Shown in pieces: positions 1-42,152 of a stretch of 42,152 bases of DNA (position 1 is the first letter of the stretch; each line of letters begins with the position of its first letter). The notes beneath the pieces are model-generated. The model made no database searches, was not told the origin of the DNA, and was given only the letters and a program-made list of their open reading frames with translations. The position numbers and the translations under genes were made by a program. The stretch lies in IMG/VR virus record IMGVR_UViG_3300037862_000136, positions 1-42,152 of that record; one strand, given 5' to 3'. The stretch is from a virus.

Positions 1-523
1 CCTCCATGATGATGTTGTAGGCAATGAGGTTGCGCAGGAAGTCTTGCTTGCCCTCAGTGGTGGTGATGTCGAGGGTCTCTTCGGTCATGCGCTTGATGAA
101 CTTCGTCTCGAAGTTCTCTTTCGCGCTAATCGTGGCCGACTCGACGTGCTGGGCGTAGATTTTCTCGCGGTCGACGGGGAAGGTCTCGAGCACGTACTCG
201 AAGCTCATGCAGTGGTTTGCCTCTTCCCACATCTGCTTGGCGAGGTACAGGTGCGCCTCAGGAGCCTGCACGTACGGGTACACGCCCAAGGCCAGTGCCT
301 TGTTAACGATGAGCTCGCTCGGGTTGAAGAACGACATGAGGAAGGTCAGCGCGTGCTGCTCTTCTTCTGACATCTTCTTGAAGTCAGCGATGTCTTCGCC
401 GAGCTGAATCTCGTTGGGGAACCAGGTGTTAGCAACAGCCTGGTTGTAAAGGTCCATGGCCCACTGGTACTTGATGGGCTTGAGGAGAAGTCCCTCCTGA
501 ATGCCGGTGCCGAGAATGCCCAC
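1..523 (-). CDS. Ribonucleotide reductase class I small (beta) subunit, 3' end cut by window edge
   Basis: The beta subunit houses the di-metal/tyrosyl radical cofactor that class I ribonucleotide reductase uses to turn ribonucleotides into deoxyribonucleotides. The visible 174 residues begin VGILGTGIQEGLLLKP. They carry metal-ligand type motifs: NEIQLGEDIADF near residue 37 and the EEANHCMSFEYVLE helix (E-x2-H type) near residue 100. The start is GTG at 523, chosen because AAAGGA lies 6 bases upstream. The frame is open to position 1, so the gene continues outside the window. NrdB and NrdF cannot be told apart from this part. With thyX and the dNMP kinase it fits phage dNTP supply. Confidence 0.9.
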   Translation of the reverse strand, partial: MGILGTGIQEGLLLKPIKYQWAMDLYNQAVANTWFPNEIQLGEDIADFKKMSEEEQHALTFLMSFFNPSELIVNKALALGVYPYVQAPEAHLYLAKQMWEEANHCMSFEYVLETFPVDREKIYAQHVESATISAKENFETKFIKRMTEETLDITTTEGKQDFLRNLIAYNIIME

Positions 524-596
524 GAGAGTCCTTTCAAACTGCAATTAGAGACAAAAGTCCCGACGCCACAAGACGCCGGGAGGTGTGTGTTTACAC

Positions 597-613
597 TATC
601 GCTTTAGGCGATA
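597..613. repeat. Short inverted repeat upstream of the reductase gene
   Basis: TATCGC and GCGATA face each other across a 5-base loop. The element lies between the terminator at 639 and the GTG start at 523, so it may be an operator or an mRNA 5' hairpin. No convincing -35/-10 pair was found in this 100-base gap. Confidence 0.35.
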
Positions 614-638
614 CGCAGCTTCTGCTAACAGCAAAGAC

Positions 639-676
639 GAAGCCCCCGGGGACCGTAACCCGGGGGCTTCTTCCTT
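639..676 (-). terminator. Strong hairpin terminator between holin-like gene and reductase gene
   Basis: A perfect 12-bp stem (639-650 with 659-670) closes an 8-base loop and is flanked by short T-rich runs on both strands (TTCCTT rightward, GTCTTTG leftward). It follows the leftward gene ending at 708 and precedes the reductase gene. The reductase therefore probably has its own promoter in 541-638. Confidence 0.8.
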
Positions 677-707
677 GTCGGTCCCTTTACGGGGACTCTA
701 TTCGTCG

Positions 708-953
708 TTACTCAGCAGAAGAGTATGACGGAGTTGCGTTATACCCCAAGAGCCAGTTCATTGCGGGGTAGCGCTCTGCGAGCAGTCGCACAGCGGTGTA
801 GTACAGGCCCGTGAAAAGGCCCGTGAGAGCGATGATTAGTGCCGCCCCGGTGTCTGCGTCAAGGTTGAGTCCCACCGAAGCGAGCCAGGCAGTCAGAGCT
901 CCTACGAGGGTCGGGACAACGGTGCGGATAAGGGCGATGAGGGTCTCGTGCAT
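708..953 (-). CDS. Holin-like small membrane protein
   Basis: 81 residues with two hydrophobic segments, about residues 5-28 and 36-57, and a polar tail. The layout (RTVVPTLVGALTAWLASVGL, an acidic turn LDADTGAA, then a second helix and ERYPAMNWLLG) matches small two-helix holin-like proteins of actinobacterial phages. Holins form membrane lesions that release endolysin. No endolysin is visible beside it, so the call rests on topology and sequence style. AAAGGAG lies 6 bases before the ATG. It is the last gene before the terminator at 639. Confidence 0.6.
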   Translation of the reverse strand: MHETLIALIRTVVPTLVGALTAWLASVGLNLDADTGAALIIALTGLFTGLYYTAVRLLAERYPAMNWLLGYNATPSYSSAE

Positions 954-962
954 GGGTCTCCT

Positions 963-1169
963 TTAGTCACCTTTAGGATACTCGGGCGTGCTCTTCTTAC
1001 TGCCCTTACTGGCCTTCGGCCTCTTGGCTAACGCAGAAGATGAGGGGTTTACCCACCGGCCACCGACGCGGATGCTTTTGCCGCTGTCGTTAGCAAGCCG
1101 CTGGGCGTTCTGTAACATCTCGAATACCCCGACGTCAAAGTGCGCATTGAGGTCATTCCGACCAGTCAT
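963..1169 (-). CDS. Hypothetical basic protein (68 aa)
   Basis: Not recognised. The N-terminal half is mixed (DVGVFEMLQNAQRLANDSGK) and the C-terminal half is rich in Lys and Ser (KRPKASKGSKKS), which suggests a flexible basic tail. Its ATG overlaps the stop of the upstream 40-codon gene as ATGA, so the two are probably translated in succession. It lies 9 bases before the holin-like gene and is likely in the same transcript. Confidence 0.6.
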   Translation of the reverse strand: MTGRNDLNAHFDVGVFEMLQNAQRLANDSGKSIRVGGRWVNPSSSALAKRPKASKGSKKSTPEYPKGD

Positions 1170-1288
1170 TGCACCGACAGTTCGTAAAAGGTCCCAAGCT
1201 GCGGGTTAGACCGAAGAACAGCCTCTCGCTCTTGCCAGGCACGGTCTTCTTGAGGACTAACCGGGAGCGAGTGCTCTGTCATAAACAT
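1166..1288 (-). CDS. Hypothetical small protein (40 aa)
   Basis: The protein begins MFMTEHSLPVSPQEDRAW and ends FYELSVQ. It fills the gap between two neighbours and its TGA overlaps the next ATG (ATGA), the usual joint in this operon, which is the main support. AGG lies 7 bases before the ATG at 1288; a second ATG at 1282 is possible. No known function. Confidence 0.6.
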   Translation of the reverse strand: MFMTEHSLPVSPQEDRAWQEREAVLRSNPQLGTFYELSVQ

Positions 1289-1296
1289 AAGGATAC

Positions 1297-1551
1297 CTAG
1301 GCAGACTCTGTATGCGGGTCTATTCCCGGCGCGGAGTACGACCGTAGTAGCTGTTGAAAGCGGACAAGCTGTTCCTCTACCTCTGTAAGGCGGCTTTTCA
1401 TGCGCAAAAACTGCTCTAATCCGCCCTGTGCCGAGCCAAAGCCCGCAGAGAAGTCGGCGTAATTCAATAACTCCGGAGTTAGGGATTTGGCTTTATACCG
1501 CTCCCACGCCTCCTGCAGAGGTTCTCCGCCCATGACCGGCTCGCTCGTCAT
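1297..1551 (-). CDS. Hypothetical helical protein (84 aa)
   Basis: Not recognised. Residues 45-70 (LEQFLRMKSRLTEVEEQLVRF) have heptad-like spacing and probably form a coiled coil, suggesting oligomerisation. The ATG at 1551 overlaps the stop of the upstream membrane-protein gene as ATGA. It is part of the leftward operon that ends with the holin-like gene. Confidence 0.65.
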   Translation of the reverse strand: MTSEPVMGGEPLQEAWERYKAKSLTPELLNYADFSAGFGSAQGGLEQFLRMKSRLTEVEEQLVRFQQLLRSYSAPGIDPHTESA

Positions 1552-1895
1552 CGGTGGTCCTCGTCATCCCAGAAGGGGGAGTCGGGGGTCATGTCGGCCA
1601 TCAGGGGTCCGGTGTACCCCGGCAGGCGGTAGTACTCGGCAGGAGTCTGCTCTAGGGCACGAGCGAACGGATTAGCTTTGTCGTACTCCTTGACTGCGGC
1701 GTAGGCAAAGGCCCCCGTTACGGCAAAGCCCAGGGTCTTCATGCCCACCTGCTGAGTGGTGCTTGCCCGCGCGAGCATCCGGCTCCCGCAGAAGAGGGCT
1801 ACCCACCCACCCCAGGCGTGGCCTTTAGCAAGGCCCCAGAGCCCGAGGGTAGCCAGGGGTCCGAAGATGAGGATATACACCAGATATATGGCCAT
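1548..1895 (-). CDS. Hypothetical membrane protein (115 aa)
   Basis: The N-terminal half holds hydrophobic segments at about residues 3-22, 27-40 and 50-68 (AIYLVYILIFGPLATLGLWG and GMKTLGFAVTGAFAYAAV). The C-terminal 45 residues are soluble and acidic, ending PFWDDEDHR. GGGAG lies 8 bases before the ATG. Position two genes upstream of the holin-like protein suggests a role at the host membrane, but it could equally be an unrelated accessory protein. Confidence 0.65.
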   Translation of the reverse strand: MAIYLVYILIFGPLATLGLWGLAKGHAWGGWVALFCGSRMLARASTTQQVGMKTLGFAVTGAFAYAAVKEYDKANPFARALEQTPAEYYRLPGYTGPLMADMTPDSPFWDDEDHR

Positions 1896-1898
1896 GAG

Positions 1899-2516
1899 CT
1901 ATTCTCCCTGTTTTGCGATGAAGTCTTTCATTTGTTCAATCTGCGCCGGGGTAACACCGGTCCAGTAATCGGGTGTGATGACAAGCGCGTCTTCTCCGAA
2001 TGTGGCGTACACCGTCTCCGCTAAAGAGTTCGTGAGTTCATCGTCGACCCAGATAAACGGGCTAGGACTAGCCCCGAGGTCGGCGTACACGGCGGGCTCT
2101 TTCCAAGACATCGTAGGGTAGCGAAGTACTCCATCCACGGGAGTGAGGAATCGGCTCTCTGTGCCGAGGCCCAGTTGCGGACCAAGAACTGTCGGTGCGG
2201 ACTTAGTCCAGGTGGTGGCCCACACGAGGTCGACATCGAGCCGACGTATCGCTGTCACGAGGTCTTTGGCCCAGGTCGACCGGAACTCACTGCGGTCTTC
2301 TGGTCCGGCAACGGGTTCCCCATACGCCACGCCAAAGCCGGGGTCGCTCCCGAGCCAGGCAAGCTCATGAGCACCGGCGTTGATGACCCCGTCAAAGTCC
2401 AGGTACAGCCGAACTTTGGGGGGACCCGGTATCCCATACTCGGTGCCGTCAGCAAACCCCGCGTCGTAGCCCTGTCGCCAAAGCTCGTGGCCGCTCAGGG
2501 TCATCTCTAGGCTCAC
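1899..2516 (-). CDS. HAD-superfamily-like hydrolase/phosphatase
   Basis: The DxD signature of HAD phosphatases is visible in VRLYLDFDGVINAGA near residue 36, followed by a WATTW stretch (motif II region) and SPFIWVDDELT (motif IV like, paired Asp). HAD enzymes remove phosphates through an Asp-phosphate intermediate; the substrate is unknown. The frame is open further upstream, but GTG at 2516 overlaps the previous stop as GTGA, the normal joint here, so it was chosen. ATG at 2504 is the alternative. The product is about 205 residues. Confidence 0.7.
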   Translation of the reverse strand: MSLEMTLSGHELWRQGYDAGFADGTEYGIPGPPKVRLYLDFDGVINAGAHELAWLGSDPGFGVAYGEPVAGPEDRSEFRSTWAKDLVTAIRRLDVDLVWATTWTKSAPTVLGPQLGLGTESRFLTPVDGVLRYPTMSWKEPAVYADLGASPSPFIWVDDELTNSLAETVYATFGEDALVITPDYWTGVTPAQIEQMKDFIAKQGE

Positions 2517-2776
2517 TCGGCGTTCTCTATTTCGGCCCCTAACGAGCCCGCTTGAACAAACTCGTACCAAGCAACCCACGAGAGGATGCTCCGACGAATC
2601 TCGTCTAATCCGAGGTCATCGTCGATACTGGAAAACGACCAATGAGTACCCGGAGTCGGAAACTCTGCGTTGAAGTAGCGGGCACGGATAACCACCCCCA
2701 TTTCATCGGTGGTGTTCCACGCTTTAGCGGGAGTGATGATGGGAAGTTCAGTCGTCTCGTATGAAAAAGAAGTCAT
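2513..2776 (-). CDS. Hypothetical protein (87 aa)
   Basis: Not recognised. Begins MTSFSYETTELPIITP and ends in an acidic helix region. A GTG two codons upstream (2782) is also possible. ATG at 2776 was chosen because TACTCT, a plausible -10 box, ends exactly 6 bases before it, the spacing seen at many single genes of this phage. It is the first gene of a leftward unit running to the holin-like gene. Confidence 0.6.
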   Translation of the reverse strand: MTSFSYETTELPIITPAKAWNTTDEMGVVIRARYFNAEFPTPGTHWSFSSIDDDLGLDEIRRSILSWVAWYEFVQAGSLGAEIENAE

Positions 2777-2782
2777 ATCCAC

Positions 2783-2788
2783 AGAGTA
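2783..2788 (-). promoter_or_regulatory. Possible -10 box of a leaderless promoter
   Basis: TACTCT fits TANNNT and lies 6 bases before the ATG at 2776. The upstream TGN of the stronger examples is missing, so support comes only from spacing. It would drive the unit 2776 to 708. Confidence 0.35.
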
Positions 2789-2804
2789 CGGGATGGGGCA
2801 TTAC

Positions 2805-2819
2805 CTAATTAGTAATTAG
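2805..2819. repeat. Palindrome CTAATTA-G-TAATTAG
   Basis: A perfect 7-1-7 palindrome in an AT-rich patch between two leftward genes, just upstream of the possible -10 at 2783. Placement suggests an operator, but a weak terminator for the gene ending at 2836 cannot be excluded. Confidence 0.45.
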
Positions 2820-2835
2820 CATCACAGTCAGATAA

Positions 2836-3909
2836 CTACTGTGAAAAGCCGCCCGCACGGTAGAAGTGTCGAATGCGGTCAAGGTCTGGGCCACGCCGCT
2901 CTCGGATGTCGGGGTCGCTTTTCATCCGTGTGTATTCGGTGTTCTCGTAGACGTTGTTGTGTTGCGTTGCTTCCGCCGCCGCCTCGCGCTCATGGCGGGA
3001 GAGGTTGGCGAAATCATCATCTACGCGAGGGTCGCGTTCTTTGGGAAGAACAGACGAGCCACCACCGGGACCCAAGCGACTGCCGCGGCTGAGACCCACG
3101 TTAAGGTTTCCGCCGAAAGCCCAGGCGCGCTGCGTACCGGCGGATTGGTGTGAGGCGAGAGCGTCGTGGGCATCCCTGACGTGCTCCCCCTCCTGACCGG
3201 CTAGGTCAAGGTTGGCGGCACCCTCGACCCGCCGCGCGTGGCGCGAGTCGATAGATTCAGGCGTAGCCAACGCCCCGGACTTGTAGAGGTGCATTGTGAG
3301 GGGATGGACCTCGTTGGCCTTACCGGCCTTGACAGCGCGGTCAACGGCGTCGTGGTGCGACGTAAGGTCTGCGTGGGGGTTTAACACCAGTGCCGAGGCG
3401 CTGCCGGGGTCTTCTACCATGTTGTGGTAATACCCCGCGTCTTCCTCAAAGTCCGCGCTGGGGAGCCTTGACGCCCGCGCGTACTCTTTCTTGCCCAGCA
3501 GGTTGATGGCGCGGTCGGCCTTGTGCGTCAGGACATGGTCTGACAGCGAGACGTCGGTGTTGGTGGGGTCTGCCTTGGTGTGGAAGACGTACATGTTTTG
3601 CGCCGTAATGGAGCCCCGAGCTCCGGCGCGGTGCATCGCTGCGCGACGGGTTCCTACGTGCATTGGGCGGGTATCGTCGCGGTCTTCGGCGTCATGCAGG
3701 TTCCCGGCGCGGTACTCATCGAAGTTGACGTCTTCAACGGAGGCCAGCGTCCGGACTCGGCTTGGCGGGGCACTGTGGTAAACCGCCAGTGGGTGATTAG
3801 CAAACTCTTCAGGGCTCATCTCGTGAGCTTGCTTGACCTGAGACGGGCGCGGCTTTAGCCCAGGGAGGTGCGGCTGCATTTGGCGGCTAATGTTCTTGGG
3901 GCTGGGCAC
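2836..3909 (-). CDS. Putative ADP-ribosyltransferase-like accessory protein (357 aa)
   Basis: Function is inferred from pattern only. After an N-terminal tag (PKNISRQMQPHLPGL) comes LAVYHSAPP near residue 42, a MHVGTRRAAMHRAG stretch near residue 83, and MYVFHTK. Later comes YYHNMVEDPGSASALVL. This resembles the His/Tyr strand layout of ADP-ribosyltransferase-fold proteins of phages. The C-terminal half is Ala/Arg/Asp rich and probably helical. GTG start, preceded by TGG-GACACT and 6 bases, as expected of a leaderless mRNA. A structural or packaged-effector role is also possible. Confidence 0.4.
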   Translation of the reverse strand: MPSPKNISRQMQPHLPGLKPRPSQVKQAHEMSPEEFANHPLAVYHSAPPSRVRTLASVEDVNFDEYRAGNLHDAEDRDDTRPMHVGTRRAAMHRAGARGSITAQNMYVFHTKADPTNTDVSLSDHVLTHKADRAINLLGKKEYARASRLPSADFEEDAGYYHNMVEDPGSASALVLNPHADLTSHHDAVDRAVKAGKANEVHPLTMHLYKSGALATPESIDSRHARRVEGAANLDLAGQEGEHVRDAHDALASHQSAGTQRAWAFGGNLNVGLSRGSRLGPGGGSSVLPKERDPRVDDDFANLSRHEREAAAEATQHNNVYENTEYTRMKSDPDIRERRGPDLDRIRHFYRAGGFSQ

Positions 3910-3915
3910 CTATCC

Positions 3916-3924
3916 AGTGTCCCA
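3916..3924 (-). promoter_or_regulatory. Extended -10 promoter, leaderless type, for the gene at 3909
   Basis: TGG followed by GACACT, then GGATAG and the GTG start. The TGN extension and the 6-base gap match five other single genes in the window. Confidence 0.6.
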
Positions 3925-3936
3925 GCCCCACAGCGG

Positions 3937-4485
3937 TTAGTCCCAGCGAATGGGTGGCTCGAACTTGGCTTCCCGGCAACGGTCGGCAATTACCCGCCAC
4001 TCAACGCCGCGGGTGCTGTGCGCGGCAACCTTAGGCTCCTCGTCGTAGATAAGGAGCTCGTGCATACCGAGGCGCTTGATTCCCTTGCCGATACGGGTGT
4101 GCGCCTTGTTCTCTTCAGCAATCATCCCCAAGTACAGAATGTGCATGATGATAGTGAACTCCAGTGGGTCCGAGTACTGCTGCGCGAGCGCGTCAATACC
4201 CCGCGACACTTCTAGGTCAAAAGTCTTAGTGGTTCTCTCGTACACCCACACAAAGTGCTCATAGACCTTTTGCGGACCATGCTGTTCGGTCCAGCATTTC
4301 GCCAGACTGAAGTACCACTCGTCGGTGGGGTACCGCGGGTAGCTGGGGTGCTCAACGTAGATGCACCACTCATCGAAAGTCCCCGAGCAGAAGCCGAGGC
4401 TTTTACCGGGGCCAAACGTAGCTAGCTGCCTAACCCGCTTACCGGCAATGACGACCTCTTTAACCGCAGTATCTACTTCGGTCAT
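3937..4485 (-). CDS. Hypothetical protein coupled to thyX (182 aa)
   Basis: Not recognised. It has aromatic-rich stretches (DEWCIYVEHPSYPRYPTDEWYFSLAKCW) and helices in the C-terminal half. Its ATG at 4485 shares a base with the thyX stop (TGATG), so translation is coupled and the two proteins are probably made together. No metal-binding or nucleotide-binding motif was seen. Confidence 0.7.
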   Translation of the reverse strand: MTEVDTAVKEVVIAGKRVRQLATFGPGKSLGFCSGTFDEWCIYVEHPSYPRYPTDEWYFSLAKCWTEQHGPQKVYEHFVWVYERTTKTFDLEVSRGIDALAQQYSDPLEFTIIMHILYLGMIAEENKAHTRIGKGIKRLGMHELLIYDEEPKVAAHSTRGVEWRVIADRCREAKFEPPIRWD

Positions 4486-5183
4486 CAGGGGGCCACCCGT
4501 CCACTGGCAACAAAAGCGGCATAAACGCGGGGGAAGTGTTGTTCAAGTGCCGACTCCAGTAGGAGCGCTACCTGCTCAATTTCGTACTGGGGATAGGACC
4601 GCTGCACCGCGTCAGCATTTGACGTGCGGAGACTGAGGAAGTGCATCAGCGAGCGGGCGTTACAGGTCACGTACATCTGCGACATAATTCCCACCGGGAG
4701 CACTGCGCGCGCAACTTCGCGGGCGACCCCGTGACGCAGAAGCCGCTGATACTCTTCCCACGACTTTTCAAAGGAGAGTTGCAAGATGCCGCGGGCCGTA
4801 ACCTCGAAATCCCCTAATTCCATTACGGGCCGCGCGGATGTGCCGACGTTTTTGATACCCCGCGTAGTTGGCGGCACAAAGAACTCCGGAAGAAGCTCGG
4901 TGTAGCGACCGCTCATCTCGTTGTAACTGAAGCCTGCGCGGTGACGCTGGAACTCCCGCAAAACGTAAATGGGAGCCTTGACATAAAACGTCATCGCCGT
5001 GTGTTCGAAGGGGGAGCCGTGGCGGTGCTTCATTAAATAGTTGATGAGGCCGTCGGTCTCTGACTCCTCAGGCGTGTTCTCCCCCACGATAGAGACGCGA
5101 GCTGCCTGTACAACAGAGCTGTCGCCGCCCATAACAGAAAGAAGAGTGACAGTTGGCTCCGTCAGAATAGTAATGAGACTCAT
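4485..5183 (-). CDS. thyX: Flavin-dependent thymidylate synthase
   Basis: ThyX methylates dUMP to dTMP with methylene-tetrahydrofolate, FAD and NADPH. At 232 residues it has the normal family length. The signature RHR...S is present as RHRAGFSYNEMSGRY near residue 80, preceded by HRHGSPFEHTAMTF. The C-terminal SLMHFLSLRTSNADAVQRSY stretch matches the substrate-binding region. RHR and the Ser are 8 residues apart instead of the usual 7. No ribosome site lies before the ATG at 5183. Instead the ATG overlaps the stop of a short leader frame that has a good site. Confidence 0.95.
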   Translation of the reverse strand: MSLITILTEPTVTLLSVMGGDSSVVQAARVSIVGENTPEESETDGLINYLMKHRHGSPFEHTAMTFYVKAPIYVLREFQRHRAGFSYNEMSGRYTELLPEFFVPPTTRGIKNVGTSARPVMELGDFEVTARGILQLSFEKSWEEYQRLLRHGVAREVARAVLPVGIMSQMYVTCNARSLMHFLSLRTSNADAVQRSYPQYEIEQVALLLESALEQHFPRVYAAFVASGRVAP

Positions 5184-5218
5184 GCGGCGATAACGACCGA
5201 TGAAATGCGCTGTGACAC
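5180..5218 (-). CDS. Leader peptide translationally coupled to thyX
   Basis: AAGGAG (5225-5230) lies 6 bases before GTG at 5218, which opens a 12-codon frame VSQRISSVVIAA whose TGA overlaps the thyX ATG (ATGA). The same frame is open back to ATG 5260 (26 residues), but that start has no ribosome site. The thyX frame is different. Because the only good ribosome site before thyX belongs to this leader, thyX is probably translated by reinitiation. Confidence 0.55.
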   Translation of the reverse strand: MSQRISSVVIAA

Positions 5219-5255
5219 GTTGTGCTCCTTAGTGGTGTGCGAGAGGTAGGTGGCA

Positions 5256-5283
5256 TCCATAACTCGATAAAAGTTTATGCCAA
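5256..5283 (-). promoter_or_regulatory. Possible thyX promoter
   Basis: TTGGCA, 16 bases, TATGGA, upstream of the thyX leader. Match to the -35/-10 consensus is fair (5/6 and 4/6). No other candidate was seen between 5219 and 5315. Confidence 0.3.
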
Positions 5284-5315
5284 AGGCCTCTCACGACCTT
5301 AACGGAGTACTGCTG

Positions 5316-5501
5316 CTATTTCAGGGTCTCTCGGGTGGCACGGAGGGCGGTGTAAACCTCAATTCCTTTAGGGAAGCACGCTTTAGCCCATTTCCGGGCT
5401 GTGGCGTCGGTGTAGTGCCCCCCGAACATCTCAATGGAACGAAAGTCGTCAGCGCCGACGGGGCGGTAAAAGAGCATAAAGTCTTTACGCGCGGCGGGCA
5501 C
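5316..5501 (-). CDS. Hypothetical protein (61 aa)
   Basis: Not recognised. Starts GTG at 5501, three bases after the stop of the upstream gene, with sequence MPAARKDFMLFYRPVG and a C-terminal amphipathic region (TARKWAKACFPKGIEVY). The close spacing indicates co-translation with the 90-residue gene upstream. No motif. Confidence 0.55.
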   Translation of the reverse strand: MPAARKDFMLFYRPVGADDFRSIEMFGGHYTDATARKWAKACFPKGIEVYTALRATRETLK

Positions 5502-5504
5502 CGA

Positions 5505-5777
5505 TTACGCCTCGGTGATAGCGGTAACGGGACTTGTCGTCCGAAAGGTAACGACCGATGGCCCGCTGAGGGGCTCCAGGATAAGCCGCATACCGAGCCC
5601 GACCGTAGGCTCCCCCATACGGGCATACCGCAGCCAGACGTTATCGCCTCGAAGGATATTCTCTGGCTCTTCTGCAGAGAACCGGCGAACAGTTTCACCG
5701 CGGAACTCATACGTCGAGCCGGATTCCGTAGTGACTACTACGTGGGGAAGTTCCGATATGTGGCTTTCGCGTGACAT
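5505..5777 (-). CDS. Hypothetical protein (90 aa), beta-rich
   Basis: Not recognised. Alternating hydrophobic residues (HVVVTTESGSTYEFRG, NVWLRYARM, GMRLILEPL) suggest a small all-beta protein. The frame is open further upstream but would overlap the 58-residue gene, so ATG 5777 was chosen. TACATT ends exactly 6 bases before this ATG, which supports it. Confidence 0.6.
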   Translation of the reverse strand: MSRESHISELPHVVVTTESGSTYEFRGETVRRFSAEEPENILRGDNVWLRYARMGEPTVGLGMRLILEPLSGPSVVTFRTTSPVTAITEA

Positions 5778-5783
5778 TTCACT

Positions 5784-5789
5784 AATGTA
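5784..5789 (-). promoter_or_regulatory. Possible -10 box of a leaderless promoter
   Basis: TACATT fits TANNNT and stands 6 bases before the ATG at 5777. The TGN extension is lacking. Confidence 0.4.
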
Positions 5790-5823
5790 TCCGCTGCATA
5801 ACGGTGTTGTGGCTAAACTCGCG

Positions 5824-6000
5824 CTAACCGATTCTCTCAGCGGACAAGAATGCACCGCGGTGCAAGGACTCCTGCAAGAACCGAGTGTCGTCCTGCATAT
5901 CAAGCTGGTTATTCATGCGCCGCTCCGTCTTGCCGACATACGTCGTCTGGCTATAGCGCTCAGAGCGAGCGAACTGGCGGGGGCTCAGGTTGGCTGACAT
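5824..6000 (-). CDS. Hypothetical short protein with NLSPRQF N-terminus (58 aa)
   Basis: Begins MSANLSPRQFARSERYS and ends FLSAERIG. No catalytic motif. Its N-terminal Asn-Leu-Ser...Gln-Phe pattern resembles the N-termini of neighbouring accessory proteins (genes starting at 3909, 6664 and 7642), hinting at a common tag. The extended -10 box TGT-CAGACT lies 6 bases before the ATG, strong support for this start and for a leaderless mRNA. Confidence 0.65.
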   Translation of the reverse strand: MSANLSPRQFARSERYSQTTYVGKTERRMNNQLDMQDDTRFLQESLHRGAFLSAERIG

Positions 6001-6006
6001 GACTTA

Positions 6007-6015
6007 AGTCTGACA
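6007..6015 (-). promoter_or_regulatory. Extended -10 promoter, leaderless type, for the gene at 6000
   Basis: TGT, CAGACT, then TAAGTC and ATG. The 10-base palindrome GACTTAAGTC (6001-6010) overlaps the box and could be an operator. The arrangement is nearly identical at 8241 (TGT, CACACT, TGAGTC, ATG). Confidence 0.65.
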
Positions 6016-6061
6016 GGAGAGGCCCGGCGGGGGGCTTGCTAACAGGCGGTAAAGACAAAAG

Positions 6062-6116
6062 CTGTTAGGCGGAAGCTAACGCAGCACTTACGGCTGCGAT
6101 AGTTGTAGCCTAACAG
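6062..6116. other. Long hairpin in the 6001-6181 gap
   Basis: CTGTTAGGC (6062-6070) pairs with GCCTAACAG (6108-6116), and inside this CGCAGC (6080-6085) pairs with GCTGCG (6093-6098), giving a two-step stem. It follows the stop of the gene ending at 6182 in leftward reading. A leftward TTGACA stands just before it (6120-6125). It could be a terminator without a U tract or a small structured RNA. Nothing else is seen in this 180-base gap. Confidence 0.45.
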
Positions 6117-6181
6117 GCTTGTCAAATCGTAAAGACCCCCGGGGCACCCCGCGCTATGTTTGTGGCGGAGGCTAAAGGAGC

Positions 6182-6664
6182 CTATTCCGGCTGACCGGGG
6201 TAGCGGCGTGGGCGTCCCGATTTCTCGGCGTTGATAACGTGCGAGCCGGTGGTCAAGTACTCCAACAGCAGAGGCTCCGTAGGACGCGTTTCAAGGGCCG
6301 AAAAGAGACGGTGATGTCCGTCTGCTACATGCAGATATGAACCCGCCTGAGGCTCATCTAGGGCGTGTGGCGGCATAGCAATGACACTGACGGGAGTCTG
6401 CACACCGTGGTTCTGGATGTCGGTGTACAGATTGCGGCTTTTGGCCTGTCGGGTCTTGCGCTCGCGGAGTGACGTCAGGGTCTCGTAGCCGTCGCTGCCG
6501 TGGTCCTTCGAGTCATCCACGTAGTTGCGGCCATTGGGCATGGTGTCGCCCAGTACCGGCTTGCTGGCGAGCAGCTCCTGGGGAGTAGCAAATAGCGGCG
6601 GCTGCACCGTTCCGTCGGGCGAGTGAGCGAAGAGGTTGAATTGTGTGCTCAGGCTTTTAGTCAC
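6182..6664 (-). CDS. ParB-like (GHHRL) accessory protein (160 aa)
   Basis: The central part has the ParB N-terminal-like pattern: a substitution-prone strand (GVQTPVSVIAMPPHAL), then YLHVADGHHRLFSALE near residue 118. In ParB/Srx-fold proteins, the GHHR loop binds or acts on nucleotides. The protein is short and has no DNA-binding domain, so it is not a partition ParB. The N-terminus MTKSLSTQFNLFAHSP resembles the tag of neighbours. GTG start, with TGT-CACACT 6 bases upstream. A second GHHRL protein lies at 7217. Confidence 0.55.
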   Translation of the reverse strand: MTKSLSTQFNLFAHSPDGTVQPPLFATPQELLASKPVLGDTMPNGRNYVDDSKDHGSDGYETLTSLRERKTRQAKSRNLYTDIQNHGVQTPVSVIAMPPHALDEPQAGSYLHVADGHHRLFSALETRPTEPLLLEYLTTGSHVINAEKSGRPRRYPGQPE

Positions 6665-6670
6665 GAAACC

Positions 6671-6679
6671 AGTGTGACA
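6671..6679 (-). promoter_or_regulatory. Extended -10 promoter, leaderless type, for the gene at 6664
   Basis: TGT, CACACT, GGTTTC, GTG. It sits 3 bases after the CCA end of the tRNA, so the gene could be expressed both from this box and by readthrough of tRNA transcription. Confidence 0.6.
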
Positions 6680-6682
6680 CTT

Positions 6683-6757
6683 TGGCTGGCCCCCCAGGAC
6701 TCGAACCTGGAACCATCCGGTTAACAGCCGGGCGCTCTGCCATTGAGCTAGGGGCCA
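6683..6757 (-). tRNA. tRNA-Asn (GTT) with encoded CCA
   Basis: Full cloverleaf on the leftward strand. Acceptor TGGCCCC pairs with GGGGCCA, followed by G73 and a genomic CCA (6683-6685). The D stem is GCTC/GAGC, the anticodon loop is CTGTTAA (anticodon GTT), and the T arm is CCAGG-TTCGAGT-CCTGG. The top pair of the anticodon stem is a C-A mismatch, which may weaken it. It is the only tRNA found in the window. Confidence 0.93.
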
Positions 6758-6811
6758 CTGATTATTGTGCAGGTTAGCAGCTCAGTGGTGGCGTTATGGC
6801 CCAGAGGCCAC

Positions 6812-7045
6812 CTAGCCGCCAAACACCGCCCGGAACAGGACAGTTAGCTGCTCCACGAAGAGCACGAGGGCAAAGGCCAGCCACGCCAGCGCGAGGGCTA
6901 CGCCGACAAAGACCCCCACATAAACAGCCTTCTCGCTAACCAGAGCGCCGAGGCCTACGCAGAACGCCGGGAGAAAGACAAACGCGGTCCAGATACTGGG
7001 GATAAAGAGCACAACCACAATGAGGGCTGAGGTAATGGGGTCCAT
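6812..7045 (-). CDS. Small membrane protein (77 aa)
   Basis: Almost entirely hydrophobic, with segments at about residues 6-20, 22-38 and 41-67 broken by SEKA and a Glu. No charged catalytic residues. Two or three membrane spans are likely. No function known; an accessory holin-like or superinfection-exclusion role are guesses. Before the ATG, TGA-AAGCCT and 6 bases weakly match the leaderless promoter pattern of this region. Confidence 0.6.
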   Translation of the reverse strand: MDPITSALIVVVLFIPSIWTAFVFLPAFCVGLGALVSEKAVYVGVFVGVALALAWLAFALVLFVEQLTVLFRAVFGG

Positions 7046-7131
7046 GCCATAAGGCTTTCAGAGACCCGCAGGCTGCACAGGCTTACCTTGCTCCTCGCAC
7101 AGTTACGCCGACCCACTTTTTATCTCCTTTA

Positions 7132-7173
7132 GCTCCGTTAGACCTGTTTACAGGCCAAAGTGGCTTACGGAGC
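7132..7173. other. Branched RNA-like structure in the 7046-7216 gap
   Basis: GCTCCGT (7132-7138) pairs with ACGGAGC (7167-7173). Between them sit two small hairpins, CCTGT-TT-ACAGG and CCA-AAG-TGG, making a three-way junction. It stands between the stop at 7217 and the ATG at 7045. AAAGGAG follows directly on the leftward strand, with a GTG 7 bases on, but the frame behind it reads like an out-of-frame copy of the membrane gene. Terminator, riboswitch-like leader or chance are all open. Confidence 0.35.
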
Positions 7174-7216
7174 CAGTAACATGCCGCCAAAATGCTGCGG
7201 GACTGCTGACCGGTAG

Positions 7217-7642
7217 TTACTGCCCCCAGCTATCAGTGCCAGGCGACCAGGAGTCATAGTCGATGAACTGGACGGTGCTTGTCCTGCCGGTCAGTCGGTC
7301 GGCCATCAGACGGTGGTGCCCCTCGGCTACCCAGACCTTGTTGTCGTGCTTGTAGACCTGCGGTGCGTGGTAGCCCTCAGCCTCACGGAACTCGGTGTGG
7401 TCATAGCCCTGGTCGACGTAGTGCCGCACTCCCGGCTTCTCGACTGAGCGCTGCGTCGTGTGGAGGGGGACGCTGTGCGGCAGCTCGACCATATCGTGGG
7501 GCTCTGAGTAGTGATAGCCCTCGACCTCTCCCGCGATGTGGGGTGCTGCGTACTCATCGGCATGGAACACAAAGCCAGCGCCCTTAGCCGCTCGGGAGTT
7601 GAGCGGGAGGTGGGGGATGATTTGCTTGCTGATGTTGTGCAT
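7217..7642 (-). CDS. ParB-like (GHHRL) accessory protein (141 aa)
   Basis: Residues 100-120 read VYKHDNKVWVAEGHHRLMAD, the same (A/V)(D/E)GHHRL motif as the protein at 6182 and typical of the ParB/Srx nucleotide-binding fold. The N-terminus MHNISKQIIPHLPLNSR matches NISRQMQPHLP of the protein at 2836-3909. It starts 8 bases after the stop of the ADP-ribosyltransferase-like gene, with AGG before the ATG, so the two form one unit. No partition role is implied. Confidence 0.55.
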   Translation of the reverse strand: MHNISKQIIPHLPLNSRAAKGAGFVFHADEYAAPHIAGEVEGYHYSEPHDMVELPHSVPLHTTQRSVEKPGVRHYVDQGYDHTEFREAEGYHAPQVYKHDNKVWVAEGHHRLMADRLTGRTSTVQFIDYDSWSPGTDSWGQ

Positions 7643-7650
7643 AGCGCTAC

Positions 7651-8241
7651 CTAGACCCCGGTGTTGTTAGGGTCAAGGGCCTGCTTCGCAGCCTGGCGCT
7701 TACGCCCAGCTTCGACCTCGTGGTGGTGACTCTTGTTGCAGTCGATGCAGCTCTCGGCGGGTGCAGTAGACCAGTGTGTGCGGGAGACCCCCCCGATACC
7801 TTTGTAGATATGACCGACCTGGGCCACATGCTGAGGGGGTATCCCGTGGGTAGCGAGCTCGTATCCGGTCTCACGGTCTTCTTTGACCCGACTCTTGTGG
7901 GCAGACATCTCCATAATGGCATCGCCATATTCCGTCTCCGGCTCATCCCGCGAAAAGTAGACGCCGTTGCGGTTGTACGCCCGAGTCACACCCGTCATGT
8001 CTTTAACCTGCTCGGGGCTGTACGTGGAGGGCCGGAGGCCGGTCCGCTTGATAGAGGCGACGTTATCGCTGGGGGTGACGTGGAAGCCACGCACGCGGTC
8101 GGGGTGGTCCGGCAGGGCGGGGGTGTAGGAGTCTTTCGGCTGAGAACTGCCAAAACGGTAGCTGCCCCGGTAATGGGGACTGTCCCAGTCGACACCCTCT
8201 AATCGACCCTGTACGTACTGTGGCTGGCGGCTTCTGGGCAT
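7651..8241 (-). CDS. Putative ADP-ribosyltransferase-like protein (196 aa)
   Basis: Residues 51-75 read GFHVTPSDNVASIKRTGLRP. A His-x-Thr strand followed by N-V-x-S-I-x2-T-G-L is the usual start of the H-Y-E class of ADP-ribosyltransferase folds. NGVYFSRDEPETEYGDA near residue 92 supplies the tyrosine strand, and GIPPQHVAQVGHIYKG is the matching late strand. A CIDC...HHHE cluster near residue 164 could bind zinc. Family assignment is by motif only. Single promoter TGT-CACACT with 6-base spacing; first gene of a two-gene unit. Confidence 0.5.
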   Translation of the reverse strand: MPRSRQPQYVQGRLEGVDWDSPHYRGSYRFGSSQPKDSYTPALPDHPDRVRGFHVTPSDNVASIKRTGLRPSTYSPEQVKDMTGVTRAYNRNGVYFSRDEPETEYGDAIMEMSAHKSRVKEDRETGYELATHGIPPQHVAQVGHIYKGIGGVSRTHWSTAPAESCIDCNKSHHHEVEAGRKRQAAKQALDPNNTGV

Positions 8242-8247
8242 GACTCA

Positions 8248-8256
8248 AGTGTGACA
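8248..8256 (-). promoter_or_regulatory. Extended -10 promoter, leaderless type, for the gene at 8241
   Basis: TGT, CACACT, TGAGTC, ATG. With the copy at 6007 it shares 14 of 18 or more bases up to the start codon. Confidence 0.65.
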
Positions 8257-8320
8257 GCGGTGCCTACAGGCGGTCTCGGCTAACCGAGCGCCAAGCTGCT
8301 GTCAGCTCCCGCGGGAACCT

Positions 8321-8340
8321 AGGCTGGGCATGGCCAGCCT
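8321..8340 (-). terminator. Hairpin after the gene ending at 8371
   Basis: AGGCTGG pairs with CCAGCCT across a 6-base loop, about 30 bases beyond the stop in leftward reading. No U tract follows, which is common in actinobacteria. Two smaller hairpins (CTCGG/CCGAG and AGCTG/CAGCT) fill the rest of the 8257-8320 gap. Confidence 0.45.
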
Positions 8341-8370
8341 GCCCGATAGCTATGCCTGCCAGATGGCTAG

Positions 8371-8703
8371 CTAGTAGAGAGCGCTGATGCCCTCTTGCAG
8401 AGAGTCAGTCAGGCCATCGTTGCCGGAGGCCCCAGCGGCGACGGTTCGCATGTCATCGAGGTGACCATGGGCCTCTTCGATGTTGCGGAAGTAGTTGCGG
8501 GCAGTGCCGCCGGTGCTGTGGACCACATGCGCGGTCTCTAGGTACGCCAGCGCATTGCGGACATGGTTCCCGAGCTCCACACCGTTGTCGTCGAAGCCTA
8601 CGTTTTGCAGGAGCTCAGCGTGGGTCTGCCGGATGTTGCTCTGCAGTTCGCGGATGCTCATGCTGCGGGGGTCTGACTCGGTGTGGGAGTGGTCTGTAGT
8701 CAC
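8371..8703 (-). CDS. Hypothetical helical protein (110 aa)
   Basis: Not recognised. Predominantly helical, polar sequence: MSIRELQSNIRQTHAELLQN, then NHVRNALAYLETAHVVH and ARNYFRNIEEAHGHLDDM. Such spacing suggests a small helical bundle. GTG start at 8703, fixed by the promoter TGG-CATACT 6 bases upstream. It is a single-gene unit with its own hairpin at 8321-8340. Confidence 0.6.
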   Translation of the reverse strand: MTTDHSHTESDPRSMSIRELQSNIRQTHAELLQNVGFDDNGVELGNHVRNALAYLETAHVVHSTGGTARNYFRNIEEAHGHLDDMRTVAAGASGNDGLTDSLQEGISALY

Positions 8704-8709
8704 CTATTC

Positions 8710-8718
8710 AGTATGCCA
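8710..8718 (-). promoter_or_regulatory. Extended -10 promoter, leaderless type, for the gene at 8703
   Basis: TGG, CATACT, GAATAG, GTG. CATACT is the closest of the series to TATAAT. Confidence 0.65.
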
Positions 8719-8800
8719 TCGGGCAGGTTGGCCAGGGCGCTCTATAGGTTCAAATCTGTTTTCTGGAGGATATTGTCCACTGAATGGTCATTACCGACAG

Positions 8801-8852
8801 CGTATGGGCAGTAGCTACAGCCTTTGGGGGAACTGCAGTCACTGCCCATACG
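8801..8852. other. Long hairpin (12-bp perfect outer stem) after the gene ending at 8865
   Basis: CGTATGGGCAGT (8801-8812) is perfectly inverted at 8841-8852. On the leftward strand the inner part also pairs (CTGCAG with CTGTAG), so the arm reaches about 20 pairs with one mismatch and G-U pairs, around a 12-base loop. It begins 12 bases after the stop at 8865, so a terminator or RNA-protecting hairpin is likely. The remaining part of the 8704-8864 gap shows nothing else. Confidence 0.55.
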
Positions 8853-8864
8853 TGTGTGGGCGGC

Positions 8865-9248
8865 TTACACCGGCAGGGAGTCGTCGTTGCCTTCCAGATG
8901 CCGCTTATGGGCCTCCCAGCCCCAGACCCAGTCCTCGGCGGACTGGACGATTCGTTCCGCCTTGCGGTGTTGCGTGTCTGTCGAACCCTCTGGGAGGGTG
9001 AAGTAGAACCGCAGACCGCCAAACTTCTCTTTGATGAGAGAGATGTTGTAGCCGGGAGCCATGTCTTCCAGACAGTCATGCGCAAACTTGATTGCGGGGT
9101 ACCACTCATCCTCCAGGAAGAGAGAGATGTAGTAGTCGTTGTTTTCGGGTTGGGCTTTCATGTAGCCAGCAGCACAGCGGAAGCCGGGGAGCTCCGCGAC
9201 CGGTGGCCAAGGCATTGTATCTTCGGGTACCTCGGTGAGAATGGTCAT
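8865..9248 (-). CDS. Conserved-type protein with KEKFGGLRFY motif (127 aa)
   Basis: Residues 76-87 read LIKEKFGGLRFYF, a motif I associate with a family of small phage and bacterial proteins of unknown function. Around it are aromatic stretches (DYYISLFLEDEWYPAIKF) and a C-terminal ERIVQSAEDWVWGW helix. In related proteins this helix often leads to a Cys pair, which is absent here. ATG at 9248; the sequence before it fits the leaderless -10 pattern only partly. Confidence 0.6.
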   Translation of the reverse strand: MTILTEVPEDTMPWPPVAELPGFRCAAGYMKAQPENNDYYISLFLEDEWYPAIKFAHDCLEDMAPGYNISLIKEKFGGLRFYFTLPEGSTDTQHRKAERIVQSAEDWVWGWEAHKRHLEGNDDSLPV

Positions 9249-9358
9249 GTTGATACTTACTCACACCAGTGACGTATTGCGCAAGCCCCCAATCCATAAC
9301 GAATTAGTAACGAAGGCTCTCCGCAGCGCGGCTATAGCCCTTTCAGCCCGTTTTTAGG

Positions 9359-9769
9359 CTAGGAGGGGTGGTAGCCGAACTCCTCTGGGCTATCGCCGGG
9401 ATTAATAATGTGCTTGGCCGGGACGATTTTGGACAGGAGGGTGTAGTCGTTGTTGAGGTTACTTTCGCCATGTTGGTGGGCATAGCTCGGATGGATTGCC
9501 ACCCAGTCACCGGCGTTGATGCGGGTGACTCCTTTAGGAACAGCGCGGTAGATGGTCACCGGCTTATCGGGCTTGCCTCTGTAGCCCTGCGCGAACCGCA
9601 CGGCGGCTTTACCGCTTGGGCTATGGCCACCGTAGTTTTGTGGCCCTGAGCTGCTGTAGAAGTCTTCTGGGTAGACGGTTCCCTCACCGGTCATCTCATG
9701 CAGGGGCGCTCCGGAGTGTGGCTCGTGGGAGCCGCGATAGCTTGCGTGGAACTCGTCATTTCTGCCCAT
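9359..9769 (-). CDS. Putative ADP-ribosyltransferase (R-S-E type), 136 aa
   Basis: The C-terminal half carries the three strands expected of arginine-class enzymes. They are VTIYRAVPKGVTRINAGDWV (Arg strand, residue 71 on), HPSYAHQHGESNLN in place of the STS strand, and NPGDSPEEFGYHPS at the end (Glu strand, E-E-F-G-Y). Similar domains occur alone or fused to phage head proteins and modify host targets. The usual Ser-Thr-Ser is not evident, so activity is uncertain. First leftward gene beside the divergent gap. Confidence 0.55.
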   Translation of the reverse strand: MGRNDEFHASYRGSHEPHSGAPLHEMTGEGTVYPEDFYSSSGPQNYGGHSPSGKAAVRFAQGYRGKPDKPVTIYRAVPKGVTRINAGDWVAIHPSYAHQHGESNLNNDYTLLSKIVPAKHIINPGDSPEEFGYHPS

Positions 9770-9775
9770 ACCTCC

Positions 9776-9784
9776 ATTGTGCCA
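9776..9784 (-). promoter_or_regulatory. Extended -10 promoter, leaderless type, for the gene at 9769
   Basis: TGG, CACAAT, GGAGGT, ATG. The GGAGGT is too close to the ATG to act as a normal ribosome site, so the leaderless reading is preferred. Confidence 0.55.
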
Positions 9785-9913
9785 TTTAGCCTCCGTGGCC
9801 GTTTGGGCTACTGCCTCAGGTAAAAAGTGACTAACCGCGGGTCTGCCCTGGGGGGTCCTCTGGGGGTCATTGACTTAAGGGTGGGGGGTGTGCTATGAGC
9901 CACCAGCCACCAC

Positions 9914-9942
9914 CTCGACGGCCTCGACGGCTACCTCGACGG
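9914..9942. repeat. Three CTCGACGG direct repeats
   Basis: CTCGACGG occurs at 9914, 9923 and 9935, spaced 9 and 12 bases apart. It may be a protein-binding array or chance in GC-rich sequence. Confidence 0.5.
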
Positions 9943-10027
9943 GGTCGGCCACGCGGCGGCATCGCTGTGCCTGCTACCGAGCTACCGGGCCTGCTGGCAC
10001 AGCGGTCACGGTGACACGGTGACGGGG

Positions 10028-10067
10028 TGTCTCCCTCTCTCTGCTGTGTGTCTCTCTCTCTCTCTGC
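10028..10067. repeat. CT/GT tract 1
   Basis: About 40 bases of (CT)n broken by a short GT run, followed 27 bases later by a GC hairpin (GGGGC-TCC-GCCCC, 10095-10107). The same order recurs at tract 2. Confidence 0.75.
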
Positions 10068-10433
10068 CAGATGACACTGGCATCCCCACTGCGAGGGGCT
10101 CCGCCCCCCGAGCCCCCCGGCCACGCGGCGGGCGGGCGATGGGCCTCGCGGCCATCGGCGGGGTGGCTGGGCGGCTGTGCCGTCGCTGTGGCCGCGATAG
10201 CCGCGATGGCGGGGGCGCAGTCGGCTACTGCCGCGTGGCTGGAGGGCGGCGGCGCGCAGACCACCAGGTCAACAGCCCTCCCCCCGCACTGTTATCAGGT
10301 CATAGCAGGCCTCTGGAGGCCTCTGGAAGCCACCACAGCCCCGCTACGGCATCAGCACCCCTCTGGCCAGGCTCCGCCCCAACAGCGAGCTACCGCCGTG
10401 CCAGGGAGCCAGGGGCCAGGAGGGGGGCACGAG

Positions 10434-10476
10434 GTGTCTCTCTCTCTTACTCCCTCTCTCTCTGTGTGTGTGCTCC
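10434..10476. repeat. CT/GT tract 2
   Basis: A second pyrimidine tract of about 43 bases with a GT run, starting GTGTCTC like tract 1. It is followed 13 bases later by the hairpin GGGGGC-TTC-GCCCCC (10490-10504). Tract and hairpin together look like a duplicated module about 400 bases apart. Confidence 0.75.
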
Positions 10477-10610
10477 TCACCCTCCCCGAGGGGGCTTCGC
10501 CCCCTGCGACCCCCGAGACTGCGCCGTAGGAGGGCCATGGCCAGCCCGGTTGCCCGCCTAAACACTGGCCTCTTACGGAGGCTTACGGAACTGTTATCGC
10601 TCCGTTACCT

Positions 10611-10624
10611 AATATGGTCATATT
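10611..10624. repeat. AT-rich palindrome AATATG-GT-CATATT
   Basis: A perfect 6-2-6 inverted repeat in the only AT-rich patch of the gap. TAATAT overlaps its left arm and could be a -10 box, but no -35 partner fits. TTACGGAG-like sequences occur on both sides (10573, 10583, inverted at 10600). Confidence 0.45.
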
Positions 10625-11124
10625 TGGCGGTGGACGCTCCACCGAGGGCATAGCGTGGAGCTTGCACCACTGAGGGACGCAGTCACCGGCCAGCTGGCTC
10701 GGGAGCCGCGTCACCGCCCGCACGTTGATAACTCCACAGAGACGCACCAAGCCACAGGGGCTCCAGGCCCGCTGTCTGCTCGGCGCACAGGTTGCCATTC
10801 GGCACACGGCCTCTCGGCCATGGGCACTCGCCCACGGGACTTCTCCCTACCTCTCGGTATCAACCTGACTGCGACGACTCACCAGCGGATACACGCCCCG
10901 TGTACTCCCCCGCCGCCCTGCAAGGGCAACGGACGAAACGGTTGAACCCGGCTCTGCCTCACGGCAACCGGCACTCACTTGGGGGCCAGCACTGCAGTGG
11001 TAGGTCGATAGGTGCCCAGGCATCCGGTGTGCGCTACGTGCCGAGAAACGTAGCCAGAGTGAGAGTGAACGGGGCTTGCCCCACCAGTGCGCCAAGGTAG
11101 CGCCGCTCAACAGACTTCACAGCC

Positions 11125-11170
11125 CGTGCCAGTCGGTGGCACCCCGCGGTTCGACTCCGTGGCGGGCACG
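11125..11170 (+). other. tRNA-like 3' half structure
   Basis: CGCGG-TTCGACT-CCGTG (11145-11161) is a textbook T arm, preceded by the hairpin GTGCCA-GTCGG-TGGCAC, like the variable arm of a class II tRNA, and followed by an acceptor-like GCGGGCA. No matching 5' acceptor or anticodon arm was found upstream, so it is not called a tRNA. It lies 41 bases before the first rightward ATG. Confidence 0.4.
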
Positions 11171-11210
11171 CAAGACTCCGCACCAACCCAACCAAACGAA
11201 AGGCTCCACC

Positions 11211-11408
11211 ATGAACGCTTCAACCCAGACCCCGGCCCGTGGCGAGTTTTCGCTGATGACTGCCACGCTGATTCAGATGCGCGACCTCCTCTTCGCTGAG
11301 GCCGGGATTCGCGCCAACAACCACCTTGACCTGGCCGACGCGGGCAAGCGCATCAACGCAGAGTTGGCCCGCCGTGCCGCCGTGCTCACCCCCCGCACCA
11401 TGAACTAA
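11211..11408 (+). CDS. Hypothetical protein, first gene of the rightward operon (65 aa)
   Basis: Not recognised. Mostly helical: SLMTATLIQMRDLLFAEAGI and a second helix ending ELARRAAVL. GAAAGG lies 8 bases before the ATG, and the untranslated sequence (CCAACCCAACCAAACGAAAGG) is shared in style with most genes of this operon. The stop is 2 bases before hammerhead motif 1. Confidence 0.6.
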   Translation: MNASTQTPARGEFSLMTATLIQMRDLLFAEAGIRANNHLDLADAGKRINAELARRAAVLTPRTMN

Positions 11409-11410
11409 CA

Positions 11411-11462
11411 GGTCGAAACCGGTGCAAGCCGGTCGCTGTGTGATGCACAGCCTGATGAGACC
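11411..11462 (+). ncRNA. Type II hammerhead ribozyme motif, copy 1
   Basis: In order: GGTC (stem II strand), GAAA, stem III CCGG-TGCAAG-CCGG, TC (with the preceding G forming the GUC site, cut expected after 11434), stem I GCTGTG-TGATG-CACAGC, CTGATGA, GACC (stem II partner). All conserved core bases of the hammerhead fold are present, and the open ends lie in stem II, which defines type II. Stem II is only 4 bp. It starts 2 bases after a stop codon and ends 19 bases before the next ATG. Confidence 0.9.
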
Positions 11463-11481
11463 ATCCAACCCAACGAAGGGC

Positions 11482-11574
11482 ATGACCATGTTTGATTCAT
11501 ACGAAGAGACCTTGATGGATGCACTCCTCTACGCAGAGGCTGTTACCGAAGCTGTCGTATCCCTCTCTCGCTAG
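11482..11574 (+). CDS. Hypothetical micro-protein (30 aa)
   Basis: MTMFDSYEETLMDALLYAEA then a short hydrophobic C-terminus (AVVSLSR). GAAGGG lies 5 bases before the ATG. Position between a ribozyme motif and a hairpin, in the same layout as its neighbours, supports it as a gene. An amphipathic helix is likely; no function is known. Confidence 0.55.
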   Translation: MTMFDSYEETLMDALLYAEAVTEAVVSLSR

Positions 11575-11577
11575 ACC

Positions 11578-11633
11578 CTCGGGGGGCAAGCCCCCCAGAC
11601 CCCCCACCAACACCGACGAAAGGCACGCCCATG
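11578..11633 (+). repeat. 56-base intercistronic repeat with GC hairpin, copy 1
   Basis: Contains GGGGGG-CAAG-CCCCCC (11581-11596), an ACCCCCCACC linker and the ribosome site CGACGAAAGG up to and including the ATG. One base differs from the copy at 18386-18441. The hairpin may terminate or protect RNA; the repeat also supplies translation start signals. Confidence 0.8.
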
Positions 11634-11855
11634 ATTGACAACCTGACAGACGCTCTCGTGGCGTACGACGACATGCTCGACGATGTGTACAGCGAGGTCA
11701 CCGTCGGGGAGCGCAAGGTCAGCACCTCGCTCGCAATGCGGAAGCTGACTCCGGTTGAATATCAATTCGGCTTCGCCTCCTGGCTCGAAAGCGAGGGCTA
11801 CGCAGACGCGGCAGACGGATGGGACTGGCCCCCCGGAGTATTCGCATTCATGTAG
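11631..11855 (+). CDS. Hypothetical acidic protein (74 aa)
   Basis: Not recognised. Begins MIDNLTDALVAYDDMLDD and ends WPPGVFAFM, with many Asp/Glu. GAAAGG 8 bases before the ATG is part of the 56-base repeat. Followed after 2 bases by hammerhead motif 2. Confidence 0.6.
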   Translation: MIDNLTDALVAYDDMLDDVYSEVTVGERKVSTSLAMRKLTPVEYQFGFASWLESEGYADAADGWDWPPGVFAFM

Positions 11856-11857
11856 CA

Positions 11858-11910
11858 GGTCGAAACCGGCGTGAGCCGGTCTCGGGGGTGATGCCCCGAC
11901 TGACGAGACC
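11858..11910 (+). ncRNA. Type II hammerhead ribozyme motif, copy 2
   Basis: GGTC, GAAA, stem III CCGGC-GTGA-GCCGG, TC (cut expected after 11881), stem I TCGGGG-GTGATG-CCCCGA, CTGACGA, GACC. Stem I and stem III sequences differ from copy 1 yet stay paired, which is covariation. It begins 2 bases after the TAG at 11855 and ends 27 bases before the next ATG. Confidence 0.9.
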
Positions 11911-11937
11911 GTCACCAACCAACCGAAAGGCACGACC

Positions 11938-12309
11938 ATGGAAACGCAATCCAGCACGGAATACACCGTGACCATCACTGCCGTCATTGACCGGCAGTTC
12001 ATCCTCGACGTTATCGACGCGGCGGGCTACGGCATCGGGTACTGGGCAGATGCCGCAGAGGTCGATGAAGAGAGCGACGTCTACCGCGTGAGAGAAGTCA
12101 CGACGTACGAGTCTGTCGGAGTGCCTCGGCAGACGACGGAGCATGTCATCACGTTCGAAGCCCTCGCCCAAGCCCTCGGCAAGCTCGCCGCTGACGGGTG
12201 GCAAAGCATCCAGCAGGGACTAGCCGAGCGCGATGCGGGCCACATCGACTCGCAGGGTGGCGACGCGGCAGTGCAGATGGCCGCGTTCGGGGAACTCGTC
12301 TATGGGTAA
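11938..12309 (+). CDS. Hypothetical protein (123 aa)
   Basis: Not recognised. Begins METQSSTEYTVTITAVIDRQ, with strand-like stretches, then helices (FEALAQALGKLAADGWQSIQ). Acidic overall. CGAAAGG lies 8 bases before the ATG, in the shared leader CCGAAAGGCACGACC. It is flanked by hammerhead motifs 2 and 3, so cleavage at both would release it as a single-gene mRNA. Confidence 0.65.
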   Translation: METQSSTEYTVTITAVIDRQFILDVIDAAGYGIGYWADAAEVDEESDVYRVREVTTYESVGVPRQTTEHVITFEALAQALGKLAADGWQSIQQGLAERDAGHIDSQGGDAAVQMAAFGELVYG

Positions 12310-12314
12310 GCACA

Positions 12315-12364
12315 GGTCGAAACCGCGAGAGCGGTCTCAGGGTGATGCCCTGACTGATGAGACC
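12315..12364 (+). ncRNA. Type II hammerhead ribozyme motif, copy 3
   Basis: GGTC, GAAA, stem III CCGC-GAGA-GCGG, TC (cut expected after 12336), stem I TCAGGG-TGATG-CCCTGA, CTGATGA, GACC. Begins 5 bases after the TAA at 12309 and ends 26 bases before the next ATG. The GNRA-type loop on stem III (GAGA) is shared with copy 4. Confidence 0.92.
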
Positions 12365-12390
12365 ATCCAACCCAACCGAAAGGCACGACC

Positions 12391-13065
12391 ATGAAGCACG
12401 ACAACGAAGCCTCAGCCAGTGCAACCCCGTGGCATGTCCGCGTAGGGAGCGAGCAGGTGTTCACCGGGAGTTACGCACAGGCCACGGCGCGGTATTACCG
12501 CGAGGTGGCTAAGCACCACGAAGACCTCATCAGCATGCGGCCCGCTGACTACGAAACGGAAGGCACGACCATGAAGCAACCCTCCCACCAAGCCGCCATT
12601 GCCACCCGCTACAACATGGAGCGCCTGGCCCTCATTCACCCGAAGCTCGTCGCCTACAGCCCCGTCACGGGTGAGAGACGCAGTGCCGACCCCGGAGACT
12701 ACTTCTGGCGCGGTGAGCATGAGCCGCTGATGGATGAGCACAAAGACCCAATGGTTCTCGGTGTGCCGACCGACGAGGTCAACCCGGTGTTCATCGCGGC
12801 AGAGGCTGACACCCCCTTCGAGCCGCAATTTGGTGAGATGAGCCGCGAGGAATTGCTCGTGATTGCTCGGCGCTACCACCTGATGCTCGGTGAGGTCGAA
12901 GCATTCGCTCCCGGCTCAGAGTGCGACGTTGCAGGCGGTTACCTCGTCATCGACTCGGTCGACCGCTTTGACTCCGACAGCACCTACGCCAACTTCTGGG
13001 GCACCTCCTACGACGAGCACGACATGACCCAGTACGCCCCGTACATTATCGGGGATGTCCTCTAA
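12391..13065 (+). CDS. Hypothetical protein, apparent fusion of two small genes (224 aa)
   Basis: Residues 1-60 (TPWHVRVGSEQVFTGSYAQA) resemble the separate 56-residue protein at 18439 (WRVRVQGEWVFTGTRKEA). At codon 61 the DNA reads GGAAGGCACGACCATG, almost the leader found before other genes here, so ATG 12571 may be an independent start giving a 164-residue protein (MKQPSHQAAIATRYNM...). Loss of a stop and spacer would explain this. The second part is acidic with YFWRGEHEPL and ends in a Tyr/Asp-rich tail. Function unknown. Confidence 0.6.
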   Translation: MKHDNEASASATPWHVRVGSEQVFTGSYAQATARYYREVAKHHEDLISMRPADYETEGTTMKQPSHQAAIATRYNMERLALIHPKLVAYSPVTGERRSADPGDYFWRGEHEPLMDEHKDPMVLGVPTDEVNPVFIAAEADTPFEPQFGEMSREELLVIARRYHLMLGEVEAFAPGSECDVAGGYLVIDSVDRFDSDSTYANFWGTSYDEHDMTQYAPYIIGDVL

Positions 13066-13107
13066 GTCACAAAGCAATAACGGTGTGTCCTACCTGGGCA
13101 TACCGAC

Positions 13108-13146
13108 GGCGGTGCGCGGTTATTCCTGGTGGAGCCTCGCACCGCC
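13108..13146 (+). terminator. Intercistronic hairpin before the MoxR-type gene
   Basis: GGCGGTGCG (13108-13116) pairs with CGCACCGCC (13138-13146) around a 21-base loop. It lies between the stop at 13065 and ATG 13178. It may end, slow or protect transcripts rather than stop them completely, since the operon continues. Confidence 0.5.
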
Positions 13147-13177
13147 CGCAACAAACAACAGCAGAAAGAAGAAGCCC

Positions 13178-14596
13178 ATGTACGCAGTCATCATTCAGTC
13201 GGCGGTCAATGCCAGCGCAGTGCGGCAGACCGCCATCGTGCCCCAAGAGGCACCCAGCGAGCCGCGCGTGTTCACGCGACTCGGAGCAGGACAGCGGGGC
13301 ACCGCCGGTGCCTGGTCAGAACTCTCCTGCGGAGAAGTTAGCTCCAGCATGAGCGTGACCGCCAGCGCGGCCATCGTCGGTGAGCCGGTGAGCATCACCG
13401 TCACGGCAAGCGATGCCCGCGACCTCGTCGGTGGAGGCTTCCCCGGTACGCTCCTGCAGAAGCTCGTCAGAGCCGCGCGGCGAACCGCTGACGGCGCAAG
13501 CGAGACCGAAGCTGAGGGCGAAGGCTCGGTGGTGGGACGCATCCTGCACGAGGCAACCAGCACCCCCGCGGTGCTCGTTCGCTACATCCGCGGACTGGCC
13601 CCGAGTGCCCCTCGACCGCTGGTCATTCAGCGGGAGGTCATGCGGGTGCCGGAGCAGGCCGCAGACACCGTCGTGAGCGCCCCGGTGATGCAGGCTGAGC
13701 CGTTCATCACGACCTGGACAGACTTGAACATCCCGCAGGCCAGTGACCCGGTCGTCGCAGGCTATGTCGAACGGTCATTCCCCGGCGGTCGGAGCGAGAC
13801 CGAGGTCTACGACTTTGCCCGCTTGCGCGGTGAGGCCGTGAACATCGTCGGGCCAGCAGGCACCGGCAAGACCTCCTCGGCGCGGGCATATGCCGCCAAG
13901 CGCGGACTGCCCTTCGTCGTCTTCGAGTGCAACCCGCAGGTCGATGAGGAGGTCGTGCAGGGGACGTACATCCCCACTGGCAACGGCACCGAGCTTCGCT
14001 GGCGCTACTCCGCACTGGCAACGGCGCTGAGCCAGCCGAGCGTCGTTCTGCTGAATGAGTCGAACCGCATGACAGCGAAGGCGAACGCGTTGTTCCTGGC
14101 CATCCTGCAGGAGCGAGAGCTTCGAGTCAGCCGCCACGCCGGTGAGGTGCTCTCGGTTCACCCCGACTGCCTCATCATTGCCGACAGCAACGACGGCTAC
14201 CGTGGCACGCAGAAGAGCGACCAGGCGTTCCTCGACCGCTTCAACATGAAGGTCGAGTTCGCCTACGACAGGAAAGTCGAAGCGGAGTTCATTCCGAGCA
14301 CGACGCTACTGGACATGGCAACGCGACTCCGTGAGGATGCCGACCGCGAGAGCACCTTTAGCACCCCGGTGTCCACGCGCATCCTCAAGAACTTTGTCAG
14401 CCAGGCACAGGGTCTCGGCTGGGAGTTCGCGTACGACTCGTTCCTCAACAACTTTCCCACGACCGAGCGAGATGCTCTCGGAATGGTCTTTACGACCTAC
14501 TCCCACGGCATCAAGCGAGAGCTTGGCCTCCTCGCGGGGGCTGAGCCGGTCGTGGAGACAGCCGATGAGGATGAGCTTCTTATCAGTGGCTTCTAG
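13178..14596 (+). CDS. MoxR/CobS-type AAA+ ATPase
   Basis: MoxR-family ATPases act with VWA proteins as chaperone- or chelatase-like pairs. After about 200 residues without known motifs come VNIVGPAGTGKTSSA (Walker A, near residue 229), SVVLLNESNRM (Walker B position, Asn where Asp is usual), DCLIIADSND (sensor 1) and FLDRFNMKVEF (Arg finger region). The frame is open back to 13055, but ATG 13178 was chosen because its leader (CAACAAACAACAGC, then AGAAAGAAG) matches other genes of the operon. About 472 residues. The VWA partner follows directly. Confidence 0.85.
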   Translation: MYAVIIQSAVNASAVRQTAIVPQEAPSEPRVFTRLGAGQRGTAGAWSELSCGEVSSSMSVTASAAIVGEPVSITVTASDARDLVGGGFPGTLLQKLVRAARRTADGASETEAEGEGSVVGRILHEATSTPAVLVRYIRGLAPSAPRPLVIQREVMRVPEQAADTVVSAPVMQAEPFITTWTDLNIPQASDPVVAGYVERSFPGGRSETEVYDFARLRGEAVNIVGPAGTGKTSSARAYAAKRGLPFVVFECNPQVDEEVVQGTYIPTGNGTELRWRYSALATALSQPSVVLLNESNRMTAKANALFLAILQERELRVSRHAGEVLSVHPDCLIIADSNDGYRGTQKSDQAFLDRFNMKVEFAYDRKVEAEFIPSTTLLDMATRLREDADRESTFSTPVSTRILKNFVSQAQGLGWEFAYDSFLNNFPTTERDALGMVFTTYSHGIKRELGLLAGAEPVVETADEDELLISGF

Positions 14597-14632
14597 CCAC
14601 GCTGTACCGGGGGGCGGGCACGACCCGCCCCC
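14594..14632 (+). terminator. Intercistronic GC hairpin, long-repeat copy 1
   Basis: GGGGGCGGG (14610-14618) pairs with CCCGCCCCC (14624-14632). The 27 bases from the stop codon into the hairpin (14594-14620) recur exactly at 17454-17480, and both are followed by TGCGACCCCCACCC. The hairpin type GGGG..CCCC-N-GACCCC also occurs at 10095 and 10490. Confidence 0.65.
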
Positions 14633-14674
14633 TGCGACCCCCACCCAACACAAACAACGCCAACGGAGGCAACC

Positions 14675-16645
14675 ATGACCAACGCATTGAAGCACGAGAA
14701 GGGCATGACCGTAACCACGACCGAGCTTGCCGAGCGTGCCAACGCTCGGGCACAGCGGGTGGCTCAGGTTGCCGAGCGTTATGCCTCGGTACTCAGCGGG
14801 CACAAGGTTCACGCGAGAGTCATTCCCACGGGCAAGTCGCCCGCCTGGAGCACCAGCAACGCCATCACCTTCGTGCAGGAGCACCTCTTCGGAGACCTGT
14901 TCAGCCCCGCCGGTGCCATGAGCATCAAAGGGCTGACGTTGCACGAGACCTGCCACATCCTCTTCACGCCGCGCGCGGGGAGCAACCTCGTAGAGCAGGT
15001 TGTCGAAGCCGGTGTCCACCGCGCGTTCAACGTGCTCGAAGACCAGCGCATCGAGACTCTAATGGTCGGCAAGTTTGGCGCGCCGGTGGTGCCCTGGCTG
15101 ACGGCAGTCATTGCCCACCACCTGCTAAACGATGCCTCAGATGTCGGCACCGCTTTTCCGCTGACCCACGGTCGGCGCTACCTCTCGCTGGAGGTTCGCA
15201 GAGCGGTGCGGGGGGCATTCGCACAGCCCGAGAACACCGAGCGCATCGCGGCAATCATCGACGAGTACCGGACGCTGGCTTTCCCCGAGATTCTCGGTGA
15301 TGAGCGGGCGTTCGACCTCATCGTAGAGTTCGATGACCTCATCAAGCAGTTGCCCGAAGTCGGGGCAGGCACCTGCGCTGACCAGCGCGGTGACCGTCAT
15401 GACCCGAACGCTGACGCTCGGCCTGCGGGTCGGCGAGAGCAGGAACGCCTGACCAAGGACGCACAGCAGACCGAGAAGGATGCCGACGACCTGACTGACG
15501 ACGAGCCTGACTGGGGCACCGACGCTGACAGCCCGCGTGATGCAGACGACGCTGACGGCGACGACGGTGAAGCTGACGGCGACGACGGTGACGCTGACGC
15601 TGACGGCGACGAGGGTGCTGACGACGGTGGCAGTGACGCCCCCGGCAACAGCGCCGCTGATGCTGACGGCGACGAGGGTGCTGAGGGTGACACTGACGGC
15701 GACGGTGGTGGCTCCCTGGCAGGCACCAAGGCGGGCGCTGAGGCGGCAGAGAAGGCACTGCAGGATGCCCTCGACGGAGCCTACGAGGCCGTGAAGGATG
15801 AGGTCTCCCGTGACCTGCGCGCCTTCAACGGCGATGCAGAACTCGCTGAGGGCGGCACCTCACACCTGGCCCCCTACATCGGCTACACCGAGCGCGCGGC
15901 AGAGACCATGACAGTGCGGGCAAGCCAGGCGTTTGGCACGGAGCTAGAACTCCTCAAGGCTGAGTCTGACCCCGGTTGGGAGCGGATGACGCGGTCAGGC
16001 CGCATCAACGCCGCGCGCTACCTGCGGGGTGCTGACCTGGACGAGGCCTTCGACCGTTGGGAGAGCGACAAGGAAGACAGCCTCGACATTGAGGCGGTCA
16101 TCCTGCTCGACCACAGCGGCTCGATGGAGAGCGACATGGCCGGAGCTAACGACTCGATGTGGGCCATCAAGCGCGCTCTTGACCGCATCAACGCCAGCAC
16201 GACGGTGATTCTGTTCAACGAGGATGCTCATATCCTCTACTCCGCAGACGAGACCGCCACGAGCCGTGTGCGCGCCGCAAAGTCTTCCGGGGGGACAGTG
16301 CCCGGTACGGCACTGCGGCACGCTCGGCACATCCTGGCCAACTCCGGTCGCACGACGAAGATTCTCCTGTCCATCACGGACGGGGAGTGGAGCGCGACCA
16401 AGGGCTGGTGGGGGAGTAGCAACGCCGTAGAGAGCGCCCGCGAAGCTACCCAGCCGGATAACAACGACGAGGTCGTCAGCGAGTTGCGGGAACACGGGGT
16501 ACTCACCGCTATCTGCCACATTGGCCGAGCGTGGGGGGAGCCTGACGCGCACAACCACGAGGTCGTCATTCAACTGACGGACACCACGAAGCTGTTCGCG
16601 GTAGCACGCGGTCTCGTCCGAGCGGTAGCCGCACGCAACAACTAA
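14675..16645 (+). CDS. Metallopeptidase-like plus VWA domain protein (CobT/DUF2201-like), MoxR partner
   Basis: 656 residues. The N-terminal part has LTLHETCHILFTPR near residue 88, an HExxH zinc-site pattern as in putative metallopeptidase/VWA proteins. Residues 240-350 are a low-complexity Asp/Gly/Ala linker. The C-terminal VWA domain has the MIDAS motif ILLDHSGSMES near residue 478, a SGGTVPGTAL threonine loop and LLSITDGEW. GGAGG lies 5 bases before the ATG. Gene order MoxR-VWA is typical of the family, so the two probably form one machine; target unknown. SEA-PHAGES-type annotations call such proteins CobT-like. Confidence 0.85.
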   Translation: MTNALKHEKGMTVTTTELAERANARAQRVAQVAERYASVLSGHKVHARVIPTGKSPAWSTSNAITFVQEHLFGDLFSPAGAMSIKGLTLHETCHILFTPRAGSNLVEQVVEAGVHRAFNVLEDQRIETLMVGKFGAPVVPWLTAVIAHHLLNDASDVGTAFPLTHGRRYLSLEVRRAVRGAFAQPENTERIAAIIDEYRTLAFPEILGDERAFDLIVEFDDLIKQLPEVGAGTCADQRGDRHDPNADARPAGRREQERLTKDAQQTEKDADDLTDDEPDWGTDADSPRDADDADGDDGEADGDDGDADADGDEGADDGGSDAPGNSAADADGDEGAEGDTDGDGGGSLAGTKAGAEAAEKALQDALDGAYEAVKDEVSRDLRAFNGDAELAEGGTSHLAPYIGYTERAAETMTVRASQAFGTELELLKAESDPGWERMTRSGRINAARYLRGADLDEAFDRWESDKEDSLDIEAVILLDHSGSMESDMAGANDSMWAIKRALDRINASTTVILFNEDAHILYSADETATSRVRAAKSSGGTVPGTALRHARHILANSGRTTKILLSITDGEWSATKGWWGSSNAVESAREATQPDNNDEVVSELREHGVLTAICHIGRAWGEPDAHNHEVVIQLTDTTKLFAVARGLVRAVAARNN

Positions 16646-16650
16646 GCACC

Positions 16651-16679
16651 ACGGGCGGGGAGCCACTCTCCCCGCCCGT
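16651..16679 (+). terminator. Intercistronic 12-bp hairpin after the VWA gene
   Basis: ACGGGCGGGGAG pairs perfectly with CTCCCCGCCCGT across 5 bases, 5 bases after the TAA. No T run follows, so it may be a partial terminator or an RNA end protector. Confidence 0.65.
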
Positions 16680-16700
16680 ACCAACCTAGAGGAGAACAAC

Positions 16701-17456
16701 ATGTTGAACGCAGACTTTCAGAAGCTGGTCAAGAAGGGCACTGGCGCAGACTACTTCGCCGTCATCAAGCCGAACGTGTCGGTACGGGCAGGCACCTCCT
16801 GGACGACGGAGAATGTCCCCGCCGAGAAGATAGTAAAGGCGAGACTGATGTTCACCTTCGGAGTTAGCTCCGACACGCACCGCATCACCGGCTACACAAC
16901 CTCACCCGGCTCCTCTGTGGGCCTCGTCGGCCCCGGTCACTGGCCCGTGGAGGTGCAAGAGATGAACGCGCCTAGCTGGGACGATGCGCTGGATGGGTGG
17001 CGAGCACGCAAGGCTCCCGACGGGCAGAGAACGAAATACTACGTCTTCGTCGTCGACGACGCTCAGGGCTTGGCCGCGGGCATCTTCGCGGTGCCGGTCA
17101 AGCATGTCGTCGGTGCCTGGGATGCCGCAGTCGACGCTCGCTTTCACGCCGAGGCCATCGCCAAGAAGGCCGAGACAGACCTGGCCAAAGAGCGAGAAGA
17201 CCGCGTGGAGATTGCCAGAACGCAGGGCGAGTCGGCCATGAATCACCGCGTGCTGGCCATCAACGACTTTGTCGCTGAGGTGGTGGGCAAGCCTGACTCG
17301 GTGCGCGTCACCGCCAAGGGCAGTGTCGGCTGGGACAGCATCCTCGACCGAGCACGGTTCACCGTCGCTGGCACAGTGACGATGACCATTGCCGACTTCA
17401 ACCGTGTGCTCAATACCATCAGCGAGTTGAAGACTGAACTCGCTGACCGAGGGTAG
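16701..17456 (+). CDS. Hypothetical protein of the MoxR/VWA cluster (251 aa)
   Basis: Not recognised. The first 140 residues look like mixed strands (ADYFAVIKPNVSVRAGTSW, KARLMFTFGVSS). The middle (AKKAETDLAKEREDRVEIA) is a charged helix, possibly coiled coil. The end (FTVAGTVTMTIADFNRVLN) is beta then helix. AGAGGAG lies 6 bases before the ATG. Position after the VWA gene suggests a cofactor or substrate of that pair, which is inference only. Confidence 0.65.
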   Translation: MLNADFQKLVKKGTGADYFAVIKPNVSVRAGTSWTTENVPAEKIVKARLMFTFGVSSDTHRITGYTTSPGSSVGLVGPGHWPVEVQEMNAPSWDDALDGWRARKAPDGQRTKYYVFVVDDAQGLAAGIFAVPVKHVVGAWDAAVDARFHAEAIAKKAETDLAKEREDRVEIARTQGESAMNHRVLAINDFVAEVVGKPDSVRVTAKGSVGWDSILDRARFTVAGTVTMTIADFNRVLNTISELKTELADRG

Positions 17457-17492
17457 CCACGCTGTACCGGGGGGCGGGCAAGCCCCGCCCCC
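17454..17492 (+). terminator. Intercistronic GC hairpin, long-repeat copy 2
   Basis: GGGGGCGGG (17470-17478) with CCCGCCCCC (17484-17492). The first 27 bases are identical to 14594-14620; the loop differs (CAAGC for CACGA). Confidence 0.65.
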
Positions 17493-17534
17493 TGCGACCC
17501 CCACCCGCCACAAACAACTCCAAAGGAGGTAATC

Positions 17535-18296
17535 ATGACCATCACAGACCTCACCGAGAAGGTGACGTTCGACACCTACAGCTACCTGCAGGATGGCCTC
17601 GACTATTGGCCGGTGTGCAAGCGTTGCGGGGGCACCGGCAACGTCGGCATCTACTGGGTCGAAGGCGGTAGCTGTTTCGACTGCCGCGGTCGTGGCACAA
17701 CCGCGCGAGTTCCACTGACGGAAACCCAGGCCCGCACGCGGGCACAGCAACTCAACCGCTCACGAGATGCCCGCGTGGCAAAGCGCGCAAGCGAGCAGGA
17801 GAGCGGCCTTGCCACCGCGCTCGCTCTGCGAGCAGCGTTTGAAGCTGCGCATCCGGAGCTTGTCGGCGCACTGCAGTCGGCTCAGGGTGGCTTCTTGGAA
17901 CGACTGCGCGAGGCGCTGGAGCAGAACGGAACGCTCACCGCGAACCAAGTCAAGGCAGGCCTCGACGTGATGGCCAGCGATGCCGAGAGGGCACTCCTGC
18001 GGGATGAACGAAGCCTCCTCAGCCACGCTCTCGGTGAGCCGGGGGAGAAGGTCGCAGTCACCGGCACCATCGAGACCCTGACCAGCATTGCGGGAAGCTA
18101 CGGAAGCTCGATGCTGGTGGTCTTGGTCACTGATGGGCAGGTCGTCGTCAAGACCTTCACCACAGCGGCATGGGGCTGGGAGGTATCGCGCGGGGAGCGG
18201 GTAACCCTGGCAGGAACCGTCAAGAAGAACGAGACCTACCAGGGCGTGACTGCCTCGGTACTGACTCGGTGCAAAAAGACAGCGGCAAGCGCGTGA
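17535..18296 (+). CDS. DnaJ-type zinc-finger protein with OB-like C-terminal domain (253 aa)
   Basis: Two CxxCxGxG units (CKRCGGTG near residue 30 and CFDCRGRG near residue 49) form a DnaJ-like zinc finger. Residues 70-165 are helical and Arg/Ala rich. The C-terminal 80 residues (KVAVTGTIETLTSI, SMLVVLVTDGQVVVK, RVTLAGTVKKNETYQG) have the strand pattern of an OB fold and may bind nucleic acid. AAAGGAGG lies 6 bases before the ATG. A ssDNA/RNA-binding or chaperone-adaptor role is possible. Confidence 0.7.
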   Translation: MTITDLTEKVTFDTYSYLQDGLDYWPVCKRCGGTGNVGIYWVEGGSCFDCRGRGTTARVPLTETQARTRAQQLNRSRDARVAKRASEQESGLATALALRAAFEAAHPELVGALQSAQGGFLERLREALEQNGTLTANQVKAGLDVMASDAERALLRDERSLLSHALGEPGEKVAVTGTIETLTSIAGSYGSSMLVVLVTDGQVVVKTFTTAAWGWEVSRGERVTLAGTVKKNETYQGVTASVLTRCKKTAASA

Positions 18297-18382
18297 GGCG
18301 GCTCGGGCAGGTCATCGGCGTTCTCATCCTTGTAGGGCTGTACCTCGTAGCGGGAAGTATCTGCGAAGTTCCAGCTTGCTAA
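18293..18382 (+). CDS. Single-span membrane micro-protein (29 aa)
   Basis: VRRLGQVIGVLILVGLYLVA followed by a short tail with two Cys. Two Arg before the helix suggest an inside N-terminus. GTG at 18293 overlaps the upstream TGA as GTGA, giving translational coupling; the frame is also open further upstream but would then overlap the previous gene. Confidence 0.6.
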   Translation: MRRLGQVIGVLILVGLYLVAGSICEVPAC

Positions 18383-18385
18383 GCA

Positions 18386-18441
18386 CTCGGGGGGCAAGCC
18401 CCCCAGACCCCCCACCAACACCGACGAAAGGCACGACCATG
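18386..18441 (+). repeat. 56-base intercistronic repeat with GC hairpin, copy 2
   Basis: Same as 11578-11633 except one base: GGGGGG-CAAG-CCCCCC (18389-18404), linker, CGACGAAAGGCACGACC and ATG. Presence of the same block before two unrelated genes points to duplication of the junction itself. Confidence 0.8.
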
Positions 18442-18609
18442 ATGAACATGCTAGAAGGCTCCGCGAGTGTGGGGGAGTGGCGCGTCCGTGTACAGGGCGA
18501 ATGGGTGTTCACGGGAACCCGCAAAGAAGCGCGTCGTCAGGCTGATGCTGAGGCTGAACGGGAGTGGCAACCCGACGCGAAAGTGACCATAAGGATTGTC
18601 AAGAACTAG
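18439..18609 (+). CDS. Hypothetical protein, paralogue of N-terminus of 12391 gene (56 aa)
   Basis: GEWRVRVQGEWVFTGTRKEA matches in pattern the PWHVRVGSEQVFTGS segment of the fused protein at 12391: two strands, V-F-T-G turn, then a charged helix. Function unknown. A second in-frame ATG follows the first. The stop lies 2 bases before hammerhead motif 4. Confidence 0.65.
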   Translation: MMNMLEGSASVGEWRVRVQGEWVFTGTRKEARRQADAEAEREWQPDAKVTIRIVKN

Positions 18610-18611
18610 CA

Positions 18612-18661
18612 GGTCGAAACCGCGAGAGCGGTCTTGGGGTGATGCCCCAACTGACGAGACC
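18612..18661 (+). ncRNA. Type II hammerhead ribozyme motif, copy 4
   Basis: GGTC, GAAA, stem III CCGC-GAGA-GCGG, TC (cut expected after 18633), stem I TTGGGG-TGATG-CCCCAA, CTGACGA, GACC. Against copy 3, stem I changes C-G to T-A and A-T to G-C while pairing is kept. Starts 2 bases after a TAG and ends 11 bases before ATG 18673. Confidence 0.92.
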
Positions 18662-18672
18662 AAGGAGTCATC

Positions 18673-19068
18673 ATGCACCTCAGCACCCGCAGTGCGGCAA
18701 AGCGCCGAGAGCAAGCCATCAAGATTCTGCAGGCCCGAGTGGCTCTGCGGATGACAGCCTTTCCGGAGGTCTTCCCTGGAGGAGAGAACCTCCTGCGGCT
18801 GAGCCTCGAACGACTCGATGAGTACACCTCGCGGAAAGACCCGTTCGTCGTTACGCGGAGGGTCTATCTGCCCACATTTCGAGAGCACCAACGGCTCAGC
18901 AACCTGGGGTTAACTGAGGTCGAGTACATGTTGGAAACTATCTCTCGCGGGTGGCTCCTACTTGCCACAGCGGAGACCTCAAAGGTCAGCATCACTCCCC
19001 AGAGCATCATCGAGTACAAACCCCTAAGCCGATTCTTCAAGAAGGAGAGCACCAATGAAGCTGTTTAG
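18673..19068 (+). CDS. Hypothetical protein (131 aa)
   Basis: Not recognised. Basic N-terminus (RSAAKRREQAIKILQAR), then RLSLERLDEY, and strand-like segments (VYLPTFREH, GWLLLATAETSKVSITP). AAGGAG lies 6 bases before the ATG. Its 3' end overlaps the next gene by 14 bases. Confidence 0.65.
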   Translation: MHLSTRSAAKRREQAIKILQARVALRMTAFPEVFPGGENLLRLSLERLDEYTSRKDPFVVTRRVYLPTFREHQRLSNLGLTEVEYMLETISRGWLLLATAETSKVSITPQSIIEYKPLSRFFKKESTNEAV

Positions 19069-19441
19069 CCTGTTCCGTAAGAACCACCTCGTCCAGCAGA
19101 TTGCAAGCGACAGCGGAGCAACCACCCTCACGCTCAACAGCGCCTACGCAGAAGAACGGCGAGCGCGAAACGCGCACTGGTGGGCGTGCGCTACCGAAGC
19201 AGTAGAGCGGCTCGTGCTGAGGAACCGCCCCTTCACCGCAGACGATGTCTGGTACGAGTTGCGGGCCACGCGGCCCGAAGCACAGACCACCGACAACCGA
19301 GCAATGGGGAGCGTCATGCAGGCCGCATGCCGCGATGGTCTCATCGTGCCTACCGCGGAGTTTCGAGCCAGCAACCGCCGCTCGACGCATCGTAACCCAA
19401 AGCGCGTTTGGGCACCGGCACCCGCGGGAGGCACCGTGTGA
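19055..19441 (+). CDS. Winged-helix-like protein (128 aa)
   Basis: Residues 45-90 (AVERLVLRNRPFTADDVWYE, then TTDNRAMGSVMQAACRDGLI) match a helix-turn-helix layout common in small actinophage proteins: F-T-A-D-D-V-W helix, D-N-R-A-x-G, and a G-L-I wing. The tail RNPKRVWAPA is typical of the same group. A DNA-binding or regulatory role is inferred. AAGGAG lies 8 bases before the ATG. Confidence 0.6.
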   Translation: MKLFSLFRKNHLVQQIASDSGATTLTLNSAYAEERRARNAHWWACATEAVERLVLRNRPFTADDVWYELRATRPEAQTTDNRAMGSVMQAACRDGLIVPTAEFRASNRRSTHRNPKRVWAPAPAGGTV

Positions 19442-19659
19442 GCCTCCGTAAGGAGATGAAGCAACTCCAAGAAGAGGCTACCAATCAGGGGTGGGAAGTG
19501 CGCATCCTCACTTCCGGTCATTTATGCTGGGTCTCCCCCGAGGGCCGAAAGGTGTTCGGGGCACAGACACCCTCAGACCCCCGCGCAATACTCAACCACC
19601 GCTCGATACTCCGCAGGTACGGGTTCCGAGTCGTGGCACTCCAGGAGAAGTCAAAGTGA
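19438..19659 (+). CDS. HicA-like toxin-fold protein (73 aa)
   Basis: Length and pattern match HicA RNA interferases: RKEMKQLQEEATNQGWEVRI (helix, strand), then SGHLCWVSPEGRKVF with the catalytic-type His of a G-H strand, then NHRSILRRYGF helix. HicA cuts mRNA and is normally neutralised by HicB. No HicB-like frame follows; the next gene encodes a helix-turn-helix protein. GTG 19438 overlaps the upstream TGA (GTGA). Confidence 0.65.
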   Translation: MSLRKEMKQLQEEATNQGWEVRILTSGHLCWVSPEGRKVFGAQTPSDPRAILNHRSILRRYGFRVVALQEKSK

Positions 19660-19680
19660 AGCACAAGAAGGAGAATGACA

Positions 19681-19896
19681 ATGTCGAACAGCACATCGCC
19701 TCACACCATTGGTGGCGAGGTCTACTTAACCGGAAAGGAGCTCGCCATTCACGTCGGGTTCCCCTACCCACAGCTTTGGACGCGGCTCGCAAGAGGCACC
19801 CTGCCTTTAGCGGACGTGAACCTGGGTCTCAAGCCGCTCTGGAAGATGAGCAACGTCGACGTCTGGCTCAAGGAGCGGGAGGAAGCGAAGCCGTGA
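19681..19896 (+). CDS. Helix-turn-helix protein, excisionase/MerR-like (71 aa)
   Basis: VYLTGKELAIHVGFPYPQLW is a helix-turn-helix of the AlpA/excisionase type, followed by a wing (GLKPLWKMSNVDVWLKERE). A second ATG lies two codons upstream (19675), but AAGGAG is 8 bases before 19681 and only 2 before 19675. It probably binds DNA; it could regulate the HicA-like gene before it. Confidence 0.65.
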   Translation: MSNSTSPHTIGGEVYLTGKELAIHVGFPYPQLWTRLARGTLPLADVNLGLKPLWKMSNVDVWLKEREEAKP

Positions 19897-20219
19897 GCAA
19901 CCTAGCACCACAGCTTCGCGCGGCCATCGAGGTTCTGGAGCAGCTTCGGGCTGACAGCACCCCGGTGGCCGGGGCAGGCTCGGCGGCGGGAGAGGTCGCG
20001 GGGTGGGAAGAGGCGCACCGAGTCCTCAGCCTGCACCGGCTGTTAGATGCCCAGACGCAGTCACTGCAGGCAGGCTTGGTGTGGGTGCAAGAGTTCGAGA
20101 GCAATCCCGACATGGTCTACCGTGACGGACGCAGAATGCCGGTAGACCGACTCTTCAAAGCCACCCCCGATGGGCGAGCATGCCTACGGCTCGTCGAAGC
20201 ACTACTCACCGCGAAGTAG
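19893..20219 (+). CDS. Hypothetical helical protein, last gene of the rightward operon (108 aa)
   Basis: Not recognised. Helical throughout (LRAAIEVLEQLRAD, EEAHRVLSLHRLLDAQTQSL), ending ACLRLVEALLTAK. GTG 19893 overlaps the previous TGA as GTGA, which defines the start although the frame is open far upstream. It ends 16 bases before the terminator. Confidence 0.65.
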   Translation: MSNLAPQLRAAIEVLEQLRADSTPVAGAGSAAGEVAGWEEAHRVLSLHRLLDAQTQSLQAGLVWVQEFESNPDMVYRDGRRMPVDRLFKATPDGRACLRLVEALLTAK

Positions 20220-20235
20220 CGCCCCAGGCGCGCAC

Positions 20236-20276
20236 AAAGCCCCCCACTTCCGAACAATCGGTGGTGGGGGGCTTTT
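20236..20276. terminator. Bidirectional terminator between converging operons
   Basis: AAAGCCCCCCAC pairs with GTGGGGGGCTTT around a 16-base loop; a T run follows on the rightward strand and the leading A run gives a T run leftward. It separates the rightward operon from the leftward block ending at 20341. Confidence 0.9.
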
Positions 20277-20340
20277 CGTGTTTCAGCGTGTCTTACCTGC
20301 GGCTACCCGAAGCCGAGCCTCGGACGAGCCTGTTATCAAC

Positions 20341-21870
20341 TCAGATGTCTTCTAGCGCCTGCTGGATAATGAGCGTGGTCTGCTCCTCTGAGAGCTTCGC
20401 AGGCTCATCCCTGACGGCCTGAGCCTGGTTGCCAAAGATGCGGCTGAGCACCCCCCCGGAGGACTGCCGCTCGATGGTGATGCGCTCGAACTCTCGGTTC
20501 TCATCCATCTTTTTCATGGTCGAAACGAGCTTGAAGAGGCGGTCTACTTCTTGACTTAGGTTGGGGTCGCTGTAGCCGCCTCCGACATCCTCCGCGAACT
20601 TCATGAAGGCCACCCGTTGCCCCTGCATCTCAACAACGGACAGGAGAAGCGCCTTCAACTGGTCGGCAGTTTGTACCTGTACCGGAAGGTTAAACGCGCA
20701 GACCGAACCGGGCTTGAAAGCGGGGCAGTTGGCCGCGACAAAGCAGGTGTCGCACTGCCGCATGCTGGTCGCCTGAGAGCGCATCATGGGCAAGTCTTTG
20801 AGCGTCTGTGTGCCGTCCTCTGCGACGTCGATAACCTTCTGTATCTCGATACCTACCCCAGGCAGAATTGTCATCTCCTGGGGGTCACGAGGGGCCGGAG
20901 GAGTGGCACTAACATTCCGCACTCCGACATCACTGTTAGTAGATGCCCCTATGCCCATTTCCATCAAACCGGTGTATAGGGTGTCATCACTGTTATCAGC
21001 TACTTTCTTGCCCTCGCCCGGTGTGCGACCCCCGGGGATGGAAGTAAGTCTCTTTTTACGCTCTTCTTTGTCCATGGCAATCTCCAGTTGACGGTATGAC
21101 CACACAGCAACCTTGGTGGCTTCCAGGGTGTCGTCATCGAGGAACTTCTCAAAGTCCAAGCCAGCGCCCGTGACTAAGCTCTTGTACCGAGGCCGAGCCT
21201 GCGCCTTCATTCGCTTGGGATAGCGGACAAGCTTGGAGCCGTCCCAGACAATGGTCTCGCCACGGCGCATCGGGGAGAGCCACGAGAGCGTGCTGGCGGT
21301 GCTAAACGGAATCTGCCGGAGGTTGTCGGGCTTAGCCACGGCGAGAGCGTGGAAGGCCACAGGGTACTGCGTCTGCAACTGGCGCGTGATGCCCGCAAGG
21401 TTTGTGGCGGATTCGACCGTGGCCCCGGGGATAGCGATGTTCGCGTATGACTCCGCCCACCTCCGTAAGACGGGGATACCGTAGCTTTCGTGCCACACCA
21501 CCCACATCTTCGGGTCGTTCTCAAAAGCTGCGCGGTTAGCCGCAATGGCCGGAAGCCCCAGCTTCTGACTGTCAAACTCGACCCAGCCCTCGATGCGGTC
21601 GTAGTTGTAGGCAATGAAGTCTTCGTACTCACCGGCGTACTCATCACGCTCTCGGACAGTGAGTTCAGCCTTGTCGGCTTGAACAGAGCCGCTGTCTATC
21701 CAGACCTTCATCTCGGGAAGGAAGTGCTCCCCCACAAGGTACGGCTTCGTCTTAGGCAGGCCGCGCTTGCGCAACCCCCAGAAGTTGAGCATGACGGAGT
21801 CGACTCCTGCGCGCTCCAACAGGGTGCGGTTAGAGGGAACCTCTACCCCGCCAAAGACAAGAGCGGTCAT
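20341..21870 (-). CDS. TGT/DpdA-like TIM-barrel protein with Cys-rich C-terminal domain (509 aa)
   Basis: The N-terminal half resembles queuine tRNA-ribosyltransferase-like barrels: EMKVWIDSGSVQAD near residue 53 (the D-S-G turn), long barrel helices, and FSTASTLSWLSPMRRG near residue 190 where such proteins usually have D-S-x-S-W. Here that Asp is Ala. The C-terminal part has MRQCDTCFVAANCPAF then SVCAF, four Cys that could hold Zn or Fe-S. If active it would exchange a base in DNA or RNA. Assignment is tentative; no 7-deazaguanine synthesis gene is visible in the window. Confidence 0.45.
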   Translation of the reverse strand: MTALVFGGVEVPSNRTLLERAGVDSVMLNFWGLRKRGLPKTKPYLVGEHFLPEMKVWIDSGSVQADKAELTVRERDEYAGEYEDFIAYNYDRIEGWVEFDSQKLGLPAIAANRAAFENDPKMWVVWHESYGIPVLRRWAESYANIAIPGATVESATNLAGITRQLQTQYPVAFHALAVAKPDNLRQIPFSTASTLSWLSPMRRGETIVWDGSKLVRYPKRMKAQARPRYKSLVTGAGLDFEKFLDDDTLEATKVAVWSYRQLEIAMDKEERKKRLTSIPGGRTPGEGKKVADNSDDTLYTGLMEMGIGASTNSDVGVRNVSATPPAPRDPQEMTILPGVGIEIQKVIDVAEDGTQTLKDLPMMRSQATSMRQCDTCFVAANCPAFKPGSVCAFNLPVQVQTADQLKALLLSVVEMQGQRVAFMKFAEDVGGGYSDPNLSQEVDRLFKLVSTMKKMDENREFERITIERQSSGGVLSRIFGNQAQAVRDEPAKLSEEQTTLIIQQALEDI

Positions 21871-22361
21871 CGGTCGTTCCCGAAGTTGACACCCTCGGTG
21901 CGCTTGACGCGAGCATCCTGCGTGCGCTGGGTGTTCTGCTTCTCGATAGCCGCCTCGATTTCCCCCCAGGAACGAAACGCCCGCGGGGCATCGGGGCGAA
22001 ACTCTGCTCGTAGATACGAGGGGACACCGAACATGACGCTGGGGATGCCGAGGTCAAAGGCGAACGCCCACAGGGTGGGGTTCGAAGTGATGAAGAGGTC
22101 TATCGACCCACGAGAACGGGCGGCGGTGATTTGGCGCTTGGGAAGCTCCTCGTCGACGAGGCCAATGGAGGTATCCACGATGTCATCGAAGTCGACAATC
22201 TTGTTGATGTCGAGCCACCGCTCAGTGTCGATGCGCGGTGACGACGACATGAGCACGAGCTGGTTGAAGACGGTCAGCGTACCGACAAGAATTACTCCCG
22301 TGGCAATAGGCTCCTCAGCCCTGCCCCGCATAACTCCGTCAATCTCCACAAGAATACGCAT
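21867..22361 (-). CDS. HAD-like protein (164 aa)
   Basis: MRILVEIDGVMRGR is a HAD motif I position with Glu in place of the first Asp (E-I-D-G), then LVLMSSS (motif II region) and DLFITSNPTLWAFAFDLGIP. The first Asp is the usual nucleophile, so phosphatase activity is doubtful. Overlaps the next gene as ATGA, so it is co-translated with the TGT-like protein. Confidence 0.55.
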   Translation of the reverse strand: MRILVEIDGVMRGRAEEPIATGVILVGTLTVFNQLVLMSSSPRIDTERWLDINKIVDFDDIVDTSIGLVDEELPKRQITAARSRGSIDLFITSNPTLWAFAFDLGIPSVMFGVPSYLRAEFRPDAPRAFRSWGEIEAAIEKQNTQRTQDARVKRTEGVNFGNDR

Positions 22362-22399
22362 AGGCCCATCTTAACGACGATTGTTCTCAGCCGCGGGGG

Positions 22400-23314
22400 C
22401 TAAGCACCCCCACGAACGTACTGCAGTGCCGCACGGCGGATGAGGACATCTGCCGCCGGAAGCTCGGCTCCGTAGAGCTCCATCTCGCGCTTGGAGTTCA
22501 TAGACGAGATGTGCTCCCGCAGAACCCTGAGCATCGGGATAGTGCCCGAACGCTTAGCGGCTTGCCAGCGGTAGTTGTGGAAGTCGTTGTAGCCCTCGCC
22601 CTGCGGGGAAAACGCCAGCATGCGGTTCTGGTGAATCTCGTCAAAGAGAGCGTCACCCTGCTGAGCTGCGGCCAGAAGACGAACCTCCACATTGCGACGT
22701 TGGGGGCCTGCACGGGTGTTATCCCAGTCCTGCTTAGCCTGGAGGAAGCGTGCGGAGGCTTGCGCGGCCATCACTCGGTCATTGTGCGCCACAGACTCCC
22801 ACGCGGGAGGGCTCGGTGCGGTAGCTCCGGGGTCGGGGGTGACTGTCCACTCATTGAACTTCAAGTCGTACGCCGCGTAGGGATGAATGGTACGGATGTC
22901 CGTGGCTCCGGGGTTGACGTAGAACGTCACCTCGTAGTTATTCCAGTTAGCTGTTTTCGGTTGGAGTCCGGTGCGGAACTCCTCGTTCATTTGAAAGCTA
23001 ATCTCCCGGTCAGACAGGCCGGAGTACTCGGGATTGGCGCGACGGAAGTCAACGTAGTCAACGCCGACGAGAACGTCGAGGTCCCCCGGCGAGCGAGCCG
23101 CTTCCCACTGGTACGAGACCCCCGAGCCCGCAATCCAGGCGTGGCTCCAAAGTTCGGCGTGGCGGTACTCTTTGGCATAAAAGTCGTACAGCAGCGTGAG
23201 AAGTCCCTGACGGACCCAACTGCGAATGGTTCGGCCCTCAAACAGGGTCGGGTCGAGAATCTGTGACGGCGCACTAAAGTACGACGTCGGGTAGTTCTCG
23301 CTGAAAGAATCCAT
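22400..23314 (-). CDS. Nucleotidyltransferase-like protein (304 aa)
   Basis: WIAGSGVSYQWEAARSPGDL followed by DVLVGVD near residue 61 is the G-S-x(n)-D-x-D signature of the polymerase-beta-type nucleotidyltransferase fold. A later acidic strand (EVTFYVNPG) may supply the third carboxylate. Such enzymes add a nucleotide to RNA, protein or small molecules; the target is unknown. TAAACT lies exactly 6 bases before the ATG, consistent with a leaderless mRNA; a possible AAAGGAG lies too far upstream to serve this ATG. Confidence 0.7.
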   Translation of the reverse strand: MDSFSENYPTSYFSAPSQILDPTLFEGRTIRSWVRQGLLTLLYDFYAKEYRHAELWSHAWIAGSGVSYQWEAARSPGDLDVLVGVDYVDFRRANPEYSGLSDREISFQMNEEFRTGLQPKTANWNNYEVTFYVNPGATDIRTIHPYAAYDLKFNEWTVTPDPGATAPSPPAWESVAHNDRVMAAQASARFLQAKQDWDNTRAGPQRRNVEVRLLAAAQQGDALFDEIHQNRMLAFSPQGEGYNDFHNYRWQAAKRSGTIPMLRVLREHISSMNSKREMELYGAELPAADVLIRRAALQYVRGGA

Positions 23315-23320
23315 ACTTTC

Positions 23321-23326
23321 AGTTTA
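23321..23326 (-). promoter_or_regulatory. Possible -10 box of a leaderless promoter
   Basis: TAAACT fits TANNNT, 6 bases before the ATG at 23314. No TGN extension. Confidence 0.4.
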
Positions 23327-23355
23327 GGGCGTTTCCGCTCCTTTGGAGATGCTAC

Positions 23356-23775
23356 CTACGCGTGAGGGTCTTTGATAGAAAGCTCGATACCCCGCTCGGC
23401 CAGCGCCAGACGAAGGGTGTCGGCCTGAGTCGCAGGGGTCGCCATTTGCGACGACATCATGGACTGGAGGACATTAGCAACGCTGTCGATGATGACACCG
23501 TTGTTCATCTCCGTCGCAATCTTCTGGCAGGTAGAGATGATGTCTGCGGAGGTGGCGTAGCGGTCGACCTCGGGCGGCGTAGCCGGGAGTTCTGAGGTGC
23601 GCAGTACAACACAGCCGTCGTGCTGTACTTCTACCATGAAGTAGAAGACGGCCTTGTGGGCTTCTGGGTTCTCGGACGACTCAGAAGTCTCGTCCTGGGG
23701 TGCCGCGTCGACGTGGTCGTCGGCCTCGGTGACGGGGAAAGAGTCTTCGGGGGAGTGTGCCTGGTCGTGTTCCAT
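23356..23775 (-). CDS. Hypothetical acidic protein (139 aa)
   Basis: Not recognised. Residues 1-45 are acidic and disordered (EADDHVDAAPQDETSESSEN). Then comes a folded part (KAVFYFMVEVQHDGCVVLRT) and helices ending LALAERGIELS. The frame is open upstream, but ATG 23775 was chosen because AAGGGA lies 6 bases before it and the previous gene ends at 23784. Confidence 0.65.
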   Translation of the reverse strand: MEHDQAHSPEDSFPVTEADDHVDAAPQDETSESSENPEAHKAVFYFMVEVQHDGCVVLRTSELPATPPEVDRYATSADIISTCQKIATEMNNGVIIDSVANVLQSMMSSQMATPATQADTLRLALAERGIELSIKDPHA

Positions 23776-23783
23776 GATGTCCC

Positions 23784-24347
23784 TTAGTTGTCGTAGAGGC
23801 CTGCGAGCGCACGCCGCTTTGTGGTCATAACGCTTTGCATGGGGCAGAAGTTGCACAGGTAGGTCTTCGGTCCCCCCGAGTTGGCGGGGTCTGGCATACC
23901 GAGAGCTATGCGCTCTTTTTTGGTCTCCGGCAGGAGCCGCTTCTCGGGAGTCTGGTAGTCCGGGCAGGAGTCCGTCGGACGTAGGTGGTAGGAGTAGCAG
24001 GACATAGCGTCTTCTGCGAACTGCATCTTAGTGCTGTAGAAGTCGCCCTCTTCGGTCATGGCATCGAGACCCGAGGAGCCCCCGCCGCGCAGTTGCTTGA
24101 TTATCTCTTTGCGCTGTGACTCGTTTGCCCACGTCTTAACCGGAAGCAGGAAGAGTTTGCCTTTGTGCGGGTCACCGCTGGGGAAGCGGTGGCGCTCGAC
24201 GGTAATCTCCAGGAGGTCGTCGGTCTCGGGAGGCCCATCATGCGGAGGTAACTCGTCAATCGAGTTGCAGACAAAACAAAAGAGGAGCCGAATAATCGGT
24301 CCCCCGTGCTCGAACTCGCGCTTACCGATGAGGGGTGCGTCAGCCAT
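23784..24347 (-). CDS. Hypothetical Cys-containing protein (187 aa)
   Basis: Two Cys pairs, CFVC near residue 24 and CNFC near residue 167 (with CYSYHLRPTDSC between), suggest metal binding. The middle has FLLPVKTWANESQRKEIIKQ. A conserved-looking protein of unknown role. Start ATG 24347, with TGGAG 7 bases upstream; a TTG at 24359 is unlikely. Confidence 0.65.
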   Translation of the reverse strand: MADAPLIGKREFEHGGPIIRLLFCFVCNSIDELPPHDGPPETDDLLEITVERHRFPSGDPHKGKLFLLPVKTWANESQRKEIIKQLRGGGSSGLDAMTEEGDFYSTKMQFAEDAMSCYSYHLRPTDSCPDYQTPEKRLLPETKKERIALGMPDPANSGGPKTYLCNFCPMQSVMTTKRRALAGLYDN

Positions 24348-24403
24348 GTAATTCTCCAATTAGTGGTCGTCAAAAAGCCTAGCAGGTTGACAACAGAAAC
24401 AGT

Positions 24404-24442
24404 TTCGCTCCAGGAGGTAGGTAACCACACCCCTGGAGCGAA
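24404..24442 (-). terminator. Terminator after the small-gene unit 25570-24452
   Basis: TTCGCTCCAGG pairs with CCTGGAGCGAA (11 bp). On the leftward strand it is followed by ACTGTTTCTGTTG, a weak U tract. It separates this unit from the gene starting at 24347. Confidence 0.75.
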
Positions 24443-24451
24443 CACCTCAGC

Positions 24452-24658
24452 TTACTTGCCGGGGTTGACCTGTGCGGGATATTCGCTGGTGGCAAAGCCG
24501 TACCCGTAAAAAGGGTGCAGGGTCTGGCGGTTTGCCATGGTGACCTCGTGACCTTGGCCAGGGCTGACCTCGGTGTCAGGGCGGGCTTTGCGGTATTTGC
24601 CGTCGGTTGCGCCCTCATTGAGGCCCGCGTTCATCGAACGGCTGGTGTTGACTGCCAT
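24452..24658 (-). CDS. Hypothetical protein (68 aa)
   Basis: Not recognised; Gly/Asn/Ser rich, with NRQTLHPFYGYGFATSEYP. The style (small, polar, aromatic) resembles several neighbours up to 29716 and may mean virion-associated or decoration proteins. ATG shares a base with the stop of the upstream gene (TAATG), with AAGGAG 8 bases before. Confidence 0.6.
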   Translation of the reverse strand: MAVNTSRSMNAGLNEGATDGKYRKARPDTEVSPGQGHEVTMANRQTLHPFYGYGFATSEYPAQVNPGK

Positions 24659-24948
24659 TACATTTTCTCCTTACGAAGCTGCTTGGTCGTTTTCATCGTT
24701 CGGGGCTTGCCGTAGTTATTGGTGCCGCCCTCTTCGCCCAACTCAAAGGCGTAGCTACCGGGGTTTCCCATGGCGTTGAGGTGCGCCTTGACGCTGCCCT
24801 CTAGCGGACCGTTGTAAGGACCCCCACGCTGGGGGAGCATGGCGCTGTGGCTGTAGCCCGCACCGGCGGGGTACGGGTCACCGTGATAGAAGTCGTACAG
24901 CCCCTGTCGCCGGGGGTGGTTTGCTCTGTCGGGTACGATGTGGCTCAT
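24658..24948 (-). CDS. Hypothetical protein (96 aa)
   Basis: Not recognised. Gly/Pro/Tyr rich N-terminal half (RQGLYDFYHGDPYPAGAGYS) and a basic C-terminus (KTTKQLRKEKM). AGGAG lies 5 bases before the ATG. Probably disordered in large part. Confidence 0.6.
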   Translation of the reverse strand: MSHIVPDRANHPRRQGLYDFYHGDPYPAGAGYSHSAMLPQRGGPYNGPLEGSVKAHLNAMGNPGSYAFELGEEGGTNNYGKPRTMKTTKQLRKEKM

Positions 24949-24984
24949 GATTCTCCTGCCTGAAGGGCTGTGGTGAGGGCCTGT

Positions 24985-25185
24985 TTAGGCCATCTTCTTC
25001 TTGACTCGCTTTTTCGCCTTTGCCTCATGGCAAGAGGGGCATACTCCGTAGGAGTACATAACGTCCACAGGAGACATCACTGCGCCGCACGCGGGGCAGG
25101 GGTATGAACCATGGTACATCGTGGTATGGTGCGCAATCTGGCCAGCCTGTAGCTCCATCGTAAAAGCTCCGTCTCCGTCATCCAT
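24985..25185 (-). CDS. Zinc-ribbon protein (66 aa)
   Basis: CPACG near residue 29 and CPSCH near residue 49 make a four-Cys zinc ribbon, followed by a very basic tail (KAKKRVKKKMA), so nucleic acid binding is likely. The frame is open further upstream but overlaps the previous gene. ATG 25185 follows that stop by one base and was chosen. Confidence 0.65.
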   Translation of the reverse strand: MDDGDGAFTMELQAGQIAHHTTMYHGSYPCPACGAVMSPVDVMYSYGVCPSCHEAKAKKRVKKKMA

Positions 25186-25186
25186 G

Positions 25187-25570
25187 TTAGACACCGTCCA
25201 TACTGTTGCGGGGGCTACCGGAGTACCCAGCAGGGCCTCCGGAGAACCACGAAACTCGCGGCTCTGTGTACACACGGTCAACACTCACGACATCTTCAAT
25301 CGTGGGCTGTGTCCGAGGCCCAAAACCAAAGCGGTCAGGGAAAAGGCGAATCTGGGGCAGGTTGGGGCGAACGAGGTGCGCAATCTGGTCCGAAGGAATG
25401 GTGGCGGCGGCGATTGCCTGCTGAGTCAACCGCTCCTCGTTCGAAGCCCACGGCCCCGTATAGCTCCATCGGGGCTGGACTACGTCCGAAGGGATACCTG
25501 AGCGCCACGGCTTGGTGTGGTCATAGACGCCATCGACCTGCTGTCCAGCAGGAACATTGAACCCAGACAC
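25187..25570 (-). CDS. Hypothetical protein (127 aa)
   Basis: Not recognised. Pro/Arg/Ser rich; QQVDGVYDHTKPWRSGIPSD, then a central helix (EERLTQQAIAAA). GTG start at 25570 shares a base with the stop of the upstream gene (TAGTG). Confidence 0.6.
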   Translation of the reverse strand: MSGFNVPAGQQVDGVYDHTKPWRSGIPSDVVQPRWSYTGPWASNEERLTQQAIAAATIPSDQIAHLVRPNLPQIRLFPDRFGFGPRTQPTIEDVVSVDRVYTEPRVSWFSGGPAGYSGSPRNSMDGV

Positions 25571-26979
25571 TAGAAGAGCTGCCCGTCGACCTTAGTGCGT
25601 GCAAAGTCGACTGGTTTGCGCTTTTTAAACTGAGTGCCGATGTTGTGTTCCGGGCTATTTGACCGAGGTACTTTAGGCTCTTTCGGTAGAGCGTTAACCC
25701 GAGAGTTGTACTCTGCGTCTTCGTTGTTGGCGCGGCGAGTGCCCGCCCAACCCGTTTCTTGAACAAGCATGGCGGGGACAGTCGAACGCAGGCCCATCAT
25801 CGCACGCAACTGAGTAGCCGTCTGGTGAACAGCCTCTTGATGTACAGAGTGCTCGATGCCGATGGGGGTAATCCGCTTGTCCCCCGCGCCGAGCATCGCG
25901 GTGCCGCCGCCGCGCTTAGTGACCTTCTTAGTAGTCACACGTAGTGCGTCGCTGGAAACCTTGTAAGCCTTGCCCGGTTGGTTAAAGCTCATGCGATTCT
26001 CGTGCATGTCTGCCGGAGTCAGGGCGCGGGCACTCAGCGCCCCTTCGTTTGAGTCCTGCAACCCAAAAAGGTCGTGCGACTCTTGGTAGGACCCCGACCT
26101 CAACGCCTCACCAACTTTTCGGGCGCGGTCACGGTACTCGTACTCGATGTCGCCGTCGGGAACTGCCATCTCGTGGGCGCGAGCGTAGCTGACTGTCTTG
26201 GGGTTGGTCTGCGGGTTGCTCGGGTTACCCTGCAACACCTTGTGGGCGTTTGCCACGTTGGCGCGAATAGCTGTTTTAGAGAGATTGTCCAAGTCCGCGT
26301 TGGTGTGTGGTCGGATAGTTTCGCGAATATCTGGATGAGTAAGCTGTGATGCAGCTTCCGGGTTCAACTCGCGAAATGGAACAATTCTTCCCTGTTGCTC
26401 CTTGGGAACAGTAACTAATTGCTGACCACGCTTGTTCTTTAAGCTGTGCAGAGCGAGTACAACATCCGGGGTCATGTTGACGAGTCCCGAACCATGAGCC
26501 TGCAACAGCGCTTTAGTAGCCGCCTTCTCGGCTTCAGGCTTAGTGCGGACACTCAACTTGCTTGTTGCGTCTAGGACCTGCGCGAGGGGAATATCGCTGT
26601 TTTCACGTACTTTGTTAATCTCTCGCATGTGGTCAAAGTAGAAGCCCTCGCCGCCGATGCCCTCACCGTCTTTAAGTACGCCCTTCGCGGCAGACGTCAT
26701 GTACTTAATGCGTGAGTCCACAGCACCCTGAACAGTGAATGGCTTATTGCGTACAGCAGGCAGGGCGTTAAGGGCGCGCTGAGACCGCTGCTTCTCCGGC
26801 TGTGAAAGGTTCGTACGCGTTTCCAACTGGTCAGCAACGCCTTTGACCAAGACCTTAGCCTTCATGCTGACATTGTTCACGGCACCGACGGCGAGTGACT
26901 GTTCTGCTTGTGTCATATCTGCAAATGTCAATGGGTCACGACCTGACTCGAAAGCCGCTGTTCGCTTTTTAGTTACCAC
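25570..26979 (-). CDS. Hypothetical protein (469 aa)
   Basis: Not recognised. Basic and helical, without membrane segments or catalytic motifs that I can name. HSVHQEAVHQTATQLRAMMG near residue 384 and LLQAHGSGLVNMTPDVVLAL near residue 160 are the most structured-looking parts. GTG start with GGAG 8 bases upstream. Its size and company of small polar proteins would allow a structural or packaged role, without proof. Confidence 0.6.
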   Translation of the reverse strand: MVTKKRTAAFESGRDPLTFADMTQAEQSLAVGAVNNVSMKAKVLVKGVADQLETRTNLSQPEKQRSQRALNALPAVRNKPFTVQGAVDSRIKYMTSAAKGVLKDGEGIGGEGFYFDHMREINKVRENSDIPLAQVLDATSKLSVRTKPEAEKAATKALLQAHGSGLVNMTPDVVLALHSLKNKRGQQLVTVPKEQQGRIVPFRELNPEAASQLTHPDIRETIRPHTNADLDNLSKTAIRANVANAHKVLQGNPSNPQTNPKTVSYARAHEMAVPDGDIEYEYRDRARKVGEALRSGSYQESHDLFGLQDSNEGALSARALTPADMHENRMSFNQPGKAYKVSSDALRVTTKKVTKRGGGTAMLGAGDKRITPIGIEHSVHQEAVHQTATQLRAMMGLRSTVPAMLVQETGWAGTRRANNEDAEYNSRVNALPKEPKVPRSNSPEHNIGTQFKKRKPVDFARTKVDGQLF

Positions 26980-26982
26980 GGT

Positions 26983-27513
26983 CTATCTCCAGACAGGCTT
27001 GAGGTACGAGAGCTGGTTAGCTCGTCGAACATTGAGGGTTCCGGGCTCGTTGGCGATGGTGTTGGCCTTGCCGTCGTTGACGAGGTTCGGGGCAGGGGTA
27101 AGTCGAATCTCCGGGGCCGCGCGGGGGACCATAAACTGGACCGCGCCATTGACGTTGACGGGTCGAGCTTTCATCTGCCGCTGTAGGCCGGACTGCGAGC
27201 CAAACTCTGGGCTCCAGAAATAACTGCTTGCGTCAATGCGCTCACCCTTGTGAACACCGCGCTGATAGGCCTTTTGGTTGAGACGACTTTTGATGGAGTC
27301 AAGAAGGCGGTCATCCCGCCGTGAGCGGATGCTGCCCAAATAGCCATCGGGGTACTCTGCGCTGGGTACACGACCGGTGCCAATACGAACAGAGTCAAGC
27401 TCCGAACGGGCTACTGGGGTGCCGTCTCCACCTTGATTGTTATATCCGTAAAAGCCATTTCCACCCAGAGACTGCCAATTCTGGCTAGGTGCAAAGCTGT
27501 TGTAATCGGACAT
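26983..27513 (-). CDS. Hypothetical protein (176 aa)
   Basis: Not recognised. N-terminus Gly/Asn/Tyr rich (GGNGFYGYNNQGGDGTP), then a basic helix (SRRDDRLLDSIKSRLNQKAY). ATG 27513 was chosen over GTG 27531, because the sequence AGACCATTG before it recurs before the ATG of the gene at 28760. Confidence 0.6.
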   Translation of the reverse strand: MSDYNSFAPSQNWQSLGGNGFYGYNNQGGDGTPVARSELDSVRIGTGRVPSAEYPDGYLGSIRSRRDDRLLDSIKSRLNQKAYQRGVHKGERIDASSYFWSPEFGSQSGLQRQMKARPVNVNGAVQFMVPRAAPEIRLTPAPNLVNDGKANTIANEPGTLNVRRANQLSYLKPVWR

Positions 27514-27555
27514 ACTCCAATGGTCTCGCACCTATTGCAGTGCGGGGGGCTGAAC

Positions 27556-27789
27556 CTACCGCGGAGCAACGCCAGTAAAGATTACGCCGAGGTCCTCGTC
27601 CATGGTGTAAACAATGCGGCTTCCATCGGGAAATGCCGCGTCCAAATCGTCGGAAACATCAAGCAGAACCGGTACGAGAGCCCCGCCGGGAGCCACCGAG
27701 GAAACTCCGTCAGGTAAATCCAGCAGGAAATCAAAGTCACTGGCATTGATGTAAAAAGTTTTACGAGCCATTCCCAAACGCCCTCTCAT
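27556..27789 (-). CDS. Hypothetical protein (77 aa)
   Basis: Strand-rich sequence (KTFYINASDFDFLLDLPDG, ALVPVLLDVSDDL, RIVYTMDEDLGVIFTG), probably a small beta protein. ATG 27789 overlaps the TGA of the open frame upstream as ATGA; ATG 27771 with AGAGGG before it is an alternative. Function unknown. Confidence 0.55.
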   Translation of the reverse strand: MRGRLGMARKTFYINASDFDFLLDLPDGVSSVAPGGALVPVLLDVSDDLDAAFPDGSRIVYTMDEDLGVIFTGVAPR

Positions 27790-27908
27790 GTCCCCAACGA
27801 GCCTGCAGGGCAGTTATATGGAACTGCGCCCTGCGGCCACTGGGAGTACTCATCTGGGTTGACGATAGCGCAATTACCCTCGGCGCTACAAACACGCTCG
27901 TTCTGGTG
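27786..27908 (-). other. In-frame coding-like extension after the TAA of the 28760-27909 gene
   Basis: After the stop at 27909-27911 the same frame continues for 40 codons with protein-like sequence (NERVCSAEGNCAIVNPDEY, then YNCPAGSLGT) and ends TGA overlapping the next ATG. There is no ATG, GTG or TTG start in it. It may be a C-terminal extension made by stop-codon readthrough, or the remnant of a longer gene cut by a mutation. Confidence 0.4.
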
Positions 27909-28760
27909 TTACAAGGTGGGGGTATTGCCTACCGCTGGCGGGGTGGCGGGGGGTGCTGCTGGCGGCAAAACCGACCTATGCGTATACGCATAAAAGTCGC
28001 GGGCCTTATCCGTGCGGCGCTCGTTAATGCCCCGCAAAAGCTCACCCATCGTGTGACGTTGGGGTGCCTCCCCGGTGGGGTTGCCGTCCGCATCCATAGC
28101 GCCGACAGTGCCGCCGACGACTTTCCATGAACGGTTTTGTGCTTCGTACCGAGTAAACCCGCGAGTTCCGGACAGTGTGGGGTTCCAGCGGGAGTCGGAG
28201 TCGTTTACTCCAAACTGATGAAGGACTTTTGGCACCGGGGCTGCGACGGGAGTTTGTGGACCTGGCCCCGCGGGGTTCTTTGGAAGCTCCATCGGAGTCT
28301 TGAAAGCCCCCATGCTGAGAAGTACGTCGGTACCCTCCTTACCCGCACGGGCTCCGCGTGGCGCTCGAAGGGCAGTGTTGGGGGATGCCCATGCGGCCTG
28401 CTGAAGCTGCTCGTTACCCGCGGTGCGGACCTCGTCAAGGTCTTTAATTCGCCGGGAAACATCCATAACGTAGCTCTTGTCAGAAATCTTCCAGCCGCCC
28501 TGGGCGGCATTGGGGTCACCCATATGCCGAGCCGCGTGTTTTGCGTGAAAGTCAGCTACATCTTGGGGGTTAGCCGGGAGGGAGTACTCAAGGTCCTGCT
28601 GACCGGCTTTAAGCTCATCCGATGCCTGGCCAACCATAAAGCCCCGACCTGTCACGGTTTTGCGGGAATCTAGGTACGTCGAAGAGCCCCCCTTGCCGAT
28701 AGCGGAGGCAATGCGGACATCGGCTTCCGTTGGGGACTTCTGAGCGGGATTGAAAGCCAT
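27909..28760 (-). CDS. Hypothetical protein (283 aa)
   Basis: Not recognised. Polar and Gly/Ala/Pro rich. Pieces: AIGKGGSSTYLDSRKTVTGR near residue 20, a helix VMDVSRRIKDLDEV, and a Pro-rich end (PPAAPPATPPAVGNTP). No enzyme motif. GACCAT lies 6 bases before the ATG. The same frame continues past the stop (see 27786-27908). Confidence 0.6.
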   Translation of the reverse strand: MAFNPAQKSPTEADVRIASAIGKGGSSTYLDSRKTVTGRGFMVGQASDELKAGQQDLEYSLPANPQDVADFHAKHAARHMGDPNAAQGGWKISDKSYVMDVSRRIKDLDEVRTAGNEQLQQAAWASPNTALRAPRGARAGKEGTDVLLSMGAFKTPMELPKNPAGPGPQTPVAAPVPKVLHQFGVNDSDSRWNPTLSGTRGFTRYEAQNRSWKVVGGTVGAMDADGNPTGEAPQRHTMGELLRGINERRTDKARDFYAYTHRSVLPPAAPPATPPAVGNTPTL

Positions 28761-28810
28761 ATATCAATGGTCTACTGTTAGAGACATCACCACAGGCTAA
28801 AGGACAACCC

Positions 28811-28978
28811 ATGACTGCATCACACAAAACAGTAGTGACCCACGGTCGCGACGGTCTCCGTCAAGCGTGGTGCGTATCTCTGGGCTGTGGCTGGTTAGGT
28901 GAGAACCTAACGGATGCCGGACTCGCCCGGCGTGAGGGCGACGAGCACTCTCGGACTAACCCTCAACCTGTGGCCTAG
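28811..28978 (+). CDS. Hypothetical short protein on the opposite strand (55 aa)
   Basis: MTASHKTVVTHGRDGLRQAW followed by C-V-S-L-G-C-G-W, then a basic/polar tail with EHSRTNPQPVA. AAAGGA lies 7 bases before the ATG. It is transcribed divergently from the gene at 28760, and its last 23 bases overlap the converging gene that ends at 28956. Two Cys and a His could bind metal. The only rightward gene in the 20-42 kb block. Confidence 0.55.
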   Translation: MTASHKTVVTHGRDGLRQAWCVSLGCGWLGENLTDAGLARREGDEHSRTNPQPVA

Positions 28979-29240
28979 AAGGCGAATCTTCAAAGTTCAA
29001 GGTTGTTCCCCGAGTCTGCTTTGAATACGACAGCGGGTTGCCCGAGCCTTGACCCGCGCGCCAAGCAGTAGCTTGTGCCACTGAGCCGAAGGTTGAACTG
29101 CCGCTGGACAGCGGGTTACCGCCGTCCATGTGCTCTTGGACATTGGCAAGGCCTAAGCCGCCAGTGTCGGAATCGTCCATGTTCGACTTGACGCCGTACC
29201 GCTGAAAAGCAACCGCAGAAGCGTTGCGGTTAACCTCCAT
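28956..29240 (-). CDS. Hypothetical protein (94 aa)
   Basis: Not recognised. Gly/Ser/Asn rich (GGLGLANVQEHMDGGNPLSS), low hydrophobicity, probably flexible. Overlaps the end of the upstream gene by one base at its ATG (29240). Confidence 0.6.
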   Translation of the reverse strand: MEVNRNASAVAFQRYGVKSNMDDSDTGGLGLANVQEHMDGGNPLSSGSSTFGSVAQATAWRAGQGSGNPLSYSKQTRGTTLNFEDSPSRPQVEG

Positions 29241-29716
29241 CAGTACATCGAGCCCTGCATCGAGCCCTGCATTGCGTCTCCGAAGTCTGCCGTGTTGCGG
29301 GCGTGGACCGAGGGGACCAGGCGGGCGCTGTTCATCGTCTCTGCGGCAACCGGGTCAACGCAAGCTGAGTAGTGTGCGGTGACGCGGTACTGCGCACCCA
29401 TACGCTCCAGCACGTTGGTGCGGTGCGCAACGGCCCCATACCCGGTGGGGTCTTGAGACTGGGTGTTGTGCTTAGGAACCATCGTCCCGAACTGCTCGGG
29501 AGCGACCTCGCTGGTCATGTCCGGCAGTTGAGCCGCAGCGGCATCCGAAGCGGCTCCGTACGTCACACGGGCACTGCCCGCAATGACAGCTTTGGCGTAG
29601 TGCTCATCTGCGGTGTGGATGGTGCGTGCCATGTGGGGTCCTGCCGATTCAAGATAGTTGGAAGGGGTACCGTTGCGGCGACGCATCGCGTGGCCAATGT
29701 CGTACGGGGATGCCAT
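29240..29716 (-). CDS. Hypothetical protein (158 aa)
   Basis: Not recognised. ASPYDIGHAMRRRNGTPSNY at the start, a His-rich middle (IHTADEHYAKAVIAGSARVT) and a short tandem repeat at the end (MQGSMQGSM), encoded by a repeated 12-base unit. AAAGGAG lies 6 bases before the ATG. Confidence 0.6.
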   Translation of the reverse strand: MASPYDIGHAMRRRNGTPSNYLESAGPHMARTIHTADEHYAKAVIAGSARVTYGAASDAAAAQLPDMTSEVAPEQFGTMVPKHNTQSQDPTGYGAVAHRTNVLERMGAQYRVTAHYSACVDPVAAETMNSARLVPSVHARNTADFGDAMQGSMQGSMY

Positions 29717-29758
29717 GAGGACTCCTTTAGAAAGGTCTTCCTCTAGGGTACCCCCCGC

Positions 29759-30058
29759 TTAGCTCGCAGTAACGATGAATACCATCGCGGAAATATCGCC
29801 GTCCCGTGAAGAAATTGTCGTAAAGGCGGGCTTGCAGGTCAGGTCGAGACCTTTCGGGGCAACATAGCCGCGAGCGATGGCGAGCGCCTTGACGGCCTGG
29901 TTCACTGCCCCGGCCCCTACGGCGCGAAGGCTAACCCTGCGGTTTTCGTACAGGGCGTGAGCAACAGCAGAGGCTACCGACTGGGGGTTAGACCCTGCAC
30001 TGACGCGGAGGAATGGTTCTTCGGAGGATACGGGAAGGGTGGGGAGTTCGTTAGACAC
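29759..30058 (-). CDS. SpoVS-family protein
   Basis: FLRVSAGSNPQSVASAVAHA, then VGAGAVNQAVKALAIARGYV and LDLTCKPAFTTI, matches stage V sporulation protein S along nearly its whole length (family about 86 residues, here 99). SpoVS is an Alba-like nucleic-acid-binding regulator in spore formers. GTG 30058 is used, with AAAGGA 10 bases upstream; the frame is open further. A nested hairpin (GGGG..CGAGG..CCTCG..CCCC) lies just before the ribosome site. Confidence 0.85.
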   Translation of the reverse strand: MSNELPTLPVSSEEPFLRVSAGSNPQSVASAVAHALYENRRVSLRAVGAGAVNQAVKALAIARGYVAPKGLDLTCKPAFTTISSRDGDISAMVFIVTAS

Positions 30059-30135
30059 GAGTAGTGGTCCTTTGGGGTTCGAGGGTGCCTTCCTCGCCCC
30101 CAGAGTACCTAATGAAACGTCCCTGAACTGCCTAA

Positions 30136-30741
30136 TCAACCGCGCTGGTTGCGGGGGTCTGAAGCAAACAGCCCCACCAGCAGGGCAAACTCTTCGGGGC
30201 TTTGATAGTGCTGCGCCGCAATAAATGCCAGGGCCAGGGCATCGGTGGCGTTGTCGTCCGTAATCGCTGCCCGCAACCGAACATTCACTGCCGTGACGAC
30301 CTCTAGCTTTGTGGCGTTACCGCGGCCCGTGATGTACTTCTTCAGTGTCGTCGGAGGGACCAGGATGGGATACCGGACAGCCGAGTGTGCGTGCTCCCGG
30401 AAGGTCATTTTAACAACCCCAGAGAGCTCCCCTAAAACAGACGCGGAGTGGCTAGCTCGGACGGTGTTCTCCATAGCGGCATCGACCACTTGGCAATCCC
30501 GCTCCTCTAGCCGCACAATGAAGCCTCGAAGAAACGCCGAGATGTCGTGCAGGCGGTCGACTCCCCGCTCTGCGGAGCGATATACCTCGGAGTAGTACTG
30601 CTCTGGGGCTAACCCTGCCGGAGAAGGCGTAGACACCGCCGCGACCGCGAACCCTGTCAGGCTCTGGTCTACTCCCAGGTACACATTCCCCGGAGCTAGG
30701 GGGCGGGCGCTCTCAAAAGTCTTGGTGCGAGAGCTAGGCAT
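30136..30741 (-). CDS. RuvC-like Holliday junction resolvase
   Basis: The RNase H-like fold of RuvC is suggested by YLGVDQSLTGFAVAA (first Asp), VVDAAMENTVRASHS (Glu), TTLKKYITGRGNATK, and DDNATDALALAFIAA (terminal Asp pair), in the correct order over 201 residues. It would cut four-way junctions during phage recombination and before packaging. Overlaps the dNMP kinase gene by 8 bases. Confidence 0.8.
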   Translation of the reverse strand: MPSSRTKTFESARPLAPGNVYLGVDQSLTGFAVAAVSTPSPAGLAPEQYYSEVYRSAERGVDRLHDISAFLRGFIVRLEERDCQVVDAAMENTVRASHSASVLGELSGVVKMTFREHAHSAVRYPILVPPTTLKKYITGRGNATKLEVVTAVNVRLRAAITDDNATDALALAFIAAQHYQSPEEFALLVGLFASDPRNQRG

Positions 30742-31297
30742 CTAGGTTGCCGATAGCAATGAACATCCGAGCCGCGGCGCGGAGTTCTGCAACCCCCCGG
30801 TCATTGGGCACGGTCACCGCAAAGTTGGGGTAATCGTCGAGCGAGTTCTCGCTGGGGTGTGCGTTAGCCGGACGAACTCCCGGGCGCTCTACCCGCAACA
30901 GTTGACCGCCTCGACGGACAATGGCGGAGGCTTCGTTGTGGTAACGGACGTCAGTGATAACGACCTTCGAGTGCTCTAGCCCGTCCAGGAGATAATTCAC
31001 CCAAAAGTCTGTGCCGAACATCTCTCGACCGACCTCGGTGCCGAACCGCTGGAGAAGACCGCGGGTCTCGGGAGTGTCACGCTTGGCACCCTCCCAGCCC
31101 CTGTCGGCAACGACATCCACCAGCGACAGGGGTACTCCCGCAACAGTGACGAGGGGGTTGAGCAGTAGCAACGCCTGGCGCATGGGGTCGGCAAACGACA
31201 TCCGTGTGAACCCCGCCTCCTCGATAAGGACCTGTGCAAAGGTGTCCTTACCCGACTGCGCCCAACCGGAAATGCCGATAATACTGGGACTGTTCAC
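30734..31297 (-). CDS. Deoxynucleoside monophosphate kinase
   Basis: IIGISGWAQSGKDTFAQVL near residue 7 is the P loop (G-x4-G-K-D) of phage dNMP kinases. MSFADPMRQALLLLNP follows as the lid/monophosphate region, and KVVITDVRYHNEA fits the D-x-R strand. It phosphorylates dNMPs for DNA synthesis. GTG 31297 was chosen because it overlaps the previous TGA as GTGA; an earlier GTG at 31309 also exists. Confidence 0.8.
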   Translation of the reverse strand: MNSPSIIGISGWAQSGKDTFAQVLIEEAGFTRMSFADPMRQALLLLNPLVTVAGVPLSLVDVVADRGWEGAKRDTPETRGLLQRFGTEVGREMFGTDFWVNYLLDGLEHSKVVITDVRYHNEASAIVRRGGQLLRVERPGVRPANAHPSENSLDDYPNFAVTVPNDRGVAELRAAARMFIAIGNLDA

Positions 31298-31758
31298 GGT
31301 GCCATCCACCCCTTACGAGAGAACTGCTGGTCATTGGTGCGGCGAGTTATCTCCCGAGAAACCAGCGTGATGTCTCGCTGGTGGTTATCCAGCAGCATCT
31401 GAACCATCTTCCGGTAGGTGGTCTTTGCGGCTAACGACTGCGCCGCCGCCTGGACACTGGGCTCGATGTTGACCTGGGCGCGAATCAGGGTGATGCGGTC
31501 TCCTGTGGACTTTGTGCCCATCTTCTGCACAAGCAGTCGGTCGAAGCCGAGCTTGTACAGACGCTCGGCGGTGTCCTCCTGGTCTTGAGCCAGCACGAGC
31601 TCTGAGGCGATGTAGTCTGCCCACGCAGTAAGCTCCGTGAACTTCTGGGCGAGCTGCTCGCTGGACAGCAGTGTGATGTCGTAGGGAAGCTGAACCTGCT
31701 CCAGCTCGGGGCGCGTGTACCCAATGCCCCAGTCGGGGCCAACAGACATGTCGCTCAT
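31294..31758 (-). CDS. Hypothetical protein beside the Cas4-like nuclease (154 aa)
   Basis: Not recognised. Helical: SSEQLAQKFTELTAWADYIA, then DTAERLYKLGFDRLL, ending in a basic region (RDITLVSREITRRTNDQQF). Its constant place between an exonuclease and dNMP kinase suggests a DNA-recombination helper. AGGAG lies 5 bases before the ATG at 31758. Confidence 0.6.
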   Translation of the reverse strand: MSDMSVGPDWGIGYTRPELEQVQLPYDITLLSSEQLAQKFTELTAWADYIASELVLAQDQEDTAERLYKLGFDRLLVQKMGTKSTGDRITLIRAQVNIEPSVQAAAQSLAAKTTYRKMVQMLLDNHQRDITLVSREITRRTNDQQFSRKGWMAP

Positions 31759-31765
31759 AGTGCTC

Positions 31766-32602
31766 CTAGTAGTTTTGGCATTGCTTGCACTTACCCGAGG
31801 GGTTGTTAGTGCAGTCGGGTTCTGTGCCTGAGTCGACGTATTCAATTACTCGCTCGGCTTTATCGAAGACGTGCCGAACCAGCTCGAAGTCGCGCTTACG
31901 CGTGAACTCCTTGAAGGCGTTATCGGCTTTGAGTTCGTAAACAAACACTGCCTCGTCAATAGGCTGTCCATCGAGGTCCCGAAGGCCCATGCGGTATGCC
32001 AGCTCCAGGTACACCTGAATCTGAAGAACGTGGGCTCCGAAGGGGGCTTTAATGAGGTTCCAGGCCTTCATAAAGTCTCCGTTGGCCTGGGACATGAACT
32101 GTGGCCCCATCCAGCGAATGGTTCCGGGGCCGATGGTCTTAATCTCCAGGAAGCAGTCGTCGCCCAGACCGCGGAGCCAACCGTCGGTGTGGCCAGCAAT
32201 GCGGAGGGCATCGTCGTGGAGCCTGACCTCGTCGTAGAACAGGTGCGGAGAGGCGCAGTGCTCACACTCTGCGGGCGAGGTACCGACGGTGATGAGGTCA
32301 CACAGTCGACAGCGGAACTTCCCGTGCATGACCCCCATCTCAGAGAACCACTTCTGCCACTTCTCGTGCGTCTGGTGGCCCTGGTCGAAGATAGCCTGCA
32401 TCCGCAGATTGGGGCGCTCTGCGCGGCTGGCAGTGCCCGTCATAAGGAACCAGGAGGAGCGAAGGCAGAAGTCCGGCTTGATAATCTCCGAGGGGTGCAG
32501 GACCGTCGTAGAGCGGTTCTCTGGCGGACGAGACATGAGGTGTCGCTCTATCGCCCCCAGTACCCGGTTAGGAGTCTTCTTGGCGTCGAGGAACCGCTTC
32601 AT
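31766..32602 (-). CDS. Cas4-like RecB-family exonuclease
   Basis: PD-(D/E)xK nuclease. VLHPSEIIKPDFCLRSSW (first Fe-S Cys region), DGWLRGLGDDCFLEIKTIGP (the D...E-x-K core), VLQIQVYLELAYRM (Q-x3-Y motif) and a C-terminal CTNNPSGKCKQC cluster give the Cas4/AddB-type Fe-S layout. An extra CRLC...CEHC pair lies near residue 95. ATG 32602 avoids an 86-base overlap with WhiB; a GTG at 32731 would add 43 low-complexity residues and cannot be excluded. Confidence 0.75.
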   Translation of the reverse strand: MKRFLDAKKTPNRVLGAIERHLMSRPPENRSTTVLHPSEIIKPDFCLRSSWFLMTGTASRAERPNLRMQAIFDQGHQTHEKWQKWFSEMGVMHGKFRCRLCDLITVGTSPAECEHCASPHLFYDEVRLHDDALRIAGHTDGWLRGLGDDCFLEIKTIGPGTIRWMGPQFMSQANGDFMKAWNLIKAPFGAHVLQIQVYLELAYRMGLRDLDGQPIDEAVFVYELKADNAFKEFTRKRDFELVRHVFDKAERVIEYVDSGTEPDCTNNPSGKCKQCQNY

Positions 32603-32645
32603 GGCGTCACTGCCCGAAGAAGCCGGAGGGGCCTGATATGGCGTG

Positions 32646-32975
32646 TTATCGGGCGTGCTGCTGGACGAACTCAGCGAACCCCATGTGTCGCGCTGTACGA
32701 TGCCATTTTCTGACGAGAGCATTTCTTTCACGATGGCTTAGTCCTCCCCATATTCCGTGTTCTTCATTATTGGTTACGCCAGAAACCAAGCACTCAGTCC
32801 GTACGGGACAGGGTGGCCGAGAATCTGAGCCAAAGCAGTGCTCTCTGGCTTGATTAGCAATCTTGTTGTATAAAAGGCGGTCCCTAGGGGGAAAGAAAAG
32901 CTCAGGGTCCACATCGGGCTTAGAACATGAGCCTTGTGTGCGCCAGGACTCTGCGGGGTCTTCTTCAATCAGCAT
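32646..32975 (-). CDS. WhiB-family Fe-S transcription regulator
   Basis: Four Cys in the WhiB arrangement: QGSCSKPDVDPELFFP, then REHCFGSDSRPPCPVRTEC (Cys, CPVRTEC), then the GIWGGLSHRERN turn and a basic helix (RKWHRTARH). WhiB proteins bind a 4Fe-4S cluster and contact the sigma factor. Phage WhiB can silence or redirect host genes. ATG 32975 was chosen as the first start with limited (11-base) overlap. The longer frame has no support. Confidence 0.9.
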   Translation of the reverse strand: MLIEEDPAESWRTQGSCSKPDVDPELFFPPRDRLLYNKIANQAREHCFGSDSRPPCPVRTECLVSGVTNNEEHGIWGGLSHRERNALVRKWHRTARHMGFAEFVQQHAR

Positions 32976-33330
32976 CCGGTGCGGAATCCTCTGCTTGTAC
33001 GGGGAGTGCCCGTAAACGTTCCCGGTCGTCAAAGACTTCGATGAAGTCGTTCTCGTCCAGAATAACGTAATTCTTTCCATTTAGAGAAATCCCAAATACC
33101 GGCATCCGACCGTCCATAATGGCCTCGGTACTAATCTTCTCTAGCTCTCTGGAAGAGATAGTTTTTGTCAGCTTTCCGGTCCATTTGTGCTCGATAAGGA
33201 GCTCTGCAGAGCGCACATCCCCCTTGCGGCTCCAGAACGCTCCCGAGGCGGCGGTGGTAGAGCCCCCAATGCGTTTAGCTAAACGCTTTTCGTGAGCTTG
33301 AGACTGCTTCTGTCCCTCTGACTTAGCCAA
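32965..33330 (-). CDS. PD-(D/E)xK Holliday-junction-resolvase-like nuclease (121 aa)
   Basis: KRLAKRIGGSTTAASGAFWS, then KGDVRSAELLIEHKWTGK shows the E...D...E-x-K core of Hjc-like archaeal/phage resolvases (E and K of E-H-K near residues 47-49). A C-terminal strand (KNYVILDENDFIEVF) completes a short version. TTG start directly after the stop of the upstream gene (TAATTG), so reinitiation is likely. Confidence 0.65.
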   Translation of the reverse strand: MAKSEGQKQSQAHEKRLAKRIGGSTTAASGAFWSRKGDVRSAELLIEHKWTGKLTKTISSRELEKISTEAIMDGRMPVFGISLNGKNYVILDENDFIEVFDDRERLRALPVQAEDSAPDAD

Positions 33331-33510
33331 TTACTCGACCGCGGGGGACTGCTGAAAGACGAGGTCAACTACCTGTTCGGCCATAAGGAGGCTCTTGGGG
33401 CATAAGACGTCGAAACAATCGCAGGCGTAATTGCGGTTTAGAAAGCCCGCGACGCGGTCAACAGCGGCATTTCGGAAAGGCTGCAATTCTGCATTTCGGT
33501 CAATCTGCAT
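33331..33510 (-). CDS. Hypothetical short protein between RecA and the resolvase (59 aa)
   Basis: MQIDRNAELQPFRNAAVDRV, then a Cys-containing middle (ACDCFDVLCP) and a helix SLLMAEQVVDLVF. ATG 33510 overlaps the RecA-like gene end by 11 bases, and the stop touches the TTG of the next gene. It fills a gap of otherwise unbroken operon, which supports it. Function unknown. Confidence 0.65.
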   Translation of the reverse strand: MQIDRNAELQPFRNAAVDRVAGFLNRNYACDCFDVLCPKSLLMAEQVVDLVFQQSPAVE

Positions 33511-34561
33511 TAGTGCCCACTACGGCTTGCGGAGCAGTGGGGGTGTTAGCCATGACTTCGGCTTGCATCGCGTCAAACAGGTCGGGGTCTTCGCGAACGG
33601 CCTGCAGGAGGGCCTCTTGCCCGTTCCACTTAGCGTCTCCGCGGTAATACCATGCCCCGCGACGGTCTACCGTGCCGAGGATGATGGCAAGGGACACAAC
33701 CTCTTTCGCGAAGTCGTAGTCTCCGGCCTCGTAGATGCTGTGGTTTTTGAAGTAGAAGTCGACGTAGGCCACCTGCTGGGGAGGAGAGACCTTGGACTTA
33801 ATGGTGCGAATCTTGACTCGTTGACCGACGCGGACCTTGTTGGCCCCAGAGCCGGTCTCAATCCACTCATCACGGCGCACCTCGCACCGCACGAAGTAGG
33901 CGTAGTCCTTGCCCTTCCCGCCGGGAGTGGTGCGGGGGTCCCCGTGCATCACTCCAATTTGCATGCGGAACTGGTTAATGATGATTCCCGTTACGGGGCG
34001 CTCGTTCTCTGTCAGACTGCGCTTCATCGCGGCTCCGGCTTTGCGGAAAAACTTATTGGTAATCAGAGCGCCACGGCCAACGGTCATCTCGTCCATCTGC
34101 TTCTCGTCCTCTGGGGCAGGAACCAGTGCGGGCAAAGAGTCCACCACGATGGCGTCGATAGCCTTGGACTCGGCAAAGTCAATAACTGCTTGGTATGCCT
34201 CCTCCATGATGTTGGTCTCGATAACAATGACGCGCGAGTGGTCGACTCCACACAGGGTGGCGTACGCCGGGGACCACTGCTCGGCGGCGACCCACACCGC
34301 AACCCAGTCGGGGTCACGGCGCTGGTTGGCGGCAACGAACTTGAGGGCCAACATGGTCTTCCCGTGGCTTGGCTCGCCCACCAGCTCGGTCCACTGGTTG
34401 CTCGGGAAACCGCCATTGAGGATGTAGTCCAAGGTCACGGAGCCCGAAGGAGAGCAGCCCACGAGGTCCTCACGAATGTCCTCGCCAATGACGACAGAGT
34501 TATCTCCGAGCTTCTTATTGATAGCGGCCATGACCTTCTTGGCTTCTGCGCTGATTGGCAT
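33500..34561 (-). CDS. RecA-like recombinase
   Basis: ELVGEPSHGKTMLALKF near residue 60 is Walker A, IDAIVVDSLPALVPA is Walker B, and GIIINQFRMQIGVM with GKGKDYAYFVRCEV matches the L1/L2 region and following strand of RecA-type proteins. About 353 residues, normal length. It pairs DNA strands in homologous recombination. ATG 34561, with AGGGA 5 bases upstream. Neighbours are a zinc-ribbon protein and PolA. Confidence 0.88.
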   Translation of the reverse strand: MPISAEAKKVMAAINKKLGDNSVVIGEDIREDLVGCSPSGSVTLDYILNGGFPSNQWTELVGEPSHGKTMLALKFVAANQRRDPDWVAVWVAAEQWSPAYATLCGVDHSRVIVIETNIMEEAYQAVIDFAESKAIDAIVVDSLPALVPAPEDEKQMDEMTVGRGALITNKFFRKAGAAMKRSLTENERPVTGIIINQFRMQIGVMHGDPRTTPGGKGKDYAYFVRCEVRRDEWIETGSGANKVRVGQRVKIRTIKSKVSPPQQVAYVDFYFKNHSIYEAGDYDFAKEVVSLAIILGTVDRRGAWYYRGDAKWNGQEALLQAVREDPDLFDAMQAEVMANTPTAPQAVVGTNAD

Positions 34562-34568
34562 GTTGTCC

Positions 34569-34958
34569 CTAACCGTCAATTCTTCCGATGATGCCCTGCG
34601 GGTTCCAGTTGCTTACGCCGTCGTTCCCGCGAGAGGACTGCGTCGGACCCTCTACGTTTGCACCCGTCAACGAGCCAAAACGACTGCCCGACTGCTCAAT
34701 GGGGTATCCACAGTCGTAGCACCGCAGAGCAATCTGGGGTGTCGGGCGCATGTAGTTGACCGAGCTGCACTGGGGGCAGTTCTCCGTCTGCTGAGCGGAT
34801 GCCGCCTTCGGCTGCTGGAACTGCTGAAAGGAGGGCAGTGGAGCCATAGGCTGCTGCGTCTGAGGTACGAGAGAAGGCATCTGCGCCTGCTGTTGCTGTT
34901 GCTGCTGTGGGGCAGGTGCGTTGCCCAACTTACGCGCCCACCAGTCTGCGTTGTTCAC
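34569..34958 (-). CDS. Gln-rich zinc-ribbon protein (129 aa)
   Basis: Starts MNNADWWARKLGN, continues with a long Gln/Pro stretch (residues 18-57), then CPQC near residue 62 and CYDC near residue 80, a four-Cys ribbon. Small proteins starting NADWWA are common in actinophages, without known role. Overlaps the next gene upstream as ATGA. Probably binds DNA or a replication protein. Confidence 0.7.
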   Translation of the reverse strand: MNNADWWARKLGNAPAPQQQQQQQAQMPSLVPQTQQPMAPLPSFQQFQQPKAASAQQTENCPQCSSVNYMRPTPQIALRCYDCGYPIEQSGSRFGSLTGANVEGPTQSSRGNDGVSNWNPQGIIGRIDG

Positions 34959-35392
34959 TTCTTACCCTTCTCCGTTTTCAGAACAGCCGTAGGTGTGCCA
35001 AGAACCAGTAGGCCGAGGCCCAGTAACTGCGAGATAGACGCCGCGGTAGACCGCAGGATGACCTCCGAGAGGGATGCCTGAGAGGCCACGGCAAACTCCA
35101 TCACCCGCTCGCGTTCTTCGGGGGACAGTGACTCCAGGTGCTCCGCGACCATCGCACCAGAGGACGCGAGAGAGTGCGCGGCAAGCAGGGGAATAAGAGT
35201 CTGTACGTTTTTTAGCCGCTCTTCGCTCGCTTGCTCTTCGTGGTCCAGAACGTCGGGCGACATGGGGACCTTATCCGGAGAAAGGTGCCGGTGAGCGTTA
35301 GGCAGTCCTGTGTCCGAAAGGAACGTATGCAGGTGCTCTACTAACGGAATAGACAAAACAATAGCGGAGGGCTTACGGCGGAAAAACTTCAT
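34955..35392 (-). CDS. Hypothetical protein (145 aa)
   Basis: Not recognised. Basic start (MKFFRRKPSAIVLSIPLVEH), helices, and a hydrophobic stretch near the end (SISQLLGLGLLVLGTPTAVL) that could be membrane-associated. Starts with ATGA overlap to polA. Confidence 0.6.
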   Translation of the reverse strand: MKFFRRKPSAIVLSIPLVEHLHTFLSDTGLPNAHRHLSPDKVPMSPDVLDHEEQASEERLKNVQTLIPLLAAHSLASSGAMVAEHLESLSPEERERVMEFAVASQASLSEVILRSTAASISQLLGLGLLVLGTPTAVLKTEKGKK

Positions 35393-37446
35393 TTGGCCTC
35401 TCCCCAGCGGTCAACAATCTTGACGTCAGCAATAAGCGGAACTGTCATTTCCGGCAAGTGAATGCCTTCCATAGATAGCCTAATGGCTTCTGCTGTTTCT
35501 TCCGCACGGCTCGCCGGAGTAGAAGTTACTAGCTCATCGTGAACCGTCAAAAGGACGTTTATATCGGGCTCATCGAGAAAGCAGGAGTGGGCGCGGACAA
35601 TAGCGAGCTTCATGATGTCCGCCGCGGAGCCCTGAATAACGGTATTGAAAGCCTGCCTCTCGGCGCGAGAACGACGAGAACGCTGTTCTTTATCCTTCTC
35701 CGTCATATCGCGGTACGGAATTGTCACGGCGGGCAGAAGGAGGTCAGGGATATACCGCCGTCGACCAAAGACTGTCTCGACATACGGGGTTCCTGAGCGC
35801 TGACGTGCGAGCCTCACAATGCGGGCTTTGTACTGGCTGATGCGGGGGAACTGCGCCTCAAAGTCCGTCATGAGCTGGCGTGCGTCGGTCATACTGCACC
35901 CGATGCTCGTGGCGACCTTATCCGGACCAATCCCGTACGACAGCGCCAGAACCAGGGTCTTACCACCGGAGCGGTCGATGTTGAGGCGCTCGGCGATGGC
36001 GGTGTAAATGTCACGCCCTGCGCGGTAGTTCTCAATAAGGTCAGGGTCATTCGAAAAGGCAGCAATAACCCGCGGCTCAATCTGCGAGTAGTCCGCCACG
36101 ACAAGCTGGTTACCGGGCTCTGCGATAAACAGGTTACGCACCATCTTCCCGTAGTCCGTTCGGGGATTAGGGATATTCTGCATATTGGGCTTTGACGACG
36201 ATATGCGGCCAGTTTCCGCTCCGTGCGCCTTGAAGTCGGTGTGGACACGTCCGTCAATCAGCAGGCTCTCTCGCGGTACGAGCCTGGTCTTGCCGTTGGT
36301 AGTGCGCTTGACGAGGCCACCGGTGTACGGCATGACGTACGTTGTCATGAGCTTGTTGAGGTCCTGGTACGCCAGTAGCGCGTCTATCAACGCGTCTTTG
36401 CCGCGGTAGAACTCCAGGGCATCCGCAGAGGTCGACAGCATCGTGTGGTCTACGTCATTACCGGCCTTGACCGCCTCGCGCCCACGCTCCGTAAGCGCCG
36501 CCTGGAACTTGCGGTCGGGGTTAATGCGCGGCTTCTTGCCGTCTGCCTGCGGGGCAAACAACAGCCGTTGCTTCTCTTGAATTGAATTGATGGGAAAGGC
36601 TTTACCCGCTAGGCGGTAGACGTTGCCCTCGGCCTCTTCAATGTCCGCAAGAAGCTGAACCCGTAAGGTCTCTAGCTTGTCGACGTCCAGGACGGCCCCC
36701 CGCAGCTCCATATCGCACAGGGCAACCAGGACATCCATCTCCAGCCGCCAGACGCGGCTCAAGGAGCCCTCCAGCTTGACGGCGAGCTTCTTGTACAACT
36801 GCCACGTCAACTCTGAGTCAATGGCTGAGTACAGCGCTACGTCTTCAAACGAGTGCAGGGCAATGTTGACTCCGATGCCCTTCTCCATCTCGACTCCGAG
36901 ATTCCTCTTCACCGAGTCCTTTAGCTTCAGAGAGTTCTTGTGGAGGTTGTTGATGATGAACCCCGCCATCATGGTGTCAAAGTGCGGGCCTGCCGGAACT
37001 GCGCCCCGGAAGTACTTCGCAACGGACTCCAGGTCAAACTTTGCGTTGTGCGCAATCTTGAGCGCAGGGCCGAACATGACCGGTCGAAGGGCCGCGAACA
37101 CCGCCCCTGGGGTGAGTTGCTGTGGTGCCGGACCAAACACCGGCTCGCGCTTGCTGTCGGCTTGGGAGTAGTGCTTATCCGTTACCTCTTTGCCCTCGGC
37201 AAGCCTCCGGCGACCCTCCGCCAAGATAGGACGGTTCCAGCTTAGGAAAGAGCCGTGTGGGTGTCCCATGGGGATAACGTCGGTGCGGTTATCGGTCGCA
37301 AAGCTAATCCAACAGACGTCGTTTATCTTGCGGATAAGGCGGTTCTCGCCAATGGTCTCAACGTCGAAGGCGAAGGCCTCGACGGAGCGGTAGTGCGCGA
37401 CGAACTCAGCTAGCTGAGACTCGGTGGTAATGAGATTGAACTCCAT
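35389..37446 (-). CDS. polA: DNA polymerase I, family A, with 3'-5' exonuclease domain
   Basis: 685 residues. The exonuclease domain has EAFAFDVETIG (D28, E30), KIAHNAKFDL and ALYSAIDSEL. The polymerase domain has NQLVVADYSQIEPRVIAAF (motif A), KTLVLALSYGIG (motif B), RQAFNTVIQGSAADI and NVLLTVHDELV (motif C). No 5'-3' exonuclease domain, as in many phage PolA. It is the likely phage replicase. AGAGGA lies 4 bases before the ATG. Confidence 0.95.
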   Translation of the reverse strand: MEFNLITTESQLAEFVAHYRSVEAFAFDVETIGENRLIRKINDVCWISFATDNRTDVIPMGHPHGSFLSWNRPILAEGRRRLAEGKEVTDKHYSQADSKREPVFGPAPQQLTPGAVFAALRPVMFGPALKIAHNAKFDLESVAKYFRGAVPAGPHFDTMMAGFIINNLHKNSLKLKDSVKRNLGVEMEKGIGVNIALHSFEDVALYSAIDSELTWQLYKKLAVKLEGSLSRVWRLEMDVLVALCDMELRGAVLDVDKLETLRVQLLADIEEAEGNVYRLAGKAFPINSIQEKQRLLFAPQADGKKPRINPDRKFQAALTERGREAVKAGNDVDHTMLSTSADALEFYRGKDALIDALLAYQDLNKLMTTYVMPYTGGLVKRTTNGKTRLVPRESLLIDGRVHTDFKAHGAETGRISSSKPNMQNIPNPRTDYGKMVRNLFIAEPGNQLVVADYSQIEPRVIAAFSNDPDLIENYRAGRDIYTAIAERLNIDRSGGKTLVLALSYGIGPDKVATSIGCSMTDARQLMTDFEAQFPRISQYKARIVRLARQRSGTPYVETVFGRRRYIPDLLLPAVTIPYRDMTEKDKEQRSRRSRAERQAFNTVIQGSAADIMKLAIVRAHSCFLDEPDINVLLTVHDELVTSTPASRAEETAEAIRLSMEGIHLPEMTVPLIADVKIVDRWGEAK

Positions 37447-37484
37447 GATGTCCTCTGCGTAGTAGCCAATAAAGACAAGAAGAA

Positions 37485-37517
37485 GGCCCCGCTAGTCATG
37501 GGATAACTAACGAGGCC
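37485..37517 (-). terminator. Terminator between the SSB-like gene and polA
   Basis: On the leftward strand GGCCTCGTTAGT pairs with ACTAGCGGGGCC (12 bp, two G-U) and is followed by TTCTTCTTGTCTTTATT, a clear U tract. Unusual inside a replication operon; it may reduce polA expression or allow independent control. Confidence 0.85.
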
Positions 37518-37531
37518 CTCCACGGTGGTGG

Positions 37532-38200
37532 CTACTTGAGGCCGACGAGCGCCTGGGCGACCGTCATGTGCTCCTCATAGCTGAGAACGCGAATCTCGCT
37601 GGAGTCGTACGGTACGAGGTTGTGCAGGAGGCTGTCGGAGACCGCGGGGTCAAGCTCCCACTCCTCGGACAGGTCCTCGCGCTTGACGCGCTCCAGGGTG
37701 TAGGTCGTCTGAGGACCACTGCCCTGGCGAGAAACTGACCAGAAGTGCTTGCTCAACGGCCCACGACGGGCGTCGTCGTTTGCGGCCTTAAGCTGACGAG
37801 CAAGGGTCGGCGGTGCCGTCAGAATCTGGAGGTTGGGGACGTCGTCCGTCAACACCAAGACATTGAAGGCAAACTTGCCGCGCGGCTTTTGGCCCGCCAC
37901 AACGGACAAGGGGTCTTCGTCGCCGAGGCTGACGTAGGACTTCTTGCCCTCTTTCTCAATCCAGAACTGCTCGTAGACAGCGAAAGGCTTGTCTTCGACG
38001 AAGCGGACGAGTTGTGCCGACTCTGTGAACTTGAAGTCAACGGCATAGTCGCTGTCTTTCTTGTCCATCAGCTTCGACGCGTCGTCCCAGCCACCGGCTT
38101 GAACCGAGGTCTGGTGCTTACCAACAGCGCTTGCAGAATCTTCGACTAGGTCACCTGAAAAGTTGACGTAGCGGGCTGCATCCATGGTGGGGTTTTGCAT
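37532..38200 (-). CDS. ssDNA-binding-like protein (222 aa)
   Basis: The pattern (acidic N-terminus, strand-rich core KFAFNVLVLTDDVPNLQIL, aromatic-rich segment, acidic tail) and the place beside PolA resemble phage ssDNA-binding proteins, but no diagnostic motif is present. GAAAGAAG lies 5 bases before the ATG. Alternative: an unrelated replication accessory protein. Confidence 0.5.
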   Translation of the reverse strand: MQNPTMDAARYVNFSGDLVEDSASAVGKHQTSVQAGGWDDASKLMDKKDSDYAVDFKFTESAQLVRFVEDKPFAVYEQFWIEKEGKKSYVSLGDEDPLSVVAGQKPRGKFAFNVLVLTDDVPNLQILTAPPTLARQLKAANDDARRGPLSKHFWSVSRQGSGPQTTYTLERVKREDLSEEWELDPAVSDSLLHNLVPYDSSEIRVLSYEEHMTVAQALVGLK

Positions 38201-38266
38201 TGGTTCTTCTTTCGGTCATGAGGCCCAGGGCTCTCGGGGGATTTAGGTTGTGAGGCACTACGGCTC

Positions 38267-38740
38267 TCAGGCCACTGCGTCCTTCCAGCGGGCAATGATG
38301 CTTGCTGTTAGGTCGGGGTGGTGTGACCACTCTACACGAGCCGCACCCAAAAGATTACGACTTGAAAACTCTTCAATAGCAATCTCAATGAGAATCCGAG
38401 TGTATACCCGATTTCCATTGACCTGCTTACCCTGCAGTGTCTTCGCTTTCAGTCGATACGGGGCGGCGGGGATGTAGCCACGCTTCTCCCAGGAGCGAAT
38501 AGTGACCACGCTTTTCTCTAGCGCCAGGGCCAGCGCGCCAATAGAAAACAACGAAGTCTCTACCCCGCGGACACTGCGGATAATGGGCGACTGGTCCCAG
38601 CCGGTGGGCTCTTGGAATGCTTTCTGGCGGTTCTTGGCGGCGGTGACGTTGTCCGGTCGGCGGGCACTCTTAGAGCCGGGGGCACGGTCGAGGCCCTCAA
38701 ATGAGCGCAGAACGTCCTCCGCACTGCGAAGTCCAACCAC
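38267..38740 (-). CDS. MerR-like helix-turn-helix protein (157 aa)
   Basis: ETSLFSIGALALALEKSVVT, then IRSWEKRGYIPAAPYRL is a MerR-type helix-turn-helix and wing (R-x-W-E-x-x-G-x-I-P). GTG 38740 was chosen because it follows the previous stop by two bases with GGAAG before it; an earlier start at 38788 would overlap by 46 bases. A DNA-binding regulator or replication-site binder. Confidence 0.65.
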   Translation of the reverse strand: MVGLRSAEDVLRSFEGLDRAPGSKSARRPDNVTAAKNRQKAFQEPTGWDQSPIIRSVRGVETSLFSIGALALALEKSVVTIRSWEKRGYIPAAPYRLKAKTLQGKQVNGNRVYTRILIEIAIEEFSSRNLLGAARVEWSHHPDLTASIIARWKDAVA

Positions 38741-38742
38741 GG

Positions 38743-39210
38743 TCAGTTCTTCCGGGGTGCGCGGGGCTTCTGCGGGGTCAGCGCCCACGTCACGGTCACG
38801 GGGTAGAGGGCATCCAGGTCATCCTCGGAGATAAGACCCTCCCAGTGCGCCTGGAGGAGTTCCTCCTCGTCAATGGCCTGTGTCACGACCGTCTTTACGA
38901 CGCGGTCCTCCAGCCCCAACTGCTTCAACCGCTCGGTGACCGTCTCCGTGTCCAGGAGCTTGCGCGATGAGCGACGCTGCTTCTGGATTCCGGTGTAGCC
39001 CTCAATGGCGTTCGGGAACAGGACGTTGAGGCTTCCTTTGTCGTCTTCTTCGCCAAGGGCATCCAGAAGTTCCAGGAGCTTGTCGCGGTCTACTTTCATC
39101 TCTTCGGACAGGGCATCGACAAGAACCTTCTTCTTGAGGAAGGAACGACTGACCCCATCGAGGGTGTCGGTGTCCAGAATGCGGGGTTCCGTGGGGATGA
39201 TTTCAACCAT
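38743..39210 (-). CDS. Hypothetical protein of the replication block (155 aa)
   Basis: Acidic, helical protein: SFLKKKVLVDALSEEMKVDR, a Leu/Glu/Asp rich middle, and a C-terminal LYPVTVTWALTPQKPRAPRK. No known motif. Lies between the helicase and the MerR-like gene, with short spacers, so it is probably part of the replication machinery. Confidence 0.65.
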   Translation of the reverse strand: MVEIIPTEPRILDTDTLDGVSRSFLKKKVLVDALSEEMKVDRDKLLELLDALGEEDDKGSLNVLFPNAIEGYTGIQKQRRSSRKLLDTETVTERLKQLGLEDRVVKTVVTQAIDEEELLQAHWEGLISEDDLDALYPVTVTWALTPQKPRAPRKN

Positions 39211-39225
39211 TATCTGCTCCTGTTG

Positions 39226-40791
39226 TTAGTTGATAGCTTGCTTCAGGAATGCTAGCAGGCTCCGGCTATCTAGTTCCATCCCGCCGACGTCGTCGACGCC
39301 GGAACCATCCAGCAGGGCACCGGCTACTGCAAGCTTCTGGTGGACCAAGTCGTGCTGGCGAATATCCAACGAGCGCTCCACAAGGAAGTCCTGGACAATG
39401 ACCATCTTCCACTCCGAGGAGACCCTCTGAATGCGGCCATTTCGCTGGAGAAGAGCACCCGCTGACCAGGGGAGGTCGACGTTGACCAGCAGATTGGCCT
39501 GGGGGAGGTTGACGCCGTATCCGCCAGCATCTGAGCTAACGAACACCCGCACCTCGGGGTCCTCCTGGAACAGCTTCTTGTTGGCGTCTTTCTGCGCGAG
39601 GGATAGCCTCCCGGAGTAGGGAACCGCCTTCGCCCCGAAGCGCGCGACCAGAGTCTCGACAGCATCGACCCAGGAGACAAACACCACGACCTTGTAACTC
39701 GGGTCAATCTCAAGAAACTCCGTGACGTAGGCCTCTACGGCATCGAGCTTGGGAGTGCCGTAATTGAACGCCAGCAGTCCCTCGTCAACCAACTGCGCGG
39801 CGTACGCGCTGCCGTCATCGCGGGTCGGGTCGTGGTGATGCTGCGCGGAAAGGGTGATGAGCTCTGGAGACACGCAGAGTTGCCGAAGGCAGGTGATTCC
39901 GGACATCACCGCACCGAGCACAGCGTTTCGAGGGTCTTGATAGCCGAGGCCCGCTCCGCCATACAGCGTCGACAGGCTAAAGACGCCGCCGGTCTGCGCA
40001 AGCTTCTCTAGATGGGGCATAAGGTCTCCCACCAGCCTGCTATGGAGCTTTCGGCTCCGAGCATCGAGAGGCACCACGATGGGGTCGCGGTACATCGTGG
40101 TGGGCAGATACGGGGCGACCGCGGGGTCGGCTTGGGTACGGCGGACCATGACGGAGTCAAGCCGAGTGTGCAGGCCCGCTAGGTTTCGGTACCGCTCGAC
40201 AGCCCCAAAGGTGTTGCGCTCGATGTAGGCCTCGTCAAAGGACTTAAAGTCGCCTAGAACTGTGCGGTCGACAAACTCCATAATGGAGAACAGCTCCTCC
40301 GCGCGGCCATTCTCGATGGGGGTCCCCGTGAGCGCTAAGCGGTATGCGACCTTACGGGCCAGGGCCTTGACGCGGCGGGTGCGCTGAGCTCTGAAGTTCT
40401 TCAGGGCAGTTACTTCGTCGCAGACGATGGCTGAAAACTCCATCTTGCCGAGCAACTTCCAGTCCTTGGTCACCTGCTCGTAGTTGACGATGACATACGA
40501 GAAGGTGCGCGCGAGGGAATACTGCTCAGCGCGCTGTTTCGGGGTTCCGGAAATGACGATGGATTTACGGTCGGTGAACTTTGCGATTTCTCCCGCCCAC
40601 TGCGCCTTCAGCGTGGACAGCGCGACGATGAGCACCGGCTTCGTTACCGCTCCCTGCTCCCGCAGAGTTTCGATGGCCGCAAGAGACGTCGGAGTCTTAC
40701 CAAGACCCATCTCGTACGCTACTAAGGCGCGGCCCGACAGGAGGACTTGTAGGTCCTGCTGTTGGTAAGGGTGAAGGGTTCCCGTAAACAT
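39226..40791 (-). CDS. SNF2-type DEAD-box helicase
   Basis: About 521 residues. LHPYQQQDLQVLLSG (Q region), VAYEMGLGKTPTSLAA (Walker A), FSAIVCDEVTALKNF (DExx, here D-E-V-T), YRLALTGTPIENG, and in the second half VDLPWSAGALLQRNGRIQRV (Q-x2-G-R-x2-R). It moves on double-stranded DNA. ATG 40791 is the only start that keeps HPYQ, although it overlaps the primase frame by 95 bases. Confidence 0.85.
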   Translation of the reverse strand: MFTGTLHPYQQQDLQVLLSGRALVAYEMGLGKTPTSLAAIETLREQGAVTKPVLIVALSTLKAQWAGEIAKFTDRKSIVISGTPKQRAEQYSLARTFSYVIVNYEQVTKDWKLLGKMEFSAIVCDEVTALKNFRAQRTRRVKALARKVAYRLALTGTPIENGRAEELFSIMEFVDRTVLGDFKSFDEAYIERNTFGAVERYRNLAGLHTRLDSVMVRRTQADPAVAPYLPTTMYRDPIVVPLDARSRKLHSRLVGDLMPHLEKLAQTGGVFSLSTLYGGAGLGYQDPRNAVLGAVMSGITCLRQLCVSPELITLSAQHHHDPTRDDGSAYAAQLVDEGLLAFNYGTPKLDAVEAYVTEFLEIDPSYKVVVFVSWVDAVETLVARFGAKAVPYSGRLSLAQKDANKKLFQEDPEVRVFVSSDAGGYGVNLPQANLLVNVDLPWSAGALLQRNGRIQRVSSEWKMVIVQDFLVERSLDIRQHDLVHQKLAVAGALLDGSGVDDVGGMELDSRSLLAFLKQAIN

Positions 40792-41797
40792 ATGCCCGCT
40801 CGCCGTAGAGGTAGGAGATTGCATTCTCCATTCCCCAAGTGATTTCCTCGTCGGTCATCTCTCCGGGGTCTTTCTTTCCAGTACTACCGTAGTTGAAGAA
40901 TCGGGCATTAACGCCATATTTGTGGCACAGTTCCATAACCTCCTGCGAGGCCTTTCGACCGGCGGTATCGAGGTTGGGATTGTCAAAAGCAAAAACGACG
41001 TTATCCACCGAGCGAATGAGCTTGAACTGCTCATCGGACATAGAGGAGCCGCAGATAGCTACTGCGGATATGTTTCCCACATCATAAAAACGGATGCAGT
41101 CCAACGGAGACTCCACAACCACTACCGAGTCTCCAGTGAGCTGCGGCAGGCCAAAGAGCGTCCGTGACTTCTTCATCCCCGGCGGTCGGTTGAAAAAGTG
41201 CTTGTGGAACTGGCCCTTCTCCTGCCATCCCAGCAGGTCGGGCCTAGAAGAGGCTCCAGAGTTATCCACCGAGCTGTCGAACTGCCAAATTGGAAGTACC
41301 CAGAGCTGCTTCTTCTCGTCCCAGAGGACTCCAAAGTGCGCAATGGCCTCTCCACTAACTCCTCTAGCCGTAAGTGCCTCCGTAGGAGGTGGCCCGAAGA
41401 GCGCCAGTCGGGCGCGGGACATCGGAACAACCGAATCAGCCGACTCCATGACACGTTTTGGGATGGACGCCAGCAGCGTCGCCAGCCGGTCGGGGTCAAT
41501 CTCGGCGATGTTGTCCAGCCACGCGCGGGCGGCGACAAAGTCATACGAGACCTCATCGCCCCAAAGTACGGTGACGAAGCCCTGGACATCGGCCACCAGC
41601 GCAAGGAGCCCCCCGGAATAGTGGCAGGAGAAGCAGATGTGCTGGCCCGTGGAGAGGTTGACCCACCAGGAGGGGCTGTTGTCTTCGCGACCGACAATGC
41701 GGCGATGCGCAGGACACAGCGCGTTGGCCTCATTTCCCCGCACGCTGTAGTCGAGTCCGAGGGCCTCCAGGACCTCCTCGACATTTACGGTGCTCAC
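40697..41797 (-). CDS. DnaG-like primase with zinc finger and TOPRIM domain
   Basis: Zinc finger CPAH near residue 28 and CFSC near residue 56 (CHC2 type). The TOPRIM part is VVVVESPLDCIRF (Glu) and VVFAFDNPNLDTAGRK (Asp pair). It makes RNA primers for the lagging strand. GTG 41797 overlaps the helicase stop as GTGA, so it was preferred to 41839. The last 30 or so residues lie in the overlap with the SNF2 gene and look like an out-of-frame reading. Confidence 0.88.
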   Translation of the reverse strand: MSTVNVEEVLEALGLDYSVRGNEANALCPAHRRIVGREDNSPSWWVNLSTGQHICFSCHYSGGLLALVADVQGFVTVLWGDEVSYDFVAARAWLDNIAEIDPDRLATLLASIPKRVMESADSVVPMSRARLALFGPPPTEALTARGVSGEAIAHFGVLWDEKKQLWVLPIWQFDSSVDNSGASSRPDLLGWQEKGQFHKHFFNRPPGMKKSRTLFGLPQLTGDSVVVVESPLDCIRFYDVGNISAVAICGSSMSDEQFKLIRSVDNVVFAFDNPNLDTAGRKASQEVMELCHKYGVNARFFNYGSTGKKDPGEMTDEEITWGMENAISYLYGERAYVYGNPSPLPTAGPTSPPVGPRLSSVRDGSW

Positions 41798-42152
41798 GGC
41801 GTTTGGGACCAGACCGCGGAGTCGTTGCAGAACTGGCACGAGAGCTGCTGTGACTCATCATGAAAACAGCCACGGTCCCAGTTCCACGTAATAGAGGTCT
41901 CTGAGGGGGGACAGTTACGCGACTGGACAATCTTCAACAGGCGGATGCCCTCATCCCCCTCGACCGGCTCCAAGCCAAGGATGACGTCGGAGTCTTGGAA
42001 GAACGATGAGGAGTAGCCGATGGAGTCCGCAGAGACCTTGTTCCCCTTCATTTTCCACAGCAGAGTCTGGGTCGTGATGACGATGGGGATATTGAGCTTC
42101 TGCGCCATCCGCTTGAGTCCGCGGGTGATGTTCGTCAGCGCCTGAGGGGTAT
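41794..42152 (-). CDS. DnaB-like replicative helicase, C-terminal part, 5' end beyond window
   Basis: TRGLKRMAQKLNIPIVITTQ, then YSSSFFQDSDVILGLEP fits the last strands of the RecA-type core of DnaB-family phage helicases (T-T-Q motif and the D-S-D-V-I strand). The frame is open to the window edge. A C-terminal CNDS segment ends in TP and its TGA overlaps the primase GTG. Helicase-primase order is typical of phages. Confidence 0.75.
   Translation of the reverse strand, partial: TPQALTNITRGLKRMAQKLNIPIVITTQTLLWKMKGNKVSADSIGYSSSFFQDSDVILGLEPVEGDEGIRLLKIVQSRNCPPSETSITWNWDRGCFHDESQQLSCQFCNDSAVWSQTP

Follow-up and report, generated by a model that had tools for sequence, protein, structure and literature searches.

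The window considered here, that is, the whole stretch of DNA that was analysed, is a virus record of 42,152 bases with a co-directional run of plus-strand genes from roughly 11.2 to 19.4 kb. Long minus-strand blocks with genes for a DNA polymerase, a helicase, a primase and a thymidylate synthase and with a RecA-like gene flank this run. The nearest annotated relatives of the helicase belong to Streptomyces phages (~38% identity), which suggests an actinobacterial phage as the probable source of this fragment. No near DNA match to it was found among 50,697 phage records. The window also carries a HAD_SAK_2 RNA-repair-like gene, and RNA ligase genes are present in a related actinophage.

Four type II hammerhead motifs are located in the run, all on the plus strand and all at gene junctions. 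A 65-aa ORF (11211-11408) lies upstream of hammerhead 1 (11411-11462), in which GGTC and GACC form stem II around GAAA, a stem III with a GCAA tetraloop, TC, stem I and CTGATGA; the predicted cut falls after 11434 and the upstream stop codon, TAA, occupies 11406-11408. Two ORFs are predicted between hammerheads 1 and 2, one of 28 aa (11488-11574) with the leader CCCAACGAAGGGCATGACC (repeat D3) and one of 74 aa (11631-11855; phrog_9294, unknown function). Hammerhead 2 (11858-11910) has a GTGA tetraloop on stem III and the core segment CTGACGA, with a predicted cut after 11881 and a TAG stop codon at 11853-11855. A 123-aa ORF (11938-12309; phrog_2355, unknown function) separates it from hammerhead 3 (12315-12364; GAGA tetraloop on stem III, CTGATGA, predicted cut after 12336, stop codon TAA at 12307-12309). 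Further along the run are a 224-aa ORF without family match (12391-13065), an AAA+ ATPase of phrog_249 (CobS/MoxR-like; 13055-14596) and a CobT-like VWA-domain protein (14675-16645) with relatives in Gordonia and Brevibacterium phages. Hammerhead 4 (18612-18661; GAGA tetraloop on stem III, CTGACGA, predicted cut after 18633, stop codon TAG at 18607-18609) lies between a 56-aa ORF (18439-18609) and a 131-aa ORF (18673-19068), whose Shine-Dalgarno sequence AAGGAG and ATG (18673) follow directly 3' of the ribozyme. The segment 18610-18662 is letter-identical in L125, a relative of >99% identity.

Of the roughly 12 junctions only 4 have a hammerhead; at the rest there are plain hairpins or the genes overlap. 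The ribozyme-less hairpins are GC-rich, have no T tracts and mostly stand soon after a stop codon. They comprise a hairpin without U tract (repeat D6; 11581-11596) after the stop at 11572-11574, a hairpin (repeat D4; 14609-14632) after the stop at 14594-14596 whose 93-nt unit is repeated at 17454-17546, a 12-bp hairpin (16651-16679) in the junction 16645/16701, and a hairpin (18389-18404) in the junction before the ORF that starts at 18439. A search for intrinsic terminators gave 4 on both strands of the operon versus 6.9 expected, the junction hairpins being without T runs; Rfam matches to tpke11 and Ocean-VII in the window scored far under the cut-off and were rejected as plain GC hairpins. 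The >99% identical relative L125/L126 has an extra gene cassette of ~0.7 kb, placed at the hairpin junction at 18.4 kb. The break falls within a shared leader repeat (18412-18445), variants of which also follow hammerheads 1-3, and leaders and hairpin units recur across junctions; the junction units therefore double as cassette borders. L131, a 50% relative of the AAA gene, has no hammerhead, and particular genes therefore do not require the element. Positions 1-100000 of Streptomyces phage BRock, whose helicase is the nearest relative (38%), contained none either.

Identity and anatomy of the hammerheads

All four window elements have the letter order A-GGTC-GAAA-stem III-TC-stem I-CTGAYGA-GACC. 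The minimum-energy fold of each motif folded alone is the hammerhead secondary structure, with loop-closed stems I and III and an open stem II, the arrangement of the type II permutation. The invariant core (C3 U4 G5 A6 N7 G8 A9 / G12 A13 A14 / A15.1-U16.1 / H17) is complete in each, every stem III tetraloop is a GNRA loop, and stems I and III covary among the four copies around a fixed core. The first-pass annotation had proposed type II hammerheads at serial gene junctions, and this proposal is supported: its coordinates, core letters, stem pairings and predicted cut positions all agree with the sequence, and the stem covariation that it described holds for stems I and III. A hammerhead pattern matched the window four times, always on the plus strand, and never in 100 dinucleotide shuffles; none of the four elements is expected by chance.

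A wider view came from viral contigs, which were scanned for the hammerhead core with GGTC/GACC and without demanding pairing of stems I and III. At least 118 stretches matched, and both stems form in 133 of 135 distinct viral matches among those listed. An alignment of 53 diverse viral hammerheads, from which the window and its relative were excluded, served to build a covariance model (R1). With filters off, this held-out model recovered exactly the four elements in the window, at 67.0, 60.1, 65.0 and 64.3 bits for hammerheads 1-4 (E ~1e-15 to 1e-17), and no further degenerate hammerhead above 13.8 bits, the score of the next-best match. In the viral alignment (A1), whose rows were preselected for pairing, two-sided changes occur in 13 of 16 pairs, pairing stands at 99.4% and the pair covariation score is 0.778 versus 0.149 after shuffling.

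The Rfam search suggested in the first-pass annotation returned one type II match in the window (11858-11917, 30.1 bits), which did not reach the cut-off of 37, and the other elements were not listed. More than 50 elements from 11 viral loci all stayed under the cut-off of Rfam Hammerhead_II. The elements share with RF02276 the core GAAA / CUGAUGA, hairpin-closed stems I and III and an open stem II; they differ in that the Rfam consensus pairs only 2 bp of stem II, whereas the sub-type in the window and in other phages has 4 pairs and a UNANG loop I. The miss is a limit of the model's reach and not a defect of the core. Because this compact sub-type is missed at the Rfam cut-off, operons of this kind have probably been overlooked in phage annotation. 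A blastn search with one 54-nt element likewise gave no match.

The viral elements are uniform in several details. An A at position -1 is 99% invariant, the first position of loop I is U in 99%, and stem I with its loop measures 17 nt in 142 of 156; stem III ranges from 12 to about 30 nt, and GNRA or UNCG caps it in 68 of 95 four-base loops. The conservation of A(-1) and of the loop I U suggests a Hoogsteen contact between them. In copies outside the discovery pattern the unpaired catalytic core is almost always kept, as found by a model that itself weighs the core, and all stems vary, with compensated changes in stem II such as GGAC/GTCC, AGAC/GTCT and GATC/GATC. The retention of the core while stems change argues that selection seems to act on catalysis and not merely on hairpins. 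Hammerheads are more alike within one contig than between contigs (0.65 vs 0.55, p 1e-12). Pairing between loop I and the 3' tail was rejected as a general tertiary contact, since runs of at least four pairs stayed within the range of shuffled tails in 154 elements. By eye, some elements of L331 and L334 resemble the pseudoknot kind.

Stop-codon spacing, arrays and an alternative core-tail hairpin

Position relative to the upstream gene is a second shared property. For upstream frames of 60 codons or more, and with viral element counts that are lower bounds among the matches listed, a stop codon lies within -8 to +3 nt of the ribozyme in 78% of 158 usable viral elements versus 5% at random positions. 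The distribution has peaks at -2 (TAA-CA-GGTC) and +1 (TAG shared with the first G), which together account for about half of the viral elements; hammerheads 1-4 of the window have offsets of -2, -2, -5 and -2. Later scans repeated the abutment in 80 of 98 and in 38 of 49 elements. It is weaker in bacterial contigs (13 of 34), where some matches look like chance. Downstream of the ribozyme, a start codon with a Shine-Dalgarno sequence follows at a median of 22 nt.

Many records carry several hammerheads. Two or more were present in 18 of 40 viral records, a non-random sample of fetched loci taken multi-copy first, which makes it doubtful that such elements usually occur as single copies, as had been stated in the first-pass annotation. 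Pattern searches of whole records gave nine hammerheads in one 43-kb record and seven in a 39-kb record; with the covariance model, 4 kb of the former held at least nine matches and 5.4 kb of the latter held twelve. These arrays of 9 and 12 ribozymes mostly hold one main ORF per interval. At locus L127, all eight intervals hold one main ORF that starts 14-37 nt past one ribozyme and ends no more than 10 nt from the next.

Some elements have, directly 3' of stem II, a tail RUCAG that is the complement of the core CUGAY. All five tail-core pairs are present in 16 of 154 unselected elements (~10%), compared with 0.1 for letter-shuffled tails. Two further scans placed no constraint on core position 7 or on tail position 1, one with the tail NTCAG and one with the control tail NACAA. 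Among the matches listed, the 116 distinct NTCAG elements had the core/tail combinations T/A 67 times, C/G 48 times, T/G once and C/A never, so that the two positions are Watson-Crick partners in 115 of 116 tail-selected elements and form G-U in the remaining one. Grouping into 44 clusters below 85% similarity gave 27, 16, 1 and 0 in the same order (p 4e-11). The control tail did not covary (T/A 37, C/A 15). This covariation, absent from the control, argues that the tail pairs with the core in a predicted hairpin, CUGAYG[AGNC]CRUCAG, that is incompatible with the active fold. Nearest-neighbour energies, which leave tertiary contacts uncounted, favour the alternative over the active fold by a median of 1.5 kcal/mol, and the alternative hairpin also forms in each of the 18 3' cleavage products that were modelled. 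The full tail is absent from most elements, and elements with and without it coexist in one phage.

Shorter candidate forms are present in the window, on the plus strand. Hammerheads 1 and 3 could each form GATG[AGAC]CATC (4 bp; 11454-11465 and 12356-12367), a sequence whose longer form covaries in other phages, and hammerhead 2 could form TGACG[AGAC]CGTCA (5 bp; 11901-11914). The latter combines core C7 with G in the tail; the corresponding bases in hammerheads 1 and 3 are T and A. No core-tail hairpin lies next to stem II of hammerhead 4. Contiguous tail pairs to C3-N7 number 3, 4, 3 and 0 in elements 1-4, against 5 in the full class.

Function, alternative explanations and precedents

We consider it rather probable, at roughly 0.6, that the window contains four genuine type II hammerheads that are probably active and cut the polycistronic plus-strand mRNA just behind stop codons. 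The observations behind this reading are the motif, its structure, the conserved core, its position and, in other phages, the core-tail covariation. Cleavage in vivo is likely. After cleavage 3' of GUC, a minimal 3' UTR of about 25 nt would remain on the upstream cistron, closed off by stem III with its tetraloop and by a 2',3'-cyclic phosphate. A 5'-OH and the hairpin of stem I would head the downstream cistron, which would keep its own Shine-Dalgarno sequence and start codon. The operon would in this way be split at four junctions, without a nuclease, into separately bounded mRNAs. Since the ribozyme begins with ~11 nt that lie under the terminating ribosome, folding would probably be sensitive to translation of the upstream gene, and in the RUCAG sub-class the tail-core pairing might trap the cut product or set an off state. 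Cleavage in the window, the RNA ends with their protection and the gating by translation are what we infer from these data, and an uncut mRNA could be translated equally well.

In early mRNA of phage T7, intercistronic RNase III processing sites give rise to gene-size units with 3' hairpins. The window elements would resemble these sites as structured intercistronic elements that divide a polycistronic phage mRNA; they would differ in being self-catalysed and protein-free, with 5'-OH and 2',3'-cyclic phosphate ends.

The closest precedent lies within the same ribozyme class. As Perreault et al. 2011 (PMC3088659) describe, clustered type I, II and III hammerheads flank genes or short gene blocks in prophages, segmentation of phage mRNA was proposed, and cleavage was obtained in vitro and in E. 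coli. Division of the window mRNA into single-gene or small-group pieces is plausible, and was shown for those related prophage arrays in both settings. The belief expressed in the first-pass annotation that such an arrangement had not been described is thus mistaken: the 2011 text contains the same layout and processing idea, and the window, with four hammerheads flanking co-directional phage genes in one plus-strand run, is a further case and not a new one. The likeness extends to ribozyme class, permutation, multiple copies around genes or blocks and the proposed processing of long transcripts. In contrast, the type II element in Figure 2A of that paper is proposed to have a pseudoknot between loop I and the 3' tail, whereas loop I (UNANG) of the phage set here has no clear excess of tail complementarity; the 4-bp stem II also sets our elements apart from the type II elements in the text. 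A 2017 review (PMC6155905), in its available text, restates the clustered arrangement, with neighbouring motifs flanking ORFs for small non-conserved proteins and a link to phages, and calls the role an open question; that text has neither a quantified position nor an alternative core-tail hairpin.

Several observations sit less easily with cleavage behind stop codons as the general explanation, namely the restriction to 4 of about 12 junctions, the weaker abutment in bacterial contigs (13 of 34), the window core-tail hairpins of only 4-5 bp with none at element 4, and the lack of a hammerhead in the 50% relative L131. It is conceivable, if improbable, that the elements are mainly recombination boundaries, junction units through which cassettes are gained, lost or swapped, and that self-cleavage is secondary. 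The extra ~0.7 kb cassette in L125, the repetition of leader and hairpin units and the within-contig resemblance of hammerheads would fit such a role, but the cassette break lies in the leader/hairpin unit, outside any hammerhead, and recombination would neither fix an unpaired catalytic core while stems drift nor need stop abutment. The same conservation makes it very improbable that the elements act solely as non-catalytic 3' hairpins. They do share their position after the stop with the plain GC hairpins of the operon, yet the unpaired core is kept across more than 100 elements and inert hairpins would lose it. We give least credence of all to pairs of hammerheads excising single-gene RNAs that are then ligated into circles. 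Perreault et al. (PMC3088659) sought circular or spliced products and found none, even though dense arrays with one main gene between neighbouring ribozymes, ligatable cleavage ends, the RNA ligase genes of the related actinophage and the RNA-repair-like gene in the window would suit such a process.

Regulated cutting overlaps with our preferred reading of cleavage behind stop codons and adds a control to it: terminating ribosomes and the RUCAG tail would together decide whether the mRNA is cut. The stop positions -2 and +1, which cover about half of the viral elements, the 115 of 116 Watson-Crick pairs at the sole variable position of the hairpin and the near balance of the two secondary structures (median -1.5 kcal/mol) all point this way. 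Against it, the full tail is missing from most elements, the active fold is transcribed before the tail, and the tail may work only after cleavage, as a product trap; we therefore hold the idea tentatively and think it unlikely. A similarly guarded view applies to phage hammerheads that are bistable and translation-gated, in which the terminating ribosome would mask the first bases and the RUCAG tail refold the core into the hairpin, with each gene's mRNA released only under defined translation states.

Stop codons are not mentioned in the main text of PMC3088659, and its available part does not describe a core-pairing tail. A survey of the main texts of openly accessible journal papers found no earlier description of the stop-codon rule, the one-gene-per-ribozyme density, the Rfam miss or the core-tail hairpin, and these four provisionally appear to be new. 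Dense one-gene-one-ribozyme operons, a fixed stop spacing and core-pairing tails make the role of prokaryotic hammerheads directly testable.

Hammerhead sub-types and variants in other loci

In two of the other loci compared (L331 and L334), further hammerheads lie beside elements with an RUCAG tail, that is, with bases after stem II complementary to the catalytic core CUGAY. These additional elements resemble the type II form with a loop I/tail pseudoknot proposed by Perreault et al. 2011 (PMC3088659), so that one genome appears to carry two hammerhead sub-types. A different variant, otherwise complete, has one additional T separating A9, the last base of the core, from stem II (CTGANGA-T-GACC); it occurs at L084 137-189 and 745-797, L031 119-171 and L083 3993-4061. 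Several gut genomes, of Gastranaerophilales or others (L138, L139, L142, L146, L136 and L156), also contain near-identical type II hammerheads, which lie 10-11 nt downstream of a stop codon.

Operon junctions without a hammerhead

Strong GC hairpins without T tracts occupy the operon's non-hammerhead junctions (window 11581, 14609, 16651, 17454-17546 and 18389), and two of them correspond to repeated units of 74 nt and 93 nt. At one hairpin junction (window 18375-18448; L125 1521-2340), the near-identical phage L125 carries an extra gene cassette of ~0.7 kb, whose break point falls within a leader repeat common to many junctions.

Neighboring genes

Paired genes at 13055-16645 encode an AAA+ ATPase and a VWA/CobT-like protein, the latter sharing ~30-35% identity with relatives in Gordonia and Brevibacterium phages. 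RNA repair substrates include hammerhead ends. The window contains a HAD_SAK_2 domain (the HAD domain from RNA repair proteins termed 'Swiss Army Knife'; 1899-2579, minus strand), with a Pfam score barely over the cut-off. It also encodes, both on the minus strand, a queuine tRNA-ribosyltransferase-like protein (20341-21870; phrog_887) and a tRNA (6686-6757) with anticodon GUU, as read in the Rfam alignment.
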